From positions 1-64,000 of the forward strand of contig QEUM01000008.1 of the NCBI GenBank assembly GCA_003577165.1: a stretch of DNA of 64,000 bases. Direction: 5' to 3'. The translations under genes and the position numbers were made by a program. The notes below the pieces were generated by a model. The model was not told where the DNA came from. It saw only the letters and a list, made by a program, of their open reading frames with translations, and did not search any database. The DNA is from Armatimonadota bacterium. Lineage in GTDB: Bacteria; Armatimonadota; Fimbriimonadia; Fimbriimonadales; ATM1. This document shows positions 1-64,000 of the stretch, in pieces (position 1 is the stretch's first letter; the number at the start of each line of letters is the position of its first letter).

Positions 1-420
1 CGATGAGGGCAGGGGTATGTACAACTGATCCTGGTTCTCAAGCTGGACGTACTGTTCCTCTGTCCGCCACGCCCTCAGATTCGCGTCGGGAGCGACCGCT
101 GCGCACAAACGCAGTTCTCCGGGGACGAAGTTGGAGTCGAACTGGCCCGACGGCGAGGGGCCCTCCGATCCTACGAATTGCACTGTCGTTCGACTCCTTT
201 CGGCATAGAGCGGCAAGATGACTTCTGCGTTCACCCTTCTGACGTAGGTTTCATCGCCCGCTGGTCCGAAGGAGTACTCTCCTGCGTTGCCGATGATCTT
301 CACTACCGCGAGAAAGTCGCACTGGGCCAAGTAGTAGTTGTAGTTGCCCGCATTCACGCCGTTTGCAGGCGCAAAGGCGGCAATGCCCGCGATCGATCGG
401 TATGGGCTAAATGTGCTCAT
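1..420 (-). CDS. Hypothetical protein, 3' end outside the window
   Basis: The minus-strand frame is open from an ATG at 420 to the window edge, giving 140 codons with no stop. A strong Shine-Dalgarno sequence (AGGAAGGA) sits just upstream of the ATG. The protein begins MSTFSPYRSIAGIAAFAP and shows no clear signal peptide or catalytic motif. It contains an aromatic stretch (NYNYYLAQCDFLAVV) followed by beta-rich sequence, which could fit a structural or surface protein, but I do not recognise the family. The C-terminus cannot be seen. Confidence 0.6.
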   Translation of the reverse strand, partial: MSTFSPYRSIAGIAAFAPANGVNAGNYNYYLAQCDFLAVVKIIGNAGEYSFGPAGDETYVRRVNAEVILPLYAERSRTTVQFVGSEGPSPSGQFDSNFVPGELRLCAAVAPDANLRAWRTEEQYVQLENQDQLYIPLPSS

Positions 421-654
421 ACTTGTCCTTCCTCGGCGTTTCGCGGAGAGATAGTGACTACCATGCACCCCTACTCCACACTGTAACATACGTTTCTCCG
501 GGAGGCGAGTTTTTTCGTTTTTGCGATCTCGCCCCAGGTGTCCTGGGAGGGCTCTGCAGGGGAGGGATTCATCTTGCTTTGTCGTGCGCCGGACGGGTGG
601 ATCGAGAGAAAGAGCGCTCGTTCGGCCGGATGCCGAGTCGTTCTGCTACTCAGG

Positions 655-1518
655 TCAGAGGGGAATGCGGCGGGAGGCTTTGAGCGCGACGACTCGGTTC
701 CGGTGGGTCTTGGCTCCGGTCATGGGTTCGGAGAACTCGACGATGAACTGCTCGCCGAATCCGTTGATTTCGAGCGGCTCGATCGCGCCGCGATCCCAGG
801 CGGCACGCGCGGACTCTTCGACGAGGAAGGTCGCGAGCGTTCGGTGGTCGTCGGGCACGCGCTCCATTTTGATGTCGGGCAGTCCGCCGGTCGCCATGCC
901 GCGCGTGAAAGCGACGCCTCCTTCTTCCACTTCGTCCCATCGCACGTCGACATGGAGATCGAACCTGGCTCCGTCGGAATCCAAGTCGAGGAGGCGATAG
1001 AGTTCGGATGGCTTCATGAATCTCTGCGATTCGGTTTCGTAGGTCGCCGTGGCTTTTGTGAGGTCTGCGATGGCGTCTGCGCAGTGGACGACGACTTGCA
1101 GGAAGTGTCTCGCCTGCACGGGCTCCTCCGAAACGAAGAGAACTTTGATGAGAAGCGTGGCATCTTCGACAGCTTGTGCGAACCAATCGGGCGGCGACGA
1201 GTCGGAATCGCACAGCAGGTCGGGTCGAAACAGAAGCGCATTGCCGCGTCTCCGAAGCGCGCCGATGTGGAAGCGCACATCGCTAAAAAGGATGCCTTCC
1301 TTCGTGCCGACCGGTGGGCCCTTTTTCGAGTGAGGGTTCTTGGCGAGAATGCGGTCGAGGATGGTGGCTTCGTCCGGCGGAGTTTCGGCGTTGGTGTAAA
1401 TCCAGTATTCGACTCTCGCCATGGGAGGGGGGGAGGATTTCGCGCGGCGTTTGAGCAGGATTGCCGACGCAGCCATGATCGCGATGAGCGCGAGGACGGC
1501 GATGACAGCGCCCATCAC
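655..1518 (-). CDS. Hypothetical membrane-anchored protein
   Basis: This 287-residue protein has one N-terminal hydrophobic helix (about residues 3-22) followed by KRR, so it is probably anchored in the cytoplasmic membrane with its soluble part following the helix. The rest is mixed alpha/beta, with no motif I recognise. Its ATG overlaps the stop of the upstream small Cys-rich gene by four bases, so the two are likely translated together. The unusual DNA stretch encoding SPPP near residue 30 is a C-run. No function can be assigned. Confidence 0.6.
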   Translation of the reverse strand: MMGAVIAVLALIAIMAASAILLKRRAKSSPPPMARVEYWIYTNAETPPDEATILDRILAKNPHSKKGPPVGTKEGILFSDVRFHIGALRRRGNALLFRPDLLCDSDSSPPDWFAQAVEDATLLIKVLFVSEEPVQARHFLQVVVHCADAIADLTKATATYETESQRFMKPSELYRLLDLDSDGARFDLHVDVRWDEVEEGGVAFTRGMATGGLPDIKMERVPDDHRTLATFLVEESARAAWDRGAIEPLEINGFGEQFIVEFSEPMTGAKTHRNRVVALKASRRIPL

Positions 1519-1730
1519 GTTCTTGTGCCTTCAATCCACGGCAATGCGGCTCGGTACTCTTGCTCGGTGAGGTTGGCGCTGCAGCCTTCACAAAGTCCGG
1601 CTGCGTTCACTCCGTAAGAGCAGCAGATGAGGCAGCGGTTGGCGACGGTCGCTTTGCGAACGAGCGCCGGAGTTTGGAGGACCATCACGAGGTCGCGACG
1701 GTCGATCCCCTCACTGTTGAATCGCCTCAC
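1515..1730 (-). CDS. Small Cys-rich (zinc-ribbon-like) protein
   Basis: This protein of up to 71 residues carries two cysteine clusters, CLICC and CEGC, about 12 residues apart, which resembles a small zinc-binding knuckle. The longest frame starts at a GTG (1730); an in-frame ATG at 1685 gives a 56-residue version. A TATAAA-like element lies just upstream on the minus strand (near 1737-1743). That would place transcription start very close to the GTG, so either a leaderless GTG start or the internal ATG is possible. It overlaps the following membrane-protein gene by four bases. The function is unknown. Confidence 0.5.
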   Translation of the reverse strand: MRRFNSEGIDRRDLVMVLQTPALVRKATVANRCLICCSYGVNAAGLCEGCSANLTEQEYRAALPWIEGTRT

Positions 1731-1798
1731 CGCCGGATTTTATATGAAAGACGAGGCGTTCGCCGTGGGGATGGAGGGGGCGTGCGGGCCGGGTCCGG

Positions 1799-1804
1799 TA
1801 CAAT
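1799..1804 (+). promoter_or_regulatory. Candidate -10 box for murA
   Basis: TACAAT lies 62 bases before the murA ATG in the divergent gap between murA and the Cys-rich gene. It implies a 5' UTR of roughly 55 bases. No convincing -35 element is visible. Confidence 0.4.
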
Positions 1805-1866
1805 CTGAGGCAGATGCGGCGCGAACACAGCATGGAAGCGGAGCGCGTCGCACCAAGGACGGAGCC

Positions 1867-3162
1867 ATGGGAGGACCTGCGCGCGTGAGCGTCTTTCGCA
1901 TCCAAGGGGGTCGGCCATTATCCGGCGAGGTTTCCGTGAAGGGCAGCAAGAACGCGGCCTTGGCGATCCTTTCCGGCGTCATCCTCGCAGAGGAGCCGGT
2001 CACGCTCACGAACCTGCCGCTGGTGAGCGACATCGAGACGAAACTCCGGCTGCTGGAGCAGTTGGGGGCGTCGGTCGAGAGGGCGGGCGACCGGGTCACC
2101 ATTGACGCGAGTCGCCTGAGTCGGACCGATCCTGACCCGGACACGGTGCGGTCCATCCGGACATCCTTTTATATCTTGGGTCCGATGCTGGCGCGGCTGG
2201 GGGAGGCGCGCCTGCCTCAGCCCGGCGGGTGCAAGATCGGGGCGCGGCCCGTGGACTTCCACCTCAAAGGGCTCTCGATCTTAGGCGCGAAGATCGAACT
2301 TGTCGGCGGACAGTACGAGGCGACTTCGAAGAAACTGAAGGGCGGGGAGATCTACCTCGACTTCCCGAGCGCCGGCGCGACGCAGCACCTGATGACCGCG
2401 GCGTGCCTCGCCGAGGGTCAGACGGTCATCCAGAACGCGGCGATGGAGCCGGAAGTGGTTCACCTCGCCGACTTTCTGAACCGGCTTGGGGCGCGAGTAG
2501 AAGGAGCGGGCACGAGCACGGTGACGATCTCGGGCGTGAGGCGGCTTGGCGGCGGGGAGTTCAGGATTCCGGCCGACAGGATGCAGGCAGGTACGTACCT
2601 TCTTGCGGCGGTCGCGACAGGCGGCGAGGTGACGGTTCGAGACATCCTGCCGGAGTATCAGGCGCCCGTGATGAGCAAGTTGAAGGAGGCGGGTGTCTCG
2701 GTCGAGCACGGTCCGGACTGGATCAAAGTGCTGGGGAACCGTTTCGCGACGGCGGTGAGCATCAAGACGATGCCGTATCCGGGATTTCCGACCGACATCC
2801 AGCAGCCGATGGCTGCTGTGCTTGCAACAGCGAACGGGGTGAGCACGGTCGAAGAGACGATTTATGAAAGCCGCATCGGCCACATCGGCGAACTGAACCG
2901 GATGGGGGCGAAAGTTCGCCTCGAAGGGCGCACGAGCGTGATTACGGGCGTAGACCACTTAGAAGGGACCGTCGTCGAAGCGACGGACTTGCGGGCGGGG
3001 GCAGCACTGGTGATCGCGGGGCTCGGCGCTCGTGGGGAGACGATCGTCAAGAGCGTCCATCACATCGACCGTGGCTATGAAGGATTTGAACAGGCACTAT
3101 GTTCGTTAGGAGCAAAGATCGAACGAATTCCATCGGGCGAGTGGGAGTCCGTAAGCCGTTGA
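1867..3162 (+). CDS. murA: UDP-N-acetylglucosamine 1-carboxyvinyltransferase (MurA)
   Basis: MurA transfers enolpyruvate from PEP to UDP-GlcNAc, the first committed step of peptidoglycan synthesis in the cytoplasm. At 431 residues the length is normal. The family markers are present: KGSKNAA at residues 25-31, the active-site loop GGCKIGARPVD with the PEP-reactive cysteine at about residue 122, and FPTDIQ with the catalytic aspartate at about 310. The cysteine is retained, so the fosfomycin-sensitive form of the active site is expected. I chose the ATG at 1867 because GGAG and AAGGA precede it; the frame is open further upstream but without homologous sequence. The stop overlaps the probable TTG start of mreB. 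Confidence 0.95.
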   Translation: MGGPARVSVFRIQGGRPLSGEVSVKGSKNAALAILSGVILAEEPVTLTNLPLVSDIETKLRLLEQLGASVERAGDRVTIDASRLSRTDPDPDTVRSIRTSFYILGPMLARLGEARLPQPGGCKIGARPVDFHLKGLSILGAKIELVGGQYEATSKKLKGGEIYLDFPSAGATQHLMTAACLAEGQTVIQNAAMEPEVVHLADFLNRLGARVEGAGTSTVTISGVRRLGGGEFRIPADRMQAGTYLLAAVATGGEVTVRDILPEYQAPVMSKLKEAGVSVEHGPDWIKVLGNRFATAVSIKTMPYPGFPTDIQQPMAAVLATANGVSTVEETIYESRIGHIGELNRMGAKVRLEGRTSVITGVDHLEGTVVEATDLRAGAALVIAGLGARGETIVKSVHHIDRGYEGFEQALCSLGAKIERIPSGEWESVSR

Positions 3163-4166
3163 TTCGACTTGCGACTGACCTAGGCATTGACCTGGGAACT
3201 TCCAACATCCTCGTTTTCAAGCGCGGCGAAGGCATCGTGCTTGAAGAGCCGACGGTGGTCGCTCTCAACACGCAGACGAAGCGCGTTTTGGCGGTTGGCG
3301 AAGAGGCGCGCGAAATGATCGGGCGCACGCCGGGAAACATCGTCGCGATTCGCCCCTTGAAGGACGGCGTCATTGCGGACTACACGCACACGCTGAAGAT
3401 GCTCGAGTTTCTCATTGATCGAGTGTGCGGCCGGAGGCGGCTCATTCGTCCGCGACTGATGATTTGCGTGCCGAGCGCGTGTACGAACGTCGAGAAGCGG
3501 GCTGTCGTTCAGGCCGGGAAGGAAGCAGGAGCGCGCGAGTGCTTCACCATCGAAGAGCCGATGGCGGCGGCGATCGGAGCGGGATTGCCGATCGACTCTC
3601 CGGGTGGAAACATGATCGTGGACATCGGGGGGGGCACAACGGACATCGCGGTGATTTCGTTGGGCGGCATCGTGATTTCCGAGAGCCTGCGGATCGGGGG
3701 CAACAAATTCGACGAGGCGATCACGCGGCATATGCGGCACGCGTACAATTTAATGATTGGTGAGCGGACGGCGGAAGAGATCAAGGTTAAGGTCGGATCG
3801 GCGTACCCGCTCAATCCGGAGATGACGCTGGAGGTTCGCGGACGCGACCTGATGGCGGGCCTGCCGAGGGTTGTGGAAGTGACCAGCGAAGAGATCCGCG
3901 AGGCGCTTCACGATCCGCTGCGGCAGATCGTCGGGAAGGTCCGCGCCGTGTTGGAGGGAACGCCGCCGGAACTGAGCAGCGATATCATCACGCGCGGAAT
4001 GGTCCTCACCGGGGGCGGTGGTCTGCTCCGAGGGATGGACGCTCTGCTCTCCGCCGAGACGGACATCCCGGTCCGGGTGGCCGAGAACGCGATGCACTGC
4101 GTGGCGCTTGGTACGGGACGGGCGCTCGAAAACATGCACGTTCTGGCAAAATCAGGGTCGAGATGA
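3159..4166 (+). CDS. mreB: Rod-shape determining protein MreB
   Basis: MreB is a bacterial actin homologue that polymerises under the membrane and directs lateral cell-wall synthesis. The actin fold motifs are clear: DLGIDLGTSN near the N-terminus (phosphate 1), VDIGGGTTD around residue 155 (phosphate 2), and LTGGGGLLRG in the adenosine region. I chose the TTG at 3159 because it forms a TTGA overlap with the murA stop, like other couplings in this window, and puts the usual short N-terminus in front of DLGID (335 residues). An ATG at 3099 and a GTG at 3141 are in-frame alternatives that would overlap murA more deeply. No mreC or mreD follows. Confidence 0.9.
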   Translation: MIRLATDLGIDLGTSNILVFKRGEGIVLEEPTVVALNTQTKRVLAVGEEAREMIGRTPGNIVAIRPLKDGVIADYTHTLKMLEFLIDRVCGRRRLIRPRLMICVPSACTNVEKRAVVQAGKEAGARECFTIEEPMAAAIGAGLPIDSPGGNMIVDIGGGTTDIAVISLGGIVISESLRIGGNKFDEAITRHMRHAYNLMIGERTAEEIKVKVGSAYPLNPEMTLEVRGRDLMAGLPRVVEVTSEEIREALHDPLRQIVGKVRAVLEGTPPELSSDIITRGMVLTGGGGLLRGMDALLSAETDIPVRVAENAMHCVALGTGRALENMHVLAKSGSR

Positions 4167-4789
4167 GACGCCGAGCGCTGACGCTGCTTCCGATCGCGGC
4201 CTTGGTCGTGGCGGTTGGCTTCGCACTTCGTCCGACCGCGCAGACCGGAGGCGCGGAGGCTGGAAGTTCGATGGCGAACCCGGGGATCGCCGAAGGCGGC
4301 GAAGGGCACGAGGGCCATGGGCATCAGGAGCCGGACTTGGGCACGGCGCCTGTGACTCGAAGAGAACTTCGGGAAGTGATGCTCCGTGTCCATCGCGACA
4401 TCCGGAGGGCGTTCGAACTCGAAGGCGAGGGGGGGGGATTGAGTCTTCCTGAGGCCTCGAACGAGCCCGCGACGAGAGCCGAATTCGTGCTTGCTTTAAG
4501 TCAGATCGTCGAGGAGTTGCGCCCGAATTTCATTCGCGATATGCCGAACAAGATTGTGAACACGCGAAAGTTCGCTGTATCGGATGGGAAGGTGCGCTCG
4601 GCGATGACGATGCTGGCTCAAGAGGGATTTCTTCACTACTGGTCGCCGATCTTTCATGGGCCGGCAAACACGATGACCCCGCGCATGTTGGGCGTCGCTT
4701 TGTCGCAGGCTGCGCCGCAGATCGGTGCGCATTTCCGGGAGAAGGACGACTCCGGCGAGGGTCAAATCCTCCAGGGCATGGGTCAGTAG
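4163..4789 (+). CDS. Hypothetical secreted protein, SLH-like segment
   Basis: This 208-residue protein begins with a signal-peptide-like stretch (MRRRALTLLPIAALVVAVGF) and then a His/Gly-rich linker. A segment around residues 95-110 (PATRAEFVLALSQIVEEL) resembles the TRAEFA core of S-layer homology domains, but one motif is not enough to call a domain. The ATG overlaps the mreB stop (ATGA), so it probably shares the mreB transcript and may have an envelope role. Its 3' end overlaps the convergent kinase gene by seven bases. Confidence 0.6.
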   Translation: MRRRALTLLPIAALVVAVGFALRPTAQTGGAEAGSSMANPGIAEGGEGHEGHGHQEPDLGTAPVTRRELREVMLRVHRDIRRAFELEGEGGGLSLPEASNEPATRAEFVLALSQIVEELRPNFIRDMPNKIVNTRKFAVSDGKVRSAMTMLAQEGFLHYWSPIFHGPANTMTPRMLGVALSQAAPQIGAHFREKDDSGEGQILQGMGQ

Positions 4790-6567
4790 CCCAACTTCGT
4801 CAGCAGATCAGCCGCGGTCTTCGCTTGTTCGCTGCCCTCGGGCGCGAATTCAAGCGATTGGCGGATCACCAGTTCCGCGTCCATCCATCTCGATTGCGTC
4901 ATGAGGATTCGCGCGAGTTGATTGCAGACCGAGGAGGTTTGGCGCGCGAGGTCCGTGGCTTGTTGCGGGCCGCCGGATAACTGTACGGCGACTGCAAGGT
5001 GTTCCCGGGCCTGATCGAGCCACTGCGCCTTCTCATTTAGGTCAGAAGACTCGGCGGCGATCTCCGCTTCGGCCGTGCCGAGTTTCGCGTAGGCCGTGGG
5101 ATTCGAGGTGTCCGCATTGACCGCGTTGAGGTAGTCGGTTCTCGCGGAGTCAAGGTTCGTGGATCGTTCGGCGCGTTCGATGTAGGCATCCGAGAGGGCG
5201 CGCGACAACTTGGCTCGCCAAGAGTCCGATTGCGCCGTCGAGACGAGGCTTGTCAGTTCTGCGATCGCCGCGTTCGGGTCCTGTTCGATGAGTTCGACCG
5301 CGCTCTCGTAGGATCGGGCGACGGTCGCTTCATCCGCGCGTTCCTTCTGCTGTCTGTCCGCCGCGACGGTCAGTCCAGAGACGATGGCAAACCCGAGCGC
5401 AATGATCGCCCCTCCGATGATGACGACCCAAGTCGTCTTTCGGAGAAACTCGGCGGTTTCGGGTTTGAAGAGCGGCTTTCTGGGGGGGGCGATCCAATCC
5501 GGCGGGTAAGGGATGGGGACGTTTGGCATGCCCGTTGTGGTTTGACCGTACGGCTGTCCGTACGGCTGGCCGTACTGTTGGCCATAGGGATTCGCCGCCG
5601 CGGTTGGAGTCGTGATAACGGGGGGGGCATTGGGCGTGGGTTGGTAAGGCGAAGGGCCTGCTGAGTAGGGGTTGAATAATGTCGGCATCTGTCCCGTAGC
5701 GGCGGCGCCCGGAATTGTGGGGGGGGCTGCTACCGTTGGGTCCGCGCGAAGCGCGGCGAGCGCTTCCCGGAATGCGGATGCCATGACCTTGGCGGATGCG
5801 AACCGGAGTTCCGGGCTCTTTTCGAGGGCTCGGCGAAGGAGCTGAGCGACGCTGAAACTCGCTTGCGGGGGATCCGGCGGATCGAGGTGCATGATCTCGT
5901 GCGAGATGCTGACGACGCTGTCGCCGCCGAACGGCTTGCGGCCCGTGAGCGCCTCGTAGAGGACGACGCCGCAACTGAAGAGGTCGCTTCGGTGATCGAT
6001 GTCTCGCCCCACGACTTGCTCAGGAGACATGTAGCTCGGAGTGCCGAAAATCTGTCCGTCGACTGTGAGGGTTGGCTCGAAGGTCAGGCGCGCGATTCCG
6101 AAGTCGGTGATCTTGACTCGCCCGTCGGGCAGCAACTGGATGTTGTCGGGCTTGATGTCTCGGTGGATGACGCCCTTTTCGTGCGCATACGCGAGCCCGT
6201 CGAGGACCTGGAGCATGATTTCGATCGCCTCATCCTGCTTCAAGAAGCCTTCTGCGTCGAGCCGGTTCCGAAGGGTTTGGCCTTCGAGGTACTCCATCGC
6301 GAGGAAAAAGCGATCTCCGTCTATGCCGACTTCGTAGATGGTGACGATGTTTGGATGGGCGAGCGACCCTGCGGCTTTCGCCTCGCGCTGGAACCGGGCG
6401 ATGCGCTCCTGTTTCTGCTTGTCGGAGGCGCCCGTCGGCATCATGAGCTCTTTGAGGGCCACGCGGCGGTTCATTGCGGGGTCCCAGGCCTCGTAGACGA
6501 TGTCGTTGCTCCGAGCGATCTCTCGGATGATCTGGTACTTGCCGAGGGTTCCCGAGCCCGACTCCAT
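4783..6567 (-). CDS. Serine/threonine protein kinase, C-terminal TPR-like region
   Basis: The 594-residue protein has a Hanks-type kinase domain at residues 10-270. Visible residues are the VALKE lysine (K39), the alpha-C glutamate (E62), HRDIKPDN at 135-142, DFG at 155-157 and a SPEQ activation-loop motif. The nucleotide-binding loop is atypical: where GxGxxG is expected it reads EIARSNDIVYEAWD, with no glycine. A Pro/Gln/Gly-rich linker with GQPYGQ repeats leads to a membrane helix at about 373-395. The C-terminal ~190 residues are helical and TPR-like, probably outside the cytoplasm. It lies just downstream of prfB on the same strand. Activity is plausible because the catalytic residues are kept, but the loop could alter ATP binding. 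Confidence 0.85.
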   Translation of the reverse strand: MESGSGTLGKYQIIREIARSNDIVYEAWDPAMNRRVALKELMMPTGASDKQKQERIARFQREAKAAGSLAHPNIVTIYEVGIDGDRFFLAMEYLEGQTLRNRLDAEGFLKQDEAIEIMLQVLDGLAYAHEKGVIHRDIKPDNIQLLPDGRVKITDFGIARLTFEPTLTVDGQIFGTPSYMSPEQVVGRDIDHRSDLFSCGVVLYEALTGRKPFGGDSVVSISHEIMHLDPPDPPQASFSVAQLLRRALEKSPELRFASAKVMASAFREALAALRADPTVAAPPTIPGAAATGQMPTLFNPYSAGPSPYQPTPNAPPVITTPTAAANPYGQQYGQPYGQPYGQTTTGMPNVPIPYPPDWIAPPRKPLFKPETAEFLRKTTWVVIIGGAIIALGFAIVSGLTVAADRQQKERADEATVARSYESAVELIEQDPNAAIAELTSLVSTAQSDSWRAKLSRALSDAYIERAERSTNLDSARTDYLNAVNADTSNPTAYAKLGTAEAEIAAESSDLNEKAQWLDQAREHLAVAVQLSGGPQQATDLARQTSSVCNQLARILMTQSRWMDAELVIRQSLEFAPEGSEQAKTAADLLTKLGY

Positions 6568-6573
6568 ATCTCG

Positions 6574-7672
6574 TTACCTGTGGCGCAGGAAGGCGCCGAT
6601 GAGTTCGTCTATCTCTCCGTCGAGTACGGCTTGGACGTTGCCGGTTTCGAAGTTGGTTCTTAGGTCTTTGACGAGGCTGTAGGGCTGAAGGACGTACGAG
6701 CGGATCTGCCTTCCCCAGTCGGCGGAGGTGAGATCTCCCCGAAGTTGGCGAAGCGTGTCCTCGCTTTTGTGGCGTTCGAGTTCTGCGAGCCTGGCGACGA
6801 GAATCGTCATCGCGGTCGACCGATTCTTGTGTTGGCTGCGCTCGTTTTGGCAAGTGACGACGATGTTGGTGGGAAGGTGCGTGATGCGAATCGCGGACTC
6901 GGTTTTGTTGACGTGCTGTCCGCCTGCGCCGCTGGAGCGGTACGTTTCGATCTTCAGGTCTTCGGGAGCGATGTTCACGTCGGACTCGGCGACTTCCGGC
7001 ATGACGTTAACGACAGCGAAACTCGTGTGCCTCTTTCCTGCGGCGTCGAACGGACTGATTCGGACGAGTCGATGCACGCCGTGCTCCGATCGGAGGTATC
7101 CGTATGCATACGGCCCCGATATTTTGAAGGCGACGTTTCGATACCCCGTGACGTCGCCGGGCGTTTCGCTAAGCAGTTCGAAATCGAATCCCTTGCGTTC
7201 GGCCCAACGCGCGTACATGCGGAACAGCATTCGCGCCCAGTCGCAGGCTTCGGTGCCTCCTGCGCCTGCTCCGATTTCGATGATCGCGTTGGAAGCGTCG
7301 TGCTCTCCACCGAGGAGCGTACGCAGTTCGAATTCGTCCAGGTCGCGGAGAAATGCCGTCGTCAGGCGTTCGATCTCCTTGGCCATCGCCAGGTCGCTCT
7401 CCTTCTCGAGTTCGACGAGGCTGCGGAGTTCTTCGATGTCGTCGAGGGCCTTGCGCAGACGCTCGTACGGTTCGACGCGGTCTTTCAGAGCGGCGATCTT
7501 GCGCATCGTCGCCTGCGCTTCGGAGGGGGAGTCCCAGAAACCGGGCTGGTTGGTGTGGCTTTCTAACTCGGCAATTTCGGAACGAAGGGAGGCCGTGTCA
7601 AAGATGACCTCCGATGGCATCGAGTCGGCTTTTCGCCTCGCCAAGGGATTCCGAAAGGTGAGTGTCAATCAC
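6574..7672 (-). CDS. prfB: Peptide chain release factor 2, made by programmed +1 frameshift
   Basis: RF2 recognises UAA and UGA stop codons and triggers peptide release through its GGQ motif, seen here in SSGAGGQHVNKTES. The coding region is best read in two parts: a zero frame from a GTG at 7672 through CTT (7603-7601), then a +1 shift at CTTTGAC that continues from GAC at 7599 to 6574. This gives 24 + 341 = 365 residues, the same length as E. coli RF2. The joined N-terminus (IGGHL-DTASLRSEIAELE) matches the usual RF2 helical start. TATCCT lies 9 bases before the GTG and there is no Shine-Dalgarno sequence, so a leaderless start is likely. An in-frame ATG at 7620 after the shift is unlikely to be the true start. 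Confidence 0.9.
7597..7612 (-). promoter_or_regulatory. RF2 programmed frameshift site
   Basis: On the minus strand the sequence reads GGAGGT-CAT-CTT-TGA-C. The Shine-Dalgarno-like GGAGGT is exactly three bases from CTT, as in the E. coli prfB site (AGGGGG-TAT-CTT-TGA-C). The TGA is codon 25 of the zero frame. Low RF2 should stall termination here and promote slippage, making the gene autoregulated. Confidence 0.92.
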
Positions 7673-8095
7673 TTCGTGGAGAGGATACCTACCAGTAGGG
7701 CGGCACCGTGAAGCCGTCGGCCTCTCCGCTGTCTGGACGACGACCCGATAGATGTTTCTTGCCGTTCCGCCCCAGTCTTCGGTCACTTCGGAGACGACGA
7801 CAAGGCTGGCGCGGTCGCCGAACTCATATTGGACGCGGAAGAAGGTGGGTTCCCCGGAGAGAGATCCAGCATCTGCAAGTTCAGCGATGACGGTTTCGAA
7901 GTCCTTCCGGTGCATGGCCGTTTGAACCTCGACCCAAATGTACGGAATTGCGAGCAACACCACCCATGTGATCGCGAGTTTCAGCGCGATCGGGTTGTCG
8001 CCGATCTTGCTGACCTTCGTAAACATTCGCGTGACTCCGACGAGGAGGAACGCGACGAAGAGGCAGGCTGCCGCATAGAACAAGAGGCCGAACAT
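7598..8095 (-). CDS. Small membrane protein, frame runs into prfB
   Basis: This reading frame of 165 codons starts at an ATG with a good AAGGAG site. It encodes two hydrophobic helices (about residues 3-22 and 40-55) followed by a soluble beta-rich domain. No family is recognised. As read, it has no stop before the prfB start and ends only at the TGA of the RF2 frameshift site, so it shares the prfB zero frame. A different frame ends naturally as ADGFTVPPYW then TAG at 7691-7689. Removing one AG from GGAGAGG near 7710 would join the two. The real C-terminus may therefore be at 7689, with a 2-base duplication or sequencing error in between. Confidence 0.6.
   Translation of the reverse strand: MFGLLFYAAACLFVAFLLVGVTRMFTKVSKIGDNPIALKLAITWVVLLAIPYIWVEVQTAMHRKDFETVIAELADAGSLSGEPTFFRVQYEFGDRASLVVVSEVTEDWGGTARNIYRVVVQTAERPTASRCRPTGRYPLHEVIDTHLSESLGEAKSRLDAIGGHL
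7682..7687 (-). promoter_or_regulatory. Candidate -10 box for leaderless prfB
   Basis: TATCCT on the minus strand is 9 bases upstream of the GTG start of prfB. The same hexamer precedes the tautomerase gene at 12092 and pyrH. Confidence 0.4.
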
Positions 8096-8226
8096 AGGAG
8101 ACTCCTTCCTCTGATTGTCGGTTGGGCAGGAAGGGCTTCTTGCGGGAGGCGGGGGAGTGGCCCGGCCGGGCTGCGAGCAAACCCAGCAGTTTTGGGGGGC
8201 TTTTTCGGGCGGAGAAGGCGTAAACT

Positions 8227-8338
8227 GACAGGTGTCCAGGGACGCCTGGACGATAAAGGAGAGCCGCGAAGCTCGCCAACATAAGACGGACTCGCGGAAA
8301 TGCAGGGGGGACGGGTTTCCCGTCCCTCGTTTTTCTTC
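8227..8338 (+). ncRNA. Candidate structured small RNA
   Basis: The 339-base gap between the minus-strand membrane gene and scoA holds no convincing ORF but a string of perfect stems on the plus strand: GTCCAGG/CCTGGAC (8234-8251), CCGCGA/TCGCGG (8264-8269 with 8292-8297), and a terminator (8308-8326). A TAAACT -10-like box lies at 8221-8226. The layout is that of a short independent transcript of about 105 bases. It does not match tmRNA, 4.5S, 6S or any riboswitch consensus that I can recall. An AAGGAG (8256-8261) is present but no ORF of useful length follows it. Confidence 0.45.
8308..8338 (+). terminator. Rho-independent terminator
   Basis: GGGACGGG-TTT-CCCGTCCC forms a perfect 8-bp stem with a 3-base loop, followed by TCGTTTTTCTTCT. 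No annotated plus-strand gene ends nearby, which supports a small transcript just upstream. Confidence 0.8.
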
Positions 8339-8420
8339 TATTGGGCGGGCGCGGATTCGGAGGGTGCTGCGGTCTCGTCTTCGCCCAAGTGGCTGGGGTG
8401 TGCGTCGCCGGAACTGTGGG

Positions 8421-8426
8421 TATAAA
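8421..8426 (+). promoter_or_regulatory. -10 box for leaderless scoA
   Basis: TATAAA ends 8 bases before the GTG start at 8435, leaving no room for a spaced Shine-Dalgarno sequence. Confidence 0.5.
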
Positions 8427-8434
8427 CCGCGGGA

Positions 8435-9133
8435 GTGGATAAGACCGTTTCGTCCGCCAAGGAGGCCCTGGTTCGCGCTGGGCTGAAAGACGGGATGACG
8501 CTCATGGCGGGCGGGTTCGGCCTATGCGGCATTCCAGAGAACCTCATTCTCGCGATCCGAGAATTGGGCGCCAAGGACCTGACGTTCATCAGCAACAACG
8601 CAGGCGTGGATGACTTTGGTCTCGGTCTTCTCTTGCAGACGAAGCAGATTCGCAAGATGATCTCCAGTTACGTCGGAGAGAATGCGACTTTCGAGCAGCA
8701 GTTTCTCAGCGGTGAATTGGAGGTGGAACTCACTCCGCAAGGGACGCTCGCAGAGCGAATTCGAGCGGGGGGGGCCGGCATTCCGGCGTTCTTCACGCCA
8801 ACGGGTTACGGCACTTTGGTCGCAGAGGGGAAAGAGGTGCGAGAATTCGGCGGCCGGCACTACGTTTTGGAGACGGCCTTGACGGCGGACATCAGCATCG
8901 TCAAGGCGCACACTGCGGACAAGGCCGGGAACTTGGTTTACCGAAAGGCCGCTCGAAACTTCAATCCGATGATGGCGACGGCCGGGAAGGTGACGATCGC
9001 AGAAGTGGAGCGGATCGTCGAGATCGGAGAGATCGATCCGGATCATGTGCACACGCCTGGAATCTACGTGAACATGGTCGTACTGGGAACTTTCGAGAAG
9101 CGGATTGAAAACCGGACAACCCGAAGCGCCTAA
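8435..9133 (+). CDS. 3-oxoacid CoA-transferase subunit A
   Basis: This 232-residue protein matches the alpha subunit of class I CoA-transferases (ScoA/AtoD/PcaI), which move CoA between succinyl-CoA or acetyl-CoA and a 3-oxoacid. The signature [15 protein letters not shown] lies at residues 27-41, and the chain ends in the typical EKRIENRT region. The catalytic glutamate is normally on the B subunit, and no B subunit follows: the next gene is a DUF72 protein overlapping the 3' end by 29 bases. The partner must be elsewhere, or this A subunit is orphaned. The start is a GTG directly behind a TATAAA box. Confidence 0.85.
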
Positions 9134-9935
9134 GGCCGCTCGTTTCTTCGTCGGCACCAGCGGATTCAGTTACGACGATTGGACCGGGCGCTACTATCCG
9201 GGAGGGCTGCCTTCCGCAAAGAGGTTCGACTATTATGCTTTCGAATTTCCTTGCGTGGAGATCAACTCCACTTACTATGGTTGGTTGTCAGAGAAGACGG
9301 CGCGTTCGCTGGTGAGCAGGGCGCCGAGAGGGTTCCGCTTCACCCTCAAACTTCACAGAAGCCTCACGCATGAAAGCGGGGGGGAGTTGCAGGACGGCCT
9401 CGCGCGAACTCGAGAGCAAGCAGGGGTGTTCGATTCAGCCTCCGCGCTCGGATGCTATTTAGCGCAGTTTCCGAACTCGTTCCGACCCGGGGCAGAGGCA
9501 TTCGGCAAGATCGAGGAGCTTGCGAATGGACTTACGCCACTCGTCGTGGAGACGCGAAACTCGGAGTGGCAGAAGGCTGAGAACGCCTCTCGGGTGGGGG
9601 CGATGGGGGCTGCAATCTGTTGCGTGGATGCCCCTCCTGTTCGCGGGTTACCTCGCTGGGAGCCGACGCGATTCGGGCCGGTGGGCTATTACCGGTTTCA
9701 CGGCAGGAACGCCGCCAAGTGGTACGGACATGAGGAGGCGTGGGAGCGATACGATTACTCTTACAGTCGCGAGGAACTCGCGGGGAGGGCGGCGGACATC
9801 CTCGCTGCGGAGCCGGATCGGGACTGCTACGTGTTTTTCAACAACCACTACGGCGCCCAAGCCGTGACGAATGCGCGGCAAATGGCGGACCTCCTTGGTG
9901 TGCCGGTTTCCCGGCCGCAACCCGGGCTCTTCTAG
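9105..9935 (+). CDS. DUF72 family protein (YecE-like)
   Basis: The 276-residue protein fits the DUF72 TIM-barrel family. Conserved segments are [16 protein letters not shown] near the N-terminus, [42 protein letters not shown] and YYRFHGRN. The biochemical function of the family is not established. The likely start is a TTG at 9105 inside the 3' end of scoA, preceded by a purine-rich stretch, so translation may be coupled. I see no other ATG, GTG or TTG that keeps the conserved N-terminus with a better ribosome binding site. Confidence 0.85.
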
Positions 9936-9955
9936 GCGGTAGGGGGATTTGAAAA

Positions 9956-10000
9956 CCCAGGCTAAATAGGGGGGTGAGAGGGCCTGGGCTGGTGTAAACT
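9956..10000 (+). promoter_or_regulatory. Promoter region and inverted repeat before the 10108 gene
   Basis: CCCAGGC (9956-9962) and GCCTGGG (9982-9988) form an inverted repeat, followed by TAAACT (9995-10000) as a -10 candidate. The implied 5' UTR is about 100 bases and contains further short stems, including GGCGT/ACGCC and ATGATT/AATCAT. The repeat could be an operator, or the terminator of the DUF72 gene without a T-run. Confidence 0.35.
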
Positions 10001-10107
10001 GAATGCCAGCAAAGGGGCCTGGGGCTTCTTGGGCAAGGCGGCGTGAAGGCGCCGAGTCCAGACGCCAGGCTCGATGATTGCAAATCATTGAAGAACGGAG
10101 GATAGGC

Positions 10108-11658
10108 ATGAGGCAATTCGCCTTTACTGCTGGTCTCATCGCGCTAGCGGCTACAGCGTTTGGCGCGGTCGAGAACAATTACCGCAACTGCGGAACCGAC
10201 ACAGGGTTCTTTTATCCGTCCGGTGAGCAATACGGGGATGAAGTGGACATCACCGGTGTTGGCACGTCCAGAAGGCTCACTGGAATTCACCTTGGCTACT
10301 ATGCAGACCTGGCCGTCGTGCAAGGGGACGAAACCGCCACAGTTCGCGTCTACCTGAACGACGGAACGGCCGTCCCGGGCGAGCCCGGAACGCTCCTCTT
10401 TACGAGCGCTCCGCAGCCGCTTCGGCAGGGCCCCGGCGTCATTAACGTTGAGGTTCCCGCCGTCCTCGTCCCGGACAAGTTCACGGTTACCGTGCAATTT
10501 GGCGGGATGACGAACATCGCGGGTGACCAAGCGGGTCTCGCGATTTATGACCCGCCGACGAGTGGAACCAGCGCCGATGGCTTCTGGCAGTTCGACAGCG
10601 GTCCTGGCACCTGGGGGGCGTACAACTTCGGCGGCGCTCCGATCGCGAACTTCAGCATGAGTTTGTCGTTCGGCGGCTGCCCGCTGGATCCGTATGACAA
10701 CTCGGTCAACGACCTGGGCTTCTACTTCCCCGACGCATCGACCAACGAGAACGGGGATGACGTCCACCTGGAAGGCCTCCACAGGATCGCCACCACGCTC
10801 ACAGTGGGTGTTGGCGTCGACCTGACCACTCCGCAAGGCGACGAAACGATGAACGTTCGCATTCGCGCCAACGACGGCTTGTGGGTAGGCGGCCTCAACA
10901 ATCCTGGAACGGTGCTGTTCGATAGCGGTCCGATCCCCCTGATTGCTGGCGCGAACGATTACTCGATGCCGCTTCCGGATCTCGATCTTCCGGCGAGCTT
11001 CACCGTGACCATCGACGTGGCCGGCATGGCGGGCGTTGCGGGTGACAGAGCAGGTTTCCTGCTGTTCAACCCGTCGGTCTCAGGCCAGAGCAACAACTTC
11101 TTCTGGCGGTTCGACCAGCCGCAGCACCCCGGCACGTGGGGCGCTTGGTGGTTCGGCGCGACCGGTCCTCAGTCGAACTTCAAGATTCGCGTGGAGTCCC
11201 GCTCGCTAGCGATCTGGGATATCAACGGTGAACTCGGCGTCAACGTTCAGGGTGATCCTTCGAACATGCGGTCGAGCGACAACGTCTACTTCTCGATCCA
11301 GCGCGGAATCATCCCGTTCCCGGCCGCCAACCCCGTCCAATTCAGGGCGAGGACTTGCGTCGCGGGTGTGCCTTCCACGATGGACATCGAAGTCGAGTCC
11401 CGCTGCAATAGCACTGGTGTTGAAGAGAGGGTGTATATCTTCAACGTGAGCACGAATCAGTTCGTGCTGGTTGGATCGAACCTTCTGACCACCGCGGATA
11501 CGACGAGGACCTACAGCGTGACCGGCAACCTGGCGAACTTCGTCGATCCGGTCGACGGCATGGTCCGCGTCCGCATTGCTGCGAAGAACACCGGCATTCT
11601 CAGCAACGCTGCGTTCCGAGTGTTCTACGACAAGGTGCACGTCAACTTCACGCCGTAA
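10108..11658 (+). CDS. Secreted repeat protein with C-terminal module
   Basis: The 516-residue protein starts at an ATG with a strong GGAGG site seven bases upstream and has a signal peptide (residues 1-20, ending TAFGA). Residues about 25-190 and 191-370 are two tandem copies of one beta-rich domain: both carry a GFxxP element, a GDxxGxxxxxP element and a PGTWGA(Y/W) element. The last ~140 residues form a separate module that resembles the C-terminus of the secreted protein at 61801-63972 in spacing and composition. It is probably extracellular. I do not recognise a named family or enzymatic motif. A strong terminator follows the stop. Confidence 0.75.
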   Translation: MRQFAFTAGLIALAATAFGAVENNYRNCGTDTGFFYPSGEQYGDEVDITGVGTSRRLTGIHLGYYADLAVVQGDETATVRVYLNDGTAVPGEPGTLLFTSAPQPLRQGPGVINVEVPAVLVPDKFTVTVQFGGMTNIAGDQAGLAIYDPPTSGTSADGFWQFDSGPGTWGAYNFGGAPIANFSMSLSFGGCPLDPYDNSVNDLGFYFPDASTNENGDDVHLEGLHRIATTLTVGVGVDLTTPQGDETMNVRIRANDGLWVGGLNNPGTVLFDSGPIPLIAGANDYSMPLPDLDLPASFTVTIDVAGMAGVAGDRAGFLLFNPSVSGQSNNFFWRFDQPQHPGTWGAWWFGATGPQSNFKIRVESRSLAIWDINGELGVNVQGDPSNMRSSDNVYFSIQRGIIPFPAANPVQFRARTCVAGVPSTMDIEVESRCNSTGVEERVYIFNVSTNQFVLVGSNLLTTADTTRTYSVTGNLANFVDPVDGMVRVRIAAKNTGILSNAAFRVFYDKVHVNFTP

Positions 11659-11682
11659 TTTCAGGCGCGCGTTGATTGCAAA

Positions 11683-11720
11683 CGCGGCGCGGGCTCATGG
11701 CCCGCGCCGCGCTCTTATTT
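11683..11720 (+). terminator. Rho-independent terminator
   Basis: CGCGGCGCGGGC (11683-11694) pairs perfectly with GCCCGCGCCGCG (11700-11711) across a 5-base loop, followed by CTCTTATTT. It ends the 10108 gene and may also serve the convergent tautomerase gene. Confidence 0.8.
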
Positions 11721-11741
11721 GGTGGGATGCTGCTCGGCGCG

Positions 11742-12092
11742 TTACTTGATGTAGGTCCCGGCGTCCATCTCCCGCAACTCGAGCGTGACCTTGACCACGC
11801 CCTGCGAGATCTCTGCCTCGAAGTAGTTCGAGATCTTGTCGTACAGAGCCCGGGCGATCGTCTGCCTCAGGTCGAGCGGCCTTCCGGCGAGGATTGAAAC
11901 TTGGCAGTGAACGAAGCCGACTGGCGCACCGCGTCCCACGGCAAACATCTCGAGCTCGGTCCAGTACGCCTTGACGGAGGCGGAGTCGATGGTCTCGCAG
12001 CCTGACAGAGTCTCGACGAGGCAGGCCAAGAGTTCCTGCGCCCTGCTTCGCTCGGTGAGGCCGGCCGTGGTCTGGAGGTGGATGTGAGGCAC
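11742..12092 (-). CDS. Tautomerase family protein (CHMI-like)
   Basis: The 116-residue protein resembles 5-carboxymethyl-2-hydroxymuconate delta-isomerase and related tautomerases. These use the N-terminal proline, exposed after Met removal, as the catalytic base; here the chain starts (M)PHIHLQTTAGL. The size and the closing VTLELREMDAGTYIK fit the family. The start is a GTG with TATCCT ending 6 bases upstream, so the mRNA is probably leaderless. No other aromatic degradation gene is nearby, so the substrate is unknown. It is divergent from the dCMP deaminase gene. Confidence 0.75.
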   Translation of the reverse strand: MPHIHLQTTAGLTERSRAQELLACLVETLSGCETIDSASVKAYWTELEMFAVGRGAPVGFVHCQVSILAGRPLDLRQTIARALYDKISNYFEAEISQGVVKVTLELREMDAGTYIK

Positions 12093-12098
12093 GGATTG

Positions 12099-12104
12099 AG
12101 GATA
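12099..12104 (-). promoter_or_regulatory. -10 box for the leaderless tautomerase gene
   Basis: TATCCT on the minus strand ends 6 bases before the GTG at 12092. It lies back to back with the CATAAT box of the divergent gene. Confidence 0.45.
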
Positions 12105-12132
12105 CCGATTCGGGCCCTGCGCCTCGGTCTGA

Positions 12133-12138
12133 CATAAT
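12133..12138 (+). promoter_or_regulatory. -10 box for the leaderless dCMP deaminase gene
   Basis: CATAAT ends 7 bases before the ATG at 12146. It overlaps an in-frame upstream ATG (12137), which is therefore an unlikely start. Confidence 0.5.
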
Positions 12139-12145
12139 GCCGCGC

Positions 12146-12598
12146 ATGGCCGGCAGGCCTTCCTGGGACGAATACTTCATCGAGGTCGCAAAGACGGTGA
12201 GCACGAGAGCGACCTGTCGCCGTCGGAGCGTCGGGGCCGTGATTGAAAGGGACCGACGGATTCTCGCGACGGGCTACAACGGGGCTCCCCGGGGTGTGCC
12301 GCACTGCGAGGAGTACGGCTGCGACATCACGCAGCGCTGTCAACTTGCCGCTCACGCCGAACAGAATGCGATCGCGCAGGCAGCCGCGAACGGAGTCTCC
12401 TGCAGCGGCGCGAGCATCTACGTCACCTGTCAGCCTTGCAGCGGGTGCGCGAAGCTGCTGATTAACGCCGGGATTCGCCGCGTCGTCTTCGAAGGCGATT
12501 ATCCAGATGATCTAGCCCTTGAACTCTTCGCGCTGGCCGGCGTGGACCTTTACCGGTTCAGTTCCGGCAAGGTCGAACTCATCAACGCGGCGCGATAA
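12146..12598 (+). CDS. dCMP deaminase family protein (ComEB-like)
   Basis: This 150-residue zinc enzyme of the cytidine/deoxycytidylate deaminase family has HAEQNAIAQ (zinc His and catalytic Glu) and TCQPCSGCAK (two zinc Cys, PCxxC). GYNGAPRGVPHCEEYGC is typical of dCMP deaminases, which make dUMP for thymidylate synthesis; the ComEB form is often encoded with competence genes but none are present here. I prefer the ATG at 12146 because a CATAAT box covers the upstream ATG. The stop overlaps the start of the glycosyltransferase gene (TAATG). Confidence 0.9.
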   Translation: MAGRPSWDEYFIEVAKTVSTRATCRRRSVGAVIERDRRILATGYNGAPRGVPHCEEYGCDITQRCQLAAHAEQNAIAQAAANGVSCSGASIYVTCQPCSGCAKLLINAGIRRVVFEGDYPDDLALELFALAGVDLYRFSSGKVELINAAR

Positions 12599-13614
12599 TG
12601 TTCGGGGAGGCGGTTTCCAGCACCTTTGCGCTTGCGCTCCTGATCGCATTGATCGTGACGCTGATTGCGACTCCACTGGTCATCCGCTTGGCAATAGTGG
12701 CAGGCGCCATTGACAAGCCTGGTGAGGAGAGACGAATCCACTCCAAGCCGACTCCACGCTGGGGGGGGCTTGCCATTTATCTTGGAGTGCTGGTCGCGTG
12801 GCTTCTCGTGTACCCGATGTCGCATCGTTCCCCGGATGCAGCCCTGGTGGGGCCCTACACGGTCAATTCACTATGGATCATGGGCATCGGCTTCGCGATC
12901 GTCGCATTCGGGATGCTGGATGACAAGTTTCAACTGCCCGCTTCGTGGCAGGCGCTCTTTCTGCTGGGCTGCGGAATCGCATTAGGGCATCCTTCGCTGG
13001 GAAACATCAGGATTGAGGGGTTTTCAGTTCCTTTTATGGCCAACGACGCGCCGGGCGGGTACATCGCATTCAGCGAACTCAATTCTGTTATCTTCACCGC
13101 TGTTTTCGTGTTCGTCATCGCGAAGACGATGGACACAATAGACGGTATTGACGGATTAGCGGCGGGCATAGCAGCGATCACGGCGACAACGATGCTCATA
13201 TTGAGCCTCTACAGGCAACCGCTCGTCGGAGTGCTGTCCGCCGGCGCGGTCGGCTCCTGTCTTGGATTTTTGCGTTACAACTACCATCCGGCGCGAATCT
13301 TTATGGGAACGGGGGGGGCTCAGTTTCTTGGGTTCTTCTTGGCGGCGCTCAGCGTGCAAGGGGTCGTGAAGACTGCGGCTGCGGTTGCGCTGCTGGTCCC
13401 TCTGACGCTCTTCGGAGTGCCTATCTTCGACGCGATCTTCGTCGTGATACGACGGATCGCGAGCAGGCAGCCGATCACAAGGGCCGACAAGAGGCATCTC
13501 CACCACTCGCTCCTGGGACGGGGTCTATCGCAGAGACAGGCGGTTTGGGTGTTGTACGCTGCGGCAATTCTATTGTGCAGCGCGGCGATCCTGGTCGTTA
13601 AGTTGTCCAGTTAA
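12598..13614 (+). CDS. WecA/TagO-like undecaprenyl-phosphate sugar-1-phosphate transferase
   Basis: This integral membrane protein (338 residues, about ten helices) belongs to the MraY/WecA/TagO family, which transfers a sugar-1-phosphate (usually GlcNAc-1-P) to undecaprenyl phosphate. Family motifs are HSKPTPRWGGLAIYLG, the acidic GMLDDK, TIDGIDGLAAG and the cytoplasmic KRHLHHSLLGRG loop. One expected residue is missing: the FMGDxG motif reads FMGTGGAQFLGF, with Thr at position 238 in place of the Asp that binds magnesium in MraY. The gene is translationally coupled to the dCMP deaminase and followed by uppP, which recycles the same lipid carrier. Confidence 0.85.
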   Translation: MFGEAVSSTFALALLIALIVTLIATPLVIRLAIVAGAIDKPGEERRIHSKPTPRWGGLAIYLGVLVAWLLVYPMSHRSPDAALVGPYTVNSLWIMGIGFAIVAFGMLDDKFQLPASWQALFLLGCGIALGHPSLGNIRIEGFSVPFMANDAPGGYIAFSELNSVIFTAVFVFVIAKTMDTIDGIDGLAAGIAAITATTMLILSLYRQPLVGVLSAGAVGSCLGFLRYNYHPARIFMGTGGAQFLGFFLAALSVQGVVKTAAAVALLVPLTLFGVPIFDAIFVVIRRIASRQPITRADKRHLHHSLLGRGLSQRQAVWVLYAAAILLCSAAILVVKLSS

Positions 13615-13620
13615 GAGCGC

Positions 13621-14457
13621 ATGCACATCCTCGAGGCCTTGATTCTCGGAATCGTCCAGGGACTCACTGAGTTCCTGCCCGTTTCGTCAACGGCACACGT
13701 CGAATTGGCGAGAGGTTTGATGGATTGGCCATCGAAGGAACTCGGCGCGCCGTTCACCGCGGTGATCCAACTTGGAACGCTGCTTGCCGTGTTCGTGTAC
13801 TTTCGCCGCGACATCGTTCGGACCGTACGACTCTGGACGCGGGGGCTCGTCTCGAAAGACGGTCGAGACACACCGGAATACAGGCTCGGGTGGGCGGTCT
13901 TCATTGGAACTCTCCCTATCGTGTTCTGCGCCCTCCTCTTTCAAGATCAGATCGAGTCCACACTTCGGTCGATGTCCGTGATCGCGCTGTCGCTGATCGC
14001 GCTTGCGCTGCTGCTTTGGGTTGCGGAGATGACCGCGAGTCACAGAAGAGAGATGCACACGGTTCGGTGGTGGGACGGACTTGTGGTCGGCCTTTTCCAG
14101 GCGATGGCTCTCGTTCCTGGCGTTTCGCGAAGCGGGAGTACGATCACCGGCGCCCTCTTCCTCGGTTTCGATCGGGCGACTGCTGCGCGCCTCAGTTTTC
14201 TTCTGAGCTTCCCCTCCATCCTGCTGGCAGGGGTGTACGAGGCGGTCAAGTTTCGGGCGGACCTGCTGTCCGCGGGGTTGGTCGAGGTCGTCGTCGCCAC
14301 GGCTGCTGCGTTCTTCGTCGGCTGGGCCACCATCGAAGGGCTGTTGCGGTTCCTGCGCACCCACACGACGGCCGTCTTCATCGTCTATCGAGTCGCGCTT
14401 GGGATCGGGCTGCTCATCCTCCTGTACTCGGGCGTCATCCGGCAGAACTACCCGTAA
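13621..14457 (+). CDS. uppP: Undecaprenyl-diphosphatase UppP (BacA)
   Basis: UppP removes a phosphate from undecaprenyl diphosphate at the membrane, recycling the lipid carrier of cell-wall synthesis; extra copies give bacitracin resistance. The 278-residue polytopic protein has the diagnostic motifs ILGIVQGLTEFLPVSSTAH near the N-terminus (catalytic Glu, Ser-Ser and His) and PGVSRSGSTITGAL (arginine loop). It starts six bases after the WecA-like gene and is probably cotranscribed with it. Confidence 0.95.
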   Translation: MHILEALILGIVQGLTEFLPVSSTAHVELARGLMDWPSKELGAPFTAVIQLGTLLAVFVYFRRDIVRTVRLWTRGLVSKDGRDTPEYRLGWAVFIGTLPIVFCALLFQDQIESTLRSMSVIALSLIALALLLWVAEMTASHRREMHTVRWWDGLVVGLFQAMALVPGVSRSGSTITGALFLGFDRATAARLSFLLSFPSILLAGVYEAVKFRADLLSAGLVEVVVATAAAFFVGWATIEGLLRFLRTHTTAVFIVYRVALGIGLLILLYSGVIRQNYP

Positions 14458-14508
14458 CCTGTAATCCTTACCGGCCCGTGTTTTCTCCGGCTGTGGAATT
14501 TCCCGGGT

Positions 14509-14760
14509 ATGGACATTCGCATGGAGGCCGCGGGTGACACCCGCGGTGGCCTGAGTCAGGAGTTCGTCGATTCGATCCTTCAGCCCGAACCGAAGGACGA
14601 CGACTACCTGATGATCACGCGCGTGGATGACTACTCTGTCCGCGAGAACGCTGCTATTCAGTCGGGGGCTGCGCCCGTTCCGGAGCCAGCGACCCTCACC
14701 GTGTTGGGAATTGGGGCCGCTGCGGCATTCTTGAGGAAGCGATTTAGGCGACGGGTATAA
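14509..14760 (+). CDS. Short PEP-CTERM sorting-signal protein
   Basis: This 83-residue ORF ends in a textbook PEP-CTERM signal: VPEPATLTVLGIGAAAAFLR followed by a basic tail KRFRRRV. Such proteins are normally exported by an N-terminal signal peptide and then processed by an exosortase. Here the N-terminus (MDIRMEAAGDTRGGL) is polar and acidic with no signal peptide, so the gene may be a remnant of a longer one, or its start may be misread. No exosortase is in the window. There is no clear Shine-Dalgarno sequence; TGTAAT at 14460-14465 is a possible -10 box. Confidence 0.6.
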   Translation: MDIRMEAAGDTRGGLSQEFVDSILQPEPKDDDYLMITRVDDYSVRENAAIQSGAAPVPEPATLTVLGIGAAAAFLRKRFRRRV

Positions 14761-14761
14761 A
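14756..14761 (+). promoter_or_regulatory. -10 box for leaderless pdxT
   Basis: TATAAA ends 6 bases before the GTG at 14768 and overlaps the stop codon of the PEP-CTERM gene. TTGAGG at 14731-14736 is a possible -35 with a long 19-base spacer. Confidence 0.5.
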
Positions 14762-14767
14762 CCTCGC

Positions 14768-15340
14768 GTGCCCAGAGTTGTCGGCGTTCTATCGCTGCAG
14801 GGCGATTTCCAACTCCACTGCGACGCGATAGCCGCGTGCGGGGCGGAGCCGCGCCAGGTGCGGATGCCAGAAGACCTCGCGGGCTGTGAGGGATTGATCC
14901 TCCCCGGAGGGGAAAGCACGACGCTGGGCATTCTTCTCAGGCGGCACGGCTTGGATCAGGCGATCGCCGAGCGTTGCCGGGACGGCATGCCTGCGTGGGG
15001 GACTTGCATGGGCATGATCCTGATGGCTCAGAGGGTCGAGGGCCGCGATCAATTCACGCTAAGCCTGCTGGACATCACGATTCGGAGGAACGCGTTCGGG
15101 CCGCAGGTGCACTCTTTCGAGCAGGAGATCCCGGTCAAGGGCTTCGTGTCTCCATTCCCGGCCGTGTTCATCCGCGCGCCAATCGTCACGGAGTGCGGGC
15201 CCGAGGTGGAGTCCCTCGCCGAGGTCGAAGGGAAGGTGGTCGCAGTCAGGCAGGGGCGCTTGCTCGGGACGGCGTTTCACCCTGAGCTGACGGCGGATCG
15301 CCGGGTGCACGAGTACTTCCTATCTCTGTTCGGCGGATAG
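14768..15340 (+). CDS. pdxT: PdxT glutaminase subunit of pyridoxal 5'-phosphate synthase
   Basis: PdxT hydrolyses glutamine and channels ammonia to PdxS, which makes PLP from ribose 5-phosphate and glyceraldehyde 3-phosphate. The 190-residue protein has GVLSLQGDFQLH, the PGGESTTLG loop, the nucleophile in GTCMG (GTCAG in most homologues) and the His-Glu pair in FHPEL. It starts at a GTG behind a TATAAA box. The synthase partner pdxS is usually adjacent but is not in this window. Confidence 0.93.
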   Translation: MPRVVGVLSLQGDFQLHCDAIAACGAEPRQVRMPEDLAGCEGLILPGGESTTLGILLRRHGLDQAIAERCRDGMPAWGTCMGMILMAQRVEGRDQFTLSLLDITIRRNAFGPQVHSFEQEIPVKGFVSPFPAVFIRAPIVTECGPEVESLAEVEGKVVAVRQGRLLGTAFHPELTADRRVHEYFLSLFGG

Positions 15341-15343
15341 AAT
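15338..15343 (+). promoter_or_regulatory. -10 box for leaderless plsC-like gene
   Basis: TAGAAT ends 8 bases before the GTG at 15352 and overlaps the pdxT stop. Confidence 0.45.
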
Positions 15344-15351
15344 CTGGGCGC

Positions 15352-15990
15352 GTGTTTCGGTGGGTGCTCTATCCGATCGGAAAGACCTTCCTCTTCTTCT
15401 TCCTTCTGCTCTTCGGCCCGGTGAAGGTGCGAGGGCGCGGGAACGTACCGCGGAGCGGAGGCCTACTCGTCGCCGCGAATCACAGGAGTGATTGCGACCC
15501 TGCCGTCGTTGGGCACGCGCTGCCCCGGCCGACGTACTTCATGGCGAAAGAGGAACTCTTCAGAGTCCCGGTTCTAGGTCCCATCATTCGAGCTTTTCGG
15601 GCGTTTCCTGTGAAGCGAGGCACACCTGACCGCGCAGCGATTCGCCGTGCCGTCGAGTTGCTCAAGCACGGGGAGTGCGTCGTGATGTTTCCAGAGGGGC
15701 AACTCTCCGAGGATGGAAATCTGCAGCCGATCCTGCCGGGAGCGCTCCTCATCGCGAGGATGGCGGCAGTTCCCGTGGTGTGCTGCGGTTTGCGTGGTAC
15801 CGAGAGAATCATCCCCTTTGGGAGGGTGTTGCCGAGGCCCGCTCTGGGAGGCGTCTCGGCGTCGTTCGGGGAGCCGCGGACCTTGACAGGGGTTGGCGAG
15901 AGCGACGCGCTGGGCTGGATCGCTGCGGAGTTTCTTCGTTTGTCGGGCCAGAGCGAAGAGCATCGGCGCACGCAAGATGCAGTCAAGTAG
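15352..15990 (+). CDS. 1-acyl-sn-glycerol-3-phosphate acyltransferase (PlsC-like)
   Basis: This 212-residue membrane-associated acyltransferase would acylate lysophosphatidic acid to phosphatidic acid. The catalytic HX4D motif is NHRSDCDP and the substrate motif is VVMFPEGQLSEDG, in the expected order. An N-terminal hydrophobic segment (TFLFFFLLLFGP) suggests membrane attachment. The start is a GTG with a TAGAAT box 8 bases upstream. The related acyltransferases that act on other lysolipids share these motifs, so the exact acceptor is inferred. Confidence 0.85.
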   Translation: MFRWVLYPIGKTFLFFFLLLFGPVKVRGRGNVPRSGGLLVAANHRSDCDPAVVGHALPRPTYFMAKEELFRVPVLGPIIRAFRAFPVKRGTPDRAAIRRAVELLKHGECVVMFPEGQLSEDGNLQPILPGALLIARMAAVPVVCCGLRGTERIIPFGRVLPRPALGGVSASFGEPRTLTGVGESDALGWIAAEFLRLSGQSEEHRRTQDAVK

Positions 15991-16024
15991 AATCCGCCGA
16001 GCGCGAGCCACTCGCGGCCCGACG

Positions 16025-16246
16025 ATGCCGAACCCAACGCACTCCGACCCGAAGGACCCAGTGTCCCGTAGGGATTTCCTTGCCCACGCGGGCCGAAAGA
16101 CGATCGATCTCGGCCGGCGCGGGGGTTTTTTCGGATTTCTTTTCGGAATTCCGGCTCGGCTTCGGGCGGCACGTGACAACGAGAGCATGCACACGGTTCG
16201 ACCCGAGCCGAACTCTGTTGCGCGGAGCCAGGGGTCCGAAGAGTGA
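16025..16246 (+). CDS. Small protein with twin-arginine-like motif
   Basis: This 73-residue ORF contains SRRDFLAHAGRKT near residue 13, which matches the S-R-R-x-F-L core of a Tat signal. The hydrophobic part that follows (GGFFGFLFGIPARL) is short and interrupted by basic residues. The stop overlaps the GTG of ctaB (GTGA), so it is probably cotranslated with heme O synthase. It has no clear Shine-Dalgarno sequence; TAGAAT at about 15992-15997 is a possible promoter element. The function is unknown; a Tat-exported or membrane-associated accessory to the oxidase is one possibility. Confidence 0.5.
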   Translation: MPNPTHSDPKDPVSRRDFLAHAGRKTIDLGRRGGFFGFLFGIPARLRAARDNESMHTVRPEPNSVARSQGSEE

Positions 16247-17136
16247 AGAACGTCGAGCGGACCGGCGCGCGAGTTGTTGCCTGGCCTGCGTTCGCGGACT
16301 ATTGGGCGTTCAGCAAGCCTCGCGTCACGCTGTTGGTCTGGACCACGACGTTCTTCGGAATGGTGCTGGCGGGAGGACTCACGAGCGGTTCACCACTGCT
16401 TTTTGTTTCGACGCTTCTAGGTTCGTGGTTCGTGATTGCCGGCGCGAACGGTTTGAATCAAGTGCTCGAAGCGAACTACGATGCGAAGATGCGGCGGACT
16501 GCATCGAGGCCGATACCGTCGTATCGCATGAATCGCGTCGAGGGTTTGTGGCTCAGTTCCGCGTGGGCACTTGCGGGATTCGTGCAATTGGCGGTCTTTG
16601 TGAACTGGCCGACTGCGCTGCTCGGCCTTTCCTCGATCCTCCTGTACGCGTTTGCGTACACGCCTCTCAAACGTCGGTCGCACCTTTCAACGGCGATTGG
16701 AGCGATTCCCGGAGCGATCCCTCCGCTTGCGGGGTGGGTCGCGGTTCGTGGCAGCGTCGGTCCTGAAGCGATCCTGCTCTTTGCCTTACAGTTCATTTGG
16801 CAGTTCCCGCACTTTTGGGCCATCGCATGGCTGCTGCGCGATGATTACGGACGCGTGGGGTTCAAGATGCTGCCGTTTCCTGACGCCGACGCAGCGGCGA
16901 CAGCGCGCTGCTCCTTCAACTACTCCTTGGTCTTGGTCGCTCTGTCCATTGGGCCGCTGCTGTTCGTTGAAAAGCAGGGCTGGTACCTGGTCGCAACGAT
17001 AGCGAGCGCGGCCGTGATCCTGCGCGCATCTTCGGGATTCGTTCTGTCGCCTTCGGACCTGTCGGCTCGTAAACTGCTGAAGGCGAGCGTGCTCTACTTG
17101 CCGGTTCAACTCCTCGCCTGGGCGCTCTGCGCCTGA
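16243..17136 (+). CDS. ctaB: Protoheme IX farnesyltransferase (heme O synthase)
   Basis: CtaB attaches a farnesyl chain to heme B to give heme O, the precursor of heme A for the caa3 oxidase downstream. The 297-residue polytopic protein has the prenyltransferase motif NQVLEANYDAKMRRTASRP, the second conserved region YTPLKRRSHLSTAIGAIPGA and QFIWQFPHFWAIAWLLRDDY. It starts at a GTG overlapping the stop of the small Tat-motif gene. ctaA and the oxidase genes lie within the next 17 kb. Confidence 0.95.
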   Translation: MKNVERTGARVVAWPAFADYWAFSKPRVTLLVWTTTFFGMVLAGGLTSGSPLLFVSTLLGSWFVIAGANGLNQVLEANYDAKMRRTASRPIPSYRMNRVEGLWLSSAWALAGFVQLAVFVNWPTALLGLSSILLYAFAYTPLKRRSHLSTAIGAIPGAIPPLAGWVAVRGSVGPEAILLFALQFIWQFPHFWAIAWLLRDDYGRVGFKMLPFPDADAAATARCSFNYSLVLVALSIGPLLFVEKQGWYLVATIASAAVILRASSGFVLSPSDLSARKLLKASVLYLPVQLLAWALCA

Positions 17137-17185
17137 GGCTTTTCGGCAGCGACGGGACTCTTAACGATAAGGAGTCAAAAAGCAG

Positions 17186-17629
17186 ATGTCTCGTGATCGA
17201 TTGATTCTGTTTCTCCTCTTTGGGGGCTTCGCGATGACGCTTCTGGAAGTGAGAGTCCTTCATTCGGGGGTGGTCGCGAAGGAGCCGATCGCGTGGGTCC
17301 CAACGATCGCTTGCGGTGTCGGCGTGATCGCTTCTGTCATGGGATTGGTAGCGCCCGCATCGAGGAAGATCGCCATGATCGCGTTTCTTGCCGTTGCGAT
17401 CTCGGGTGTGGTCGGCCTATACAAGCACACAGAGTTCGAGGCTTCGAAGTTTCAAACTCTGTTTGCTGAGAAGGGTCGCCTGCCTGTGGCGCTCGCGTAC
17501 GACGGGGAAGACGAGGGGCCTGGAGGCGAGGCTGAGAAAGAAGCGGAGGCGCCGCCGCTTGCGCCGCTCAGCCTGACAGGATTGGCGTTCATCGGCATGA
17601 TCGTCCTGTCGCGCGGCTCGAAGGACTGA
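17186..17629 (+). CDS. Hypothetical membrane protein
   Basis: This 147-residue protein has about four hydrophobic segments (residues roughly 5-22, 33-52, 57-75 and 125-140) and a Glu-rich loop (EDEGPGGEAEKEAEAPP) before the last one. AAGGAG lies 11 bases before the ATG. It sits between ctaB and ctaA, so a role linked to the oxidase or its heme supply is possible, but no family is recognised. Confidence 0.6.
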   Translation: MSRDRLILFLLFGGFAMTLLEVRVLHSGVVAKEPIAWVPTIACGVGVIASVMGLVAPASRKIAMIAFLAVAISGVVGLYKHTEFEASKFQTLFAEKGRLPVALAYDGEDEGPGGEAEKEAEAPPLAPLSLTGLAFIGMIVLSRGSKD

Positions 17630-17658
17630 CGGCGGAAACTTGCGCGCGCCCGCTGGTG

Positions 17659-17664
17659 GATAAT
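17659..17664 (+). promoter_or_regulatory. -10 box for the leaderless 17672 gene
   Basis: GATAAT ends 7 bases before the ATG at 17672. Confidence 0.4.
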
Positions 17665-17671
17665 CCGGGGC

Positions 17672-18376
17672 ATGGGTTGGCTCGCTGAACTTCCCCCGAT
17701 CGTCAAGATCGGCGTTCCCTTACTGTTGCTCGTTCTGGGGGGCGGGGCTGCCTACTTCTTAAGATTGAGGCCGTTCGCGATGGAGGACCTGCTCGGCACG
17801 GAGTTCTCGATCTTCCTGGTTCCTTCATGGTCGATGCGACGCGTGCCGCGCGCTGACTCGCTCATCGTCTTCTCGGACGAGACGGGCTGGTTGGGTCATG
17901 GATCGGCGAAGTACGTCAAAGACCGCGCGCAGTACATCGTCGAAAACGCGATTCGATCGCTGGCGCCGATCGCGCCGGGGTGGGCTGTGTCTACCGAGTT
18001 GAAGTGGATGCCTGCAAAGAGGCTCATCGTAGCGAACCCGTACGACGAGCGCAAGATCACCGGGCGGGAGGAGTTTCAGCGCGGTGTGTATGGCGCGATG
18101 CGCGAGCACAGGAAGCATCACGGAAGTTCGGTCATTGTCGTGGACCCGGTGGACGATTGGAACTACTTCGAACCTCGAATTCTCCCAGAGGAGGGAGCGA
18201 GGATTGTAATGGACTCATTTTCGAAGTACATCGGAAAACAGAAGGCGATTCGCGTCGTGGTCTCGAATCGAAAGCATGCCGAGGCTTACGCCGCGATCCT
18301 GAACGAATACAGCGAGAACAGGTGGAAGTTCGCGCGAAAGCGCCGAAAAGGGCAGCCGCAGGCGCCGGCGGCATAG
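17672..18376 (+). CDS. Hypothetical membrane-anchored protein
   Basis: This 234-residue protein has one N-terminal membrane helix (residues about 11-30) followed by a soluble alpha/beta domain. No catalytic motif is recognised. The C-terminal tail is strongly basic (KFARKRRKGQPQ). The start is an ATG with a GATAAT box 7 bases upstream and no Shine-Dalgarno sequence. It converges on ctaA, with only seven bases between the stops. Confidence 0.6.
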   Translation: MGWLAELPPIVKIGVPLLLLVLGGGAAYFLRLRPFAMEDLLGTEFSIFLVPSWSMRRVPRADSLIVFSDETGWLGHGSAKYVKDRAQYIVENAIRSLAPIAPGWAVSTELKWMPAKRLIVANPYDERKITGREEFQRGVYGAMREHRKHHGSSVIVVDPVDDWNYFEPRILPEEGARIVMDSFSKYIGKQKAIRVVVSNRKHAEAYAAILNEYSENRWKFARKRRKGQPQAPAA

Positions 18377-18383
18377 AGGATGA

Positions 18384-19355
18384 TTAGGCGGCGAACGAAG
18401 CGCCTTCGATCCGCGAGGTTGCGCCGACGCGCGTCAGCCTTAGCAAAAACCAGAACTGCGACGCGATGATGCTCGCGCCCAGGACGAGGTGGGCGACCTG
18501 AAGGGCGGGGGGGAGGCCCGCGTATGCAAGACCGACTCCGGCGAGAACTTGCGCGACGACGAGCGCGAGATTGAGGTTCGATTGATTGCCGAGATCCGTC
18601 TTCGCGCGGCCCTCCCGGCAAAGCAAGAAGACTCCCGCACTAAGGGCGAGGACTACCCATGACGAACTCCTGTGAAAGTGGTCCAGAAATCCGACTTGTT
18701 CCAGGAGTTTGTCACGCGACAGGTTGGGGAGGATGGCCGCAACTTCTTCGATGCTCTCTCTGACTTGCGTTCCTATCAGCATTTGCACGAAGGACACAGC
18801 GAAGAGCGTGCCAACGAGCCAGATCAACCGCTCGCGCGCGGGACTCGGAAGCACGACTGCCGACTTCTCAGGCGCCTCGATGTAGGCTGCGTAAAGCAAG
18901 AGCAGCAGAATCAAGATTGCGAAAAGCATATGGGCGGTCACGATGAGAGGTTTGAGTTGGGATTCGACGACCACCCCCCCCAACCAGCCTTCGAATGCGA
19001 CGAAGATGGCAGCCAGAGCAGAGCAATAGGTGACTGCCGGACGGATTCGCCTGTACTTGAGCGAACGGAAAAAGGTGAACAGGATGAGAAGCCCCACGGA
19101 CACTCCGATGAGTCGGTTCACGTACTCCGTCATCGTGTGGACGACGTTGAATTCGGCTGGTGAAGCGTTCGGATGCGCCGCCCACCATTCAGGGGGAATC
19201 TGACCGACACTCGTGGGTGGAAACCACATGCCGAAGCACTTGGGCCAGTCCGGGCACCCGAGACCGGCGCCGGATCCCCGAACGATTCCTCCAACGCCAA
19301 TGAGAAACAGGGTAGCGGCGATGGTGATTCGGGCGATCCTCTGGTAGGCGCTCAA
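18384..19355 (-). CDS. ctaA: Heme A synthase
   Basis: CtaA oxidises the C8 methyl group of heme O to give heme A. The 323-residue protein has about eight membrane helices. The first conserved block is GGIVRGSGAGLGCPDWPKC, with the cysteine pair found in many homologues, and a second is HTMTEYVNRLIG. In the latter, Asn replaces the His of the EWxHR form; EYxNR is, to my knowledge, also common in other phyla. The start is a TTG (19355) with AGGAG about 11 bases upstream. A minus-strand TATAAT at 19384-19379 gives a short leader. Confidence 0.9.
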   Translation of the reverse strand: MSAYQRIARITIAATLFLIGVGGIVRGSGAGLGCPDWPKCFGMWFPPTSVGQIPPEWWAAHPNASPAEFNVVHTMTEYVNRLIGVSVGLLILFTFFRSLKYRRIRPAVTYCSALAAIFVAFEGWLGGVVVESQLKPLIVTAHMLFAILILLLLLYAAYIEAPEKSAVVLPSPARERLIWLVGTLFAVSFVQMLIGTQVRESIEEVAAILPNLSRDKLLEQVGFLDHFHRSSSWVVLALSAGVFLLCREGRAKTDLGNQSNLNLALVVAQVLAGVGLAYAGLPPALQVAHLVLGASIIASQFWFLLRLTRVGATSRIEGASFAA

Positions 19356-19378
19356 AGAGTTGTGGGCTCCTGCGGGGG

Positions 19379-19384
19379 ATTATA
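19379..19384 (-). promoter_or_regulatory. -10 box of ctaA
   Basis: The minus strand reads TG-TATAAT, a consensus -10 hexamer, 24 bases before the ctaA start, with AGGAG between. The divergent gene has its own TACACT box at 19407-19412. Confidence 0.5.
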
Positions 19385-19424
19385 CAGGCGCGCAAACGCT
19401 CGGCGGTACACTCTCTCGGAAGCG

Positions 19425-20072
19425 ATGGGGAAGACAACCGCCGAGCCGAAAGGATCCGGAACGCGCCGTGATGACAATGGCGGAGGCGACCTGGGAGGCA
19501 ACGGCGGCGGCAACGGTAAGCCGACTGAGCCCGACGATGGAATGAGCGTTTCGAGGCTCGGCGTGTGGCTCGGGCTCGCGTCCATCGGGATGGTGTTCGG
19601 CGCGCTCACCGTGATGTATTTGGTGCGCCTCTCGGAGAAGCCGAACTACGTTTTCGTCGTCCCGAAGGCGCTGTGGTTCAGCACGGCGTTCATTCTCATC
19701 AGCAGTTGGACGGCTTATCGAGGCCTTCGCGCCATTCGGGCCGACGACGCTCCGCGATTGTCGAGGCTTCTCGGGCTAACGATGGCGCTCGGGATGGCGT
19801 TCCTCGCATCTCAGGCCTATGCTTGGATGAACTTCTACGATGCGGGGATGTTCGATCCGAAGAACCCGTTTTCTTCGCTGTTCCTGCTGATGACCGGAGT
19901 CCACGCTTTTCACGTCGTCTTCGGACTGTTTTGGTCGGCATACGTGTACCATCTGGCACGGCAGAGGGTGTTTAGCCAAAAGAAACATTTAGCGGTGGAA
20001 CTGTTCTCTTCCTATTGGCACTTCATGGATGGGACATGGGTTGTGTTCTTCGTGCTTCTGATGTTCGTATAG
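19425..20072 (+). CDS. Heme-copper oxidase subunit III-like protein
   Basis: This 215-residue protein has a Gly/Asn-rich cytoplasmic N-terminus (about 40 residues) and five membrane helices of the cytochrome oxidase subunit III family. Conserved features include LMTGVHAFHVVFGLFW and ELFSSYWHFMDGTWVVFF near the C-terminus. Subunit III stabilises the catalytic core but holds no redox centre. A second subunit III is encoded in the main coxBACD group at 32959-33621, so this one may serve another oxidase or be an assembly paralogue. The start is an ATG with TACACT 12 bases upstream. SCO and DUF420 genes follow at once. Confidence 0.85.
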   Translation: MGKTTAEPKGSGTRRDDNGGGDLGGNGGGNGKPTEPDDGMSVSRLGVWLGLASIGMVFGALTVMYLVRLSEKPNYVFVVPKALWFSTAFILISSWTAYRGLRAIRADDAPRLSRLLGLTMALGMAFLASQAYAWMNFYDAGMFDPKNPFSSLFLLMTGVHAFHVVFGLFWSAYVYHLARQRVFSQKKHLAVELFSSYWHFMDGTWVVFFVLLMFV

Positions 20073-20079
20073 TAGGGTT

Positions 20080-20733
20080 GTGAACACGAATTCCGCGCCC
20101 GACGCGCTTGCAAAGAGACTGCTCGTCGTCTTCGTGACTCTCGCGCTTGCCTTCGGAATCGCCGCGCTTCTTTACTTGCGGAGTAAGAGCGGCGAGGCCG
20201 CAGCGGCAGGTTTTGGCGGAGAGTTGCAGCCGCTTGACAACTACGGAGCGGCGCCGAAGTTCGAGGGCGTCGACCAGAGCGGCACGGCGACCACGCAGAG
20301 GGATTACCAGGGCAAAGTCTGGATCGCAGGCTTCTTTTTCTCTCGGTGCGCAGGCGTGTGCCCTAAACTGATGCAGAACTGGCGTTACCTCCAAGAACAG
20401 CTTGGCGACTCCACCGACTTCGGCATCGCATCGTTCACCGTCGATCCGGGGCACGACACGCCGAAGGTGCTGGCCGATTTCGGATCGAAGTACAGCGTCC
20501 GGCATCCGGTCTGGAGGCTCATCCACATGGACAGGGCCGATGTCGTGGCCTTGAGCCGCAACGGGTTCCGGCTCGGCACCTCGGAGGTGCCTGAGGAGTT
20601 CGTCCATAGCGACCGGTTCGTTCTGATCGACCGGGAGAACAAGATCCGGGGCTACTACCGGGGTACCGACAAGGACGACATCGCCCGGCTGGCGACGGAC
20701 GCCAAGACACTGATCGAGACTCCCGGCCGGTGA
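20080..20733 (+). CDS. SCO1/SenC family copper chaperone
   Basis: SCO proteins deliver copper to, or reduce, the CuA site of cytochrome oxidase subunit II. This 217-residue protein has an N-terminal membrane anchor (residues 13-31) and an exported thioredoxin fold. The copper ligands are the CAGVCP pair (CxxxC) near residue 90 and the distal histidine in FVHSDRFVLID. It starts at a GTG eight bases after the subunit III-like gene, and its stop overlaps the DUF420 start (GTGA). A second SCO protein is encoded at 29458-30330. Confidence 0.92.
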   Translation: MNTNSAPDALAKRLLVVFVTLALAFGIAALLYLRSKSGEAAAAGFGGELQPLDNYGAAPKFEGVDQSGTATTQRDYQGKVWIAGFFFSRCAGVCPKLMQNWRYLQEQLGDSTDFGIASFTVDPGHDTPKVLADFGSKYSVRHPVWRLIHMDRADVVALSRNGFRLGTSEVPEEFVHSDRFVLIDRENKIRGYYRGTDKDDIARLATDAKTLIETPGR

Positions 20734-21167
20734 TCTCTCTCGAGGGTCTGCCCGCGGTGAACGCCTGCTTCAACGGGGCCAGCGCCGTCTGCTTGGTCCT
20801 CGGCTACGTCTTCATCCGGCGGGGCAACCGGCGGGTCCATCGGGCGTTCATGCTTGCGGCGCTGGCGGCCTCAACTCTCTTTCTCGTCGGCTACCTCACC
20901 TATCACGTCCAGGTGGGGACGACCAGGTTCCTGGGGGAGGGGGTCTGGCGGCCCGTTTACTTCTCGATCCTGACGAGCCATACGATTCTGGCGGCGGCCG
21001 TGGTCCCGCTGGCCGCAATCACCCTGTTTCGTGCTCACAAGGGGCTGTTCGACCAGCATCGGCGGGTGGCCCGGTGGACGCTCCCGGTCTGGCTCTACGT
21101 TTCGGTGACCGGCGTGCTGATCTACTTCATGCTCTACCAATGGTTTCCGCATCACACAGGAGGTTAG
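20730..21167 (+). CDS. DUF420 membrane protein (CtaM/YozB-like)
   Basis: This 145-residue protein has four membrane helices and matches the DUF420 family, one member of which (CtaM) helps assemble aa3-type oxidases in Gram-positive bacteria. Conserved features are NACFNGASAVCLVLGYVFIR, GYLTYHVQVG, a His in LTSHTILAA and the C-terminal TGVLIYFMLYQW. It starts at a GTG overlapping the SCO stop. A weak hairpin (TTAGC-GAG-GCTAA) overlaps its stop, with TTTTT eight bases further on. Confidence 0.85.
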   Translation: MISLEGLPAVNACFNGASAVCLVLGYVFIRRGNRRVHRAFMLAALAASTLFLVGYLTYHVQVGTTRFLGEGVWRPVYFSILTSHTILAAAVVPLAAITLFRAHKGLFDQHRRVARWTLPVWLYVSVTGVLIYFMLYQWFPHHTGG

Positions 21168-21198
21168 CGAGGCTAATAAGGCCCTTTTTGGGGGACTT

Positions 21199-21214
21199 TG
21201 TGAAAAAAATCACA
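21199..21214 (+). promoter_or_regulatory. Perfect CRP-type palindrome (TGTGA-N6-TCACA)
   Basis: TGTGA-aaaaaa-TCACA is an exact match to the core of the CRP consensus, with the required 6-base spacer. It lies in the 306-base gap between the DUF420 gene and actA. Its centre (21206.5) would be at about -63.5 relative to a start of transcription inferred from TAAGAT at 21258-21263, close to the -61.5 of class I CRP sites. Confidence 0.55.
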
Positions 21215-21232
21215 GATTGGGCCGCTCCGGGC

Positions 21233-21263
21233 TTGACTGCCCCAATCCGACAACGGCTAAGAT
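21233..21263 (+). promoter_or_regulatory. Candidate promoter of the ACIII operon
   Basis: TTGACT (21233-21238) and TAAGAT (21258-21263) are separated by 19 bases, longer than ideal, as is often seen in activator-dependent promoters. The implied leader is about 200 bases. I see no ORF in the rest of the gap (21264-21473). Confidence 0.4.
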
Positions 21264-21473
21264 TCGCCGGACTGCGTTGCGGTAACGCATTCGGGGATGT
21301 CGCCGCGGCGTCGAGAACCGTCCGGACCGGCCCGCTGGTCCAACATGATGGGTGTTGAGCATCGAATCGAGGCGCGAGAGGTCCGGGAGTTGACAACCCG
21401 CGGCAGCAGTCCAGCGTCCCTGGCCCCATTTGGCCCAGCCCAGCGTCTTGAGCGACAGGTCCGGTGAAGTTTC

Positions 21474-22124
21474 ATGCCACAGGTCTTCGGAAAAGGTAGC
21501 AACGTTCTCGTCAAGGTGACCCTCATTGGAGGCGGCCTGCTTCTGTTTACGGTCGTGATGGTCGGAATGTACATGACGCCCTACACCCACGACCTGGGAA
21601 TCGCCTTCGACCAGCCCGCGCCGTTCAGCCACAAGCACCACTTCGAGCAGTTGGGAATCCACTGCAAGTACTGCCACACGCAGGTCGAGGACGCACGGTT
21701 CGCCGGCGTGCCGGCGACCGAGACGTGCATGACATGCCACTCCCAAATCTGGACGAACAGCCCGCTCTTGGAGCCGGTTCGTTCGAGTTACGCCAAGGGC
21801 GAGCCGATCCGGTGGAACCGCATCACGAACGCCCCTGATTTCGTGTACTTCAACCACAGCGTCCACATCGCGAAGGGAGTCTCCTGTTTCACTTGCCACG
21901 GCCGGGTGGATCAGATGAACCTGATGTATAAGGAGAACGCCTTCGAGATGAAGTGGTGCTTGAACTGCCACAGGAATCCTGAGCAGTTTGTGCGCCCGAA
22001 GGCCGAGATCTACAACCCGAATTACGCGCCTTCCCAGGACCACGCGGCGCTGGGCCGTGAGTTGGTGAAGACTCTCGGGATTGAGAAGGAGCAGATCCAG
22101 AACTGCTCGGTGTGCCACAGGTAG
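21474..22124 (+). CDS. actA: Alternative complex III, pentaheme cytochrome c subunit ActA
   Basis: ActA is the multiheme cytochrome of alternative complex III, the quinol:cytochrome c (or oxidase) reductase that replaces bc1. The 216-residue protein has an N-terminal membrane anchor (residues 12-34) and five heme c motifs: CKYCH (64-68), CMTCH (85-89), CFTCH (138-142), CLNCH (162-166) and CSVCH at the C-terminus. Several His residues (FSHKHH, FNHSVH) are candidate sixth ligands. It is the first gene of an operon that runs through actB-F to the caa3 oxidase. Confidence 0.95.
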   Translation: MPQVFGKGSNVLVKVTLIGGGLLLFTVVMVGMYMTPYTHDLGIAFDQPAPFSHKHHFEQLGIHCKYCHTQVEDARFAGVPATETCMTCHSQIWTNSPLLEPVRSSYAKGEPIRWNRITNAPDFVYFNHSVHIAKGVSCFTCHGRVDQMNLMYKENAFEMKWCLNCHRNPEQFVRPKAEIYNPNYAPSQDHAALGRELVKTLGIEKEQIQNCSVCHR

Positions 22125-22151
22125 GGGATAGGAGAGGAGAAGAGCTAAGTC

Positions 22152-25100
22152 ATGGAGGAGAACGGAATTCCCGAGAGCAGCAAGTCGAGCGGCCTGAACC
22201 TGGCCGAGATTCGCGAGAAGATCGAACAGGAGCCTGACCGGCAGTTCACGAGTCTCGGTGAAGTCGCGGAGACGCCCGCGGCCGTCGAGTTCATCCACCG
22301 TGAGTTTCACCGCGAAGCCGCCCCCTGGATGGCGGACTTCGATCGCCGCACGTTTCTCAAGGTAATGGGGGCATCGGCGGCGCTCGCCGGGCTCGCCGCC
22401 TGCCGGCCGAAGATCCACGAAAAGATCGTTCCCTACGTCAAGTCGCCCGAAGAAGTGGTTCCGGGTGAGCCGCTCCAATACGCGACGACGGTCAACTTCG
22501 CCGGGTACGGGTTTGGCGCGCTCGCCACGGCCTACGACGGCAGGCCCACAAAATTGGACGGCAACGACCTTCATCCGGCGACGATCGGCGCGAGCGACAT
22601 CTATCTTCAGGCGTCGATTCTCGATCTGTATGACCCGAATCGCGGGGAGTCGGTCATCCACCGTGGAGCGATCTCGACGCGAGACGAATTCTTCGGTTCC
22701 GCTCGCACCATGCTGCGAGCAGCGACCAACCAGGGCTCGGGCGTGAGGTTTTTGATCGAGCCAACTACGTCACCGACGTTTAAGGAGCAGTGGGAAGCGC
22801 TCAAGGCAAAGTTGCCGAAAGCAAAGCTCCACGTTTGGGATCCGATCAACTTCGATAACGCCAGGGCGGCGGCGGTGGCCGCGTTCGGCAAGCCGGTGGA
22901 CGCGGTTTACGATTTCACGCAAGCGAAGGTCATCGTCTCGCTCGACTCGGACTTTGTCAACGAAGGGCCGCAGCGAATTCGAGCCATGAGGGACTACTCC
23001 GCGATGCGCCGAGTTTCCGATGAGAACTCGGAGATGAGCCGGCACTATCAGTTCGAGTCGACACCCACGATCACGGGGACGACAGCGGACCACCGGGCCG
23101 GCGTTGCCGCGAGCGACATGCTCGCGGTTGCAAAGGCACTCGCTGCGGCGCTCGGCGTGATCGGAGGCGCCTCGCCGGTCACCGGCAAGGCCGGGACGAT
23201 GGTCGAAGCGGCAGCCGCCGATCTCGCGGCCAACCAGAGCGCCGGCCTGGTGATCGTTGGTCCGGGACAGCCTCCTGCGGTTCACGTGCTTGCGCACGCG
23301 ATCAACAACGCACTTGGAAATGTCGGCAAGACGGTGCGTTACGTGGAGTCTCCGGAAGTGGAGCCGGTCGTCTATCTTGACTCTCTGCGCGAACTCATCG
23401 AGGACATGAAGAACGGTGAAGTCGAGGCTCTATTCGTCATCGGGGCGAATCCGGTTTTCACAGCTCCGTCCGACTTCGGTTTCGCCGAACTCTATCGAAC
23501 GAAGGTTCCGTTCACAGCACACCTCGGACTTTATGAGACGGAGACGGGCGTGCTGAGCATGTGGCACCTGCCACGCGCCCATGATCTCGAAGAGTGGTCT
23601 GATTCGCGCGCGTTCGATGGCACAGCGTCCATCGTTCAGCCTTTGATCGAGCCGCTGCACGACGGGATGTCCGTGCACACATTCATGGCGGGCTTGATCG
23701 AAGACAACCGCGCGCCGTTGGACATCGTTCGTTCAACGTGGCAGTCGGCAGCGCCGGACGAGAAGTCGTGGCGACGACTGCTTCATGAGGGTGTGATCCA
23801 TGGGACGGAACAGCCGAGCGAAGCGCTGATCTTCAACCAGGCTGCGCTGGACATGCTCGACGATCCTTCGATGTCGCTCCAGCCGAGAGGCGAGGGGATC
23901 GAAGTTCTGTTCCGACCGGATCCTACAATTCACGACGGACGCTTTGCGAACAACAGTTGGCTTCAGGAACTGCCGAAGCCGCTCACTAAGATCACTTGGG
24001 ACAACGTCGTCTACGTCAGTCCGAAGATGGCCCAAGAGATGGGCATCGATCAGGAGACGGAGGAAGGGGACATCGGCGGCGATTACCGGGTTCCGATGGT
24101 CGAGATCACCGTCGGGAAGAACAAGATTCAGGCGCCCGCGTGGATTTTGCCGGGCCAGCCCGACCGAACCGTGACGGTTCTGCTCGGTTACGGGCGGACT
24201 CAGGCCGGTTCCGTTGGGAACGGTGTCGGCACGAACACTTATGGAATCCGGACTTCTGATTCCATGTGGACGGCCGTTGCCTCCGACATCGCGAAGACGG
24301 GCCAGCGTTACGAACTCGCGACGACGCAGCACCACTATCGCATGGAAGGAAGGCACTTGGTGCGCTCCTCGTCGCTCGAGGGCTTCAAGGCGAATCCGCA
24401 CTTTGCAACTGAATATGACCACATTTCGCTGCCGGAGTCCGCGAAGCGGGGGGGCGGCGAGCACGACGAAGACGTGCGCGTTTCCATGTATCCGGAGCGA
24501 GAGTGGAAGGGTCACGCCTGGGGGATGGTCATCGACACGACGACGTGCACCGGGTGCAACGCTTGCGTGGTCGCCTGCCAGGCAGAGAACAACATCCCCA
24601 CGGTCGGCAAGGAGGACATCAAGCGCGGACGCGAGATGCACTGGATACGGATCGATCGCTACTACGAAGGCGACTTGGACGATCCGGAAACGCACTTGAT
24701 GCCGGTGAACTGCATGCACTGCGAGCAGGCGCCGTGTGAAGTGGTGTGTCCCGTCGCTGCGACGTCTCACAGCGTCGAGGGCCTCAACGAGATGATTTAC
24801 AACCGTTGCGTGGGCACTCGTTACTGTTCCAACAACTGTCCGTACAAGGTGCGGCGATTCAACTACTTCCAGTTCTCCGACATCACGAGTCCGCTGCTGA
24901 GGCTGAAGAACAACCCGAACGTCACGGTCCGCGGCCGAGGCGTGATGGAGAAGTGTACATATTGCGTCCAACGGATCAACGCGGCCCGGCAGAAGGCGAA
25001 GGCCGAGAACCGACCGATCCGGGAAGGCGAGGTTCTCACGGCTTGCCAGACGGCCTGTCCGGCGCAAGCGATCACATTCGGAGACATTCACAACGCGGAG

Positions 25101-25226
25101 AGTCAGGTTGTGAAGGTGAAGCAGCAGCCGCACAACTACTCACTTCTCAAGGAACTGAACACCATTCCTCGCACGACCTATTTGGCGAAGTTACGGAACC
25201 CGAACCCGGCACTGGAGAACGCTTAG
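22152..25226 (+). CDS. actB: Alternative complex III, iron-sulfur subunit ActB
   Basis: The 1024-residue ActB combines a molybdopterin-oxidoreductase-like domain (about residues 80-750) with a C-terminal ferredoxin domain. The former is known in ACIII to lack the molybdenum cofactor. The ferredoxin part has CTGCNACVVACQAENN, CMHCEQAPCEVVCP, CVGTRYCSNNCPYK and CTYCVQR with a later CQTACPAQA, enough for three [4Fe-4S] clusters and one [3Fe-4S] cluster. A Tat motif (DRRTFLKVMG) after about 60 residues, followed by LAGLAAC, suggests export and possible lipid attachment. Confidence 0.95.
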   Translation: MEENGIPESSKSSGLNLAEIREKIEQEPDRQFTSLGEVAETPAAVEFIHREFHREAAPWMADFDRRTFLKVMGASAALAGLAACRPKIHEKIVPYVKSPEEVVPGEPLQYATTVNFAGYGFGALATAYDGRPTKLDGNDLHPATIGASDIYLQASILDLYDPNRGESVIHRGAISTRDEFFGSARTMLRAATNQGSGVRFLIEPTTSPTFKEQWEALKAKLPKAKLHVWDPINFDNARAAAVAAFGKPVDAVYDFTQAKVIVSLDSDFVNEGPQRIRAMRDYSAMRRVSDENSEMSRHYQFESTPTITGTTADHRAGVAASDMLAVAKALAAALGVIGGASPVTGKAGTMVEAAAADLAANQSAGLVIVGPGQPPAVHVLAHAINNALGNVGKTVRYVESPEVEPVVYLDSLRELIEDMKNGEVEALFVIGANPVFTAPSDFGFAELYRTKVPFTAHLGLYETETGVLSMWHLPRAHDLEEWSDSRAFDGTASIVQPLIEPLHDGMSVHTFMAGLIEDNRAPLDIVRSTWQSAAPDEKSWRRLLHEGVIHGTEQPSEALIFNQAALDMLDDPSMSLQPRGEGIEVLFRPDPTIHDGRFANNSWLQELPKPLTKITWDNVVYVSPKMAQEMGIDQETEEGDIGGDYRVPMVEITVGKNKIQAPAWILPGQPDRTVTVLLGYGRTQAGSVGNGVGTNTYGIRTSDSMWTAVASDIAKTGQRYELATTQHHYRMEGRHLVRSSSLEGFKANPHFATEYDHISLPESAKRGGGEHDEDVRVSMYPEREWKGHAWGMVIDTTTCTGCNACVVACQAENNIPTVGKEDIKRGREMHWIRIDRYYEGDLDDPETHLMPVNCMHCEQAPCEVVCPVAATSHSVEGLNEMIYNRCVGTRYCSNNCPYKVRRFNYFQFSDITSPLLRLKNNPNVTVRGRGVMEKCTYCVQRINAARQKAKAENRPIREGEVLTACQTACPAQAITFGDIHNAESQVVKVKQQPHNYSLLKELNTIPRTTYLAKLRNPNPALENA

Positions 25227-25250
25227 GGCCGACACAGGACGAAGAGCGAC

Positions 25251-26642
25251 ATGCAGACCGAAGCAATCAACCGACCGAGCGAAGATGTCCTGATCGAAGG
25301 AGATCACAACTACTCGACGTTAACCGAAAAGATCAGCACGGTTGTCACGGAGGGCAAGATTCCGCGCAACTTGCTGATGGTCTTCGGGTTCGCCGGCCTC
25401 TGTCTCACGGTTTTCCTAATCGCCGTCGCTTACCTTTTCGCAGTCGGCACGGGTGTCTGGGGAATCAACAACCCGACCGGCTGGGGGTATGCGATCATCA
25501 ACTTCGTTTGGTGGATCGGAATCGGCCACGCAGGAACGCTGATTTCGGCGATCCTTCTTCTGATGCGTCAGCGATGGCGAACGTCCATCAACCGGCTCGC
25601 CGAAACGATGACGCTGTTTGCGGTGATGTGCGCCGGACTGTTCCCGATCCTCCACCTCGGACGTCCGTGGATCTTCTACTGGCTGATGCCGTATCCGAAC
25701 GCGCTCGCGATGTGGCCCAACTTCCGCAGCCCGTTGGTGTGGGACGTGTTCGCGGTTTCGACGTACTTTACGGTTTCGCTTTTGTTCTGGTACGTCGGGC
25801 TGATTCCCGACCTCGGCACGATTCGGGACAAGGTGAAGTCGAGGGTAGGAAAGGTGCTGGCGGGGATTTTCGCGCTCGGGTGGCGCGGATCGGTCGCTCA
25901 CTGGCACCGCTACGAATCGCTTTACTTGATCTTGGCGGGGCTCTCGACTCCCCTGGTGCTATCGGTTCACTCGATCGTTAGCTTCGACTTTGCCGTTTCG
26001 ATCATTCCGGGTTGGCACACGACCGTGTTTCCCCCGTACTTCGTCGCCGGAGCGGTTTTTGCCGGGTTCGCGATGGTGCTGACTCTCGTGATTCCCATCC
26101 GGCATTGGTACGGGATGAAGGACCTGATCACGATGGACCACCTCGAGTGGATGGGCAAGATCATGCTCACGACCGGTCTCGTGGTGTTCTATGGATATCT
26201 GATCGAGATGTTCTACGCCGCGTTCAGCGGGAACCAGTACGAGATCGCACTCGCGATGAACCGGCTGACGGGGCCGTATCAAGTTTCCTACTTCTTGTTG
26301 ATTCTCTGCAACGGGCTCGTGCCGCAGTTCATGTGGTCGAAGAAACTCCGCAGGAACGAGGTTTCGCTGTTCGTCGTGAGCATGTTCGTCAGCGTGGGCA
26401 TGTGGCTGGAGCGGTTCGTCATCGTTCCGGTAAGCCTGACGCGAGACTTCATGCCATCGTCCTGGGGAATGTACGACCCGACGATTTGGGACATCGGCAC
26501 CTACGTCGGTACGTTTGGAATCTTCCTGGGCGGCATGGTTGTGTTCATGCGGTTCCTGCCAGCGATTCCGATGTCGGAGATGCGGCACTTGCTGCATATG
26601 ACGCACGCTGAAAAGGGTCATGCTCACGGGGGGGCGCACTAA
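25251..26642 (+). CDS. actC: Alternative complex III, NrfD-like membrane subunit ActC
   Basis: This 463-residue protein has about ten membrane helices and belongs to the NrfD/PsrC family, which binds quinol at the periplasmic side. Conserved stretches include NFVWWIGIGHAGTLISAILL, FPILHLGRPWIFYWL and SFDFAVSIIPGWHTTVFPPY. In ACIII it is the main quinol-binding subunit together with ActF. The His-rich C-terminus (MTHAEKGHAHGGAH) is a small peculiarity. The stop overlaps the actD ATG (TAATG). Confidence 0.95.
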   Translation: MQTEAINRPSEDVLIEGDHNYSTLTEKISTVVTEGKIPRNLLMVFGFAGLCLTVFLIAVAYLFAVGTGVWGINNPTGWGYAIINFVWWIGIGHAGTLISAILLLMRQRWRTSINRLAETMTLFAVMCAGLFPILHLGRPWIFYWLMPYPNALAMWPNFRSPLVWDVFAVSTYFTVSLLFWYVGLIPDLGTIRDKVKSRVGKVLAGIFALGWRGSVAHWHRYESLYLILAGLSTPLVLSVHSIVSFDFAVSIIPGWHTTVFPPYFVAGAVFAGFAMVLTLVIPIRHWYGMKDLITMDHLEWMGKIMLTTGLVVFYGYLIEMFYAAFSGNQYEIALAMNRLTGPYQVSYFLLILCNGLVPQFMWSKKLRRNEVSLFVVSMFVSVGMWLERFVIVPVSLTRDFMPSSWGMYDPTIWDIGTYVGTFGIFLGGMVVFMRFLPAIPMSEMRHLLHMTHAEKGHAHGGAH

Positions 26643-27193
26643 TGAGCCAAGCCGTTGCCGTAAAGACCGACCTGTTCGGAATCGTCGCTCAGTACGAGGA
26701 CTCGGATCAACTGATCGAGGCTGCTCGCCGCGCGCGCGATGCCGGATATACGAAGATGGACGGTTACGCGCCGTTCGCGATCGAGGAGTTGCCCGACATC
26801 CTCGGCAACCGCGACGACCGGATTCCGTGGGTGATGTTCTTCGGAGGAATGTTCGGCGCGATCGGCGGTTTCGGCCTGCAGGTCTGGGTTGCGAATGTGG
26901 ATTACGCGCTCAACATCGGAGGCCGTCCGAACATCAGTTGGCCGTCCTTCGTACCCGTGACGTTTGAGTGCATGGTTCTCGCGGCGGCCATCTCCGGCCT
27001 GGTCGGGATGATCGCTCTCAACGGCCTTCCGCGGCCACATCATCCGCTGTTCGACGCTCCCGACTTCGAGCGGGTAACTCAGGATCGGTTTTTCCTGTGC
27101 ATCGAGTCGAGCGATCCGAATTTCGATCGTGACTCCGTGGCGAAGTTTCTTGAGAGCACAGGAGCGATCTCCGTATCGGAGGTGAAGGAATGA
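26642..27193 (+). CDS. actD: Alternative complex III subunit ActD (DUF3341)
   Basis: This 183-residue protein matches the DUF3341 family, the ActD subunit. An N-terminal soluble domain (FGIVAQYEDSDQLIEAARRA, GYTKMDGYAPFAIEELPD) precedes two membrane helices (about 61-83 and 103-125), and the C-terminal domain includes LPRPHHPLF. It overlaps actC and actE by one and four bases, so the operon is tightly coupled. Confidence 0.93.
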   Translation: MSQAVAVKTDLFGIVAQYEDSDQLIEAARRARDAGYTKMDGYAPFAIEELPDILGNRDDRIPWVMFFGGMFGAIGGFGLQVWVANVDYALNIGGRPNISWPSFVPVTFECMVLAAAISGLVGMIALNGLPRPHHPLFDAPDFERVTQDRFFLCIESSDPNFDRDSVAKFLESTGAISVSEVKE

Positions 27194-27870
27194 GGTCCCG
27201 AATCACCATCGGCGCGAGCGCTGCGCTCGTTTGCGCGGTGTCTATCACGGCGTGCATCCGCGACGACATGTGGCAGCAGGCGAGGCTGAATCCGCTCGGC
27301 GAGAGCGAGTTCTTCGCAGACAAGAAGGCGTCGAGAGAGCCGGTCCCCGGGACAGTGGCGCGCGGCAAATTGGAAGAGGACGACTTCCTGTACCGAGGCA
27401 TGGTCGGCGGCAAGGCCGCCGAGACCTTCCCGCCGGAGATCGAGATCAAGATGGAGACCCTGACGCGGGGCCAAGAGCAGTACGATGTGTACTGCGCTCC
27501 ATGCCACGGCCGGACGGGCGACGGGCTCGGCATGATCGTCCGCCGCGGTTTCCGGCAGCCGCTGGCCTTTTACGATCCCAAACTGGCGGCCAAGCCGGTC
27601 GGCTACTACATTCAGGTTCTCAACGAGGGCTACAAGGGGCCGGACGGGAAACCGATTCCCGCCGGGACGACTCCTTATATCTGGACTGACGACATGGTTC
27701 ACCCCCCGCTCGGCAAGCAGTTGAGTGCCCACGACAAGTGGGCCGTTGTGGCGTACATTCAAGCGCTCAAACTGAGCCAGCGCGCCGGAGTGAGCGACGT
27801 CCCAGCAGAAGAACTTCAGAAACTCGAGTCCGGGGGCAGCACGGAGGCAAGCGCGAATGGAAGCCACTAA
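27190..27870 (+). CDS. actE: Alternative complex III, monoheme cytochrome c subunit ActE
   Basis: The 226-residue protein has a lipoprotein-type signal (AVSITAC at residues 16-22) and one heme c motif, CAPCH, at about residue 102. NPLGESEFFAD and RGMVGGKAAETFP are typical of ActE. It passes electrons from ActA/ActB towards the terminal acceptor. The methionine ligand is probably in TDDMVHPPLG. The ATG overlaps the actD stop and the 3' end overlaps actF. Confidence 0.93.
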   Translation: MRSRITIGASAALVCAVSITACIRDDMWQQARLNPLGESEFFADKKASREPVPGTVARGKLEEDDFLYRGMVGGKAAETFPPEIEIKMETLTRGQEQYDVYCAPCHGRTGDGLGMIVRRGFRQPLAFYDPKLAAKPVGYYIQVLNEGYKGPDGKPIPAGTTPYIWTDDMVHPPLGKQLSAHDKWAVVAYIQALKLSQRAGVSDVPAEELQKLESGGSTEASANGSH

Positions 27871-29035
27871 GCCGAGATTCCCCTCGCTCACCGGGATACA
27901 GGTCCTCGGGGCCGTCTTTGGGATCGCAGGGCTGGGATACTGGGCGACCACGGTGGGCTCGAACCCGGAGACTGCCTGGCAGAGCTACACATACGGCTTC
28001 TTCGCGTGGCTGACTCTGTCGCTCGGTCTCCTCGGGCTGACCATCCTGGTCAACTTAGTCAAGGCGAAATGGGGACTTCCTTTCGTTCGGTTTTCCGAAG
28101 CCGGCGTTCGGATGCTCGTGCTGATGCTGCTGCTCGCCATTCCGCTTGTGTTCGTCGGCCTGTCGCACGTCTACCCGTGGGCGAAGCCCGGCGGCGTTCC
28201 GGAGTGGGGTCAGACCTTCGCGTTCAAGAAGGCTTACTTGGAACCAGGGTTCTTCACGCTTCGCCTGGCGCTCTATTTCGCCATTTGGCTTGGGTTCGGT
28301 TTCGCACTGATCCGGCTTGGAAAGAAGCAGGACGAAACTGGCGATCCGAACTTGGAGAACCGGCGTTCGAGCATTGCCGCTGCGGGTGCGGTCTTCTATG
28401 TGCTTGCTGTGACATTCGCTGTCACGGACCTCATCATGTCGCTCGAAGAGCACTGGTACTCGACGATATTCGGTCTTCTCAACGTCGCGGGCCAAGCGCT
28501 TGCCGGGACTGCGCTGGTAACGGTGTTCTTGATCTCGGTGCGAAACAACGAGACGTACGAGGGCGTGATCCCCGCGCGACAGTGGCGAGACTTGGGCAAC
28601 CTACTGTTCACGCTGGTCGTCTTCTGGGCGTACCTCGCCTTTTCGCAACTGCTCATTATTTGGTCGGGCAACTTGCCTGAAGAGATCACTTACTACATGA
28701 ATCGCAGCGAAGGGCCGTGGTTCTATGTCGGCGTCGCGATCTGCTTCCTTCACTTCCTGCTGCCGTTCCTGCTGCTGCTCTCAAGCCGCGTCAAGAAGAC
28801 GCCTGGGATGCTGGCGGGAGTTGCCGTGTTCATCCTTCTGATGCGGGCTGCGGAAGTGACTTGGGCGGTCATCCCGTCGCTCCATCGCGAAGGCCTACCG
28901 TTTTTGCCGACTGACGCCGCTGCGTTTATCGGCATCGGCGGGATTTGGGTCGCTGTCTTCTGCCAAGTCCTCAAGTCTTCAAAACTGATTCCTTCCTATG
29001 CGCCTGTCACTCGGAGGTTAGTCGAACATGCATGA
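27857..29035 (+). CDS. actF: Alternative complex III, second NrfD-like subunit ActF
   Basis: This 392-residue polytopic protein is the second NrfD-like subunit of ACIII. About ten helices are visible. FAVTDLIMSLEEHWYSTIFG and LAFSQLLIIWSGNLPEE are characteristic of ActF. The first 14 bases overlap actE, so the genes are translationally coupled. It completes the actA-F set. Confidence 0.94.
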   Translation: MEATKPRFPSLTGIQVLGAVFGIAGLGYWATTVGSNPETAWQSYTYGFFAWLTLSLGLLGLTILVNLVKAKWGLPFVRFSEAGVRMLVLMLLLAIPLVFVGLSHVYPWAKPGGVPEWGQTFAFKKAYLEPGFFTLRLALYFAIWLGFGFALIRLGKKQDETGDPNLENRRSSIAAAGAVFYVLAVTFAVTDLIMSLEEHWYSTIFGLLNVAGQALAGTALVTVFLISVRNNETYEGVIPARQWRDLGNLLFTLVVFWAYLAFSQLLIIWSGNLPEEITYYMNRSEGPWFYVGVAICFLHFLLPFLLLLSSRVKKTPGMLAGVAVFILLMRAAEVTWAVIPSLHREGLPFLPTDAAAFIGIGGIWVAVFCQVLKSSKLIPSYAPVTRRLVEHA

Positions 29036-29465
29036 ACATGATTCCGAGCCGCACGTCGACCAGGGATACGAAAAGGATGATCTGTATCGCCCAAAGTCGG
29101 CGTTCATCTTCTCATTCGGCATTCTCGCCGGGACTGCGCTTTTCATTGTGTTGATGATCGGTGTGAACCGCTTCGTCCTCAATCGCCGGCCGACGCTGGA
29201 AAGCACCCCGTGGACACAGACGAAATTCGACCCGACCGGCCAGGCGGTCGTCGAAGCGGCTCCGACGGAGAACTTCAAGAAGCACTTCGAACAGGAGCAG
29301 GAGATGCTCACCACCTATGGCTGGGTGGACAAGGAGAAGGGCGTCGTTCGAATCCCGATTCAGAAAGCGATGGAAATAGCGGCGCAGCGTGGACTTCCGC
29401 TAAGCAAGCCTGCGGCAGAACCCCAGCCGAGCACGGACACCCCGAAGCAGGAGGGCAATGGATAG
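29028..29465 (+). CDS. Hypothetical single-helix protein in the ACIII/cox operon
   Basis: This 145-residue protein has a polar N-terminus, one membrane helix (residues 24-45), and a soluble tail carrying EQEMLTTYGWVDKEKGVVRI then PIQKAMEIAAQRGLP. I have seen similar YGWVD...VRIPI...RAM segments in small proteins next to SCO genes in other phyla, but I cannot name the family. A GGAGG lies ten bases before the ATG. Its position between actF and the second SCO suggests a supercomplex subunit or assembly factor. Confidence 0.65.
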   Translation: MHEHDSEPHVDQGYEKDDLYRPKSAFIFSFGILAGTALFIVLMIGVNRFVLNRRPTLESTPWTQTKFDPTGQAVVEAAPTENFKKHFEQEQEMLTTYGWVDKEKGVVRIPIQKAMEIAAQRGLPLSKPAAEPQPSTDTPKQEGNG

Positions 29466-30330
29466 GTTCGCCCTTCGAGTCTGGGCCGCTGCGGCGGTGA
29501 CCGTCGCAACTCTTGTTGCGGCGGCGTTGCCGGCGCGCGCGCAGATTTCCGCCCAAGATTTGAGCGACCGGGTCGGGATCGATCAGAGGCTCAACGATCT
29601 GGTTCCGCTCGACGCGTCGTTCGTGGACGAGAAGGGAAAGGCCGTTAAGATCGGCGACTACTTGGGCAACAAGAAACCCATCCTGCTGGTGCTGATCTAT
29701 TACAAGTGCCCGTCGCTTTGCAACCGCATTCTGAACGCGACGCTGGAGGCCATACAGCCCATCAAGTACACGGTCGGAAAGGAATTCGACATCGTGTGCG
29801 TGTCCATTGACCCGCGGGAGACGCCCGACGTGGCGAACCGCAAGAAGCAGTCCTACGTTCGATCTTACGGCCGAGAGGGTTCCGCGAACGGTTGGCACTT
29901 CCTAACGGGCACGGAGAGCGAGATTCAGCGGTTGGCGGCAGCCACCGGCTACCGATACGCCTATGACCCCAAGTTCGACATCTACGCGCACGGCGCCGGG
30001 ATTATGCTGGTGACGCCGGAGGGCCACCTCGCTCAGTATTTCCTCGGAATCGAGTACTCGCCACGCGATCTGGAACTCGCGATTACGCAGGCATCAGAGG
30101 AGCGAATCGGTTCGCTCGTAGACGACATTATCTTGTATTGTTTCATCTGGGATCCGAGTACCGGGAAGTACTCGCTGCAGATCCTGCGCGTCGTTCAGTT
30201 GGGCGCGATCCTCACCGTGCTCGTTCTCGGCATCGGGATCGTACGCATGGTACGAAAGGAAAAACGCAATCCGATGCTACCGCCCGGACCCCGCACTGAC
30301 GATCCATCTGGAGAGAAGAAAAACGCATGA
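29458..30330 (+). CDS. SCO family protein with C-terminal membrane helix
   Basis: The 290-residue protein has a cleavable signal peptide (ending ALPARAQ), a thioredoxin-like SCO domain with the copper-site CxxxC in YYKCPSLCN, a His in YAHGAGIMLVTPEG, and a C-terminal membrane helix (about 238-260) after FIWDPSTGKYSLQ. This longer SCO type is often encoded directly before coxB. It overlaps the preceding gene by eight bases and coxB by four. It probably loads copper into CuA of the downstream subunit II. Confidence 0.9.
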   Translation: MDRFALRVWAAAAVTVATLVAAALPARAQISAQDLSDRVGIDQRLNDLVPLDASFVDEKGKAVKIGDYLGNKKPILLVLIYYKCPSLCNRILNATLEAIQPIKYTVGKEFDIVCVSIDPRETPDVANRKKQSYVRSYGREGSANGWHFLTGTESEIQRLAAATGYRYAYDPKFDIYAHGAGIMLVTPEGHLAQYFLGIEYSPRDLELAITQASEERIGSLVDDIILYCFIWDPSTGKYSLQILRVVQLGAILTVLVLGIGIVRMVRKEKRNPMLPPGPRTDDPSGEKKNA

Positions 30331-31343
30331 TGTTAGCCCAGTTCTTGCCGGAGCAAGCCTCCGAGTTCGCGCCTCAGATCGACTTCCTCTATTTGCTGTT
30401 GGTCGCCCTGACGGCCTTCTTTACGTTGGGAATCAAGGCCGTCATCATCTACTTCATCGTGAAGTATCGCCAGGGGAAGAAGGCGGACCGCTCGAACCCA
30501 CAGCATCACCACACGAAGTTGGAACTGACTTGGACGATCCTTCCGACGCTGATGCTCGTGCCGATCTTTTGGTGGAACGCGGAGCTGTTCATCAACATGT
30601 ACGAACCGCTCGACGTCTCGAAGGCGAGGAATTCGCTGGAGATTTACGTCGTTGGAAAGCAGTGGATGTGGCATCTGCAGCATCCCACCGGTCAGCGCGA
30701 GAACAACGAACTGCACATTCCTGTTGGACGACCTATCAAACTCACGATGATCGCGCAGGACGTGCTCCACAGTTTCTACGTTCCGGCATTCCGCGTGAAG
30801 AAGGACGTCGTTCCAGGCCGGTACACGACCCAGTGGTTCGTTCCGACGAAGGTGGGCAAGTACCATCTGTTTTGCGCTGAGTATTGCGGCACGAAGCACT
30901 CCGAAATGGGAGGCTACGTGTACGTGATGGAGCCCGAAGATTATGAAAAGTGGCTTGAGGACGCTCGCTGGGGCATGGGCAATTTCCGATCGGCGGAGAC
31001 GATGGAGGCGGCAGGCAAGCGGCTCTTCACGGAACTCAAGTGCGTGGATTGTCATGGCGAGAAGGCAACGCAGCGAGTTCCCTTGGATGGGATTTACGGT
31101 ACAGAGAGGCTCCTTTCGGACGGGCGTCGCGTTGTGGCTGACGACGAGTATCTGAGGAGATCGATCTTGGACCCAGGCGCCATGAAGGTCGCCGGACATG
31201 AACCGATCATGCCTCCTTATGCCGGTCGGGTCCTTGAGCAGGAGATTCTCGAACTGATCACTTACATCAAGTCGCTGTCCGCCAAGCCAGAGCCGGTGGG
31301 GAAGCCGGCGGCTGAGGCGAGTGAAGCAAGAGGTACTGAATGA
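30327..31343 (+). CDS. coxB: Cytochrome c oxidase subunit II with fused cytochrome c (caa3)
   Basis: The 338-residue subunit II has two N-terminal membrane helices, a cupredoxin domain with the CuA ligands (HSFYVPAFR and [12 protein letters not shown] at about residues 187-198), and a C-terminal cytochrome c domain with CVDCH near residue 237. The fusion marks a caa3-type oxidase. An exposed Met in EPIMPPYAG is the expected heme ligand. The gene is coupled to the SCO gene before it and to coxA after it. Confidence 0.96.
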
Positions 31344-32959
31344 GCGCAGTTGCTGAGCCAAAAACCGAGAAAAACTATCTCAACGTCGACTACAGCATTA
31401 AGTCGTGGTTGACGACGCTGGATCACAAGCGGATCGGGATTCTCTATCTCGTTGCCATCACCATCTTCTTCATGGTGGGCGGGTTCATGGCGCTCTTGAT
31501 CCGCACGGAACTGGCGACGCCTCAAGGCGACCTGCTGTCGAGTGACCAGTACAATCGCGCATTCACGATGCACGGCGTCGTGCTGATCTTCTTCTTCCTG
31601 CTTCCTTCGACGCCTGCGGTTCTTGGCAACTTCCTCTTGCCGATCATGATCGGCGCGCGTGACGTCGCCTTCCCGAAATTGAATCTGGCGAGTTGGTACG
31701 CGTTCATGATCGGAGGCACGCTTGGAGTCATCTCTCTGGTTCTCGGCGGCATTGACACGGGCTGGACGTTTTACGCGCCGTACTCCTCGAACTTCTCGAA
31801 CACGCCGGTGGTGTGGGCCATCGCTGGAGCGTTCGTCGCGGGATTTGGAAACATCGCGACGGCCGTCAACTTCATCGTTACCATTCACAAGATGCGGGCG
31901 CCAGGTCTCACCTGGTTTAGGCTGCCGCTGTTCGTTTGGGCACAGTACGCGACGGCGGTCATCGGCGTCTTGGGCACGCCGGTCATCGCGATCACCATCT
32001 TTCTGGTCGCCTTTGAGCGACTGACGGGAATGGGGATCTTTGACCCTGCACGCGGCGGCGATCCCATCCTGATGCAGCACCTGTTCTGGTTCTACTCGCA
32101 CCCCGCGGTGTACATCATGATCCTGCCCGCGATGGGCGTGACGAGCGAGATGATCGCGGCTGCATCGCAGAAGCGAGTGTTCGGATACGAGTTCGTCGCG
32201 TTCTCGAGCCTGGCCATCGCGATTATCGGATTCCTTGTCTGGGGCCACCACCTGTTCGTAAGCGGCCAGTCTGTGTTCGCGGGACTGGTGTTCAGCGTGC
32301 TGACGTTCATCGTTGCGATCCCTTCGGCAATCAAGACTTTCAACTGGGTGGCCACGATGTACAAGGGCAACTTGCAGATGAACACGCCGATGTTTTGGGC
32401 GGTCGCCTTCTTGGGACTGTTCCTGATCGGCGGGCTCACGGGCCTGTTCCTGTCATCGCTTGCGACCGACATCCACCTTCACGACACGTATTTCGTCGTC
32501 GCGCACTTCCACTACATCATGGTGGGTGGCGCGATCATCGGATTCATCGGCGGACTCCACTTCTGGTGGCCTAAGATCACAGGGCGCATGTATCCAGAAT
32601 CGTGGGGCAAGGCCGGCGCGATCATGGTGTTCACGGGCTTCTCACTGACGTTCCTTCCGCAGTTTGTCTTAGGACAGCTGGGCATGCCGCGTCGGTATCA
32701 CACGTATCCGGAGGAGTTTCAAATCCTGCACGTGCTGTCGACCGGCGGCGCATATTTGTTAGGATTTGCGATGACCACGATCATCGTGTACCTTGCGTGG
32801 TCGGCGAAGTACGGCAAGCCCGCACCGCCGAATCCATGGAAGGCAAAAGGACTGGAATGGGAGACGCCTTCTCCTCCGCCGACTGAGAACTTCACCTATA
32901 AGGTGGTGGTCACAGAGCCGGCGTACAACTACCACAAGGATTCGGGAGGCCACCACTAA
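31340..32959 (+). CDS. coxA: Cytochrome c oxidase subunit I (A2-type heme-copper oxidase)
   Basis: This 539-residue catalytic subunit binds heme A and the heme a3-CuB site that reduces oxygen. [17 protein letters not shown] carries heme and copper ligands, and [18 protein letters not shown] carries a CuB His and the cross-linked Tyr. The YSHPxV sequence, in place of the Glu of GHPEVY, is the marker of A2-type oxidases, in which Tyr and Ser substitute in the D-channel. Rhodothermus marinus, which also has ACIII, has the same type. Confidence 0.96.
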
Positions 32960-33621
32960 TGAGCACGGAGACCCAAGAACACGACCCGCTGCTCGCGCAT
33001 CAGTTCGAGGATGTCGAACAGCAGACGGACTCGTACGTTCTCGGCATGTGGGTGTTCCTCGTAACGGAGGTTCTGTTCTTCGGCGGGATGATCTTAGCGT
33101 TCATCCTGTACAGGAATATGTACTTCCCGGCGTTCGCCGAGGCCCACCAGAAACTCGACTGGCGTCTGGGCGGCGTCAACACGATCGTGCTGCTGACTTC
33201 GAGTTTCACGATGGCGATGGCGGTATGGGCTTCTCAGAAGAGGGACTACGGCAAACAACTCATGTTCCTCACGATCACCGTGCTGTGTGCCCTCGCGTTC
33301 TTGGTCATCAAGTATTTCGAGTACAGCGCAAAGTTCGAGCACCACTTGGTGCCCGGCACAAACTTCCACTTTGACGGTCAGAACCAGAACGGAGTCCAGT
33401 TGTTCTTCGGCTTGTACTTCGCCCTCACGGGATTGCACGGGTTCCACGTGTTGGTCGGTGTGCTGGTTATCGGCGTCCTGATGTTCCGAGTGTGGAAGCT
33501 GCGCAAGCAGGAGCAAGACTACGTGCCGACCGAACTTGTCGGACTGTACTGGCACTTCGTCGACATCGTATGGATCTTCTTGTACCCGATGCTCTATCTG
33601 CTCGGCGGAGTGCACATTTAG
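32959..33621 (+). CDS. coxC: Cytochrome c oxidase subunit III
   Basis: The 220-residue protein has five membrane helices plus a polar N-terminus, typical of bacterial subunit III. GMWVFLVTEVLFFGGMILAF, LTGLHGFHVLVGVLVIG and GLYWHFVDIVWIFLYPMLYL are the conserved stretches. The ATG overlaps the coxA stop (TAATG). It differs clearly from the 19425-20072 paralogue. Confidence 0.95.
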   Translation: MSTETQEHDPLLAHQFEDVEQQTDSYVLGMWVFLVTEVLFFGGMILAFILYRNMYFPAFAEAHQKLDWRLGGVNTIVLLTSSFTMAMAVWASQKRDYGKQLMFLTITVLCALAFLVIKYFEYSAKFEHHLVPGTNFHFDGQNQNGVQLFFGLYFALTGLHGFHVLVGVLVIGVLMFRVWKLRKQEQDYVPTELVGLYWHFVDIVWIFLYPMLYLLGGVHI

Positions 33622-33633
33622 GAGGAGCGCTTT

Positions 33634-33933
33634 ATGCACGGTCACATCAGTAGTCCCGCTACGTTCATCAAGACTTTCATCATCCTTCTGATTCTCATGG
33701 CAGTTACGGTTCTTGTCGCCACGAAGGACCTGGGTTGGTTGAACACGCCTATCGCTATGGCGATCGCGATCTGCAAGACGGCCTTCGTGGTGCTGTTCTT
33801 CATGGGGCTGAAGTACAGTTCTCGGCTGAGCCAGGTATGGGCGGGCGTGGGGCTGCTGTTCTTCATCATCCTGATCGGCTTGACGATCCCCGACTACCTG
33901 ACCCGACACGACCTGCCGGGCTGGTCAGAGTAG
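33634..33933 (+). CDS. coxD: Cytochrome c oxidase subunit IV (CtaF-like)
   Basis: This 99-residue protein with three membrane helices matches the prokaryotic subunit IV family. FIILLILMAVTVLVATKDLG and KTAFVVLFFMGLKYSSRLSQ are the typical segments. GGAGG lies before the ATG. It is the last gene of the oxidase operon and is followed by a hairpin. Confidence 0.9.
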   Translation: MHGHISSPATFIKTFIILLILMAVTVLVATKDLGWLNTPIAMAIAICKTAFVVLFFMGLKYSSRLSQVWAGVGLLFFIILIGLTIPDYLTRHDLPGWSE

Positions 33934-33942
33934 GCGGACGGG

Positions 33943-33981
33943 AGGCCCGAAGGGCCCTGCCTGGGGCTGCAGTTCGGGCCT
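33943..33981 (+). terminator. Hairpin after the cox operon
   Basis: AGGCCCGA (33943-33950) pairs with TCGGGCCT (33974-33981); a smaller GGCCC-GAA-GGGCC stem competes with it. There is no T-run, so it may be a pause or a factor-dependent end. Confidence 0.45.
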
Positions 33982-34035
33982 GCTTCCGGCCAACGACGGT
34001 CGCCGACCCGCCGGCGTAGGAAATAATCAGCGAAG

Positions 34036-35052
34036 TTGCGAAGAGTCATCCTCCAATCGCCGGGGCGCATCAGCGTCGAGGACCAGGATCCAACGGGGCC
34101 TGGGCCGGGCGAGGTGCTCATTCGGGTGCGCTGCGCGACGACGTGCGGGACAGACCTGAAGGCGTATCTGAGGGGCCATCCTCAAATCCCGATGCCCGGA
34201 CCGTTCGGGCACGAGTACAGCGGAGAGATCGCGTCCGTGGGGGGCGACGTCAATGGCTTCCTGCCTGGCGACCCGATCATGGGAGTGCACAGCGCGCCGT
34301 GCGGCGTCTGCTTCTGGTGCAGACGGGGTCAAGAGAACCTGTGCATCGACATCATGAAGTCGAAGGTGTTGGGGTCGTTCGCCGAGTACCTTTTGCTTCC
34401 GGCGAACATCGTCCTGCGAAACCTGTACAAGAAGCCGCCGACGATCTCTTTCCAACGGGCCGCCCTCCTGGAGCCGCTCGCCTGTGTCGCTGATGCGATT
34501 CGCCGGATGCGGCTGCGTATGGATGACAGCGTGCTGCTCGTGGGCTCTGGCGCGATCGCTCTTCTCTTCGAGGCGGCGCTGAGATTCAACGGTGTAGGTG
34601 ACGTGACCGTCGCGGGACGCAACGAGAATCGGCTCGATGCGCTCTCTGACTTGGGCTTGAACCCTATCCACGTGCGCGAAATTCCAGGCGCGCTGGAAGC
34701 GAAAACCAGCGGACGGGGATTCGACGTGGTCGTGGAGTGCGCGGGCAAACTCGATGCCTGGCAGCAGGCGATGCAGTCCGTGCGCAGGGGGGGGCAAGTT
34801 GTGTTCTTTGGAGGCTGTCCGCTCGGCACCCAACTCGATCTCGACACGGGAAGGATGCATTACGACGACCTCACGCTCATCTCACCCTTCCACTTCGGAA
34901 CGGAGGCCGTGAGGACGGCGCGCGAATGGCTGCTCGATGAGAGGTTTGCCCCTGTGGAACTGATCACGCAAGAGGCCGAACTCGAGAGCGCGCCGGAAGT
35001 TTTCGAAGACTTGCGGCACGGACGTGCCATCAAGGTCGCCTTCATGCCATGA
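34036..35052 (+). CDS. Zinc-dependent alcohol/polyol dehydrogenase (MDR family)
   Basis: This 338-residue medium-chain dehydrogenase keeps the catalytic zinc ligands (CGTD at about 38, GHE at about 60, and the EP of LEPLACV), the structural zinc cluster CGVCFWCRRGQENLC and a GSGAIA dinucleotide loop. Sorbitol and threonine dehydrogenases are the closest named relatives by motif. The start is a TTG with AATAAT 8 bases upstream. It begins an operon with a second dehydrogenase, a cupin and a protease, so it may act on a sugar or polyol. The substrate is not predictable. Confidence 0.85.
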   Translation: MRRVILQSPGRISVEDQDPTGPGPGEVLIRVRCATTCGTDLKAYLRGHPQIPMPGPFGHEYSGEIASVGGDVNGFLPGDPIMGVHSAPCGVCFWCRRGQENLCIDIMKSKVLGSFAEYLLLPANIVLRNLYKKPPTISFQRAALLEPLACVADAIRRMRLRMDDSVLLVGSGAIALLFEAALRFNGVGDVTVAGRNENRLDALSDLGLNPIHVREIPGALEAKTSGRGFDVVVECAGKLDAWQQAMQSVRRGGQVVFFGGCPLGTQLDLDTGRMHYDDLTLISPFHFGTEAVRTAREWLLDERFAPVELITQEAELESAPEVFEDLRHGRAIKVAFMP

Positions 35053-36005
35053 GGCTCGCGGTCTATCGCGCGGGCGTTGGCGTCGTCATCGAAGATGCCC
35101 CGGAGCCGGAACCGGATACCGGCGATTTTTTGGTACAGACTGAAGCCTGCGCGCTTTGTTCGGGCGAGTTGATGCCGTGGTACATGGAGCGAAAGTCGCC
35201 TCACGTGTTGGGACACGAAGTCGCCGGCAGGTGCCTGGCCTCGGACGGGAGCGGTTATTCGCCTGGCGATCGCGTCGCGCCGCACCATCACGCGAACTGC
35301 GGGGAATGTGAGGATTGCCGTCGAGGCGCAGAGGTTCACTGTTCCCGGTGGAAGGCGACGCGATTGATTCCGGGGGGGATGGCCGAGAGGTTCGTCATCC
35401 CGCGGGAGAACCTCTCCGACACGGGGTTGATGAACGACGTGCGCCCGCAAGATGCGGCGCTTGTCGAGCCCGTCGCGTGCGTGCTGAAGTCCATTTCTCG
35501 CGCAGGTGAATTTGAGTCTGCGACGGTAGTGGGCTTGGGCTCGTTTGGGGTGCTGCATTCGGTTCTGCTGATGGAGGCCGGAGCGAACGTCGAAGCCATC
35601 GAACCGAACCCGCAGAGGCGCCGGTGGGCCGAAGAGTTGGGCATTCGCTCGGTCGTCGCGCCAAGCCGGCAGTCGGAGGCGGTGTTCGTCTGTCCGGGAA
35701 ACGAGCCTGCGCTGCGCGTGGGTCTCAACTCGCTCAGACCTGGCGGCACACTCGTTTTGTTCGCTCCCCACGAGCCGGGCGGTTTGGTCGCGATGGACTT
35801 TGAGGACTTGTACTTCCGCGACATCGCTCTCGCCTTCTCTTATTCAGCCGGCAGGACCGAGATGGCCCAGGCCCGTGAAGCGATTCGGCGGGGCGCCGTG
35901 CGAGCCGAGCAGGTGGTGAGCCACTTCATCAGCCTGGACGAACTTCCGGGCGCGTACAGGGCGATGCAGGCGGGTGATATCCTCAAGCCGATGGTGATGT
36001 TCTGA
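35049..36005 (+). CDS. Second zinc-dependent dehydrogenase (MDR family)
   Basis: This 318-residue protein is a distant paralogue of its neighbour. Catalytic zinc ligands are in CALCSGE and LGHEVAG, the EP in VEPVACV, and the structural zinc cluster is CGECEDCRRGAEVHC. The NAD(P) loop is VVGLGSFGVLHS. It overlaps the first dehydrogenase by four bases (ATGA) and the cupin by one, so the three proteins are probably made together and may catalyse successive steps. Confidence 0.85.
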   Translation: MRLAVYRAGVGVVIEDAPEPEPDTGDFLVQTEACALCSGELMPWYMERKSPHVLGHEVAGRCLASDGSGYSPGDRVAPHHHANCGECEDCRRGAEVHCSRWKATRLIPGGMAERFVIPRENLSDTGLMNDVRPQDAALVEPVACVLKSISRAGEFESATVVGLGSFGVLHSVLLMEAGANVEAIEPNPQRRRWAEELGIRSVVAPSRQSEAVFVCPGNEPALRVGLNSLRPGGTLVLFAPHEPGGLVAMDFEDLYFRDIALAFSYSAGRTEMAQAREAIRRGAVRAEQVVSHFISLDELPGAYRAMQAGDILKPMVMF

Positions 36006-36409
36006 TGCCGGTCCTGAAGCGGTTCGGCGAAGCCTGGAACGCCATCCCGGAGAAGCAGTACAAGGATGAGCCGGGGTCCTGGCAGGCCGTCGCGCGGAGG
36101 GTGCTCGTGGAGTCGCCGACCCTGGCCTTTCAGACTCGGTACTTCGAGGTTGGCCCTGGGGGCTACACGAGTTTCGAGAAGCACTGCCACGAGCACGTTG
36201 TGGTGGTCGTCGAGGGCGTCGGGCGCGTGCGGTTAGGGGACGCGTGGCATCCGATCGCGCCGGGGGACGTCGTTCACGTCCTGCCGAACGAGCCCCACCA
36301 GTTTAGGAACGACGGGGACGGGCGGCTGGGGTTCGTCTGCATCGTCGACGCGATTCGGGATCGTCCGACCCTGCTCCGAGACACCGAACCTGCGGACGAA
36401 CGTCAATAA
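36005..36409 (+). CDS. Cupin-domain protein
   Basis: This 134-residue single-domain cupin has motif 1 as SFEKHCHEHVVVVVEG (the metal-binding His residues are visible) and motif 2 as PIAPGDVVHVLPNEPHQFRN. Such proteins are metal-dependent isomerases, dioxygenases or binding proteins. Overlap with the dehydrogenase stop (TGATG) suggests it works on a product or substrate of the same pathway. The specific role is unknown. Confidence 0.85.
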   Translation: MPVLKRFGEAWNAIPEKQYKDEPGSWQAVARRVLVESPTLAFQTRYFEVGPGGYTSFEKHCHEHVVVVVEGVGRVRLGDAWHPIAPGDVVHVLPNEPHQFRNDGDGRLGFVCIVDAIRDRPTLLRDTEPADERQ

Positions 36410-36410
36410 G

Positions 36411-37550
36411 ATGGTGAGATTCACGCGATCGGGTCTGGCGGTGGCCGCGCTGTGCGCGGCTGCAGTCATCTTTGGCCAGTCGTCGGCCGAGGACGAGGCG
36501 ATCAAGCGCGAGCGCGAGAACGACGTCAAACTCGGGAAGGAGTACAGCGAGAGACTCGACAAGGAACTGAAGTTCGTTGAGGACGCGGAAAAGGTCGCGT
36601 TCGTTGCCCGCATCGGCGCGAAGTTAGCGGAGGTCGCGAACGCCACACCGGTGAGCGCGCAGTACGGAGACAAGAGGTTCTTCGCGTTCGAGTACACCTT
36701 CAAACTCATCGACGACAAGGACGTAAACGCATTCTCGATTCCAGGTGGTTTCATTTACGTTCACTCAGGACTGCTTGATTACGTGCAGAGCGAAGATGAG
36801 TTGGCGGCGGTCATCTCTCACGAGATCGCGCACGCGGCGCATCGGCATGTTCCCACGCTCATCAAAGAGAGGAGCAAAATTGACTTGTGGACGCTTCCCG
36901 TCGTCATCGGGGCGCTTCTTAGCGGCTCGCCCGAGGCGGGCACGATTTTGTTCACCAAAGATTTGCTGACACAGGCTCTCACAAGCGGGTGGAGCCAACT
37001 TGCGGAAGTGGACGCGGACTTCGCGGGCGCCCACTACATGCTGAAAACGGATTACAATCCGGTTGCGCTTTTGACGTTCATGGAGCGCTTGGCCTATCGA
37101 GATCGGAATGGGCCTAACTTCGATTTGGGAATTCATCGAACGCACCCTCCATCGAAAGAGAGGGCTCGGGCTTTATTGAGATTCCTGAAGGAGCACGGCG
37201 TGCCGATCGAGCGCAGCAAGGTGACGACGGAGTTTCGCGTTACCTCCAGCATCGTTGACACAGGCATTCAGCTGAAGTTCGGACAGAGGCCGCTATTCGT
37301 GTTAGCGGGCGACGACGCCGCGGCGCGCGCGGACGAAATGGTCCTTGCCCTCAATCGCTTCTTCGACGCGACTCCGCAACAGTTCGAAGTCAAATTATTC
37401 GGGCGCAAGATACTGTGGAACTCCAAGACTCTGCTGGAGTTCGACGAGCGCGACGCGAGAGAAGGCGTGTCGCCGCAAGCCTTTGCAGCGGAAGCCTACG
37501 AGAAGATTCGCGGAGCGTTGTTCGCGCTCTCCATGAGAATCACGAACTGA
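36411..37550 (+). CDS. M48 family metalloprotease, exported
   Basis: The 379-residue protein has a signal peptide (VAALCAAAVIFGQSSA) and an M48 peptidase domain. The zinc motif is SHEIAHAAHRH, with the third ligand in the EVDADFAG motif about 60 residues later. It resembles BepA/YfgC-type proteases that survey envelope proteins, though I see no clear TPR tail. The ATG is one base after the cupin stop, so it is cotranscribed, perhaps without functional connection. Confidence 0.88.
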   Translation: MVRFTRSGLAVAALCAAAVIFGQSSAEDEAIKRERENDVKLGKEYSERLDKELKFVEDAEKVAFVARIGAKLAEVANATPVSAQYGDKRFFAFEYTFKLIDDKDVNAFSIPGGFIYVHSGLLDYVQSEDELAAVISHEIAHAAHRHVPTLIKERSKIDLWTLPVVIGALLSGSPEAGTILFTKDLLTQALTSGWSQLAEVDADFAGAHYMLKTDYNPVALLTFMERLAYRDRNGPNFDLGIHRTHPPSKERARALLRFLKEHGVPIERSKVTTEFRVTSSIVDTGIQLKFGQRPLFVLAGDDAAARADEMVLALNRFFDATPQQFEVKLFGRKILWNSKTLLEFDERDAREGVSPQAFAAEAYEKIRGALFALSMRITN

Positions 37551-37555
37551 GACGT

Positions 37556-38761
37556 TTACTTGGCTGCAGCGAGCGCTCGCTCAAACGCTTTCAGGATCTC
37601 ATCCGCGAGGGTCGGGCCGTGGAAGGACAGTGTCGCCTCATACTCGCCGAGGGCGTATTCTTCCGCTGTGAGGATGTAACCCAGCCACTCGTTCGCAAAG
37701 CTGACGATCACCGGATACTCGATGCCGGCGGCGCGAGCCTTTTCCAGAACGCGTCGGCCTACGGCGGAGGAGGGTTCTCCCGGGATTCCGATGAATGCAA
37801 TGGGCCCCAGGCGAATCAGAGTTACGTCGGCTTTGTCGGGCGCGAAGCCTGAGACCACGATCTTCGCCAAGGCTTCCGGCACGCCGTTGCGCTCCGCGAA
37901 TTTCGGGTGGGGGGTGATGGCCGGCATGGTCACGGCGATTCGGACGGCCTTCAGGGTTCCGAGCCGAGAAGCGGAAAACGTGCGGCTCGACTTCTTGGCG
38001 GATTCGAGGGCCGTCTTCATTTCGGCGATGCCTGCGTCGCCGCGAGCGTTGCCGGGAGGAGCGGGGGACACGTCGCCCGCCGCGCCCTGTAGGAACAGCC
38101 GCGGTGTTTGCCAGCCCATCCAGGCGCCCGGCCAATCTCCGGAGGTCTGATTGAATTCCGCGTCCCGGAGAGTGGGGTGGGCGGCGTAGTTCAGGACCGT
38201 GTAGTTGGCGGTGCGGGTTTCGAAGCGAATTTCGGTGACGGTCTTGATGGGCGGCGCGCCTTCGGCTCTGGAGCGGTTCGCATCGGCTTCGCCGACGAAC
38301 ACCGTGACGCGCTCCAACGATTTCGTATCTTCGCTGCGGTATAGGGTCTTTGAGAGTTGCTCCGCGTACCATTCGAACTGCTTTGAGTTGAACACGGCGA
38401 TGCCGGGCACCTTCATCCTCATTTTTCGATTGAGCATCTGGCTGTCGGGAGCGCAGTGAGTGTGCGTTGCCGCGAGCAGCAGCACGGGACGCTCGCCGTA
38501 CTTCGCGGCCTCTTGAGCAACTTCCTCGGCGAGGCTTCCGGGGATTGTGAGCATCTCCGCCGCGATGATTGCGACGTCGGTTTGCCCCTGTTGGATGCGG
38601 AGCGTGCGCGCCGACAGGCGCTCGCCAATTCCATCCATTAGTTTGTCCTTCCGCTCTGTATAGCCGCCGAGAGGAAGGTTCTCCTTCGGCGTGATGTCTT
38701 GAAAGTCGTAAGACACAAGAAGAGGAGCTGAGACGAAAGCGAAGAGCAGGGAAGAGATCAT
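37556..38761 (-). CDS. Neutral/alkaline ceramidase-like secreted protein
   Basis: This 401-residue protein has a signal peptide and matches the N-terminal domain of neutral/alkaline non-lysosomal ceramidases. Characteristic segments are TPKENLPLGGYTERK, LLAATHTHCAPDS (zinc-site His residues), NYAAHPT and LQGAAGDVSP. It is shorter than full ceramidases, which carry an additional C-terminal domain. Substrates of the short bacterial relatives are not established. The ATG overlaps the stop of the upstream DUF4424-like gene (ATGA). Confidence 0.8.
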   Translation of the reverse strand: MISSLLFAFVSAPLLVSYDFQDITPKENLPLGGYTERKDKLMDGIGERLSARTLRIQQGQTDVAIIAAEMLTIPGSLAEEVAQEAAKYGERPVLLLAATHTHCAPDSQMLNRKMRMKVPGIAVFNSKQFEWYAEQLSKTLYRSEDTKSLERVTVFVGEADANRSRAEGAPPIKTVTEIRFETRTANYTVLNYAAHPTLRDAEFNQTSGDWPGAWMGWQTPRLFLQGAAGDVSPAPPGNARGDAGIAEMKTALESAKKSSRTFSASRLGTLKAVRIAVTMPAITPHPKFAERNGVPEALAKIVVSGFAPDKADVTLIRLGPIAFIGIPGEPSSAVGRRVLEKARAAGIEYPVIVSFANEWLGYILTAEEYALGEYEATLSFHGPTLADEILKAFERALAAAK

Positions 38762-39873
38762 CGCGAAGTGGTGGGAAGCGTGATGGCCACTCTTTCTTCG
38801 GCAGAGATGTAGTTGTATGTGCCGCCGAGGGCCAGGATGAGGTCCTTGAGGAAAACGTAGTCTGCGGGCACGGGAATGCCGATCGGGTATCGAGCGGATC
38901 GCAGCGGCCGCCGCAGCGTGAGCACTTGGCCATCCCCTGTCTTGACTTTGTCCGGCTGCTCAAACTCGAGATTGTTTCCGAACATATCGCACTCAGGAAG
39001 CGCGTAGCCAATCCAGTCATATTCTCCTTCTGGCCGACCGAAGAACGTCGGAAGCGAATCGACCGGGAAGAGGACGTCGGAACCTTCTCGAAACGGTTTG
39101 TAGATGGAGAAGTTTCGGAACATGCAAGCAAAAGAGATCGGCCGGCCATTCAGCGAGAAGTTCCAGAACCCACCGATCATGTGGAGGTCCAGATCGAAGT
39201 CCGGCTCGAAATCCTTCAGCGTGAGTGTGCGAATCCTCGCGCTGGGAGCGCGCCACGGAAGTGTTGTCGGAGCGGTTTCGAATCCGAACTCGTCTTTGAT
39301 TCGGACGGTCTGAATCTCCGGCTTTGAGTACTCCCGCACGCCTGTCCAGTCGACGGTGATCTTCAGGTCGTCGATGTCGTCTTTCCAGGTCGCGCCGGTC
39401 TGGAGGATGTAGGTCATGCCCTTGTCGCCTACGACGGAGCCGTAATTCCGGACCGTGTACTCGACAACCACCTTGCGCGTCTGCCCCTTCTGGAACGCGA
39501 CCTCCTTCAGCCAGACGCCTTTGTAGGCGTCGCCTTGATCCTGCGGCGTCAATGCCTTGTAGGTCACCTTGACTTTGGTGCCGTCCACCCAGGAGGCGAA
39601 CTTCTCGATGCTCGGGCCGGCGACGTCGCCGCTTCCCTGTTCGGGAAAAGCCATCGTGACTCTTGTTCCTCCGCCGCTGTTCTTGAACGTAAAGGTCACC
39701 TTCACGCGTGTCACGTCATCGCCAAGAACGATGCGCAGGTCCTCCGAGACGAGTTGGATTTGATCGTTTGGAGCGAACGCTCCCGCGCCGCCTGAGGCGA
39801 TCCAACTCCCGTCGTTGGCCATTGCGGCCGCAGCGAGTAGGGGGAGAGTGCAAAGCGCAGCGCTCTTTCTCAT
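38758..39873 (-). CDS. Secreted DUF4424-like protein with copper-amine-oxidase-N-like tail
   Basis: The mature start is an ATG at 39873, giving 371 residues with a signal peptide (LPLLAAAAMA). The N-terminal part (SEDLRIVLGDDVTRVKVTFT then FKNSGGGTRVTMAFPEQ) resembles DUF4424. The last ~35 residues (VFLKDLILALGGTYNYISAE) look like one repeat of the copper amine oxidase N-domain, which is a binding module and not the enzyme. CATAAT ends 6 bases before the start, so it is probably leaderless. The frame extends upstream to 40038 but without plausible coding content. Confidence 0.65.
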   Translation of the reverse strand: MRKSAALCTLPLLAAAAMANDGSWIASGGAGAFAPNDQIQLVSEDLRIVLGDDVTRVKVTFTFKNSGGGTRVTMAFPEQGSGDVAGPSIEKFASWVDGTKVKVTYKALTPQDQGDAYKGVWLKEVAFQKGQTRKVVVEYTVRNYGSVVGDKGMTYILQTGATWKDDIDDLKITVDWTGVREYSKPEIQTVRIKDEFGFETAPTTLPWRAPSARIRTLTLKDFEPDFDLDLHMIGGFWNFSLNGRPISFACMFRNFSIYKPFREGSDVLFPVDSLPTFFGRPEGEYDWIGYALPECDMFGNNLEFEQPDKVKTGDGQVLTLRRPLRSARYPIGIPVPADYVFLKDLILALGGTYNYISAEERVAITLPTTSR

Positions 39874-39879
39874 GGAAGC

Positions 39880-39885
39880 ATTATG
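39880..39885 (-). promoter_or_regulatory. -10 box for the leaderless 39873 gene
   Basis: CATAAT on the minus strand ends 6 bases before the ATG at 39873. Confidence 0.45.
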
Positions 39886-39937
39886 GACGGCCGGGATGCG
39901 GAGGAAGGGACGGCGGACGCGTCGAATCTCCTCTTCG

Positions 39938-40918
39938 ATGAAGATCGGTCTCTTCATAGCGCTTTTTGGAGATAAGAGCCTCGAGAAGGCCCTCGACACT
40001 GCTAAGCAGGAGGGAGTCGAGGCGGTCGAAATCGGCACAGGGAACTACCCTGGCTCGCCGCACCTGAAAGTGGACAAACTCCTGGAATCGAAGGCCGAGC
40101 GAGCGAAGCTGCAGAAGGCGATCTCAGATCGGGGGCTGACTCTGTCCGCACTGAGTTGTCATGGGAATCCTCTTCACCCGCAGAAGAAGATCGCGCGAGC
40201 CCATCATGAGGTCTTCGAGAAGTCCGTCAGACTCGCGGCGGCTCTCGACGTGCCGGTCGTCAACGGCTTTTCCGGATGTCCCGGGGAGGGGCCAGGTTCT
40301 AAGTTTCCGAACTGGGTGACCTGCGCGTGGCCCGACGAGTTTCGCGAAGTTCTGGAGTGGCAGTGGAAGGAGAGTGTGTTTCCATACTGGGCAGAGCAGG
40401 CGAAACTGCTCGCGAAGCACAAGGTCAAGTTCGGAATTGAGATGCATCCGGGCTTCGTGTGCTATTCGAACGACACCCTGCTGAAACTGCGGAACGGAGT
40501 GAAGAACGGCGAGTGGATCGGCGCGAACTTCGATCCATCGCACCTTTGGTGGCAGGGCGCGGATCCGATCGCTGCGGTGCGGCAATTGGGTCAGGAAGGA
40601 GCGCTCTTCCACTGCCATGCGAAGGATGCTCGCACCGACCCCTATCAGTCGGCGCTGAACGGCAACCTCGACGCGAAGTCGTATGCTCTCATTCCTCAGA
40701 GGAGTTGGGTGTTTCGGTCGGTCGGCTATGGTCATGGGATCGAATGGTGGAAGGACTTCGTATCGAACCTGCGGATGGTGGGCTACGACTACGTCCTCAG
40801 CATCGAGCATGAAGACGGACTGATGTCGCCGATGGAAGGCCTTCGGAAGGCGTTTAGCGTCCTCAAGCAAGCCGTCATCTCAGAGCCGGCGGGGCCGATG
40901 TTCTGGGCGAAGGAATAA
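39938..40918 (+). CDS. Sugar phosphate isomerase/epimerase (xylose isomerase-like TIM barrel)
   Basis: This 326-residue protein has the AP-endonuclease-2/xylose isomerase-like barrel. Metal-ligand motifs are EIGTGNYPGSPH, SCHGNPLHP, GIEMHPGF (Glu), NFDPSHLWWQG (Asp/His), FHCHAKDAR and SIEHEDG (Glu). Proteins of this type epimerise or isomerise sugars and inositols. I chose the ATG at 39938 because the barrel starts there (MKIGLFIALFGDKS); the longer frame antisense to the DUF4424 gene start is unlikely. A strong terminator follows. Confidence 0.85.
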   Translation: MKIGLFIALFGDKSLEKALDTAKQEGVEAVEIGTGNYPGSPHLKVDKLLESKAERAKLQKAISDRGLTLSALSCHGNPLHPQKKIARAHHEVFEKSVRLAAALDVPVVNGFSGCPGEGPGSKFPNWVTCAWPDEFREVLEWQWKESVFPYWAEQAKLLAKHKVKFGIEMHPGFVCYSNDTLLKLRNGVKNGEWIGANFDPSHLWWQGADPIAAVRQLGQEGALFHCHAKDARTDPYQSALNGNLDAKSYALIPQRSWVFRSVGYGHGIEWWKDFVSNLRMVGYDYVLSIEHEDGLMSPMEGLRKAFSVLKQAVISEPAGPMFWAKE

Positions 40919-40941
40919 GCGCGAACTCAAGCACAAAGAAA

Positions 40942-40976
40942 CAAGGGCCGCAGTCACTGCGGCCCTTGTTCATTTC
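40942..40976. terminator. Bidirectional terminator
   Basis: CAAGGGCCGCAG and CTGCGGCCCTTG form a perfect 12-bp stem with a TCA loop (40942-40968). TTCATTTC follows on the plus strand and AAAGAAAC precedes, giving T-rich tails on both strands. It separates the convergent genes ending at 40918 and 40992. Confidence 0.85.
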
Positions 40977-40991
40977 GATCGCTGACTTCTA

Positions 40992-41606
40992 TTAGCCGCC
41001 CTTTCCGGGTCCGCCGCCTTTGCCGGGCTTGCCGGAGCCCTTGCCCTTCGGGGCGTCGATCTTCCACTTCTTCGACTTCTTGAATTCGCCGACGATGGTG
41101 TCGAGTTTCTTCTTGTCGCCGCCCGAGAGCACGAAGGCTGTAATGATGTCGGGTCGCTTAAACCCGTCCTTCTCGAGTTTCTCCCATACCGAGGGAGGAT
41201 GCTTGAATCGGGACGTCGCGAGGTTGACCCAGATCACGCGGTCGAGGTCTCCCTGCACGCGCATTTTGTTGAACGTGCCGGGATGCCAGCCGAGTTCTTG
41301 CGCGATGACTCCCCAGCCTCGGCCCTTGCCCTTTCTCCACACATCGAGCACGCCCATTTTGGTGTCGCGTGCAATGACGAAAGCGGGCCCGAGGGTTACG
41401 AGGGACTGTCCGGCTTGGGCGCCTGTCCGGATGACGGCCGTGACATCGAGGTCCAGGGCATCGGCGATGAGGAGCGCAGCGGCGGCCTCTGTGACGCTCA
41501 GGCTGTGCTTCTCGACGATCGCAGCGACGCTCAGGTCGGCCTTCGCGAACGGGCCTGCCGTTAGAATGGATGCGCCGATCAACAGCGCGGCAAAGTTTCG
41601 TTTCAC
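40992..41606 (-). CDS. Hypothetical secreted protein with Gly/Lys-rich tail
   Basis: This 204-residue protein starts at a GTG with a perfect GGAGGTG site and has a signal peptide (KRNFAALLIGASILTAGPFA). The body is helical and includes GRGWGVIAQELGWHPGTFNK and two Lys-rich helices. The last ~20 residues are Gly/Lys/Pro-rich (KGKGSGKPGKGGGPGKGG), a low-complexity tail. No family is recognised. Confidence 0.65.
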   Translation of the reverse strand: MKRNFAALLIGASILTAGPFAKADLSVAAIVEKHSLSVTEAAAALLIADALDLDVTAVIRTGAQAGQSLVTLGPAFVIARDTKMGVLDVWRKGKGRGWGVIAQELGWHPGTFNKMRVQGDLDRVIWVNLATSRFKHPPSVWEKLEKDGFKRPDIITAFVLSGGDKKKLDTIVGEFKKSKKWKIDAPKGKGSGKPGKGGGPGKGG

Positions 41607-41699
41607 GGGTAGAAACACCTCCGTTTGGCTTGGGCTGCACGATGCGCCCATGCTTTAAGACGCCACCCCACAAAGAGTGTTCCACGTTTGGAGGGCAGG

Positions 41700-42482
41700 C
41701 TACCCCCCGGTTTCTGCTGCCTTCGCGCGAGCTTGCCTGGCCGTCTGCCAGCGTGCCTGCCAGGGGAAGTCCCGGGGCTCAGGCAGGCGAACGCCAGGCA
41801 GGCCCAAGATCATGATCAGGGCTCTTCGAGGCTGATCGGTACGATTCGGTCCAGTGTAGTGGAGCGTCGCGTTGTGGTGGATCGTGCAGCCGCCAGCGGG
41901 AATCGGATAGGCGACGCCGGAAGATACGTCCGCCCCTATGACCTCGAGGCCGTGGACACGCGGGTCGTCTCCGATCTGGCGGTGCTCGAAGATTGGGCCA
42001 CGGTGGCTGCCGGGAACGAACCACATGCAGCCGTTCTCGAGGGTCGCCGGCTGCAGGGGAATCCAGATGCTCATCGAGTTGTATGCGAAAGCAGGATCCC
42101 AATAGGCTTCGTCTTGATGCCAAGGGGTTTCGGCTGCGGACCCAGCCGGCTTGAGGATGGCGTGCTCGCCACCGTACGCCGCTTCGTCGCCGAGGAGTTG
42201 TTTCGCAACTGAGATGGCGTTCTTTTTCATTAGGGACTCGGCGATCTCTGGGGCGTACTTGGACGGATTGAGAATCTGCGGAAGCGCGGCTCTCGTTTCG
42301 TCTTCGTCTGTGCCGGCTAAGTCGAATTGCTCTCCGACTTCGCGCCCAGCGCGCTGCTCGAATATGCGGTCGTACGCCGCGCGCACAGAAGCGACATCAT
42401 CGGGCGTCGTGATCGCATCGAGAACGAGGTAACCGTTTTCACGGTAGAAGCGGCGCTGCTCGGAGGTGATGTTGATTTCCAA
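41700..42482 (-). CDS. Phytanoyl-CoA dioxygenase family protein
   Basis: This 260-residue Fe(II)/2-oxoglutarate dioxygenase of the PhyH family shows the metal-binding WHQDEAYWDP (HxD) and the distal His and Arg in HHNATLHYTGPNRTDQPRRA. The family hydroxylates diverse small molecules, so the substrate is unknown. The start is a TTG (42482) with AGGAGAG upstream. The last ~25 residues (FPWQARWQTARQARAKAAET) are of low complexity and are encoded by nested inverted repeats. It is the downstream partner of the CBM9-like gene. Confidence 0.85.
   Translation of the reverse strand: MEINITSEQRRFYRENGYLVLDAITTPDDVASVRAAYDRIFEQRAGREVGEQFDLAGTDEDETRAALPQILNPSKYAPEIAESLMKKNAISVAKQLLGDEAAYGGEHAILKPAGSAAETPWHQDEAYWDPAFAYNSMSIWIPLQPATLENGCMWFVPGSHRGPIFEHRQIGDDPRVHGLEVIGADVSSGVAYPIPAGGCTIHHNATLHYTGPNRTDQPRRALIMILGLPGVRLPEPRDFPWQARWQTARQARAKAAETGG
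41735..41799. repeat. Nested inverted repeats in the 3' end of the phyH-like gene
   Basis: GCCTGGC (41735-41741) pairs with GCCAGGC (41793-41799), and inside it GCCTGCC (41755-41761) pairs with GGCAGGC (41782-41788). The structure is inside coding sequence near the stop codon. Confidence 0.6.
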
Positions 42483-42500
42483 AGTGTCTCTCCTGAGAAT

Positions 42501-43508
42501 TTAATCCTCGCGCCACACTTTCGAGTCGTCGCGTATGCAGAGCCGAGCACCGCGACCCTCTTTGTCGACAGTCGTCACTCTTGCGATCCATCCTGAGGAA
42601 GTGAGTTCGATGTCCGCTTTCGTTCCTCCAATCGCAAGGTCCTCGACTTTCGGAGCGTAGGAACCATGCTTATCGTGGTGTCTTCGTTGCGCGTAGTAGA
42701 TCTTATGCAGTTGCTCGCGGGCTGGATACATAGGATCCGGCATATAGGCGTCGGTCCCAGGTTGTTTGGTTGAAAACTGAACGAAGCCCCAACGCTCCGG
42801 CCGATGCATGTCGATGATGCCCTGTGGAGTCCACACCCAGTTGTCCTCCGGTCTTCCTGGGACTTTCTTGTAGGAGCCGTTAACGATGTCCACGAGCCAT
42901 TCGACACGAGAGAAGTTGACTCGCCATTGGTCACCGTGATTCGGGGGAGACGGCCGATTTGCAAACTCCGCGAGGACTCTCCAGGGAAGCGCAATCTCAA
43001 CAGACCAGCCTTCGTCTTTGTCGCTCGGGTCGTTGAGGGTGCCTCGGATGTGCACAGCTGTTTTGAGGCCTGGGATTTCCCATTCATTGAGCGCTGGGCC
43101 GCCGTCCCGGTAAGGCTTGACGAGTCGCAGGTCCCATCCCGTGTTGAGAGCGTTGATCTCGAACTCGTAATACTCGTGATTATCTCCGTCCGGATCGATG
43201 AAGACCTCGAAGTCGTTATCTTGGAAGATGACGGAGTCGTGCTCCGTGAGCGTCGCCCAGACGTGCGGTTCATCCATCTCCGCGCCGATGTAGAAATACT
43301 TGTCGTCCCACAGCATCTTCGCCCGCGTCTTGAATCGCGGTTTCGGACGAATGTCGCCTTCGATGTCGACGAATTCCTCGGTCCAGGGGGCCTTCGTCCA
43401 CTGTTCGTCTCGAAGCGATCCGTCGATAAGGAGAGGACGATCCGCGCGATAGCACACATATCCGCGCGGCGGGCCGACGTCTCGGGGTTCGCTCAACCGG
43501 TCAACCAT
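42501..43508 (-). CDS. CBM9-like carbohydrate-binding domain protein
   Basis: This 335-residue protein resembles the carbohydrate-binding family 9-like domain found in many uncharacterised bacterial proteins: PLLIDGSLRDEQWTKAPWTE, DDKYFYIGAEMDEP, FEVFIDPDGDNHEYYEFEIN and a GWSVEIALPW strand. The C-terminal region is a separate short domain. I chose the ATG at 43508 (GGAG eight bases upstream); a GTG at 43538, also with a purine-rich leader, adds ten residues. No signal peptide is evident from either start. The phyH-like gene follows after 18 bases. Confidence 0.75.
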   Translation of the reverse strand: MVDRLSEPRDVGPPRGYVCYRADRPLLIDGSLRDEQWTKAPWTEEFVDIEGDIRPKPRFKTRAKMLWDDKYFYIGAEMDEPHVWATLTEHDSVIFQDNDFEVFIDPDGDNHEYYEFEINALNTGWDLRLVKPYRDGGPALNEWEIPGLKTAVHIRGTLNDPSDKDEGWSVEIALPWRVLAEFANRPSPPNHGDQWRVNFSRVEWLVDIVNGSYKKVPGRPEDNWVWTPQGIIDMHRPERWGFVQFSTKQPGTDAYMPDPMYPAREQLHKIYYAQRRHHDKHGSYAPKVEDLAIGGTKADIELTSSGWIARVTTVDKEGRGARLCIRDDSKVWRED

Positions 43509-43662
43509 CCAACACACTCCGAGGAGAGGAGTCAGCACCTTACCCCCCCTCCAGTCGCCGCGAGGGAGGCGCGGGTTTCGACGCGCAAAGGGTTCGAAGC
43601 GGCAGTCGCAGGGATTGCGCGCCGTCGCGCCCCAGTGTCATGTCGACATTATGGTCACGCCG

Positions 43663-44163
43663 CTACGACTTGCGGAATTTGAGGCAAACCGAGTTGATGC
43701 AGTAGCGCAGCCCGGTCGGCTTGGGTCCGTCATCGAAGACGTGGCCGAGGTGTCCATTGCACCGAGAGCAATGAACTTCGATGCGCACCATTCCGAGCGA
43801 TCTGTCGGTCTCCTCGCCGACGGCTTTCGGGTTGATCGGCTTCGTGAAACTCGGCCAACCAGTACCGGAATCGAACTTGTCCTTTGAAGAGAAGAGCGGC
43901 AGGCCGCATCCGGCGCAGATGTACGTCCCCTTCTCGTGGTGGTTCCAATAGGCGCCGGTAAACGCTCGCTCTGTGCCCTTCCTGCGTAGAACCCGGAATT
44001 GCTCAGGGGTGAGCCGTCGCTTCCACTCCTCCTCTGTCAGACGGACCTTGCCGTCCGGGCCGGGCTTAGGGAAGTCATCCCCAAGGGGCGACGCAGTGGA
44101 TGCAGCGCAACCGAGCACGAGTCCGGCGAGTGGGGCCATCCAGATTGCCTTCATTGTGTCCAT
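43663..44163 (-). CDS. msrB: Peptide-methionine (R)-S-oxide reductase, exported
   Basis: MsrB reduces methionine-R-sulfoxide in damaged proteins. The 166-residue protein has the zinc-binding CAGC and CSRC pairs, [28 protein letters not shown] and the catalytic cysteine in [12 protein letters not shown] lipoprotein-type signal ([10 protein letters not shown]) suggests an envelope-located form. The start is an ATG at 44163 or 44154. It is divergent from the VOC gene, and the shared gap holds a consensus promoter directed to the latter. Confidence 0.93.
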
Positions 44164-44199
44164 TAACCCACGAATCGGGCTTCCGGTTCCTTTGGGAGG

Positions 44200-44228
44200 T
44201 TGACAACAATAGTAAACGTTTGTATACT
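44200..44228 (+). promoter_or_regulatory. Consensus sigma70-type promoter with overlapping palindrome
   Basis: TTGACA (44200-44205), a 17-base spacer and TATACT (44223-44228) match the vegetative consensus closely. The ATG of the VOC gene follows after 6 bases, so its mRNA is leaderless. AATAGTA and TACTATT flank AAACGTTT in the spacer/-10 region, an operator-like arrangement. Confidence 0.75.
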
Positions 44229-44234
44229 ATTCTC

Positions 44235-44636
44235 ATGCCAAAACTGGACATGATTGGGCTGGTCGTCGAGGACATTCCGACCTCGCTTCGGTTCTACAGA
44301 AGGCTGGGGCTGGACGTCCCGGAGCCGGACGCGGGCGAGCCGTACGTCGAGACGACTCTGCCAGGTGGGATTCGCCTGTCTTGGAACGCCGCGGCGATGA
44401 TCAAGGAGATCGCAGGCGAGTCGTGGACTCCGCCGACGGGACAGAGAATGGGGCTCGCCTTCCTTTGCGACACGCCTGCCCAAGTCGATGAACTGCACTC
44501 GGACCTCGTTGCCTCGGGCTATCGGTCGGAACGGGAGCCGTGGAATGCGTTTTGGGGCCAGAGATATGCGCAGGTCGTCGACCCGGACGGAATGGTGGTC
44601 GATCTGTTCGCGCCGCTCAGCCAGTCTCCGCAGTAA
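44235..44636 (+). CDS. VOC family protein (glyoxalase/bleomycin-resistance-like)
   Basis: This 133-residue protein matches the vicinal oxygen chelate fold: LDMIGLVVEDIPTSLRFYRR at the N-terminus and YAQVVDPDGMVVDLFAP at the C-terminus, with an acidic ligand in each half. Known members are glyoxalases, dioxygenases or binding proteins; nothing here decides between them. The gene has the strongest promoter consensus of the window. Confidence 0.85.
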   Translation: MPKLDMIGLVVEDIPTSLRFYRRLGLDVPEPDAGEPYVETTLPGGIRLSWNAAAMIKEIAGESWTPPTGQRMGLAFLCDTPAQVDELHSDLVASGYRSEREPWNAFWGQRYAQVVDPDGMVVDLFAPLSQSPQ

Positions 44637-44656
44637 GGGTCTCGCCATGTGCTAAC

Positions 44657-44669
44657 TTAGCGACGCTAA
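44657..44669. repeat. Short perfect palindrome TTAGCG-A-CGCTAA
   Basis: Six-base arms flank one base, 6 bases before the ATG of the reductase gene. It could be an operator covering the promoter (TAACTT at 44653-44658 is a possible -10). Confidence 0.4.
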
Positions 44670-44675
44670 AGAGCC

Positions 44676-45908
44676 ATGGCGAAACAATACGACTACTTGC
44701 TGCTCGGCGGAGGCACGTCCTGCGGATATGCCGCCGCCGCGATTCGGGACCGAGACAAGAACGGAAGCATTGGGATCGTCAGCGCGGACAACCAGCCGCC
44801 TTACGATCGCCCGCCGCTCTCCAAAGGGTTCTTGAAGAACCCTGACTTGTCGCTGTCCGACATTCACAGCAAGGACGAGAGTTTCTATCCGGACAACGGG
44901 ATCGAACTGCATTTGGGTGTGCGATGCGAAGCCCTCGACCGAAGCGCAAAGTCGGCGCGGCTCTCGGATGGCAGTGAGGTTTCCTACGGAAAACTGTTGT
45001 ATGCGCTTGGCTCCACGCCGCGGCGACTCGACTATCCCGGATCGCAGAACGCAGTCGTGCTTAGAACGGGCGCAGATGGTGAATCGTTGCGCGCGAAGGC
45101 GCCTGCCGCGAAGTCGGTTGTCATCGTGGGCGCGGGTTACATCGGATCCGAGGTCTCGGCGACGCTTCGCGCCGTGGACGTCGAGGTCACCCTCCTCGAA
45201 CTCGGCGACAGCGTGATGCCAGGATTGCCTTCGAAGCCGACTCGCGCCGCGGTGCGAGACGAGCTCGAACGATTAGGTGTGCACGTTCAGGAGGGGGATA
45301 CTGTCGTCGAAGCGGACTCCACGCTGGTGACGTGTCGCTCCGGTCGTGTGATTTCAGCAGACCTGGTTCTGCATGCTGTGGGAGTTAAGCCAAACGTTGA
45401 ACTCGGGTCCTCAGCGGGTTTGGAAGTTGGCAACTGGGGGATTCGCGCGGACTCGACCCTCAAGACTCCAGATCCCTCGATTTGGGTTGCGGGCGACATC
45501 GCGGAATACGCTGAGCCGATCACCGGTCGGGATTATCATGCCGAGCATCACCTTCATGCCAAGTGGACCGGGGAGCATGTCGGGGCGTGCATGGCCGGCG
45601 ACGCGCGCGAATACCGGAAGGTGCCGTACTTCTTCAGTGACGTGGGTCGCCTCTCCATCATCCTTCGAGGGTGGCCCGAACTCGCGGACCGTTCGTTCGT
45701 GTTGGGGAACCTGGAGGAGCCTGCGTTCAGTGAGGTCTTCGTGAAGAACGACGGTCGAGTGATCGGTTTCGTGGACGTGCGGGAGGACTACAAGGCGCAA
45801 GACCCGATTTGCGATCTGTTCGAGCGGCTCATCGGCGAAGGCGCGGATCTGTCGAGCCGCTTGAGGGATTTGGAGAACCCGTCCTTCGACGTTCTCTCTC
45901 TCGCTTAG
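44676..45908 (+). CDS. FAD-dependent NAD(P)H oxidoreductase (ferredoxin-reductase/AIF-like)
   Basis: This 410-residue flavoprotein has the FAD-binding LLLGGGTSCGYAAAAIRD, the PPYDRPPLSKGFL segment typical of rubredoxin/ferredoxin reductases, the NAD-binding IVGAGYIGSEVSATLR, and the second FAD motif IWVAGDIAEY. The C-terminal domain (VPYFFSDVGRLSIILRG) resembles the AIF/BphA4 type. The electron acceptor is unknown and no ferredoxin gene is adjacent. Its stop overlaps the convergent uppS stop by four bases. Confidence 0.88.
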   Translation: MAKQYDYLLLGGGTSCGYAAAAIRDRDKNGSIGIVSADNQPPYDRPPLSKGFLKNPDLSLSDIHSKDESFYPDNGIELHLGVRCEALDRSAKSARLSDGSEVSYGKLLYALGSTPRRLDYPGSQNAVVLRTGADGESLRAKAPAAKSVVIVGAGYIGSEVSATLRAVDVEVTLLELGDSVMPGLPSKPTRAAVRDELERLGVHVQEGDTVVEADSTLVTCRSGRVISADLVLHAVGVKPNVELGSSAGLEVGNWGIRADSTLKTPDPSIWVAGDIAEYAEPITGRDYHAEHHLHAKWTGEHVGACMAGDAREYRKVPYFFSDVGRLSIILRGWPELADRSFVLGNLEEPAFSEVFVKNDGRVIGFVDVREDYKAQDPICDLFERLIGEGADLSSRLRDLENPSFDVLSLA

Positions 45909-46660
45909 GGGCTTGCAGAACGAGGCGCGACTGCGCCGAATTTACGCACGCGGCGCGCATATTCTTGGCACGCCGCTTCGAGATCTTCCGGCGTGAATTC
46001 GGGCCAAGGCTTCTGCACCACGTAGAGTTCGGCGTACGCGCCTTGCCAAAGAAGGAAGTTGCTCAGTCGAAGTTCGCCGGCTGTACGGATGAGGAGGTCC
46101 GGCTCCGGGATATCCGGGTTGTAGAGGCAGCGAGAGATCGTCTCCTCTGTGACTTCATCGGGATTGGTTCCCTCACGCATGATTCGCCGAACCGCGTCCA
46201 CGATCTCGGCGCGTCCGCCGTAGTTGATGGCGAGCGTGAACGTGATTCCCGTGTTTTGCGCGGTCGTTTCGACTCCTTTGATGAGGGCATTTCGAAGCGA
46301 GTGGGGAAGTTCGTCCAACCTGCCTGCGACCCTCACGCGCACGTTGTTGAGGTGCATGACTCGGAGTTCGTCGATCGCCGCCTGAGTGATCAGCTGCATG
46401 AGTCCGTCTACTTCGTCCTCGGGACGACGCCAGTTCTCTGCGCTGAATGCGTACACGGTGAGGTACTGGATCCCTAAGTCATTCGCGTGCAGAAGAACCG
46501 ACCGAAGGGTCTTGTAGCCTTCACGGTGGCCTATGAGCCTCGGCAGACCGCGAGACGTGGCCCAACGGCCATTGCCGTCCATGATGATGCCGATGTGCGC
46601 TGGAAGTCGATCGATTCGGTCCGCTTCGGATTGGGATGCAGCGCTCTCGTCGACGGACAT
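45905..46660 (-). CDS. uppS: Isoprenyl transferase (undecaprenyl diphosphate synthase)
   Basis: UppS condenses isopentenyl diphosphate units in cis onto farnesyl diphosphate to make the C55 lipid carrier of wall synthesis. The 251-residue protein has IGIIMDGNGRWA (catalytic Asp), GHREGYKT, TVYAFSAENWRRP and RTAGELRLSNFLLWQGAYAE. It is encoded downstream of pyrH and frr in the common bacterial order. With uppP at 13621 the window holds both synthesis and recycling of the carrier. Confidence 0.95.
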   Translation of the reverse strand: MSVDESAASQSEADRIDRLPAHIGIIMDGNGRWATSRGLPRLIGHREGYKTLRSVLLHANDLGIQYLTVYAFSAENWRRPEDEVDGLMQLITQAAIDELRVMHLNNVRVRVAGRLDELPHSLRNALIKGVETTAQNTGITFTLAINYGGRAEIVDAVRRIMREGTNPDEVTEETISRCLYNPDIPEPDLLIRTAGELRLSNFLLWQGAYAELYVVQKPWPEFTPEDLEAACQEYARRVRKFGAVAPRSASP

Positions 46661-46686
46661 GCCTTTACCAGTGGGAGGCGGTGGCT

Positions 46687-47244
46687 TCAGACTTCCTTGA
46701 GTTCGGCGTCCTTCTTCTTTTGAAGATCGTGGACCTGCTCGATGTGTTGATCGGTAATTTTCTGCGCTTCCTGTTCGAGGCGCTTCAATTCGTCCTCTGA
46801 GATCTTTTTCTCTTTTTCGAGTTTCTTTAGATGATCAATGAGGTCGCGGCGGACGTTGCGGATCGCAACGCATCCTTCTTCGGCTCGAGCGTGGACCTGC
46901 TTAATCAGTTGCTGCCTTCGCTCTTCGGTCATCGAAGGGATGTTGAGCCGGATGCCTGTGCCATCCACGATGGGGTTAATGCCGAGGTCGCTCTTTTGAA
47001 TCGCGCGTTCGATCGCCTGCGTCGCGCTCTTGTCGTAAGGTTGGATCAAAAGTTGTCGCGGTTCGGGAACGCTGATGTTCGCGAGTTGGTTGATCGGCGT
47101 TTCCGTGCCGTAATAGTCCACGTGGATTCTTTCCAGCATGACGGGGTTCGCCCGGCCCGTGCGAAAAGTGTTGAAGTCGCGGAGTGTCGCTTGAACCGCC
47201 TGGTCCATTCGCTGCTTTGCATCGTTCATTAAGTCTTTGACCAC
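46687..47244 (-). CDS. frr: Ribosome recycling factor
   Basis: RRF, with EF-G, splits the post-termination ribosome. I chose the GTG at 47244 because AGGAGG sits six bases upstream and the resulting N-terminus (VVKDLMNDAKQRMDQ) aligns with the standard MxxDIxxDAExRM start, giving exactly 185 residues, the usual length. An ATG at 47229, overlapping the pyrH stop, would remove five conserved residues. RTGRANP and the coiled helices up to the C-terminus are typical. It overlaps pyrH by 16 bases. Confidence 0.95.
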   Translation of the reverse strand: MVKDLMNDAKQRMDQAVQATLRDFNTFRTGRANPVMLERIHVDYYGTETPINQLANISVPEPRQLLIQPYDKSATQAIERAIQKSDLGINPIVDGTGIRLNIPSMTEERRQQLIKQVHARAEEGCVAIRNVRRDLIDHLKKLEKEKKISEDELKRLEQEAQKITDQHIEQVHDLQKKKDAELKEV

Positions 47245-47972
47245 TCTCTGCCTCCTACAAGTGTTCCGATCGGCTCGCCTTTCACGGCGGCGAGCATGCC
47301 GCCCTTTTCGTAAATGCTGAGCACGATGATCGGCATGTCGTGTTCCTGGCACATCGTGAACGCGGTCGGGTCCATTACGCCGAGGCGCTTGGCGATCGCT
47401 TCGTCGTAAGTAACCTCAGCGTATCGAGTCGCGCCTGCGTGGAGTTTCGGGTCCTGATCGTAGACGCCGTCCACCTTGGTGCACTTGATGAGCGCCTCAC
47501 ACCCGAGTTCCACCGCGCGCAGGGCGGCGGCCGTGTCCGTGGTGAAGAACGGGTTGCCTGTTCCGCTGGCGAGAATCACGATGCGCCTCTTCTCGAGGTG
47601 GCGAAGGGCGCGGCGTCGGATGAAGGTCTCGCAGAGCTGCTGCACGCTGATCGCGCTCATGACTCGCGCCGGGACGCCTCTCTTCTCGACTGCGTCCTGC
47701 AGGGCCAGGCAGTTCATGACGGTGCCGAGCATGCCCATCTGGTCGGCGATGGCCTGATCCATGCCGCCTTCGCGGCTGAACGCCACTCCGCGGATGAAGT
47801 TGCCGCCGCCCGCCACGACGGCCGTTTCGACGCCTGCGTTGTGGACCTGCACGATTTCGTCGGCGATCTCGCCGACGGTCGCCGGGTCCAGCCCGAAGGA
47901 CTCGCCACCGGCGAAGGCCTCGCCCGAGAGTTTGAGAAGGACTCGCTGTAGGGGCTTGCGGGCTGTACTCAT
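47229..47972 (-). CDS. pyrH: UMP kinase
   Basis: PyrH phosphorylates UMP to UDP. The roughly 247-residue protein has the amino-acid-kinase fold: VLLKLSGEAFAG, VVAGGGNFIRG, ASGTGNPFFTTDTAAALRA, KCTKVDGVYDQDPK and VMDPTAFTMC. I chose the ATG at 47972; a GTG at 47999 is in frame, but TATCCT lies inside that extension (about 47994-47989), so it is probably promoter. It starts the pyrH-frr-uppS unit. Confidence 0.95.
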   Translation of the reverse strand: MSTARKPLQRVLLKLSGEAFAGGESFGLDPATVGEIADEIVQVHNAGVETAVVAGGGNFIRGVAFSREGGMDQAIADQMGMLGTVMNCLALQDAVEKRGVPARVMSAISVQQLCETFIRRRALRHLEKRRIVILASGTGNPFFTTDTAAALRAVELGCEALIKCTKVDGVYDQDPKLHAGATRYAEVTYDEAIAKRLGVMDPTAFTMCQEHDMPIIVLSIYEKGGMLAAVKGEPIGTLVGGREWSKT

Positions 47973-47999
47973 AACGGGCGAGCCAATAGGATACTCCAC

Positions 48000-48032
48000 G
48001 CAAGAAGGTCCCGAGGCGGGAACCTCGGGACC
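48000..48032 (-). terminator. Terminator of rpsB-tsf
   Basis: GGTCCCGAGG (48007-48016) and CCTCGGGACC (48023-48032) form a perfect 10-bp stem with a 6-base loop, followed on the minus strand by TTCTTG. It separates tsf from pyrH. Confidence 0.75.
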
Positions 48033-48054
48033 TCCGTTCGGCGTTCGGTGGGGC

Positions 48055-48918
48055 TCAGACCGTGGTGTCTGTCGGCGGCTTGCCGGCTTCGATGCGAATG
48101 AAGCGAGTGACTTTGGCGCCGCCCATGACTTCGGCTGTCCGCTTGCTTTGGTCCGCGTACCAGGCCTGTTCCGTGAGCACGACCTGCTGCAGGAACTCCT
48201 TATTGACCTTGCCCTGAGCGATCTTCTCGGCGATCTCCTCCGGCTTTCCGTCTTCGATCGCTCGCTGTCGCTCGATCGCGATCTCCTTCTCGAGGCGGTC
48301 CTGATCCACTCCGTCCTTCGAGATGAACTCCGGCGAGAGGGCGACGACTTGGATGCCGATCTTCGAGGCGAGGTCTTCGTACCCGTTGCCCGAGTTCGCG
48401 AGCGCCACGAGCGCGGCCTTGGTGCTGTCGTGGTGCACGTAGACGCCGACTGCGCCTTCGGACGAGATTCGCTTGACCGCGCCCAGTTGGATGTTCTCCC
48501 GGATCTTGGCGACGGCGTCCTCGATGAGTTCCTTCACGGTCTTGCCATCGATCACGGCGGACAAGGGATCATCGCCTGGGTCGTTCTGCACGAAGTGGTC
48601 GGCGAGTTTCTGCGCGAGAGCCTTGAAGTCCTCGTTGCGGGCGACGAAGTCGGTCTCGCTGAGCAGCGAAACCGCTGCGGCAGCATTGCCGGACTTCGCG
48701 ACGGCTACGGTTCCGGCCGACGTCGCGCGGTCGGCGCGTTTGCCGGCCTGGACTTTTCCGGACTCTCGGAGAATCTGCTTCGCCTCGGCGAGGACCGTGT
48801 CTTCTGTCGCCTCCGCTCCGAGTTTCTCTGCGGCTTGAGTGAGCGCCCGTTTGCAATCCATCATGGGCGCGTCCGTCTCCTCTCGGAGACGCTTTACGAG
48901 TGATGCTGTGATTTCCAT
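48055..48918 (-). CDS. tsf: Elongation factor Ts
   Basis: EF-Ts exchanges GDP for GTP on EF-Tu. The 287-residue protein has the N-terminal UBA-like domain with LVKRLREETDAPMMDCKRAL and the core with SLLSETDFVARNEDFKALA. The C-terminal NKEFLQQVVLTEQAWY is typical. It lies three bases after rpsB in the conserved rpsB-tsf operon, with a terminator behind it. Confidence 0.96.
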   Translation of the reverse strand: MEITASLVKRLREETDAPMMDCKRALTQAAEKLGAEATEDTVLAEAKQILRESGKVQAGKRADRATSAGTVAVAKSGNAAAAVSLLSETDFVARNEDFKALAQKLADHFVQNDPGDDPLSAVIDGKTVKELIEDAVAKIRENIQLGAVKRISSEGAVGVYVHHDSTKAALVALANSGNGYEDLASKIGIQVVALSPEFISKDGVDQDRLEKEIAIERQRAIEDGKPEEIAEKIAQGKVNKEFLQQVVLTEQAWYADQSKRTAEVMGGAKVTRFIRIEAGKPPTDTTV

Positions 48919-48921
48919 AAT

Positions 48922-49797
48922 TTATTCTTCGGCGTCTTCCTTCGCGACTCTCGCCCGGCGTCTGCCGGCATCTGCGCCCATGGTCTCCATCTCTTCTTCG
49001 AGCGAAAACTTGCGCAGCATTTCCAGCTCGACTTCGCCGAGCGGCACGGCTTCTTGCTCTTCCGGCGTCGCGACTGCGTCCGCAGGCACTTCGGGCGCCT
49101 CTCCCGCTTCGACGTCGATCGGCCTGAGTTCCAGGATGAGGTCGGCGATCTTTCCTGAGATGAGCCGCACGGCGCGAATGGCGTCGTCGTTGCCGGGAAT
49201 GACAAAGTCGGCGTCATCCGGATCGCAATTCGTATCGACGATCGCGACGATCGGAATGCCAAGTGTGCGTGCTTCCTTGACCGCGATGGCCTCTTTCTTC
49301 AGATCAACGATGAACATCAAGTCGGGGGGGCCGCTCATCCCTGCCACTCCATCGAAGTAACGGTGCAGCCGTTCCAATTCCTTTCGGCGCTGCATCGCTT
49401 CTTTCTTGGGCAAGCGGTCGAAGTAGCCGTCTTCGTTCATCCGATCCAATTCGCGAAGTCGGTTGATCCTTCCGAGCATGGTTTTCCAGTTGGTGAGCAA
49501 TCCGCCCATCCATCTTTCGGAGACGTAGTATTGGCGGCAGCGAATGGCAGCCTCGCGGATGGCTCCTTCCGTCTGCTTCTTGGTGCCGACGAAGAGGATG
49601 TTCCCCCCCCGCTCGACGACCGATCGAATCGCTTCCATCCCCTCTTCAAAGAGCTTGATGGTCTGGTGGAGATCGATGATGTAGATGCCATTTCTGGCCC
49701 CGTAGATGTATCGCTTCATCTTCGGGTTCCACTTGCGGGTCGCGTGCCCGAAGTGGACGCCTGCTTCCAGCAGGTCGCGCATGGTAAGTGGTGTCAT
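48922..49797 (-). CDS. rpsB: 30S ribosomal protein S2
   Basis: S2 is a 30S subunit protein. The start is an ATG at 49797 with AGGAGG immediately upstream, giving 291 residues. [36 protein letters not shown] and [14 protein letters not shown] are diagnostic. The C-terminal ~60 residues are an acidic extension ([20 protein letters not shown]) beyond the core. The frame stays open well upstream of the ATG but shows no homologous sequence there. Confidence 0.95.
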
Positions 49798-49880
49798 TTT
49801 TCCTCCTGGGTTGGTCCTCCGGGCCCTTGATCCCGGTGATCCGGGACACCCAAGGGTTACTGGGCCCGTGTGGTTTGGAA
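49798..49880 (-). promoter_or_regulatory. Structured rpsB leader, candidate autoregulatory RNA
   Basis: The leader between the promoter and rpsB contains nested pairings: TCCCGG-TGAT-CCGGGA (49831-49846), CCCTTG with CAAGGG (49824-49829 and 49851-49856), and two GGGCCC blocks (49821-49826 and 49862-49867) that can pair with each other. The outer and middle stems compete for 49824-49826. Ribosomal protein S2 leaders are autoregulated in several phyla, so a similar role is possible. Confidence 0.4.
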
Positions 49881-49885
49881 GGCGG

Positions 49886-49891
49886 AGTATA
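49886..49891 (-). promoter_or_regulatory. -10 box of rpsB
   Basis: TATACT on the minus strand, about 90 bases before the rpsB ATG, leaves a leader of roughly 80 bases. Confidence 0.5.
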
Positions 49892-49983
49892 CCCTCGTGG
49901 AACCCTCTCCGCCCCGGTTCGCGGCGCCATAGGAGAGTCCAATCAAAGGACCGGATGCTCGAGGGGTCGAACCATTCCGGGAC

Positions 49984-51243
49984 ATGAACCTTAAGAGCCG
50001 CTCGCTCGCATGGCAGCTCGGCATGTCCGCCTACTGGTTCGCCACGAGCATGAAGTGGTTCGTGATGCTCCTGACTCTCGCTTTCGTCGTGAACGACATC
50101 GTTCCGGGCGGGGAGGAGGGGAAGTTGTGGGGGCGCGTCGTCCTGATCGGTGCGACTTGGGCGATGGTCGGCCCGGGACTGTTCGGATATCTCAGCGATC
50201 GAACGAGAACGCGGTTTGGCAGATGGAGACCGTATCTCGCAATCGGCTGCGCGGGCACGGTGTTCGCTCTTATCGTGCTTTCCAACGCGCGGGAGTACTG
50301 GGTCGTCGTCGTCGGCTACTTGTTGCTTCAAATGTCGGACGACTTCGCGACAGGTCCCTACAGCATGCTGATTCCCGGCCTCGTGCCGGAGCACCAGCGC
50401 GGCCGCGCCTCAGGCGTCATGGCCCTGATGCAGTTTTCCGCTCATCTTGCGGGCGCAGCGGTGTCGCTTGCCCTCGGCGACATCCGTCCGATCTACCTGA
50501 CGGTTGCGACGATGAGCGTCGTGTGCGCGCTCATCACGCTCTTCACCGTTCGGGAAGACCCGGCCGAGCGGATTAGTGATCGTGTGGGATTCGCCGAAGG
50601 GTGGATTCAACCGTGGAAAGATCACGACTTTCGGTGGGCGTGGATCGTGCGGTTTCTGAATGCGCTCGGCTTTTACTTGATCTTGACGTATCTCGGTCTC
50701 TATTTCGCGCATGTCGTGAGGGATTTCACCGCCTTTGGGATACCGATTGCGAAGGTCGGTGAAGGAGTAACGCCCGAGGGCGCCGCGAAGGAGGCGGTGC
50801 TTAAGGTGGCCGTGATCATCGCCGTTCTGGCTGCGATCGGCGGAGTCGCGGGGGGGAGGCTTGCCGACAAGATCGGCAGGAAAAGGGTCGTTGCGGGCTG
50901 CGGCTGGCTGATGTTCGCGGTGTTGGTGCCGTTTGCGCTCATTCCAGACTTTTCGGTCATCGTATGCCTGGCGCTGCTGTTTGGATTCGGATACGGGGCG
51001 TACGAGTCCTCCAACTGGGCGCTCGTTTCCGACGTGATGCCGAGTCGCGAGAACCTCGCGAAGGACATGGGCATCTGGCAGTCGAGCATCCCTGCGCCTC
51101 AGGTCATTGCGGGCAGCCTTGGCTTCGTCGTGGATACGAAGAACATGCAGGGGACGAGCGGCTACACGATCGTGTTCCTGGTTGCCGCCGCTGCTTACCT
51201 GTTCTCCACTTTGTCGGTCCGACAGATTCGCGGCTCGACGTAG
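49984..51243 (+). CDS. MFS transporter
   Basis: The 419-residue protein has about twelve membrane helices and the MFS loop motif [20 protein letters not shown], which resembles the GPH sugar:cation symporter and SLC45-like branches. Both halves show a similar pattern, and a [12 protein letters not shown] loop repeats the motif in the second half. The substrate, possibly a sugar, is unknown. There is no clear Shine-Dalgarno sequence. Confidence 0.8.
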
Positions 51244-51256
51244 CACAATCGTCGAA

Positions 51257-52573
51257 GTGGATTCTCTCGACGACGTCATCGTCGCACCCATCACCGGCGT
51301 CACGCCTGCGGCCGTTGCGTTGATTCGGGGCTCCGGCGCGGGCTCGTGGCGGCTTGCCGAGGCCGTGTTCCGCGCGGCCGGAAATTCGAGGCTCGAGCCC
51401 CGGCATGCGGTTCTGGGCGTGATTCACAACGATGGCGAGGTGATTGACGAGGGCTATCTCGTGCTGTTCGAATCGGGGAAGAGTTACACGACAGAAGAGT
51501 CCTTCGAACTGTCCTGTCATGGCAATCCGGCGATCGTTCGCCGCATTGTGAACCTTCTGATCGAAAAGGGCGCGAGGGCTGCGCGCCCCGGGGAGTTCAC
51601 GGAGCGCGCGTTTCTCAACGGCAGGATCGATCTTACGCAGGCGGAAGCCGTACGCGACACGATCGAAGCCGCGACGGAAGCGCAGCAGCGCCGGGCTCGG
51701 CTTCTTCGAGATGGGCGGCTCGCTCGACATGCGGCGGAAATCCGACGAAAAATCGCACACGAACTCGCGACCGTGGAAGCGGTGACGGACTTCTCGGAAG
51801 AGATCGGCGATCTCGACCGGGAGGCTTCGTGCGAGAGAATCTCCTCCATCGTCGCTGAAATTCGAGAACTGATCGCGAACGCGAGTTCTGCGCACATCAT
51901 GCGGCACGGGCTGCGCATCGCCATCGTCGGTCGGCCGAATGTGGGCAAGTCTTCGCTCATGAACCGCATGTTGGGTTCGGATCGAGCCATCGTTACGGAG
52001 ATCCCCGGCACCACGCGCGACACGATCGAGGAGGCCGTCGAGGTTCGCGGATTGCCCGTCGTGCTCATCGACACTGCGGGAATTCGTCAGACGGAGGATC
52101 GAGTGGAGGCGATCGGAGTCGAGAGATCACAGTTGGCGGCTGCGCACGCCGACACGGTGTGGATGGTCATCGAGGCGCCGTCGGGCTGGACGTCGGAGGA
52201 TGAGGCCCTGGCAGCGGCTCTCGGAAGGGAGCCGGATTTGATCGTTGCCAACAAAGCGGATTTAGGGAAGCAAGAGTCCCGAGGAATTCTGGTCTCCGCG
52301 CTGACCGGTGAGGGCTTCGACCAACTTGAGGCGGCGGTTCAGGATTGCTTTGGCGCCGAACTGCCGCTCGCGAACGAAAGACAGAGCGAGAGGTTAGCGG
52401 CGGCAGCAGACCGGCTCGAGGCTGCGCGGGCAACTTTAGAAGAAGGGATGCCGACCGACTTGGCTTGCGTCGACCTGTACGGTGCGCTTCACGAAGTCGG
52501 CGCAGTTACCGGGGATTCGGCGACGGACGACATCTTGGAGCAGATCTTCCGCGACTTCTGCATCGGCAAGTAG
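51257..52573 (+). CDS. mnmE: tRNA modification GTPase MnmE
   Basis: MnmE, with MnmG, modifies the wobble uridine of several tRNAs. The 438-residue protein has the N-terminal folate-binding domain (ITGVTPAAVALIRGSG), a G domain with GRPNVGKSSLMN, DTAGIRQTED and NKAD, and ends with the essential CxGK motif as FCIGK. I chose the GTG at 51257; CACAAT ends 7 bases before it, again a leaderless layout. The frame continues upstream inside the MFS gene but without homology. mnmG is not in the window. Confidence 0.93.
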   Translation: MDSLDDVIVAPITGVTPAAVALIRGSGAGSWRLAEAVFRAAGNSRLEPRHAVLGVIHNDGEVIDEGYLVLFESGKSYTTEESFELSCHGNPAIVRRIVNLLIEKGARAARPGEFTERAFLNGRIDLTQAEAVRDTIEAATEAQQRRARLLRDGRLARHAAEIRRKIAHELATVEAVTDFSEEIGDLDREASCERISSIVAEIRELIANASSAHIMRHGLRIAIVGRPNVGKSSLMNRMLGSDRAIVTEIPGTTRDTIEEAVEVRGLPVVLIDTAGIRQTEDRVEAIGVERSQLAAAHADTVWMVIEAPSGWTSEDEALAAALGREPDLIVANKADLGKQESRGILVSALTGEGFDQLEAAVQDCFGAELPLANERQSERLAAAADRLEAARATLEEGMPTDLACVDLYGALHEVGAVTGDSATDDILEQIFRDFCIGK

Positions 52574-52580
52574 CGAATTG

Positions 52581-52608
52581 TCAACAGTCGGTTAACGGCG
52601 TTTCATAT
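52581..52608 (+). promoter_or_regulatory. Candidate Pho box upstream of pstS
   Basis: TCAACA (52581), TTAACG (52592) and TCATAT (52603) recur with an 11-base period, like the direct repeats bound by PhoB/PhoP regulators. They lie about 100 bases before pstS. Possible -10 boxes are AATTCT (52614-52619), five bases after the third repeat, and TACACT (52645-52650). Confidence 0.35.
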
Positions 52609-52703
52609 CCCGGCAATTCTGCATTTGACGGAAATGTCGCTCGGTACACTTTCACCGTTACAGCCGGCATGCACGCGGCTGGAATTCGTAGGAGGATGCA
52701 GAT

Positions 52704-53723
52704 TTGAAGGGATCATCAGTTGGCGTGTTCGCCCTGGCAATCGCGGTGGCCGGCTGCGGCGGAGGCAGTGGGTCAGCGAGCGAGAACGGAAGCGCGGCAG
52801 AAGCCCTCTCGGGCGAGATCGTGGTGGACGGTTCGAGCACGGTGCTCCCGATTAGCGAGGCAATGTCCGAGGAGTTCACGGCAGAGCATCCCGACGTGCG
52901 CGTGCCAGTTGCAGCGAGCGGAACGGGCGGCGGCTTTAAGAAGTTCGCAAACAAGGAAGTAGACGTCAGCGACGCATCGAGGCCGATCAAGGAGTCCGAG
53001 GTCGAGGCATGCGCCGCAAACGGCGTCGAGTTCATCGAACTGCCGGTCGCATTCGACGGTCTGACCCTCGCGGTCAACGCCCAGAACGACTGGGTGGACC
53101 ACCTCACACTCGCGGAACTGAAGGCGATTTGGGAGCCAAACAGCCAGGTTCGGTATTGGTCGGACGTTCGTCCCAGTTGGCCGAAGATCGAAATCAAACT
53201 CTATGGCGCCGGGCATGACTCCGGCACGTTCGATTACTTCACCGAGGCGGTGGTGGGGTCGGAAGGGTCCATCCGCTCCGATTACACGGGCAGCGAAGAC
53301 GACAACACGTTGGTGCAGGGAGTTGCGGGCGACAAGGGAGCGCTTGGATTCTTCGGCTTCAACTACTACGTCGAGAACAAGGACAAGATCCGCGCGGTCC
53401 CAATTGATGCGGGTCGTGGCCCCATCGTCCCCTCGGAAGAGACGATCCGCAGCGGAGAGTACTCGCCGCTGAGTCGGCCGCTGTTCATTTACGTGAGGAG
53501 AGATGCGGCAGATCGGCCAGAAGTCGCTGCATTCGTCGAGTTCTACCTTTCGAATGCGGTCGAAATCGTGCCGGAGACCGGCTATGTGCCGCTGACAGCG
53601 GAGATCTACGATCTCGTCGCAGCGCGCTTCAAGAAGCGGACGACGGGTTCCGTGTTCCAAGGCGGATCTCAAGTCGGAATGAAATTCGAGGAGATCCTTA
53701 GCAAGGAGACGGGCGAGCAGTAG
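52704..53723 (+). CDS. pstS: Phosphate-binding lipoprotein PstS
   Basis: PstS captures phosphate for the Pst ABC importer. The 339-residue protein starts at a TTG with AGGAGG eight bases upstream and has a lipoprotein signal ([12 protein letters not shown]). Phosphate-site motifs are [11 protein letters not shown] and [11 protein letters not shown], with [12 protein letters not shown] further on. pstC and pstA follow directly. Confidence 0.94.
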
Positions 53724-53740
53724 GTTTGTAAGGAGCGCGA

Positions 53741-54643
53741 TTGGCAGCGGGAATCGTCGTCCAGCGAAAGAGGAAGGAAGGGTTCGTTCGCGGCCTCTCC
53801 TTCCTTTGCGCTTTTGTGAGCGTCTTGACGACGATTGGCATCGTGTGGACGCTGGTGTCGGAAACCGTCGTATTCTTCCGTGATGTCGGCATCGGCGAGT
53901 TCCTCTTTGGGACGCGGTGGTCTCCCGTCATCGAGCCGCGCGCGTTCGGGATCCTCCCTCTGTTCGCGGGCACGATGCTCGTGGCGATCGGCGCCGCTTT
54001 GCTCGCAGTCCCGATCGGTTTGTTCGTCGCGATCTATCTGAGCGAGTATGCGGCGCCGGGCGTGAGGAGGTGGGTGAAGCCCGTCCTCGAACTCCTGGCC
54101 GGGATTCCGACGATCGTCTACGGCTTCTTCGCTCTGTTCTTCGTGACCCCCCTGATTCAGAGGTACTTGCTTCCCGACTTGCCGACATTCAACGCCTTGT
54201 CGGCATGCATCGTCGTGGCGATCATGATCCTGCCGACGATCGCGTCGCTTTCAGAGGACGCGCTTCGTTCCGTTCCTCAATCGCTTCGCGAGGGGGGGCT
54301 TGCAATGGGCGCCACGAAAGGGGAGGTCATCCGAAGCATCGTCGTTCGCGGGGCGTTCAGCGGGATTATGTCGAGCGTGCTGCTTGCAATCTCCAGGGCG
54401 GTTGGCGAGACGATGGCGGTGACGCTTGCCGCGGGAATGCAGCCCAACCTAACGGTCAACCCAACCGAGACGATTCAGACGATGTCGGCGTTCATCGTCC
54501 AACTGGCGAAGGGCGACACTCCTCGCGGAACGACCGAATACCAGACGATTTACGCCGTTGGGCTCACTCTGTTTGCCATCACGCTGGTGATGAATCTGAT
54601 GGCCGCGAGACTCGTGAAGAGGTTCCGCTACAACTATGGTTAG
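53741..54643 (+). CDS. pstC: Phosphate ABC transporter permease PstC
   Basis: This 300-residue permease has six membrane helices and the binding-protein-dependent transport motif EGGLAMGATKGEVIRSIVV. The FGTRWSP segment near the N-terminus is typical of PstC. It starts at a TTG with AAGGAG upstream and overlaps pstA by eight bases. Confidence 0.93.
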   Translation: MAAGIVVQRKRKEGFVRGLSFLCAFVSVLTTIGIVWTLVSETVVFFRDVGIGEFLFGTRWSPVIEPRAFGILPLFAGTMLVAIGAALLAVPIGLFVAIYLSEYAAPGVRRWVKPVLELLAGIPTIVYGFFALFFVTPLIQRYLLPDLPTFNALSACIVVAIMILPTIASLSEDALRSVPQSLREGGLAMGATKGEVIRSIVVRGAFSGIMSSVLLAISRAVGETMAVTLAAGMQPNLTVNPTETIQTMSAFIVQLAKGDTPRGTTEYQTIYAVGLTLFAITLVMNLMAARLVKRFRYNYG

Positions 54644-55529
54644 CGCGGGCATCGTGGGGGCCAAGGCGACCGGGCTCGGAGTGTGGAGAACCGTGCGCGA
54701 GAGAACGTTCGTGATTGCGTGTATGTTCGCCACGCTCTTTGCGCTATTTGCTCTCGTCGTCCTGTTTTACGGCATCGTCCGAGACGGGTGGGGGGCGCTG
54801 AGTTGGGATTTCATCACGAATTTCCCTTCGAGGCGCGCTGCGAAGGCCGGCATCTACTCCGCGCTCGTCGGGACTCTCTGGCTGATGGGACTCACGACGG
54901 TGGTGACCGTGCCGCTCGGAGTCGGAGCGGCCGTGTACCTCGAGGAATTCGCGCCGAAAAATCGTCTGACCGCGTTCATCCAGTTGAACATCAGCAATCT
55001 GGCCGGAGTCCCGAGCATCGTGTACGGCCTTTTGGGCCTGACGATTTTCGTTCGCGGACTGCAGTTGGAGCGAAGTCTGGCCGCGGGCGCCCTCACTCTC
55101 AGCCTTCTCATTCTGCCCGTCGTCATCACGGCCGCGCAGGAAGCTCTGCGCGCCGTCCCACGCGCCTACCGCGAAGCCTCGCTCGCGATTGGCGCAACCA
55201 CTTGGGAGACGGTTCGGGATCACGTGCTGCCTCAAGCCGTGCCGTCTATCATCACCGGAATCATCCTCGGCTTGTCGCGCGCGATCGGCGAGACCGCCCC
55301 GCTCATCACCATCGGCGCGTTTGCGTTTGTAACGTTCCTTCCGTCAGGTCCGATGGACAAGTTCACTGCTTTGCCGATTCAGATTTTCGACTGGGCGTCC
55401 CGGCCACAGGCGGCATTTCACGAACTCGCCGCAGGTGGAATCCTCGTCTTGATGGCGGTGCTGCTCCTCTTCAACTCGTTGGCGATCGGGCTGCGGTTGT
55501 ACGCGGAGCGCAAGATAATTCGGCTCTGA
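54636..55529 (+). CDS. pstA: Phosphate ABC transporter permease PstA
   Basis: The 297-residue partner permease has SWDFITNFPSRRAAKAGIYS, the EAA-type motif YREASLAIGATTWETVRDHV and GLSRAIGETAPLITIG. PstB, the ATPase, normally follows, but the next gene is speE, so the ATPase must be encoded elsewhere. Confidence 0.93.
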   Translation: MVSAGIVGAKATGLGVWRTVRERTFVIACMFATLFALFALVVLFYGIVRDGWGALSWDFITNFPSRRAAKAGIYSALVGTLWLMGLTTVVTVPLGVGAAVYLEEFAPKNRLTAFIQLNISNLAGVPSIVYGLLGLTIFVRGLQLERSLAAGALTLSLLILPVVITAAQEALRAVPRAYREASLAIGATTWETVRDHVLPQAVPSIITGIILGLSRAIGETAPLITIGAFAFVTFLPSGPMDKFTALPIQIFDWASRPQAAFHELAAGGILVLMAVLLLFNSLAIGLRLYAERKIIRL

Positions 55530-55543
55530 GCTGCCTAAGAGGG

Positions 55544-55549
55544 TACAAA
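55544..55549 (+). promoter_or_regulatory. -10 box for leaderless speE
   Basis: TACAAA ends 8 bases before the ATG at 55558. Confidence 0.35.
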
Positions 55550-55557
55550 GGGCGCCT

Positions 55558-56418
55558 ATGGACGGCGTCGGGGCATATCGAATGTATCCGATTCGGTCGG
55601 ATGTTCTGACGATGACGGTAAAAGTGGACCGGTGCGTCGAATCCGTGCAATCGCCCTACCAACACATCGAAGTCCTCGACACGAAGGCGTATGGCCGGAT
55701 GCTATTCCTGGACGGCCACGTGCAACTGGCGCAATCCGACGAGGGAATGTATCACGAAGCGCTCGTTCACGTTTGCGGCCTCAACGTTTCGAGTCTCAGG
55801 AGGGCGCTCGTCATCGGCGGCGGCGACGGAGGCGTAATCCGAGAGTTAGTCAAGTATCCGACCATCGAGCGGATCGACATCGTCGAGATCGACGAAGAGG
55901 TGATTCGGGTTTGCCTGCAGCACATGCCTTTTGTCTCGAACGGCGCGTTCGATGACAGTCGTGTGCAACTCACGATCGGCGACGCTTTCCCTTTCGTCAA
56001 AGAGTGTCAGGATCGCTATGAGTTGATCGTCGTCGACGCGACAGACGTGTATGAGGAAGAGGACGGCTCGCTGAGCGAGATGCTGTTCACTGAAGGTTTC
56101 TACCGGGACTTGGTGAGGCTCCTGTCCCCGGATGGATATGTCGTCACGCAGGCCGACAACCCGATCTACTGCCCCTATTCGCTCGAAGCGATTCGGACGG
56201 AGTTTGCCAAGGCCTTTCCGAAGGTGGGGGACTATGTCGCGCTGGTGCCTTCATTCGGCGGTATGTCGGCATATTGCTGGGCGAGCCAGGGCGCTGGGCT
56301 GAAGGACGTGGACGCGCTCGATTTCGGACGGGTGCGGCTCGATTTCTTTTCGCGCTCTTGGTACGATTTCGCGAGGTCGTCGGTCGTTGACTCCTTGACG
56401 AAGCGCGCGCCGAAGTAG
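55558..56418 (+). CDS. speE: Spermidine synthase family protein
   Basis: This 286-residue aminopropyltransferase would transfer the aminopropyl group of decarboxylated S-adenosylmethionine to putrescine. FLDGHVQLAQSDEGMYHEAL, LVIGGGDGGVIREL and VDATDVYEEEDGSL correspond to substrate and cofactor motifs; VDATD replaces the usual DSSDP. QADNPIYCPYSLEAI is also typical. It has its own -10 box behind pstA. Speciation among spermidine, thermospermine and related enzymes cannot be settled from motifs alone. Confidence 0.88.
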   Translation: MDGVGAYRMYPIRSDVLTMTVKVDRCVESVQSPYQHIEVLDTKAYGRMLFLDGHVQLAQSDEGMYHEALVHVCGLNVSSLRRALVIGGGDGGVIRELVKYPTIERIDIVEIDEEVIRVCLQHMPFVSNGAFDDSRVQLTIGDAFPFVKECQDRYELIVVDATDVYEEEDGSLSEMLFTEGFYRDLVRLLSPDGYVVTQADNPIYCPYSLEAIRTEFAKAFPKVGDYVALVPSFGGMSAYCWASQGAGLKDVDALDFGRVRLDFFSRSWYDFARSSVVDSLTKRAPK

Positions 56419-56444
56419 CGGTCCGAGTTTTCGGCGGATCGTGC

Positions 56445-56843
56445 TTATGAAGAGTTGTCTTCGATGACGGCCTCGGCCTCGATCTCGACCAGCCACTCCG
56501 GTTCGAGAAGTTGGGCGACGACCATTGTCGCGGCAGGCCGAATCTCTCCGAAGCGCTCGCCGTGCGCCCGGCAGACGGGCCCAAAGTTCGCTCTCTCGGA
56601 AATGAAGATGCGCGTTCTCACAACGTCTTGCAGCGTGCCGCCCGCTCGGCGGATGGCGTCCTCGATGATGTCAATCACGCGATGCGCTTGACCGTAGGCG
56701 TCGCCCGGGCAGGCGGTGCGACCGTCCTCGTCGATCGGCGCAGTGCCGCTCACGAAAATGTGATTTCCGACCCGCACTGCTCGGCAGAATCCGATCTTGC
56801 CTTCGTAGGGCGAAACGCCGGAGATTCGCTGTCTGTCACTCAT
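56445..56843 (-). CDS. RidA family protein
   Basis: The 132-residue protein matches the RidA/YjgF family, whose archetype hydrolyses reactive enamine/imine intermediates. IFVSGTAPIDEDG, QAHRVIDIIEDAIRRAGG and RPAATMVVAQLLEPEWLVEI (the substrate-binding Arg is kept) are visible. The ATG overlaps the stop of the DUF2961 gene by eight bases, so it is the downstream gene of that pair. Confidence 0.9.
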   Translation of the reverse strand: MSDRQRISGVSPYEGKIGFCRAVRVGNHIFVSGTAPIDEDGRTACPGDAYGQAHRVIDIIEDAIRRAGGTLQDVVRTRIFISERANFGPVCRAHGERFGEIRPAATMVVAQLLEPEWLVEIEAEAVIEDNSS

Positions 56844-58848
56844 CCGTGATTAGGAGGTAGTCGATGCCGAACATCATGCCCGGCGCAGCTGCGTCTCTCT
56901 TGCCCACGATTTCGGCCTCGAGTGTGTTCTTTTCCCGAACTTCCACCGAGCCGAAGTCAATCGTCTTGAGTTCGAGCGTAGGGTTGTAAAAGTCGATCGG
57001 CGGGCCGAGTTTCTCGCCATTCCAATAGAGTTGAATGATGCCGTAATCGCTCGCGACGCAGAAGCGTCCAATGAGCCTCTGGCGGCCGGCGCCCGCAGAA
57101 GGAACTTCCCAAGCCGTCCTGTCACCTGGCTTGCCGTGCCGCCACCAGACCTGCGCGAAGTTGGACCAACGATCATCGAGTCCCTGCGGGCCGATCTCAC
57201 CCGAACCACGCTTGAGAACCGCCAACTCCTCGCCTTCGATGGCGTTGGGATGCTTCTTGGCGGGGGGGATCTCGAAGACGCCGAGATCCGACTCGCGGAC
57301 CGGCATCAGGTTATCCGTAGATTCTCCGTCGGCGTACCAGTAGGCAATGGTCGCGAAATCTGCGCGCGTCTCCGCCCAGTGCCAGATCTCCATGTCGAAA
57401 CGGAACGAAGTGGTCCATGGCATATCGTCGATGATGTGCCAGCGGTTCACCGCAGTGTAGCCACGATTTCCGGGGCCGTCGCATCGAGGCTGGTTATGGT
57501 AAGGGTGCATGAACGGATCCGGACAGCACCAGGCATATCCAAAGTAGTCCTCCGTTCCCGTTCCAAACGTCGAGGGAAAGGCCTCGCCGTCAATGTAGAC
57601 CTTCTCGTCGCCTTCTCCCCACCATTGCGTCACAGGGTTGGCGACGAATTGCGCTGAGCCCACATACCTTCCGCGCCCTTTGGCCTCGAGGTAATTCCAG
57701 TCGCGCATCGGACGGGTCGAGATGGTGTCGCGCTTCCACTTCGCGCGGAAGTAGAGGGTCTCATCCGTGAACGGACGCGGAGTCCAGAGGACTTCCATCG
57801 AGACCTGGATCGGATACTTCGAGTGGTTGGTTAGGAAGAACCTGCCGGATTGCTTCTGCGGCATGACCCAGCGCGACTGCATGATCCCGGTGGATTCGTA
57901 GATCGTAACTGGGAAGGAAGAATAGGGCACGAATCCGGGAGCGGCACCGAAGAAGTCTCCGACGGGTGAGCTAATCGCCGACATCGAGTCGAAGTCCGCA
58001 TTAAAGACGACGCTGCGAAGCACCTGATCGTCTGGCGCTTGTTCTCCGAGTCCGTTCGGCGAGTTTTCGTCCGGCAGGAACCCCTTGCACCAGATGCTAA
58101 GTTGCCGCACGGCCCCCTCCCCAACGGGAGTGCGCAGCGTGAAGACCTGGCCGGGTTGAAGGATAGCGGCGTCCGCGACGACCCGGTCTTTTACAAACCG
58201 CTCGACCCTGGGAGACGTCAGTTTGTTCGCGATCGAGTTCGCGAGGATGGCTGCGTCCTTAACGTCTGCACGCTTGAAACTGTCTACTGCGGTCCCAGAT
58301 TCGTAGATCCTGTAATTCACGTGGTAGTAGAGCGACGCAGGATTCGCGTTCACATCATCTACAGTGATCTTGATACTCTTGGAGTAGGGGATCGGATAGT
58401 ACAGGTTCGCGCCCATGCTTCGCCGTCCGCTGAAGGGGGGGGCGAAGTCCGGATGCTTGCCGGAAGTGATGTCCTCGAATGAGGTTACGATCTCGGGCAT
58501 CTCCGCGCCGTCGACGTAAATCCGCAGGTTGCCTTGCGGGTTCGCCGTCCAGATGCGAACGACCGCTCCTGGGCCCTGAAGGTCGGCCAGCACGTACTCA
58601 TTCCGACCGGTCCTGCGCTCCACCCGCACGAAGTTCCCGTGGTCTCGATTTGCTAACCAGTTCTCGTTTGGGCCTTTCGCGGCCGGATCGTAACTGCTGG
58701 CTTGGCGTGTCACGTATCGCGGCGAAGGCAACGCCGAGAGCCGATCCAGGTCGGCCATCTCCTTGAGGAGGGTCCTTACATTTACGGATTGCGCCTGGCC
58801 CGCGCTCGCGCACAGGAGAAGAACTAAGAGCCCCCAAAGGTTTCGCAT
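56836..58848 (-). CDS. Secreted DUF2961 family protein
   Basis: The mature frame starts at an ATG (58848) with GAGGTAGG upstream and has a signal peptide (LVLLLCASAGQAQ), giving 670 residues. Characteristic segments are LADLQGPGAVVRIWTANPQG, YYPIPYSKSIKITVDD, ASLYYHVNYR and TFGTGTEDYFGYAW. DUF2961 proteins are common in polysaccharide-degrading bacteria, and some members have been shown to be glycoside hydrolases, but the substrate here is unknown. A C-terminal jelly-roll-like region follows. The frame is open 39 bases upstream, but SD position favours 58848. Confidence 0.85.
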   Translation of the reverse strand: MRNLWGLLVLLLCASAGQAQSVNVRTLLKEMADLDRLSALPSPRYVTRQASSYDPAAKGPNENWLANRDHGNFVRVERRTGRNEYVLADLQGPGAVVRIWTANPQGNLRIYVDGAEMPEIVTSFEDITSGKHPDFAPPFSGRRSMGANLYYPIPYSKSIKITVDDVNANPASLYYHVNYRIYESGTAVDSFKRADVKDAAILANSIANKLTSPRVERFVKDRVVADAAILQPGQVFTLRTPVGEGAVRQLSIWCKGFLPDENSPNGLGEQAPDDQVLRSVVFNADFDSMSAISSPVGDFFGAAPGFVPYSSFPVTIYESTGIMQSRWVMPQKQSGRFFLTNHSKYPIQVSMEVLWTPRPFTDETLYFRAKWKRDTISTRPMRDWNYLEAKGRGRYVGSAQFVANPVTQWWGEGDEKVYIDGEAFPSTFGTGTEDYFGYAWCCPDPFMHPYHNQPRCDGPGNRGYTAVNRWHIIDDMPWTTSFRFDMEIWHWAETRADFATIAYWYADGESTDNLMPVRESDLGVFEIPPAKKHPNAIEGEELAVLKRGSGEIGPQGLDDRWSNFAQVWWRHGKPGDRTAWEVPSAGAGRQRLIGRFCVASDYGIIQLYWNGEKLGPPIDFYNPTLELKTIDFGSVEVREKNTLEAEIVGKRDAAAPGMMFGIDYLLITDE

Positions 58849-58905
58849 AAGACCTACCTCGCGATTGGCCGTACTGATTTTCACCACTCCACCGCGCGTT
58901 TCCTT

Positions 58906-58914
58906 TGATATAAT
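58906..58914 (+). promoter_or_regulatory. Extended -10 promoter of the c-di-AMP riboswitch
   Basis: TGA-TATAAT (TG at 58906-58907, TATAAT at 58909-58914) is a perfect extended -10 element. It places transcription start near 58921, immediately before the riboswitch. Confidence 0.75.
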
Positions 58915-58921
58915 GACTCCT

Positions 58922-59045
58922 TAGCCGAATCTGGGCGCCGCCCGGAACGGGGGAACCACGACCGAGTGGGGTGAATGCCGAACCCGGCAAGAGCAGCTCT
59001 TGGCTCTAACCCGTCAGCTAACCCCGTAGGCGAAACGAGAGCCTG
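58922..59045 (+). ncRNA. Cyclic di-AMP riboswitch (ydaO-yuaA type)
   Basis: The sequence carries the conserved blocks of the ydaO-yuaA riboswitch in order: GCCGAATC, ACGGGGGAACCA, TGGGGTGAA, a variable hairpin (AGAGC-AGCTCTTGGCTCT), CCCGTCAGCTAACCCCGTAGGC, then GAAACGAGAGCC. The GTCAGCTAACCCCGTAGGCG block is close to invariant in the family. It follows an extended -10 promoter and ends about 60 bases before a small basic protein. In known cases the ligand is c-di-AMP and the controlled genes concern potassium, osmolyte or cell-wall metabolism. Confidence 0.9.
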
Positions 59046-59107
59046 ACCGTGGGCACAGAGTGGTGCCGATGGGCGTGCTCCTGGACCGACATCAAGGAGG
59101 TATCCGC

Positions 59108-59389
59108 TTGGTGACTGAATTCGAAGTCCGACGGGAGTTGGACGCGATCGAGGCAGCCGACCTGCACCCTCGCCGCAAAGCGCGGCGTCTCCTCGCCCTT
59201 GCGAGGATTGCGCGCCGCGAGGCCCGGAAGATCGCCAAAGGAGCGGCCATCCTGTCCCTCGACTGCATGGACGAACAGGCGAGCCGGCTTCGGCGGGTGG
59301 TGGCGCGGATGGAAACCTTGGGGCGCGATGTTCGCCATCGCGCGCGACGCCTACTTGCGGGCGCGTCAGCGCCGCGCCAGGAGACCTGA
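59108..59389 (+). CDS. Small Arg-rich protein downstream of the c-di-AMP riboswitch
   Basis: This 93-residue protein starts at a TTG (59108, seven bases after AAGGAGG) or at the next GTG (59111). It is helical and strongly basic: PRRKARRLLALARIARREAR and RRVVARMETLGRDVRHRARR. No family is recognised. It is the only gene between the riboswitch and a terminator at 59414, so it is the sole obvious target of c-di-AMP control. A role in osmotic, wall or potassium homeostasis would follow from the riboswitch but is pure inference. Confidence 0.6.
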   Translation: MVTEFEVRRELDAIEAADLHPRRKARRLLALARIARREARKIAKGAAILSLDCMDEQASRLRRVVARMETLGRDVRHRARRLLAGASAPRQET

Positions 59390-59413
59390 AGCCGCGGTAA
59401 CGCGGGTGACCCT

Positions 59414-59458
59414 GCGCCGGAGGGCTCGATGACGCGCCTTCCGGCGCAATTCTTCTCC
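59414..59458 (+). terminator. Terminator after the riboswitch-controlled gene
   Basis: GCGCCGGAGG (59414-59423) pairs with CCTTCCGGCGC (59437-59447) with one bulge, followed by AATTCTTCT. Confidence 0.6.
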
Positions 59459-59534
59459 GAACGACTTCGGCCGAGCCGACAAATTTATTGGGTTGACCGC
59501 GCGATCCGCGGGCGCTTCCGCTTCGGGCGATAGA

Positions 59535-61670
59535 ATGGCTCCTCAAGTGGGAAAGCGAAGCGAGCGAAAGAGGCAACTCGTTCCACTTCCCGTCCGGCCG
59601 AGCGGCCAGAAGCCGCGCGAATCGAGGCGGTGGAGGTGGCGTCTCCTCGTTTTGATCGGCGTGCACGTCGCCATCGCGCTTCACATCTGGCATTGGTACG
59701 CGAAGGGACGAACGCTGAGTCCCGTCGAGCCAAGCGAGTCCATGCAGACTCTGGAATTCGGATACGTTAACGCGGGCTTCATTCTGTTCTGTTTCGCGAT
59801 CCTCGCGACACTGATCTTAGGAAGGTTCTTTTGTGGGTGGGCGTGTCACATCGTCGCGCTTCAAGATGTGTGCGGTTGGGTTCTTCGGAAACTCGGTTTG
59901 CGACCGAAGCCTTTTCGATCTCGCTTGCTGGTGTGGGTCCCCGTAGTTACCGCGCTCTATATGTTCGTATGGCCGCAGGTCGTTCGAATTACGGAAGGAC
60001 GCCCGTTTCCGCGGCTCGCGAACCACTTGATGACTGACGACCTCTGGGCGACTTTTCCAACCGTCGGCGTCGGTCTCCTCACGTTCTTCGTCTGTGGGTT
60101 CTTGATCGTGATGCTCTTGGGCAACAAGGGATTCTGTACGTATGGCTGCCCCTATGGAGCGTTCTTCTACCATGCCGACCGATTCGCTGTTGGAAAGATT
60201 CGTGTAACGGATGCATGCCAAGGATGCGGGCACTGCACAGCCACGTGCACCTCGAACGTGCGCGTGCATGAGGAGGTGCGCAAATACGGGATGGTCGTCG
60301 ACGCAGGCTGCATGAAGTGTATGGACTGCGTCGACGTTTGTCCAAACGGAGCGCTGTATTGGGGAATCGGCAAGCCGTCCCTCGGATCCAAAGCGCGCGC
60401 GGATCGAGTCCGACCTCGACCGAAATACGATTTCACACTACAGGAGGAGTTGGTTCTCGGTCTGCTTGTGATCGCGTGCTTCTATGCGTTTTATCGCTTG
60501 TACGACGCCGTCCCGCTCCTACTTGCTGTCGGTCTTGCAGTCACGACCGCGTACGTCATCTTCGTGCTTGCGGGTCTCATCTATCGGAGAAACGTTCGAA
60601 TCCTGCGCGTGCAGGCGAAGCGCAACGGACGGCTCACGGGACCGGGAGCGTTTGCCGCCGCATTTGGGGTCGGGCTGGCGTGGCTCGTCGGCTACTTTGT
60701 CGCCCTGCAGTGGCATGTCAAAGAGGGCCTGTACATGCTGTCTCAAGTCCAGAGTCTCCGCGCATCGGCGCCTCCTGAGGAGTGGGAGCCGGCGGCACGC
60801 GAAGCCCTCGACCATTTGCGTTGGGCATCGGAGCGGACGCCCTTCATCGTCGCGGATTGGGAATTCAACATCGGCAGCCTGCTTCTTGCATTGGGCAAAC
60901 CAGGGGAGGCCCTCGAACACCTCTACACTGCACAGAAATTCACCGCGGACCGCGCGGACTCGTATCTTGCGATCGGAGATGCGGAACTGGCTTCGATGTC
61001 GGCTGAGAAGGCGGAAGCCGCCTACCGTCAAGCCGTCCGCCTCGCCCCAACTTCAGTCGGGGCGCGGATCAAGTTGAGCGGCGCGCTGGCCACTCAGAAC
61101 AAGTTGGACGAGGCGATCCGGGAGTTTCGCGAAGCGATCCGGCTCGGCGCCCACGACCCGAACGATCGCTCAAACTTCGCATTCCTGCTGCTTCGAGCCG
61201 GACAGCGGGACGAGGCGATCGACGTGATGAGGACCGTCGTGAAGGACGCGCCAAACGACGCGAGGGCGCGATTCAACTTCGGCATGATGCTGATGGACGC
61301 CGGGCGCTCGGACGAAGGGCTGGATGAGATCGAAGCGGGCCTCTCGCTCGACCCAGCGCTTCCCGGAGGTCGCGCCGCCTTCCTCCTTCGCGCGCTGGAT
61401 GCGGGCCGGGCGGAGCGGGCCTTCCTCGCCGGCGAGAGATGGAGGGAGGAGCGGCCGTTCGACCACGAGATCCTCCATGCTTGGGCGACCGCGGCCAAGG
61501 TCACGGGGAGGCTCGACAGGCTCTGTCAGGAGTTGGCGCGGCGGCCGGCGGCGGACACGGCCTCCTGGTACGCCCTCGCCTTCCTGTACGTGGAGAGAGG
61601 GGAGCGGGCCGCCGCGGATTCGATTTACTCAGTTCTACTCAAACGGAACCCAAACCTAACCCGTCCGTAG
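59535..61670 (+). CDS. NapH/CcoG-like membrane ferredoxin fused to TPR repeats
   Basis: The first ~300 residues form a membrane 4Fe-4S protein: several helices, FFCGWACH and CTYGCPYGAFF cysteines at the membrane, then a 2[4Fe-4S] ferredoxin domain with CQGCGHCTATC (about 231) and CMKCMDCVDVCP (about 258). This pattern is found in NapH, CcoG/RdxA and NosR-type proteins. After further helices the C-terminal ~310 residues are TPR repeats, with (A)xxxYRQAVRLAPTSVGAR and similar. The ATG at 59535 is used; a GTG at 59547 is also possible because TAGAAT lies at 59531-59536. The partner reductase is unknown. Confidence 0.8.
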   Translation: MAPQVGKRSERKRQLVPLPVRPSGQKPRESRRWRWRLLVLIGVHVAIALHIWHWYAKGRTLSPVEPSESMQTLEFGYVNAGFILFCFAILATLILGRFFCGWACHIVALQDVCGWVLRKLGLRPKPFRSRLLVWVPVVTALYMFVWPQVVRITEGRPFPRLANHLMTDDLWATFPTVGVGLLTFFVCGFLIVMLLGNKGFCTYGCPYGAFFYHADRFAVGKIRVTDACQGCGHCTATCTSNVRVHEEVRKYGMVVDAGCMKCMDCVDVCPNGALYWGIGKPSLGSKARADRVRPRPKYDFTLQEELVLGLLVIACFYAFYRLYDAVPLLLAVGLAVTTAYVIFVLAGLIYRRNVRILRVQAKRNGRLTGPGAFAAAFGVGLAWLVGYFVALQWHVKEGLYMLSQVQSLRASAPPEEWEPAAREALDHLRWASERTPFIVADWEFNIGSLLLALGKPGEALEHLYTAQKFTADRADSYLAIGDAELASMSAEKAEAAYRQAVRLAPTSVGARIKLSGALATQNKLDEAIREFREAIRLGAHDPNDRSNFAFLLLRAGQRDEAIDVMRTVVKDAPNDARARFNFGMMLMDAGRSDEGLDEIEAGLSLDPALPGGRAAFLLRALDAGRAERAFLAGERWREERPFDHEILHAWATAAKVTGRLDRLCQELARRPAADTASWYALAFLYVERGERAAADSIYSVLLKRNPNLTRP

Positions 61671-61700
61671 AAGAGGAATCGAGAACCCTCACAAATGCCG

Positions 61701-61717
61701 GGGGCCAAATTGGCCCC
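61701..61717. repeat. Palindrome GGGGCCAA-A-TTGGCCCC
   Basis: Perfect 8-base arms flank one base in the gap between the ferredoxin-TPR gene and the next gene. No T-run follows, so it looks more like an operator than a terminator. A possible -10 (AATAAT) lies just downstream near 61724-61729. Confidence 0.45.
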
Positions 61718-61800
61718 TACAGCGAATAATGCAGGGTTATTGCGATGCGCCGCGGGAGGCCCTGGAGGCTGTGGGCGGCGGTAGGCCAAGGAGGAGAGAA

Positions 61801-63972
61801 GTGCATTTCAAGAAATTCACGCTAAGCCTGGTGGTTGCGGCGTTCGCTGCGAGCGGCGCCCACGCCGTCCAGGTTTGGAAGATCGTCGGTGGCAACACGA
61901 GCATCTCGTTCCTGGAGCCGCTCATGAATGACCTCGGCATTGGGTTGAAGGGGCTTCGTTCGACGGCTGAAGCGACACACCCGGGAGAGAATGGAGTTGG
62001 GTTCGAAATCCTCGAGCGCTCCACCTTCACTTTTGAAACGGAGCGAGGCGTCTTCAAGGGATTCGTCGGAGGCGGCCTTCAGCACACCGGTGGATTCACC
62101 ATCGGCAACGCAAAGACGGGAAGAACAGAGGGATTTGAGATCGTTGCCAACGGCAAGATGCGCGAATTGGGTCTGACGCTGCTCGGGAGCAACGGGTCGC
62201 GAGTGAAGATGGTGCTCGCGAACGTGGGCATCCGGTTCGATCGACTGTCTCGGAGAATCTTGATTCCTGATGCGGACCTGCTGATCTCGCCCGAATGGGC
62301 TCAGGCGATGGGACGCCCGGATTTGGCGGATCAACTTGTCGGCACAATCTCAATTGACGGCATCGCGATCCGCGTCGGCGGGCCGGAGGATGACGGAATG
62401 TGGTTCGGCGACGGGGGGGGCGGCGACGCTCTCGATCTCGGCCAGAGCGCGATGGCGAGCCTCGTGTCGCTGGGCCGCCTCGGCACGTATCCGAACGGCA
62501 CGAACGGACTTTCGATGGCGACCACCTCCTGCAACTACGGCACGGTGAACATCAACTGGTTTGCGCCGATGGACGTTCGGCATCCTGTGATCGCTTTCAA
62601 CATCTACCGAATCGAAAACGGCCGCATCGAGCAGATTTCCGATTCCTGGTTGAAGCATGGATTCTTCGCTCTCAATGATCCGGGATGCGGTACATGTCAA
62701 GACCCCGGCACGGGTACGTTGCTCGGCCCCGGTTGTTCCGACGTCTACGGCACAGGCAACAACGGCGACCGCCGATACCTTGGGCCGCGCGACGAGGTTA
62801 ATCCTTTCACGGGCGTTTGGACTTGCACGGGATCGTGGTTCTCGAACTACGTGAACGACTGCACGCGGCGCAACACGGGCTCAGGACTCGATGCAGTTGC
62901 ACACCGCATCATCGTCAAGGATGGCGACCTCGGTCACGCAAATGCTACGTACCTCTATGAGTCCTACTACATCACCGCGGGCGGAGACATCAACAAGTAC
63001 AACCAGATCGGCAGCCGGACGTTCACCGGGAACTGGACGGGGACTCAGTGGTCCTTCACAACCACCGGCTCGATGGTCATGGGGCCCGCGATCCAGCGCT
63101 GGGGCGATGAGAACGCGTTTGCCGAGCCTCGGGGTGAAGGCGACGTGATTGTCGCTGTGGACGCGACGGACCTGGGCACCGGTATGTGGCGATACAACTA
63201 TGCCGTTTACGTGCACGATCTCGATCGGCAGATTGACGAATTCGTGGTTCCGATCGTTGACGGTTCGACGGTGACGAACGCCGGATTCCGAGACCCGGAC
63301 GACAACGCCGGAAACGACTGGACGTTGGAACTGCTTCCGGGCTGCGGTCAGATTCGGTGGTTCACGACGACCAATCCTCTCAAGTACGCCACGACGTTTA
63401 ACTTCTGGTTCGAAACCAATCAGGCGCCCGTTCAAGCGCTTGCGAGATTGGATCAGTTCAAGGCCGGTGCGCTCGGTCGGCTAGCGAGTGCGATCAACGG
63501 CCCCCTGGGTTACTCGTTCGTAGACACGCACTCCGTCCTACGCGGCGCGTACTTGGGCGGTGTCACAAGAGATCTCGAGTGTTCCGACGACGTGGATCTG
63601 ACCGTTGGCCGCGGGATTACGTTCGGCACTCTCGATGCCCCGATTCAAGTGGAGTTGCTCGGGCAGGCGCCGGGCGAGAGCCCTGCGGAGTTGCGCTTCA
63701 AGTTGGAAGCGGCTGCCAACTCCTCCGGCCTCACGCAGGAGATCCTCCTCTGGGATTACCCTGGCGGCACCTGGGTGTTGGTAGACCAGCGGGCGGCAAC
63801 GGTCACTGACTCGGTCACTGACGTCGTGCTTTCGTCGAACATCGCCCGGTTTATCCAGGCGGGCACTCGGCAGATGAAGGCCCTTGTGCGATACCGACCG
63901 ACCGGGCCGCTGACGATTGCGAACTTCTCCGTAGGACTGGATCGAGCCGTCTGGACAGTCGTCCAGCCGTAA
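61801..63972 (+). CDS. Large secreted protein with shared C-terminal module
   Basis: The 723-residue protein starts at a GTG with AAGGAGG upstream and has a signal peptide (FTLSLVVAAFAASGAHA). The central region contains Cys pairs (GCGTCQDPG, PGCSDVYG, WTCTGSW, NDCTRR) and aromatic motifs suggesting an exported, disulfide-rich fold. The last ~130 residues resemble the C-terminus of the protein encoded at 10108-11658. No enzyme motif is recognised. A longer frame from 61729 lacks both an SD sequence and a signal peptide at its start. Confidence 0.7.
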   Translation: MHFKKFTLSLVVAAFAASGAHAVQVWKIVGGNTSISFLEPLMNDLGIGLKGLRSTAEATHPGENGVGFEILERSTFTFETERGVFKGFVGGGLQHTGGFTIGNAKTGRTEGFEIVANGKMRELGLTLLGSNGSRVKMVLANVGIRFDRLSRRILIPDADLLISPEWAQAMGRPDLADQLVGTISIDGIAIRVGGPEDDGMWFGDGGGGDALDLGQSAMASLVSLGRLGTYPNGTNGLSMATTSCNYGTVNINWFAPMDVRHPVIAFNIYRIENGRIEQISDSWLKHGFFALNDPGCGTCQDPGTGTLLGPGCSDVYGTGNNGDRRYLGPRDEVNPFTGVWTCTGSWFSNYVNDCTRRNTGSGLDAVAHRIIVKDGDLGHANATYLYESYYITAGGDINKYNQIGSRTFTGNWTGTQWSFTTTGSMVMGPAIQRWGDENAFAEPRGEGDVIVAVDATDLGTGMWRYNYAVYVHDLDRQIDEFVVPIVDGSTVTNAGFRDPDDNAGNDWTLELLPGCGQIRWFTTTNPLKYATTFNFWFETNQAPVQALARLDQFKAGALGRLASAINGPLGYSFVDTHSVLRGAYLGGVTRDLECSDDVDLTVGRGITFGTLDAPIQVELLGQAPGESPAELRFKLEAAANSSGLTQEILLWDYPGGTWVLVDQRAATVTDSVTDVVLSSNIARFIQAGTRQMKALVRYRPTGPLTIANFSVGLDRAVWTVVQP

Positions 63973-64000
63973 GCGAGAGGCTCAAGTCGAGATTGCGGGC

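Follow-up and report, generated by a model that had tools for sequence, protein, structure and literature searches.

A predicted Rex operator upstream of the alternative complex III–caa3 oxidase operon of an Armatimonadota bacterium

The operon and its upstream region

The window, the whole 64-kb stretch of DNA that was analysed, carries an operon which, judged by its gene content and Pfam assignments, encodes alternative complex III (ACIII) and a cytochrome-c-fused (caa3-type) oxidase. All its genes lie on the + strand. The first is actA (21474..22124; PF14522), the gene of the multihaem cytochrome c subunit of ACIII, which was detected in 57 of the 61 genomes searched. It is followed by actB (22152..25226), encoding the iron-sulfur subunit with its Fer4 domains and named from order and size, actC (25251..26642; PF03916) for an NrfD-like membrane subunit, actD (26642..27193; PF11821 ActD), actE (27190..27870; PF13442/PF00034) for a cytochrome c, and a probable actF (27857..29035), assigned by position. 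Further downstream are the genes of a SCO1/SenC copper chaperone (29458..30330; PF02630), COX2 with the C-terminal cytochrome c domain of the caa3 type (30327..31343; PF00116, PF00034), COX1 (31340..32959; PF00115) and COX3 (32959..33621; PF00510). Two genes within the operon, at 29028-29465 and 27857-29035, have no Pfam match, and the larger occupies the actF place.

Upstream of this operon, starting 31 bases 3' of the stop of a DUF420 gene (20730-21167) and separated from actA by 259 bases, lies TGTGAAAAAAATCACA (21199-21214), an exact TGTGA-N6-TCACA. A reading made earlier from the sequence alone had placed an exact regulatory palindrome in front of the ACIII-caa3 operon, and this is borne out by the sequence, by the Pfam assignments downstream and by conservation in relatives. 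The palindrome is enclosed by a predicted Rex operator, TTGTGAAAAAAATCACAG (21198..21215, strand-neutral), which matches TTGTGA-N6-TCACAA at 11 of 12 arm positions and the full 18-base inverted repeat TTGTGAA-N4-TTCACAA at 12 of 14 consensus positions, the right arm being off consensus (CACAG). The search for further copies that the sequence-only reading had suggested returned no second exact one in the 2.75-Mb genome; with at most one mismatch, TGTGA-N6-TCACA has 31 matches, this site included, versus 19 with the reversed control.

Downstream of the palindrome a promoter is predicted, with a -35 element TTGACT (21233..21238, +) and a -10 element TAAGAT (21258..21263, +) separated by a 19-base spacer, which would place the transcription start near 21270 and the palindrome centre near -64. 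An automatic promoter scan allowing spacers of 16-18 did not call this pair. The predicted promoter is supported because its layout recurs, as TTGAC[TA]-18/19-T[TA]NNAT at the same place in relatives of the own family (G005, G003, G007 and G001), and as TTGACA with an 18/19 spacer at all 14 loci of a second family. The spacing given in the sequence-only reading, about 63 bases from the site to the start of a long-spacer promoter, agrees with the 64 or so bases found here. In what follows, f1 is the own family, and the second family, f2, as well as f3, f4 and f5, are other families of the same order.

Conservation of the site and co-occurrence with Rex

Each site was scored by how many of the 12 arm positions in TTGTGA-N6-TCACAA it matches and called at a score of at least 10, the best relatives reaching 12/12. 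Upstream of actA, such a site is found in 6 of the 7 other f1 genomes (0.09 expected from dinucleotide shuffles) and in 14/14 f2 genomes (0.12 expected), that is, in 20 of 21 genomes jointly versus about 0.2 expected, which answers positively the question of whether the palindrome is conserved in related actA upstream regions. G001 (f1) has only a degenerate site there. None of 28 regions of f4 and f3 has a site before actA (0.34 expected from shuffles); these comprise 27 f4 genomes and one f3 genome (G009, locus L150), with six more actA-bearing f4 genomes outside the count. Two f4 genomes, G025 and G027 (L111, L112), have two actA copies each, and the copy 58% identical to that of the window has no upstream Rex site.

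The conserved form in f1 and f2 is (AC)TTTGTG-N8-CACAAA, in which some left-arm T are replaced by C. G or C frequently stands in for the inner T of TCACA, whereas the outer GTG/CAC and the TT/AA are mostly kept, and the element conserved in relatives is TTGTGA-N6-TCACAA. The bare 10-base palindrome is unremarkable alone, and it is its conservation that sets the own site above chance: a leave-one-out matrix from 19 relatives' sites, own site excluded, gives it 26.8 bits, versus 8.1 for the runner-up in the 64 kb. PMC5317091 and PMC8376106 give the Rex operator consensus as TTGTGAANNNNTTCACAA, TTGTGAA-N4-TTCACAA, and PMC8063818 and PMC8376106 describe Rex as bound to DNA with NAD+ and freed by NADH. 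Since Rex sites consist of the core that they share with CRP sites plus an outer T and A, the conserved TTGTGA-N6-TCACAA is read as a Rex operator.

The own genome encodes a Rex protein of 209 aa (G000:C17:2401-3030) with winged-helix and NAD(H)-binding domains. It scores 207.6 bits against NF003995 (cut-off 126), passing two and failing six of the narrower Rex models. Its alignment with Thermus Rex (2dt5, 3ikt, 1xcb) spans residues 7-197 and includes QVRKDLSxFG, in which RKDLS is the recognition stretch (Thermus Lys47 is counted inside RKDLS). The NAD-contacting Ala and Tyr of Thermus Rex are matched in the alignment; the NAD-contacting residues of Rex are named in the excerpted text of PMC8063818.

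The Rex N-terminal domain (PF06971) is found over its cut-off in 7/8 f1 genomes (own included), in 17/18 of f2 and in G009 (f3), and in 0/33 genomes of f4; in G011 (f5) the match is weak and partial. The site before actA is kept in Rex-encoding relatives and lost where Rex is missing, the exceptions being G009, with Rex and actA and no site, G001, and G002 and G040 (88% and 85% complete), which have the site and no PF06971 match.

Within the order, site and Rex go with families, so that the genomes are not independent; for this reason, other phyla were tested. Among 80 distant loci found by an ActA search, nine score at least 10, with L038 not counted, about 0.9 being expected from shuffles of the full 80. 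L038 was set aside, leaving 79 loci, of which 50 entered the test. Ten were treated as site loci, nine scoring at least 10 and L031 scoring 9; L073 and L082 are weak, and L024 has just 110 bases of upstream sequence. The ten site loci are titled Acidobacteria, Chloroflexi/Anaerolineae, Hydrogenedentota, Chthonomonadia and bacterium HR16. Rex was over the cut-off in 10/10 site-bearing genomes versus 10/40 others (Fisher p = 1.8e-5, or 6.7e-5 once L031 is counted as site-less), in a single scan whose score was picked after the order-level motif had been seen.

The motif is also found elsewhere in relatives. Upstream of rex it is present (score at least 10) at 13/17 f2 loci, where the operon consists of a sigma-70-family gene followed by rex, and where inspected closely it lies just before the sigma gene. 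In f1, none of 7 rex loci, own genome included, has it within the stretch read, and the 1.5 kb before the own rex holds no match scoring at least 10. It precedes ctaB (heme o synthase) in G018, at -49, and atpB in G001, where the site may fall inside an upstream reading frame. In G005 and G007 (L233, L234), a Rex-type site lies before an RpoD-like sigma gene (hmmscan on G005), at -66 and -63. A sigma-70-family (RpoD-like) gene is thus found behind a Rex-type site in both f1 and f2, and in f2 (e.g. L238, L239) it is this gene that precedes rex. Upstream of the Rex site of the f2 rex operon (e.g. L159, L163, L164, L239) there is a conserved GGAAC-N16/17-CGTAT pair, which we take to resemble an ECF sigma promoter. 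A possible Rex site also lies near nuo in G003; neither this one nor some further loci that were inspected are included in the evidence.

Genome-wide, the fuller Rex consensus does separate Rex-encoding from Rex-less genomes: with at most one mismatch it has 44 matches versus 6 for the control in 25 Rex-encoding genomes, and 12 versus 15 in 33 f4 genomes. Nothing in the own genome matches at this stringency. At two mismatches, its seven other matches all overlap long open frames and no other good intergenic site was seen, and therefore no wider Rex regulon can be claimed for it. The looser TTGTG-N8-CACAA was discarded as a discriminator, with 0 matches versus 4 in the control in the own genome and, at one mismatch, 16 versus 27.

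Operator position and sign of regulation

It is likely that the palindrome is an operator of Rex, an NADH/NAD+-sensing winged-helix repressor that would hold down the ACIII-caa3 operon. The site, its conservation, the Rex gene, the cross-phylum co-occurrence and the presence of the motif before rex operons and further respiratory genes in relatives are computed observations, from which we infer binding, ligand response and a repressive sign. The model proposes that Rex-NAD+ occupies TTGTGAAAAAAATCACAG, some 64 bases before the start of a sigma-70-type promoter, where it would lower ACIII-caa3 transcription through contact with RNA polymerase or hindrance of it. If electrons leave too slowly, NADH would accumulate and Rex would be released, giving more of the quinol-oxidising complex and of the oxidase. 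In f2, repression may possibly involve looping from an operator near -61 to another at +65 to +113.

Operator positions were taken relative to predicted starts, with the best-scoring promoter used at each locus. The upstream operator is centred at -60 to -64 in 15/22 loci (own included); four others have it roughly one helical turn away, at -52 or -72 to -74. The own f1 site is at -64, with others of this family at -61 to -87 and the only operator of G004 at +11. Two operators are present at 13 of the 14 f2 loci, one between -52 and -64 and the other between +65 and +113; the remaining locus, in G008, has a single one at +63. A predicted promoter overlaps the site in two Hydrogenedentes loci and in one acidobacterium (L063). 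In the gal operon, GalR binds the two operators OE and OI, one near -60 and one downstream. The f2 arrangement shares this placing, but belongs to another repressor family, and the own genome has one operator. Spacings in f2 are 126-128 and 162-177 bases and keep no one helical phase, so a Gal-like loop is a possibility only.

Besides the right-arm departure, the lack of a second good intergenic site or of a site before the own rex, and the exceptions in the co-occurrence, two points of position speak against a Rex repressor: the operator precedes the -35 box and does not cover the promoter, and it recurs at -60 to -64 in most relatives, as would be expected of an activator. This recurrence, together with the one-turn shifts, fits polymerase contact and could also mean activation, in which Rex near -62 would touch the alpha subunit of the polymerase, as in class I, and raise ACIII-caa3 at high NAD+, when oxygen is plentiful. 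The promoter-like sequences behind the operators are near consensus in f2, and the placing is similar at the sigma-70-family gene of G005 and G007 and at ctaB of G018. A fixed position near -60 also suits a contact repressor such as GalR, however, and the downstream operators present at 14/14 f2 loci and in G004, as well as the promoters overlapping the site in other phyla, fit repression. The excerpts of PMC5317091, PMC8376106 and PMC8063818 also present Rex as a repressor. Activation by Rex is hence considered unlikely. The best reading is repression, which accounts for all operator positions and is ranked before activation.

More tentatively, and with rather low probability, Rex could be a position-dependent NAD+ sensor, whose helically phased site near -62 would set ACIII-caa3 output by polymerase contact, with downstream operators adding repression and a sigma-70-family factor governed as well. 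If so, a whole respiratory programme would be tuned by redox state in these Armatimonadota, and the same would hold for ACIII in further phyla.

The CRP/FNR alternative and known systems

TGTGA-N6-TCACA is common to CRP and Rex sites, which calls for caution in reading this motif. At class I promoters of E. coli CRP, it is centred near -62. The sequence-only reading had accordingly proposed class I activation of the ACIII-caa3 operon by a CRP/FNR-family regulator. The distance agrees with this layout and is found repeatedly between -60 and -64, but not throughout the set, in which operators also occur at +11, between +63 and +113, or on top of the promoter. Searches with PF00027 and PF13545 found three cyclic-nucleotide-domain proteins in the own genome, two of them with a helix-turn-helix and hence of CRP/FNR type, so the homologue whose search had been suggested is present. 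The proposal had been made to depend on such a homologue and on conservation of the palindrome, and by these checks alone it would have passed. The recognition helix of E. coli CRP (Arg, Glu, Arg) uses Arg at the TGTGA guanine; that of both own proteins, GTTVE(S/T)xIR (GTTVES/GTTVET...IR), is FNR-like and without this Arg.

In relatives, a PF00027 search of 14 chosen genomes found no match in the site-bearing G008 (100% complete), G016 (98%), G020 (95%) and G007 (73%), and one in G006, in a 165-aa open frame. HTH_Crp_2 (PF13545, E up to 1e-8) was searched in 61 genomes; it was found in 26/33 genomes of the site-less f4 and not in the site-bearing G006, G007, G008, G016 and G020. CRP-like sites are not in excess in the 64-kb window, where 9 matches within two mismatches compare with 17.4 expected. 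Control by CRP/FNR was rejected on the pattern counts and on these searches (both models in the own genome, PF13545 in 61 and PF00027 in 14 genomes). In spite of the exact core, the class-I-like distance and the two own proteins, a CRP/FNR-family activator on the palindrome is very improbable: no cyclic-nucleotide-domain protein is detectable in G008, G016 and G020, which keep the site, most site-less f4 genomes possess such regulators, and it is the inner T of TCACA that is often lost. The palindrome is assigned to Rex rather than to CRP because of its flanking bases, the co-occurrence with Rex and the CRP-less site-bearing genomes. A functionless chance palindrome, for which a lone exact 10-base match in 2.75 Mb would be unsurprising by itself, is hardly credible given that 20 of 21 other f1 and f2 genomes keep the site, most of them with the promoter layout.

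The predicted Rex operator thus shares with E. coli CRP class I promoters the core and the centre near -62, and differs from them in its outer TTGTG/CACAA, in its co-occurrence with Rex and in the three nearly complete site-bearing genomes without a detectable cyclic-nucleotide-domain protein. In Streptomyces coelicolor, Rex operators (ROP) are found at cydABCD, nuo and hemACD, according to the excerpted text of PMC8063818. Both systems share the consensus TTGTGAA-N4-TTCACAA, the presence of rex in the genome and targets in the respiratory chain; unlike there, the target here is ACIII with a caa3 oxidase, and the operator precedes the -35 box, f2 loci having another in the leader.

Control of ACIII transcription seems little studied. 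No regulatory link between Rex and ACIII was found in the open-access literature searched, which also yielded no paper on Rex and NADH in Armatimonadetes, and the excerpts of PMC5317091 and PMC4215793 contain no tie between Rex and ACIII. Control by Rex would tie an alternative respiratory complex to the redox state of the cell. The Rex operator is found repeatedly upstream of actA, in loci with the titles Fimbriimonadales, Chthonomonadia, Acidobacteria, Chloroflexi/Anaerolineae and Hydrogenedentes, and a testable rule would be that, where Rex and site are kept, ACIII output follows NADH/NAD+. In the own genome, rex (L176 1483-2112; G000 contig 17) is directly followed by a gene that by eye resembles nadB (L-aspartate oxidase), an adjacency that would link NAD synthesis to the NADH sensor.

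Follow-up and report, generated by a model that had tools for sequence, protein, structure and literature searches.

A c-di-AMP riboswitch that probably controls the gene of a small, Fimbriimonadia-restricted protein of predicted three-helix fold

Riboswitch targets have repeatedly exposed what a signal controls. The locus described here raises the question of what c-di-AMP might control where its riboswitch stands in front of one small gene. It lies in a 64-kb stretch of DNA (the window, meaning the whole stretch analysed) from the 2.75-Mb genome of an Armatimonadota bacterium (G000). A sequence-only reading of the window had claimed a ydaO-yuaA riboswitch behind a perfect extended -10 promoter, and both claims were borne out, the first by the covariance-model search that had been suggested as a check:

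58906-58914, + strand: perfect extended -10 element TGaTATAAT, read from the sequence and directly followed by the aptamer
58913-59046, + strand: c-di-AMP riboswitch aptamer RF00379 (cmscan, 80.7 bits against a gathering threshold of 38, E 3.7e-17)
58924-58926 paired with 59029-59031, + strand: helix P1 of the aptamer

The match spans the full model (positions 1-134, all of them aligned), and RF00379 is the sole Rfam family that cmscan matched within the window. With a promoter upstream and a same-strand open reading frame (ORF) from 59108 downstream, the aptamer occupies a 5' leader position. Transcription is predicted to start at about 58921, with the first bases of P1, and no good -35 element was seen upstream of the -10. 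The genome also has a gene for the c-di-AMP synthase: a diadenylate cyclase (DAC) domain, PF02457, was found above the cut-off in G000:C22 (E 4.7e-35), which speaks for gene presence only, and this domain is encoded in 21 of 21 genomes checked, G000 included. Judged by its covariance-model score, the window aptamer is a member of the known ydaO/yuaA class of c-di-AMP riboswitches (RF00379).

The aptamer is followed by the translation signals and coding region of a small gene:

59094-59100, + strand: Shine-Dalgarno (SD) sequence AAGGAGG, read from the sequence, with the TTG at 59108 lying 7 nt 3' of it
59108-59389, + strand: gene of the 93-residue basic, predicted three-helix protein, with a TTG start at 59108 and GTG 59111 as a possible start
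59414-59456, + strand: moderate terminator-like inverted repeat, GCGCCGGAGG...CCTTCCGGCGC then AATTCTTCT, its hairpin at about 59414-59447

TTG 59108 is preferred as the start because it is aligned with the start of the homologues, which share the conserved N-terminus MLTEFEVRR. The inner stem of the 59414-59447 repeat was recovered by a scan that returned 3 sites versus 0.9 expected, and this moderate hairpin makes it plausible that, as suggested earlier, the transcript ends with no gene other than the ORF ahead of the terminator. Directly downstream, the window holds a gene at 59493-61670 (+) for a NapH-like polyferredoxin membrane protein fused to TPR repeats, the start of which lies 104-150 nt further downstream. 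On the other side, a divergent gene for a DUF2961 protein (56836-58887, -) adjoins the riboswitch.

We refer to proteins of the window type as family A, and to two similar small helical families as groups D and C1. Homologues of family A were sought first among relatives and then across the class Fimbriimonadia, and turned up in about 30 genomes; at E 0.001 there were 36 matches in the class, one of which, inside a 692-residue frame, was discounted to leave 35. An RF00379 aptamer lies upstream of 30 of these 35 genes (one of the 30 is the second gene of its operon) and is absent upstream of five. Thus the outcome that had been named as damaging to the proposal, namely homologues never standing behind this riboswitch, is contradicted by most of the family. 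RF00379 is present in 84 of 113 class genomes, and since there are only about 1.2 riboswitches per genome, the linkage is not one of chance. Close pairs of family A show dN/dS values of 0.11-0.18, indicative of purifying selection. Because homologues occur across Fimbriimonadia, are under this selection and mostly lie behind the aptamer, the 93-residue ORF is, on comparative grounds, a real gene. A profile search of 291 phylum genomes found family A nowhere outside the class Fimbriimonadia. A phage origin was considered and rejected, no relative having been found in viral contigs. Family A, as delimited by these profile searches, founds a Fimbriimonadia-restricted protein family tied to c-di-AMP riboswitches, that is, a clade-specific and new target; since the pairing of riboswitch and gene recurs across the class, it is very probably part of the c-di-AMP signalling pathway.

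The same picture is obtained from the riboswitches. When the genes downstream of the 136 RF00379 loci over the cut-off were classified with profiles, 30 loci led to family A, 13 to group D, eight to group C1 and six to Tad1-like genes, and 79 led elsewhere; the six Tad1-like loci are those lacking a small-gene match in the first-round profiles, and C1 always occurs with a Tad1-like gene. Hence 57 of the 136 riboswitches of the class lead to family A, groups D or C1, or Tad1-like genes, and an extended profile recovers further small genes behind riboswitches. The profile match between A and D is borderline (101 columns, E 1.5e-4, probability 52%). A -10 element ending 7-10 nt 5' of P1 is also present in the C1 leaders, most D leaders and several family A leaders.

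The surroundings of family A genes, the window locus included, offer no general conserved neighbour as a functional hint. Judged by eye, a divergent neighbour similar to the DUF2961 gene occurs in G006, and a possible DUF2961-like gene lies 3' of the family A gene in G004. A solute-binding-like extracellular gene, also recognised by eye, is divergent from four of the five riboswitch-less family A copies. Within the same genus, the copies of G070 and G072 do stand behind a riboswitch and have the same solute-binding-like neighbour, for which reason G071 and G073 seem to have lost the riboswitch from one and the same locus.

What, then, might the small protein do? The targets described for ydaO riboswitches comprise transporters for K+ and for amino acids, as well as wall and osmotic-shock proteins (PMC7266159). 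The window riboswitch departs from this pattern: its target is a clade-specific small helical protein where a transporter, an osmolyte system or a wall hydrolase would be usual. Moreover, the list of known targets given in the sequence-only reading (ion transporters, osmolyte systems, wall hydrolases) proved too narrow for Fimbriimonadia, where riboswitches of this kind also precede HisB-HisH, MFS transporters, a SurA-like foldase and an opine-dehydrogenase-like enzyme. One tentative possibility is a role in post-translational regulation: the protein would act on a transporter or on an envelope process that responds to osmotic or potassium change, the signal being relayed by c-di-AMP. The transporters and the wall and osmotic-shock proteins among the described targets fit such a role, as do the MFS transporters behind class riboswitches and the MFS-like genes that follow family A, 3' of it, in G068, G094 and G033:C6; nevertheless, most loci including the window are without a conserved neighbour, and the protein is, from its sequence, too polar to span a membrane.

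Several of the other targets deserve mention in their own right. The hisB gene (IGPD) stands behind a c-di-AMP riboswitch at about 24 loci (L056, L069, L090 and others), often followed by hisH, and it is an unusual riboswitch target; most hisB leaders have an additional hairpin at the 5' side and a -10 more than 20 nt upstream of P1. In the open-access literature, we found no papers linking a c-di-AMP riboswitch with HisB and none on c-di-AMP riboswitches in Armatimonadota or Fimbriimonas. Two further c-di-AMP riboswitches are present in G000: that at G000:C13:75802-75935 (-) precedes a SurA/PPIC-type foldase and has a leader with a U-run terminator, and that at G000:C14:127813-127943 (+) precedes an octopine-dehydrogenase-like (opine-dehydrogenase-like) enzyme.

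The description of the protein as Arg-rich, helical and of no recognised family held up. It contains 20 Arg and 3 Lys among its 93 residues, for a net charge of +10. No family in Pfam or NCBIfam scored over its curated cut-off; in PHROGs, which has no curated cut-off, the best match had an E of 0.078; and no sequence relative was found in the PDB, the best profile match being Tfx at E 0.12-0.15. AlphaFold2 placed helices at residues 4-16, 21-51 and 55-86, with a pLDDT of 91.9 when given the sequence alone and of 95.1 when three relatives were added. The three-helix architecture is thus a confident prediction of a common fold. Foldseek searches of two libraries gave no match with E < 0.4 and only generic helical bundles among the matches listed, and VIA-align scored many unrelated helical bundles at Z of about 9, which is below the meaningful level for such folds. 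It has to be considered whether the protein is instead induced by stress and associates with DNA, RNA or the ribosome, in line with its charge, its Arg content and the basic character of most family A members. We consider this unlikely: high G+C codon bias favours Arg, net charge across the family ranges from 0 to +18 with some members near neutral, and the family and fold searches found no nucleic-acid-binding family or fold, the Tfx match being the best from PDB profiles.

The stretch between aptamer and gene bears on how the riboswitch might act. Two elements of the window leader are relevant:

59039-59080, + strand: hairpin directly after P1, a candidate anti-anti-SD helix (RNAfold), GAGC 59039-59042 pairing with GCUC 59077-59080
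59078-59082, + strand: CUCCU, complementary to the SD and overlapping the 3' arm of the hairpin

In the longer family A leaders, such a hairpin starts about 8 nt past P1, with arms GAGC:GCUC, GAGCGUC:GACGCUC, GAGUGUC:GACGCUC and GAGGaCCAU:AUGGCCUC; in group D, the arms are GAGAAUGC:GCAUUCUC and GAGGGUGG:CCGCCCUC. The CUCC at the end of the 3' arm can alternatively pair with GGAGG of the SD. Pairing of the hairpin arms exceeded that in shuffled sequences (Fisher p 3e-6 for 15 family A leaders and 9e-6 for 7 group D leaders), and so did CUCC-SD pairing (combined Fisher p 5e-6 for family A and 0.04 for group D); these combined values take in related loci and are therefore no strict probabilities. 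For the window leader alone, neither feature was significant against shuffles (hairpin p 0.68, CUCC-SD p 0.07), and group C1 leaders had neither. A subgroup of family A leaders has a shorter platform, in which a covarying hairpin abuts AGGAGG (arms CCAGA:UCUGG, CCGGG:CCCGG and CCGAA:UUCGG). In free-energy folding, mean SD accessibility was 0.48 with P1 enforced versus 0.47 with P1 forbidden, so that the energies do not support switching. We also looked for a helix by which the 3' strand of P1 could link P1 with the hairpin and switch the latter off; it was discarded, showing no enrichment (Fisher p 0.84).

The small-protein genes start 13-108 nt past the aptamer (62 nt in the window) with no U-run between, whereas SurA-type leaders of the same genomes have hairpins with long U-runs, that is, terminators. 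Control likely takes place at translation, and a probably translational expression platform is a further difference of the window riboswitch from the ydaO/yuaA model. These observations make it quite unlikely that we are dealing with a common OFF switch acting by transcription termination, with the small ORF merely the nearest gene. To our knowledge, all well-studied ydaO riboswitches turn genes off, and the U-run terminators of the SurA-type leaders agree with such a scheme; the window leader, however, has no U-run past its aptamer, its gene is only a short distance downstream, and the linkage to the ORF is conserved.

The explanation that we favor, and hold to be probable, is that a ydaO-class riboswitch controls, most likely at translation, the monocistronic gene of a new small three-helix family tied to c-di-AMP riboswitches. 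After formation of P1, the mRNA tail would pick between two competing helices: either the GAG...CUC hairpin would hide CUCC and the SD would be freed, or CUCC would pair with the SD. Binding of c-di-AMP would be expected to bias this choice. As to the sign of regulation, we have a slight preference for ON, given that P1 and the hairpin can exist together. That the small protein is itself a c-di-AMP effector, as had been suggested, is a good hypothesis; the linkage bears on regulation by c-di-AMP and not on the role of the protein.

Gene context gives one more indication. Tad1 (Thoeris anti-defence 1) is a phage protein that acts as a sponge for gcADPR and for cyclic nucleotides; its ligands are gcADPR, cyclic trinucleotides and, weakly, c-di-AMP. 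Tad1 homologues occur on the chromosomes of 68 of 113 class genomes, and 16 Tad1-like genes sit behind c-di-AMP riboswitches (L101, L096, L077 and others; examples are G013:C34:6442-6759 and G048:C1:203267-203578). In 13 of these 16 riboswitch operons one of the small helical genes lies directly upstream of the Tad1-like gene, mostly at a gap of 5-47 nt, and with the extended profile small genes of the family A type are found directly before Tad1-like genes behind riboswitches. The Tad1-like protein (neighbouring family A5) matched solved Tad1 chains (phmmer E 9e-5) and PHROG 2428 (E 1e-13). The window gene itself is not Tad1-like: the family A and Tad1-like profiles matched at E 0.37, no homology of the window protein to Tad1, and the one Tad1-like gene copy of G000 lies elsewhere (G000:C8:137391), with no riboswitch nearby. 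By guilt by association, the link to Tad1-like genes is the best lead to function, and since similar families share riboswitch operons with them, our guess from gene context is that the small protein most likely acts inside the cell, as a partner or modulator that serves the c-di-AMP response specifically.

It is very doubtful that the small protein is a riboswitch-responsive c-di-AMP sponge, which would form oligomers and, by feedback, trap c-di-AMP as the phage proteins Acb2 and Tad1 do with immune cyclic nucleotides: the shared operons with Tad1-like genes, whose fold binds cyclic di- and trinucleotides, and the protomer of Acb2 (anti-CBASS 2, a phage cyclic-oligonucleotide sponge), which has 93-94 residues, a short helix followed by two long antiparallel helices, and binds 3'3'-cAA (PMC12043709), are consistent with it, but family A is host-chromosomal, resembles Acb2 in size and described helix order and not in sequence, Acb2 is not among the 50 best structural matches listed, and three-helix bundles are common. 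Tad1 chains, like those of Acb2, are missing from the match lists shown, an absence that has no power to exclude either. No homology to Acb2 was detected, hhalign of the family A profile with PaMx33 Acb2 giving E 0.52 with one column aligned. Equally speculative is a chromosomal c-di-AMP buffering module in Fimbriimonadia, in which A, D, C1 and Tad1-like proteins would bind c-di-AMP, the signal thereby fixing how much of its sponge is made; on this view, a housekeeping buffer of a second messenger would have viral relatives in Tad1 and other phage sponges.

What is new here is a real, clade-specific target family of a known riboswitch class, as judged from the comparisons above, with a testable link to cyclic-nucleotide-binding proteins. 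Apparently, c-di-AMP controls unnamed small proteins class-wide, partly alongside Tad1 homologues, which singles out a few genes as candidates for new functions or receptors of c-di-AMP in Armatimonadota and puts Tad1-like proteins, known from phages, into a bacterial setting.

Some minor observations concern the ends of the small proteins and one degenerate locus. Group D proteins, found behind c-di-AMP riboswitches for example at G050:C1:2523387-2523785, G110:C57 and G084:C1, end in the C-terminal peptide PFM(E/D)(Y/F)S(S/A) in 8 of 13 cases, with one KFMQFSA variant in addition, and a DNA pattern for this peptide matches almost only group D genes. Past the helices, a tail motif like FGYxP...PxW is found in family A members of G048, G023, G106, G099 and G070:C63 and in group D of G094:C1. 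At G057:C20:171098-171544 (-), a truncated RF00379 match (35 bits) stands before a group D homologue whose frame is interrupted by a TGA, which looks like a decaying riboswitch-gene pair.
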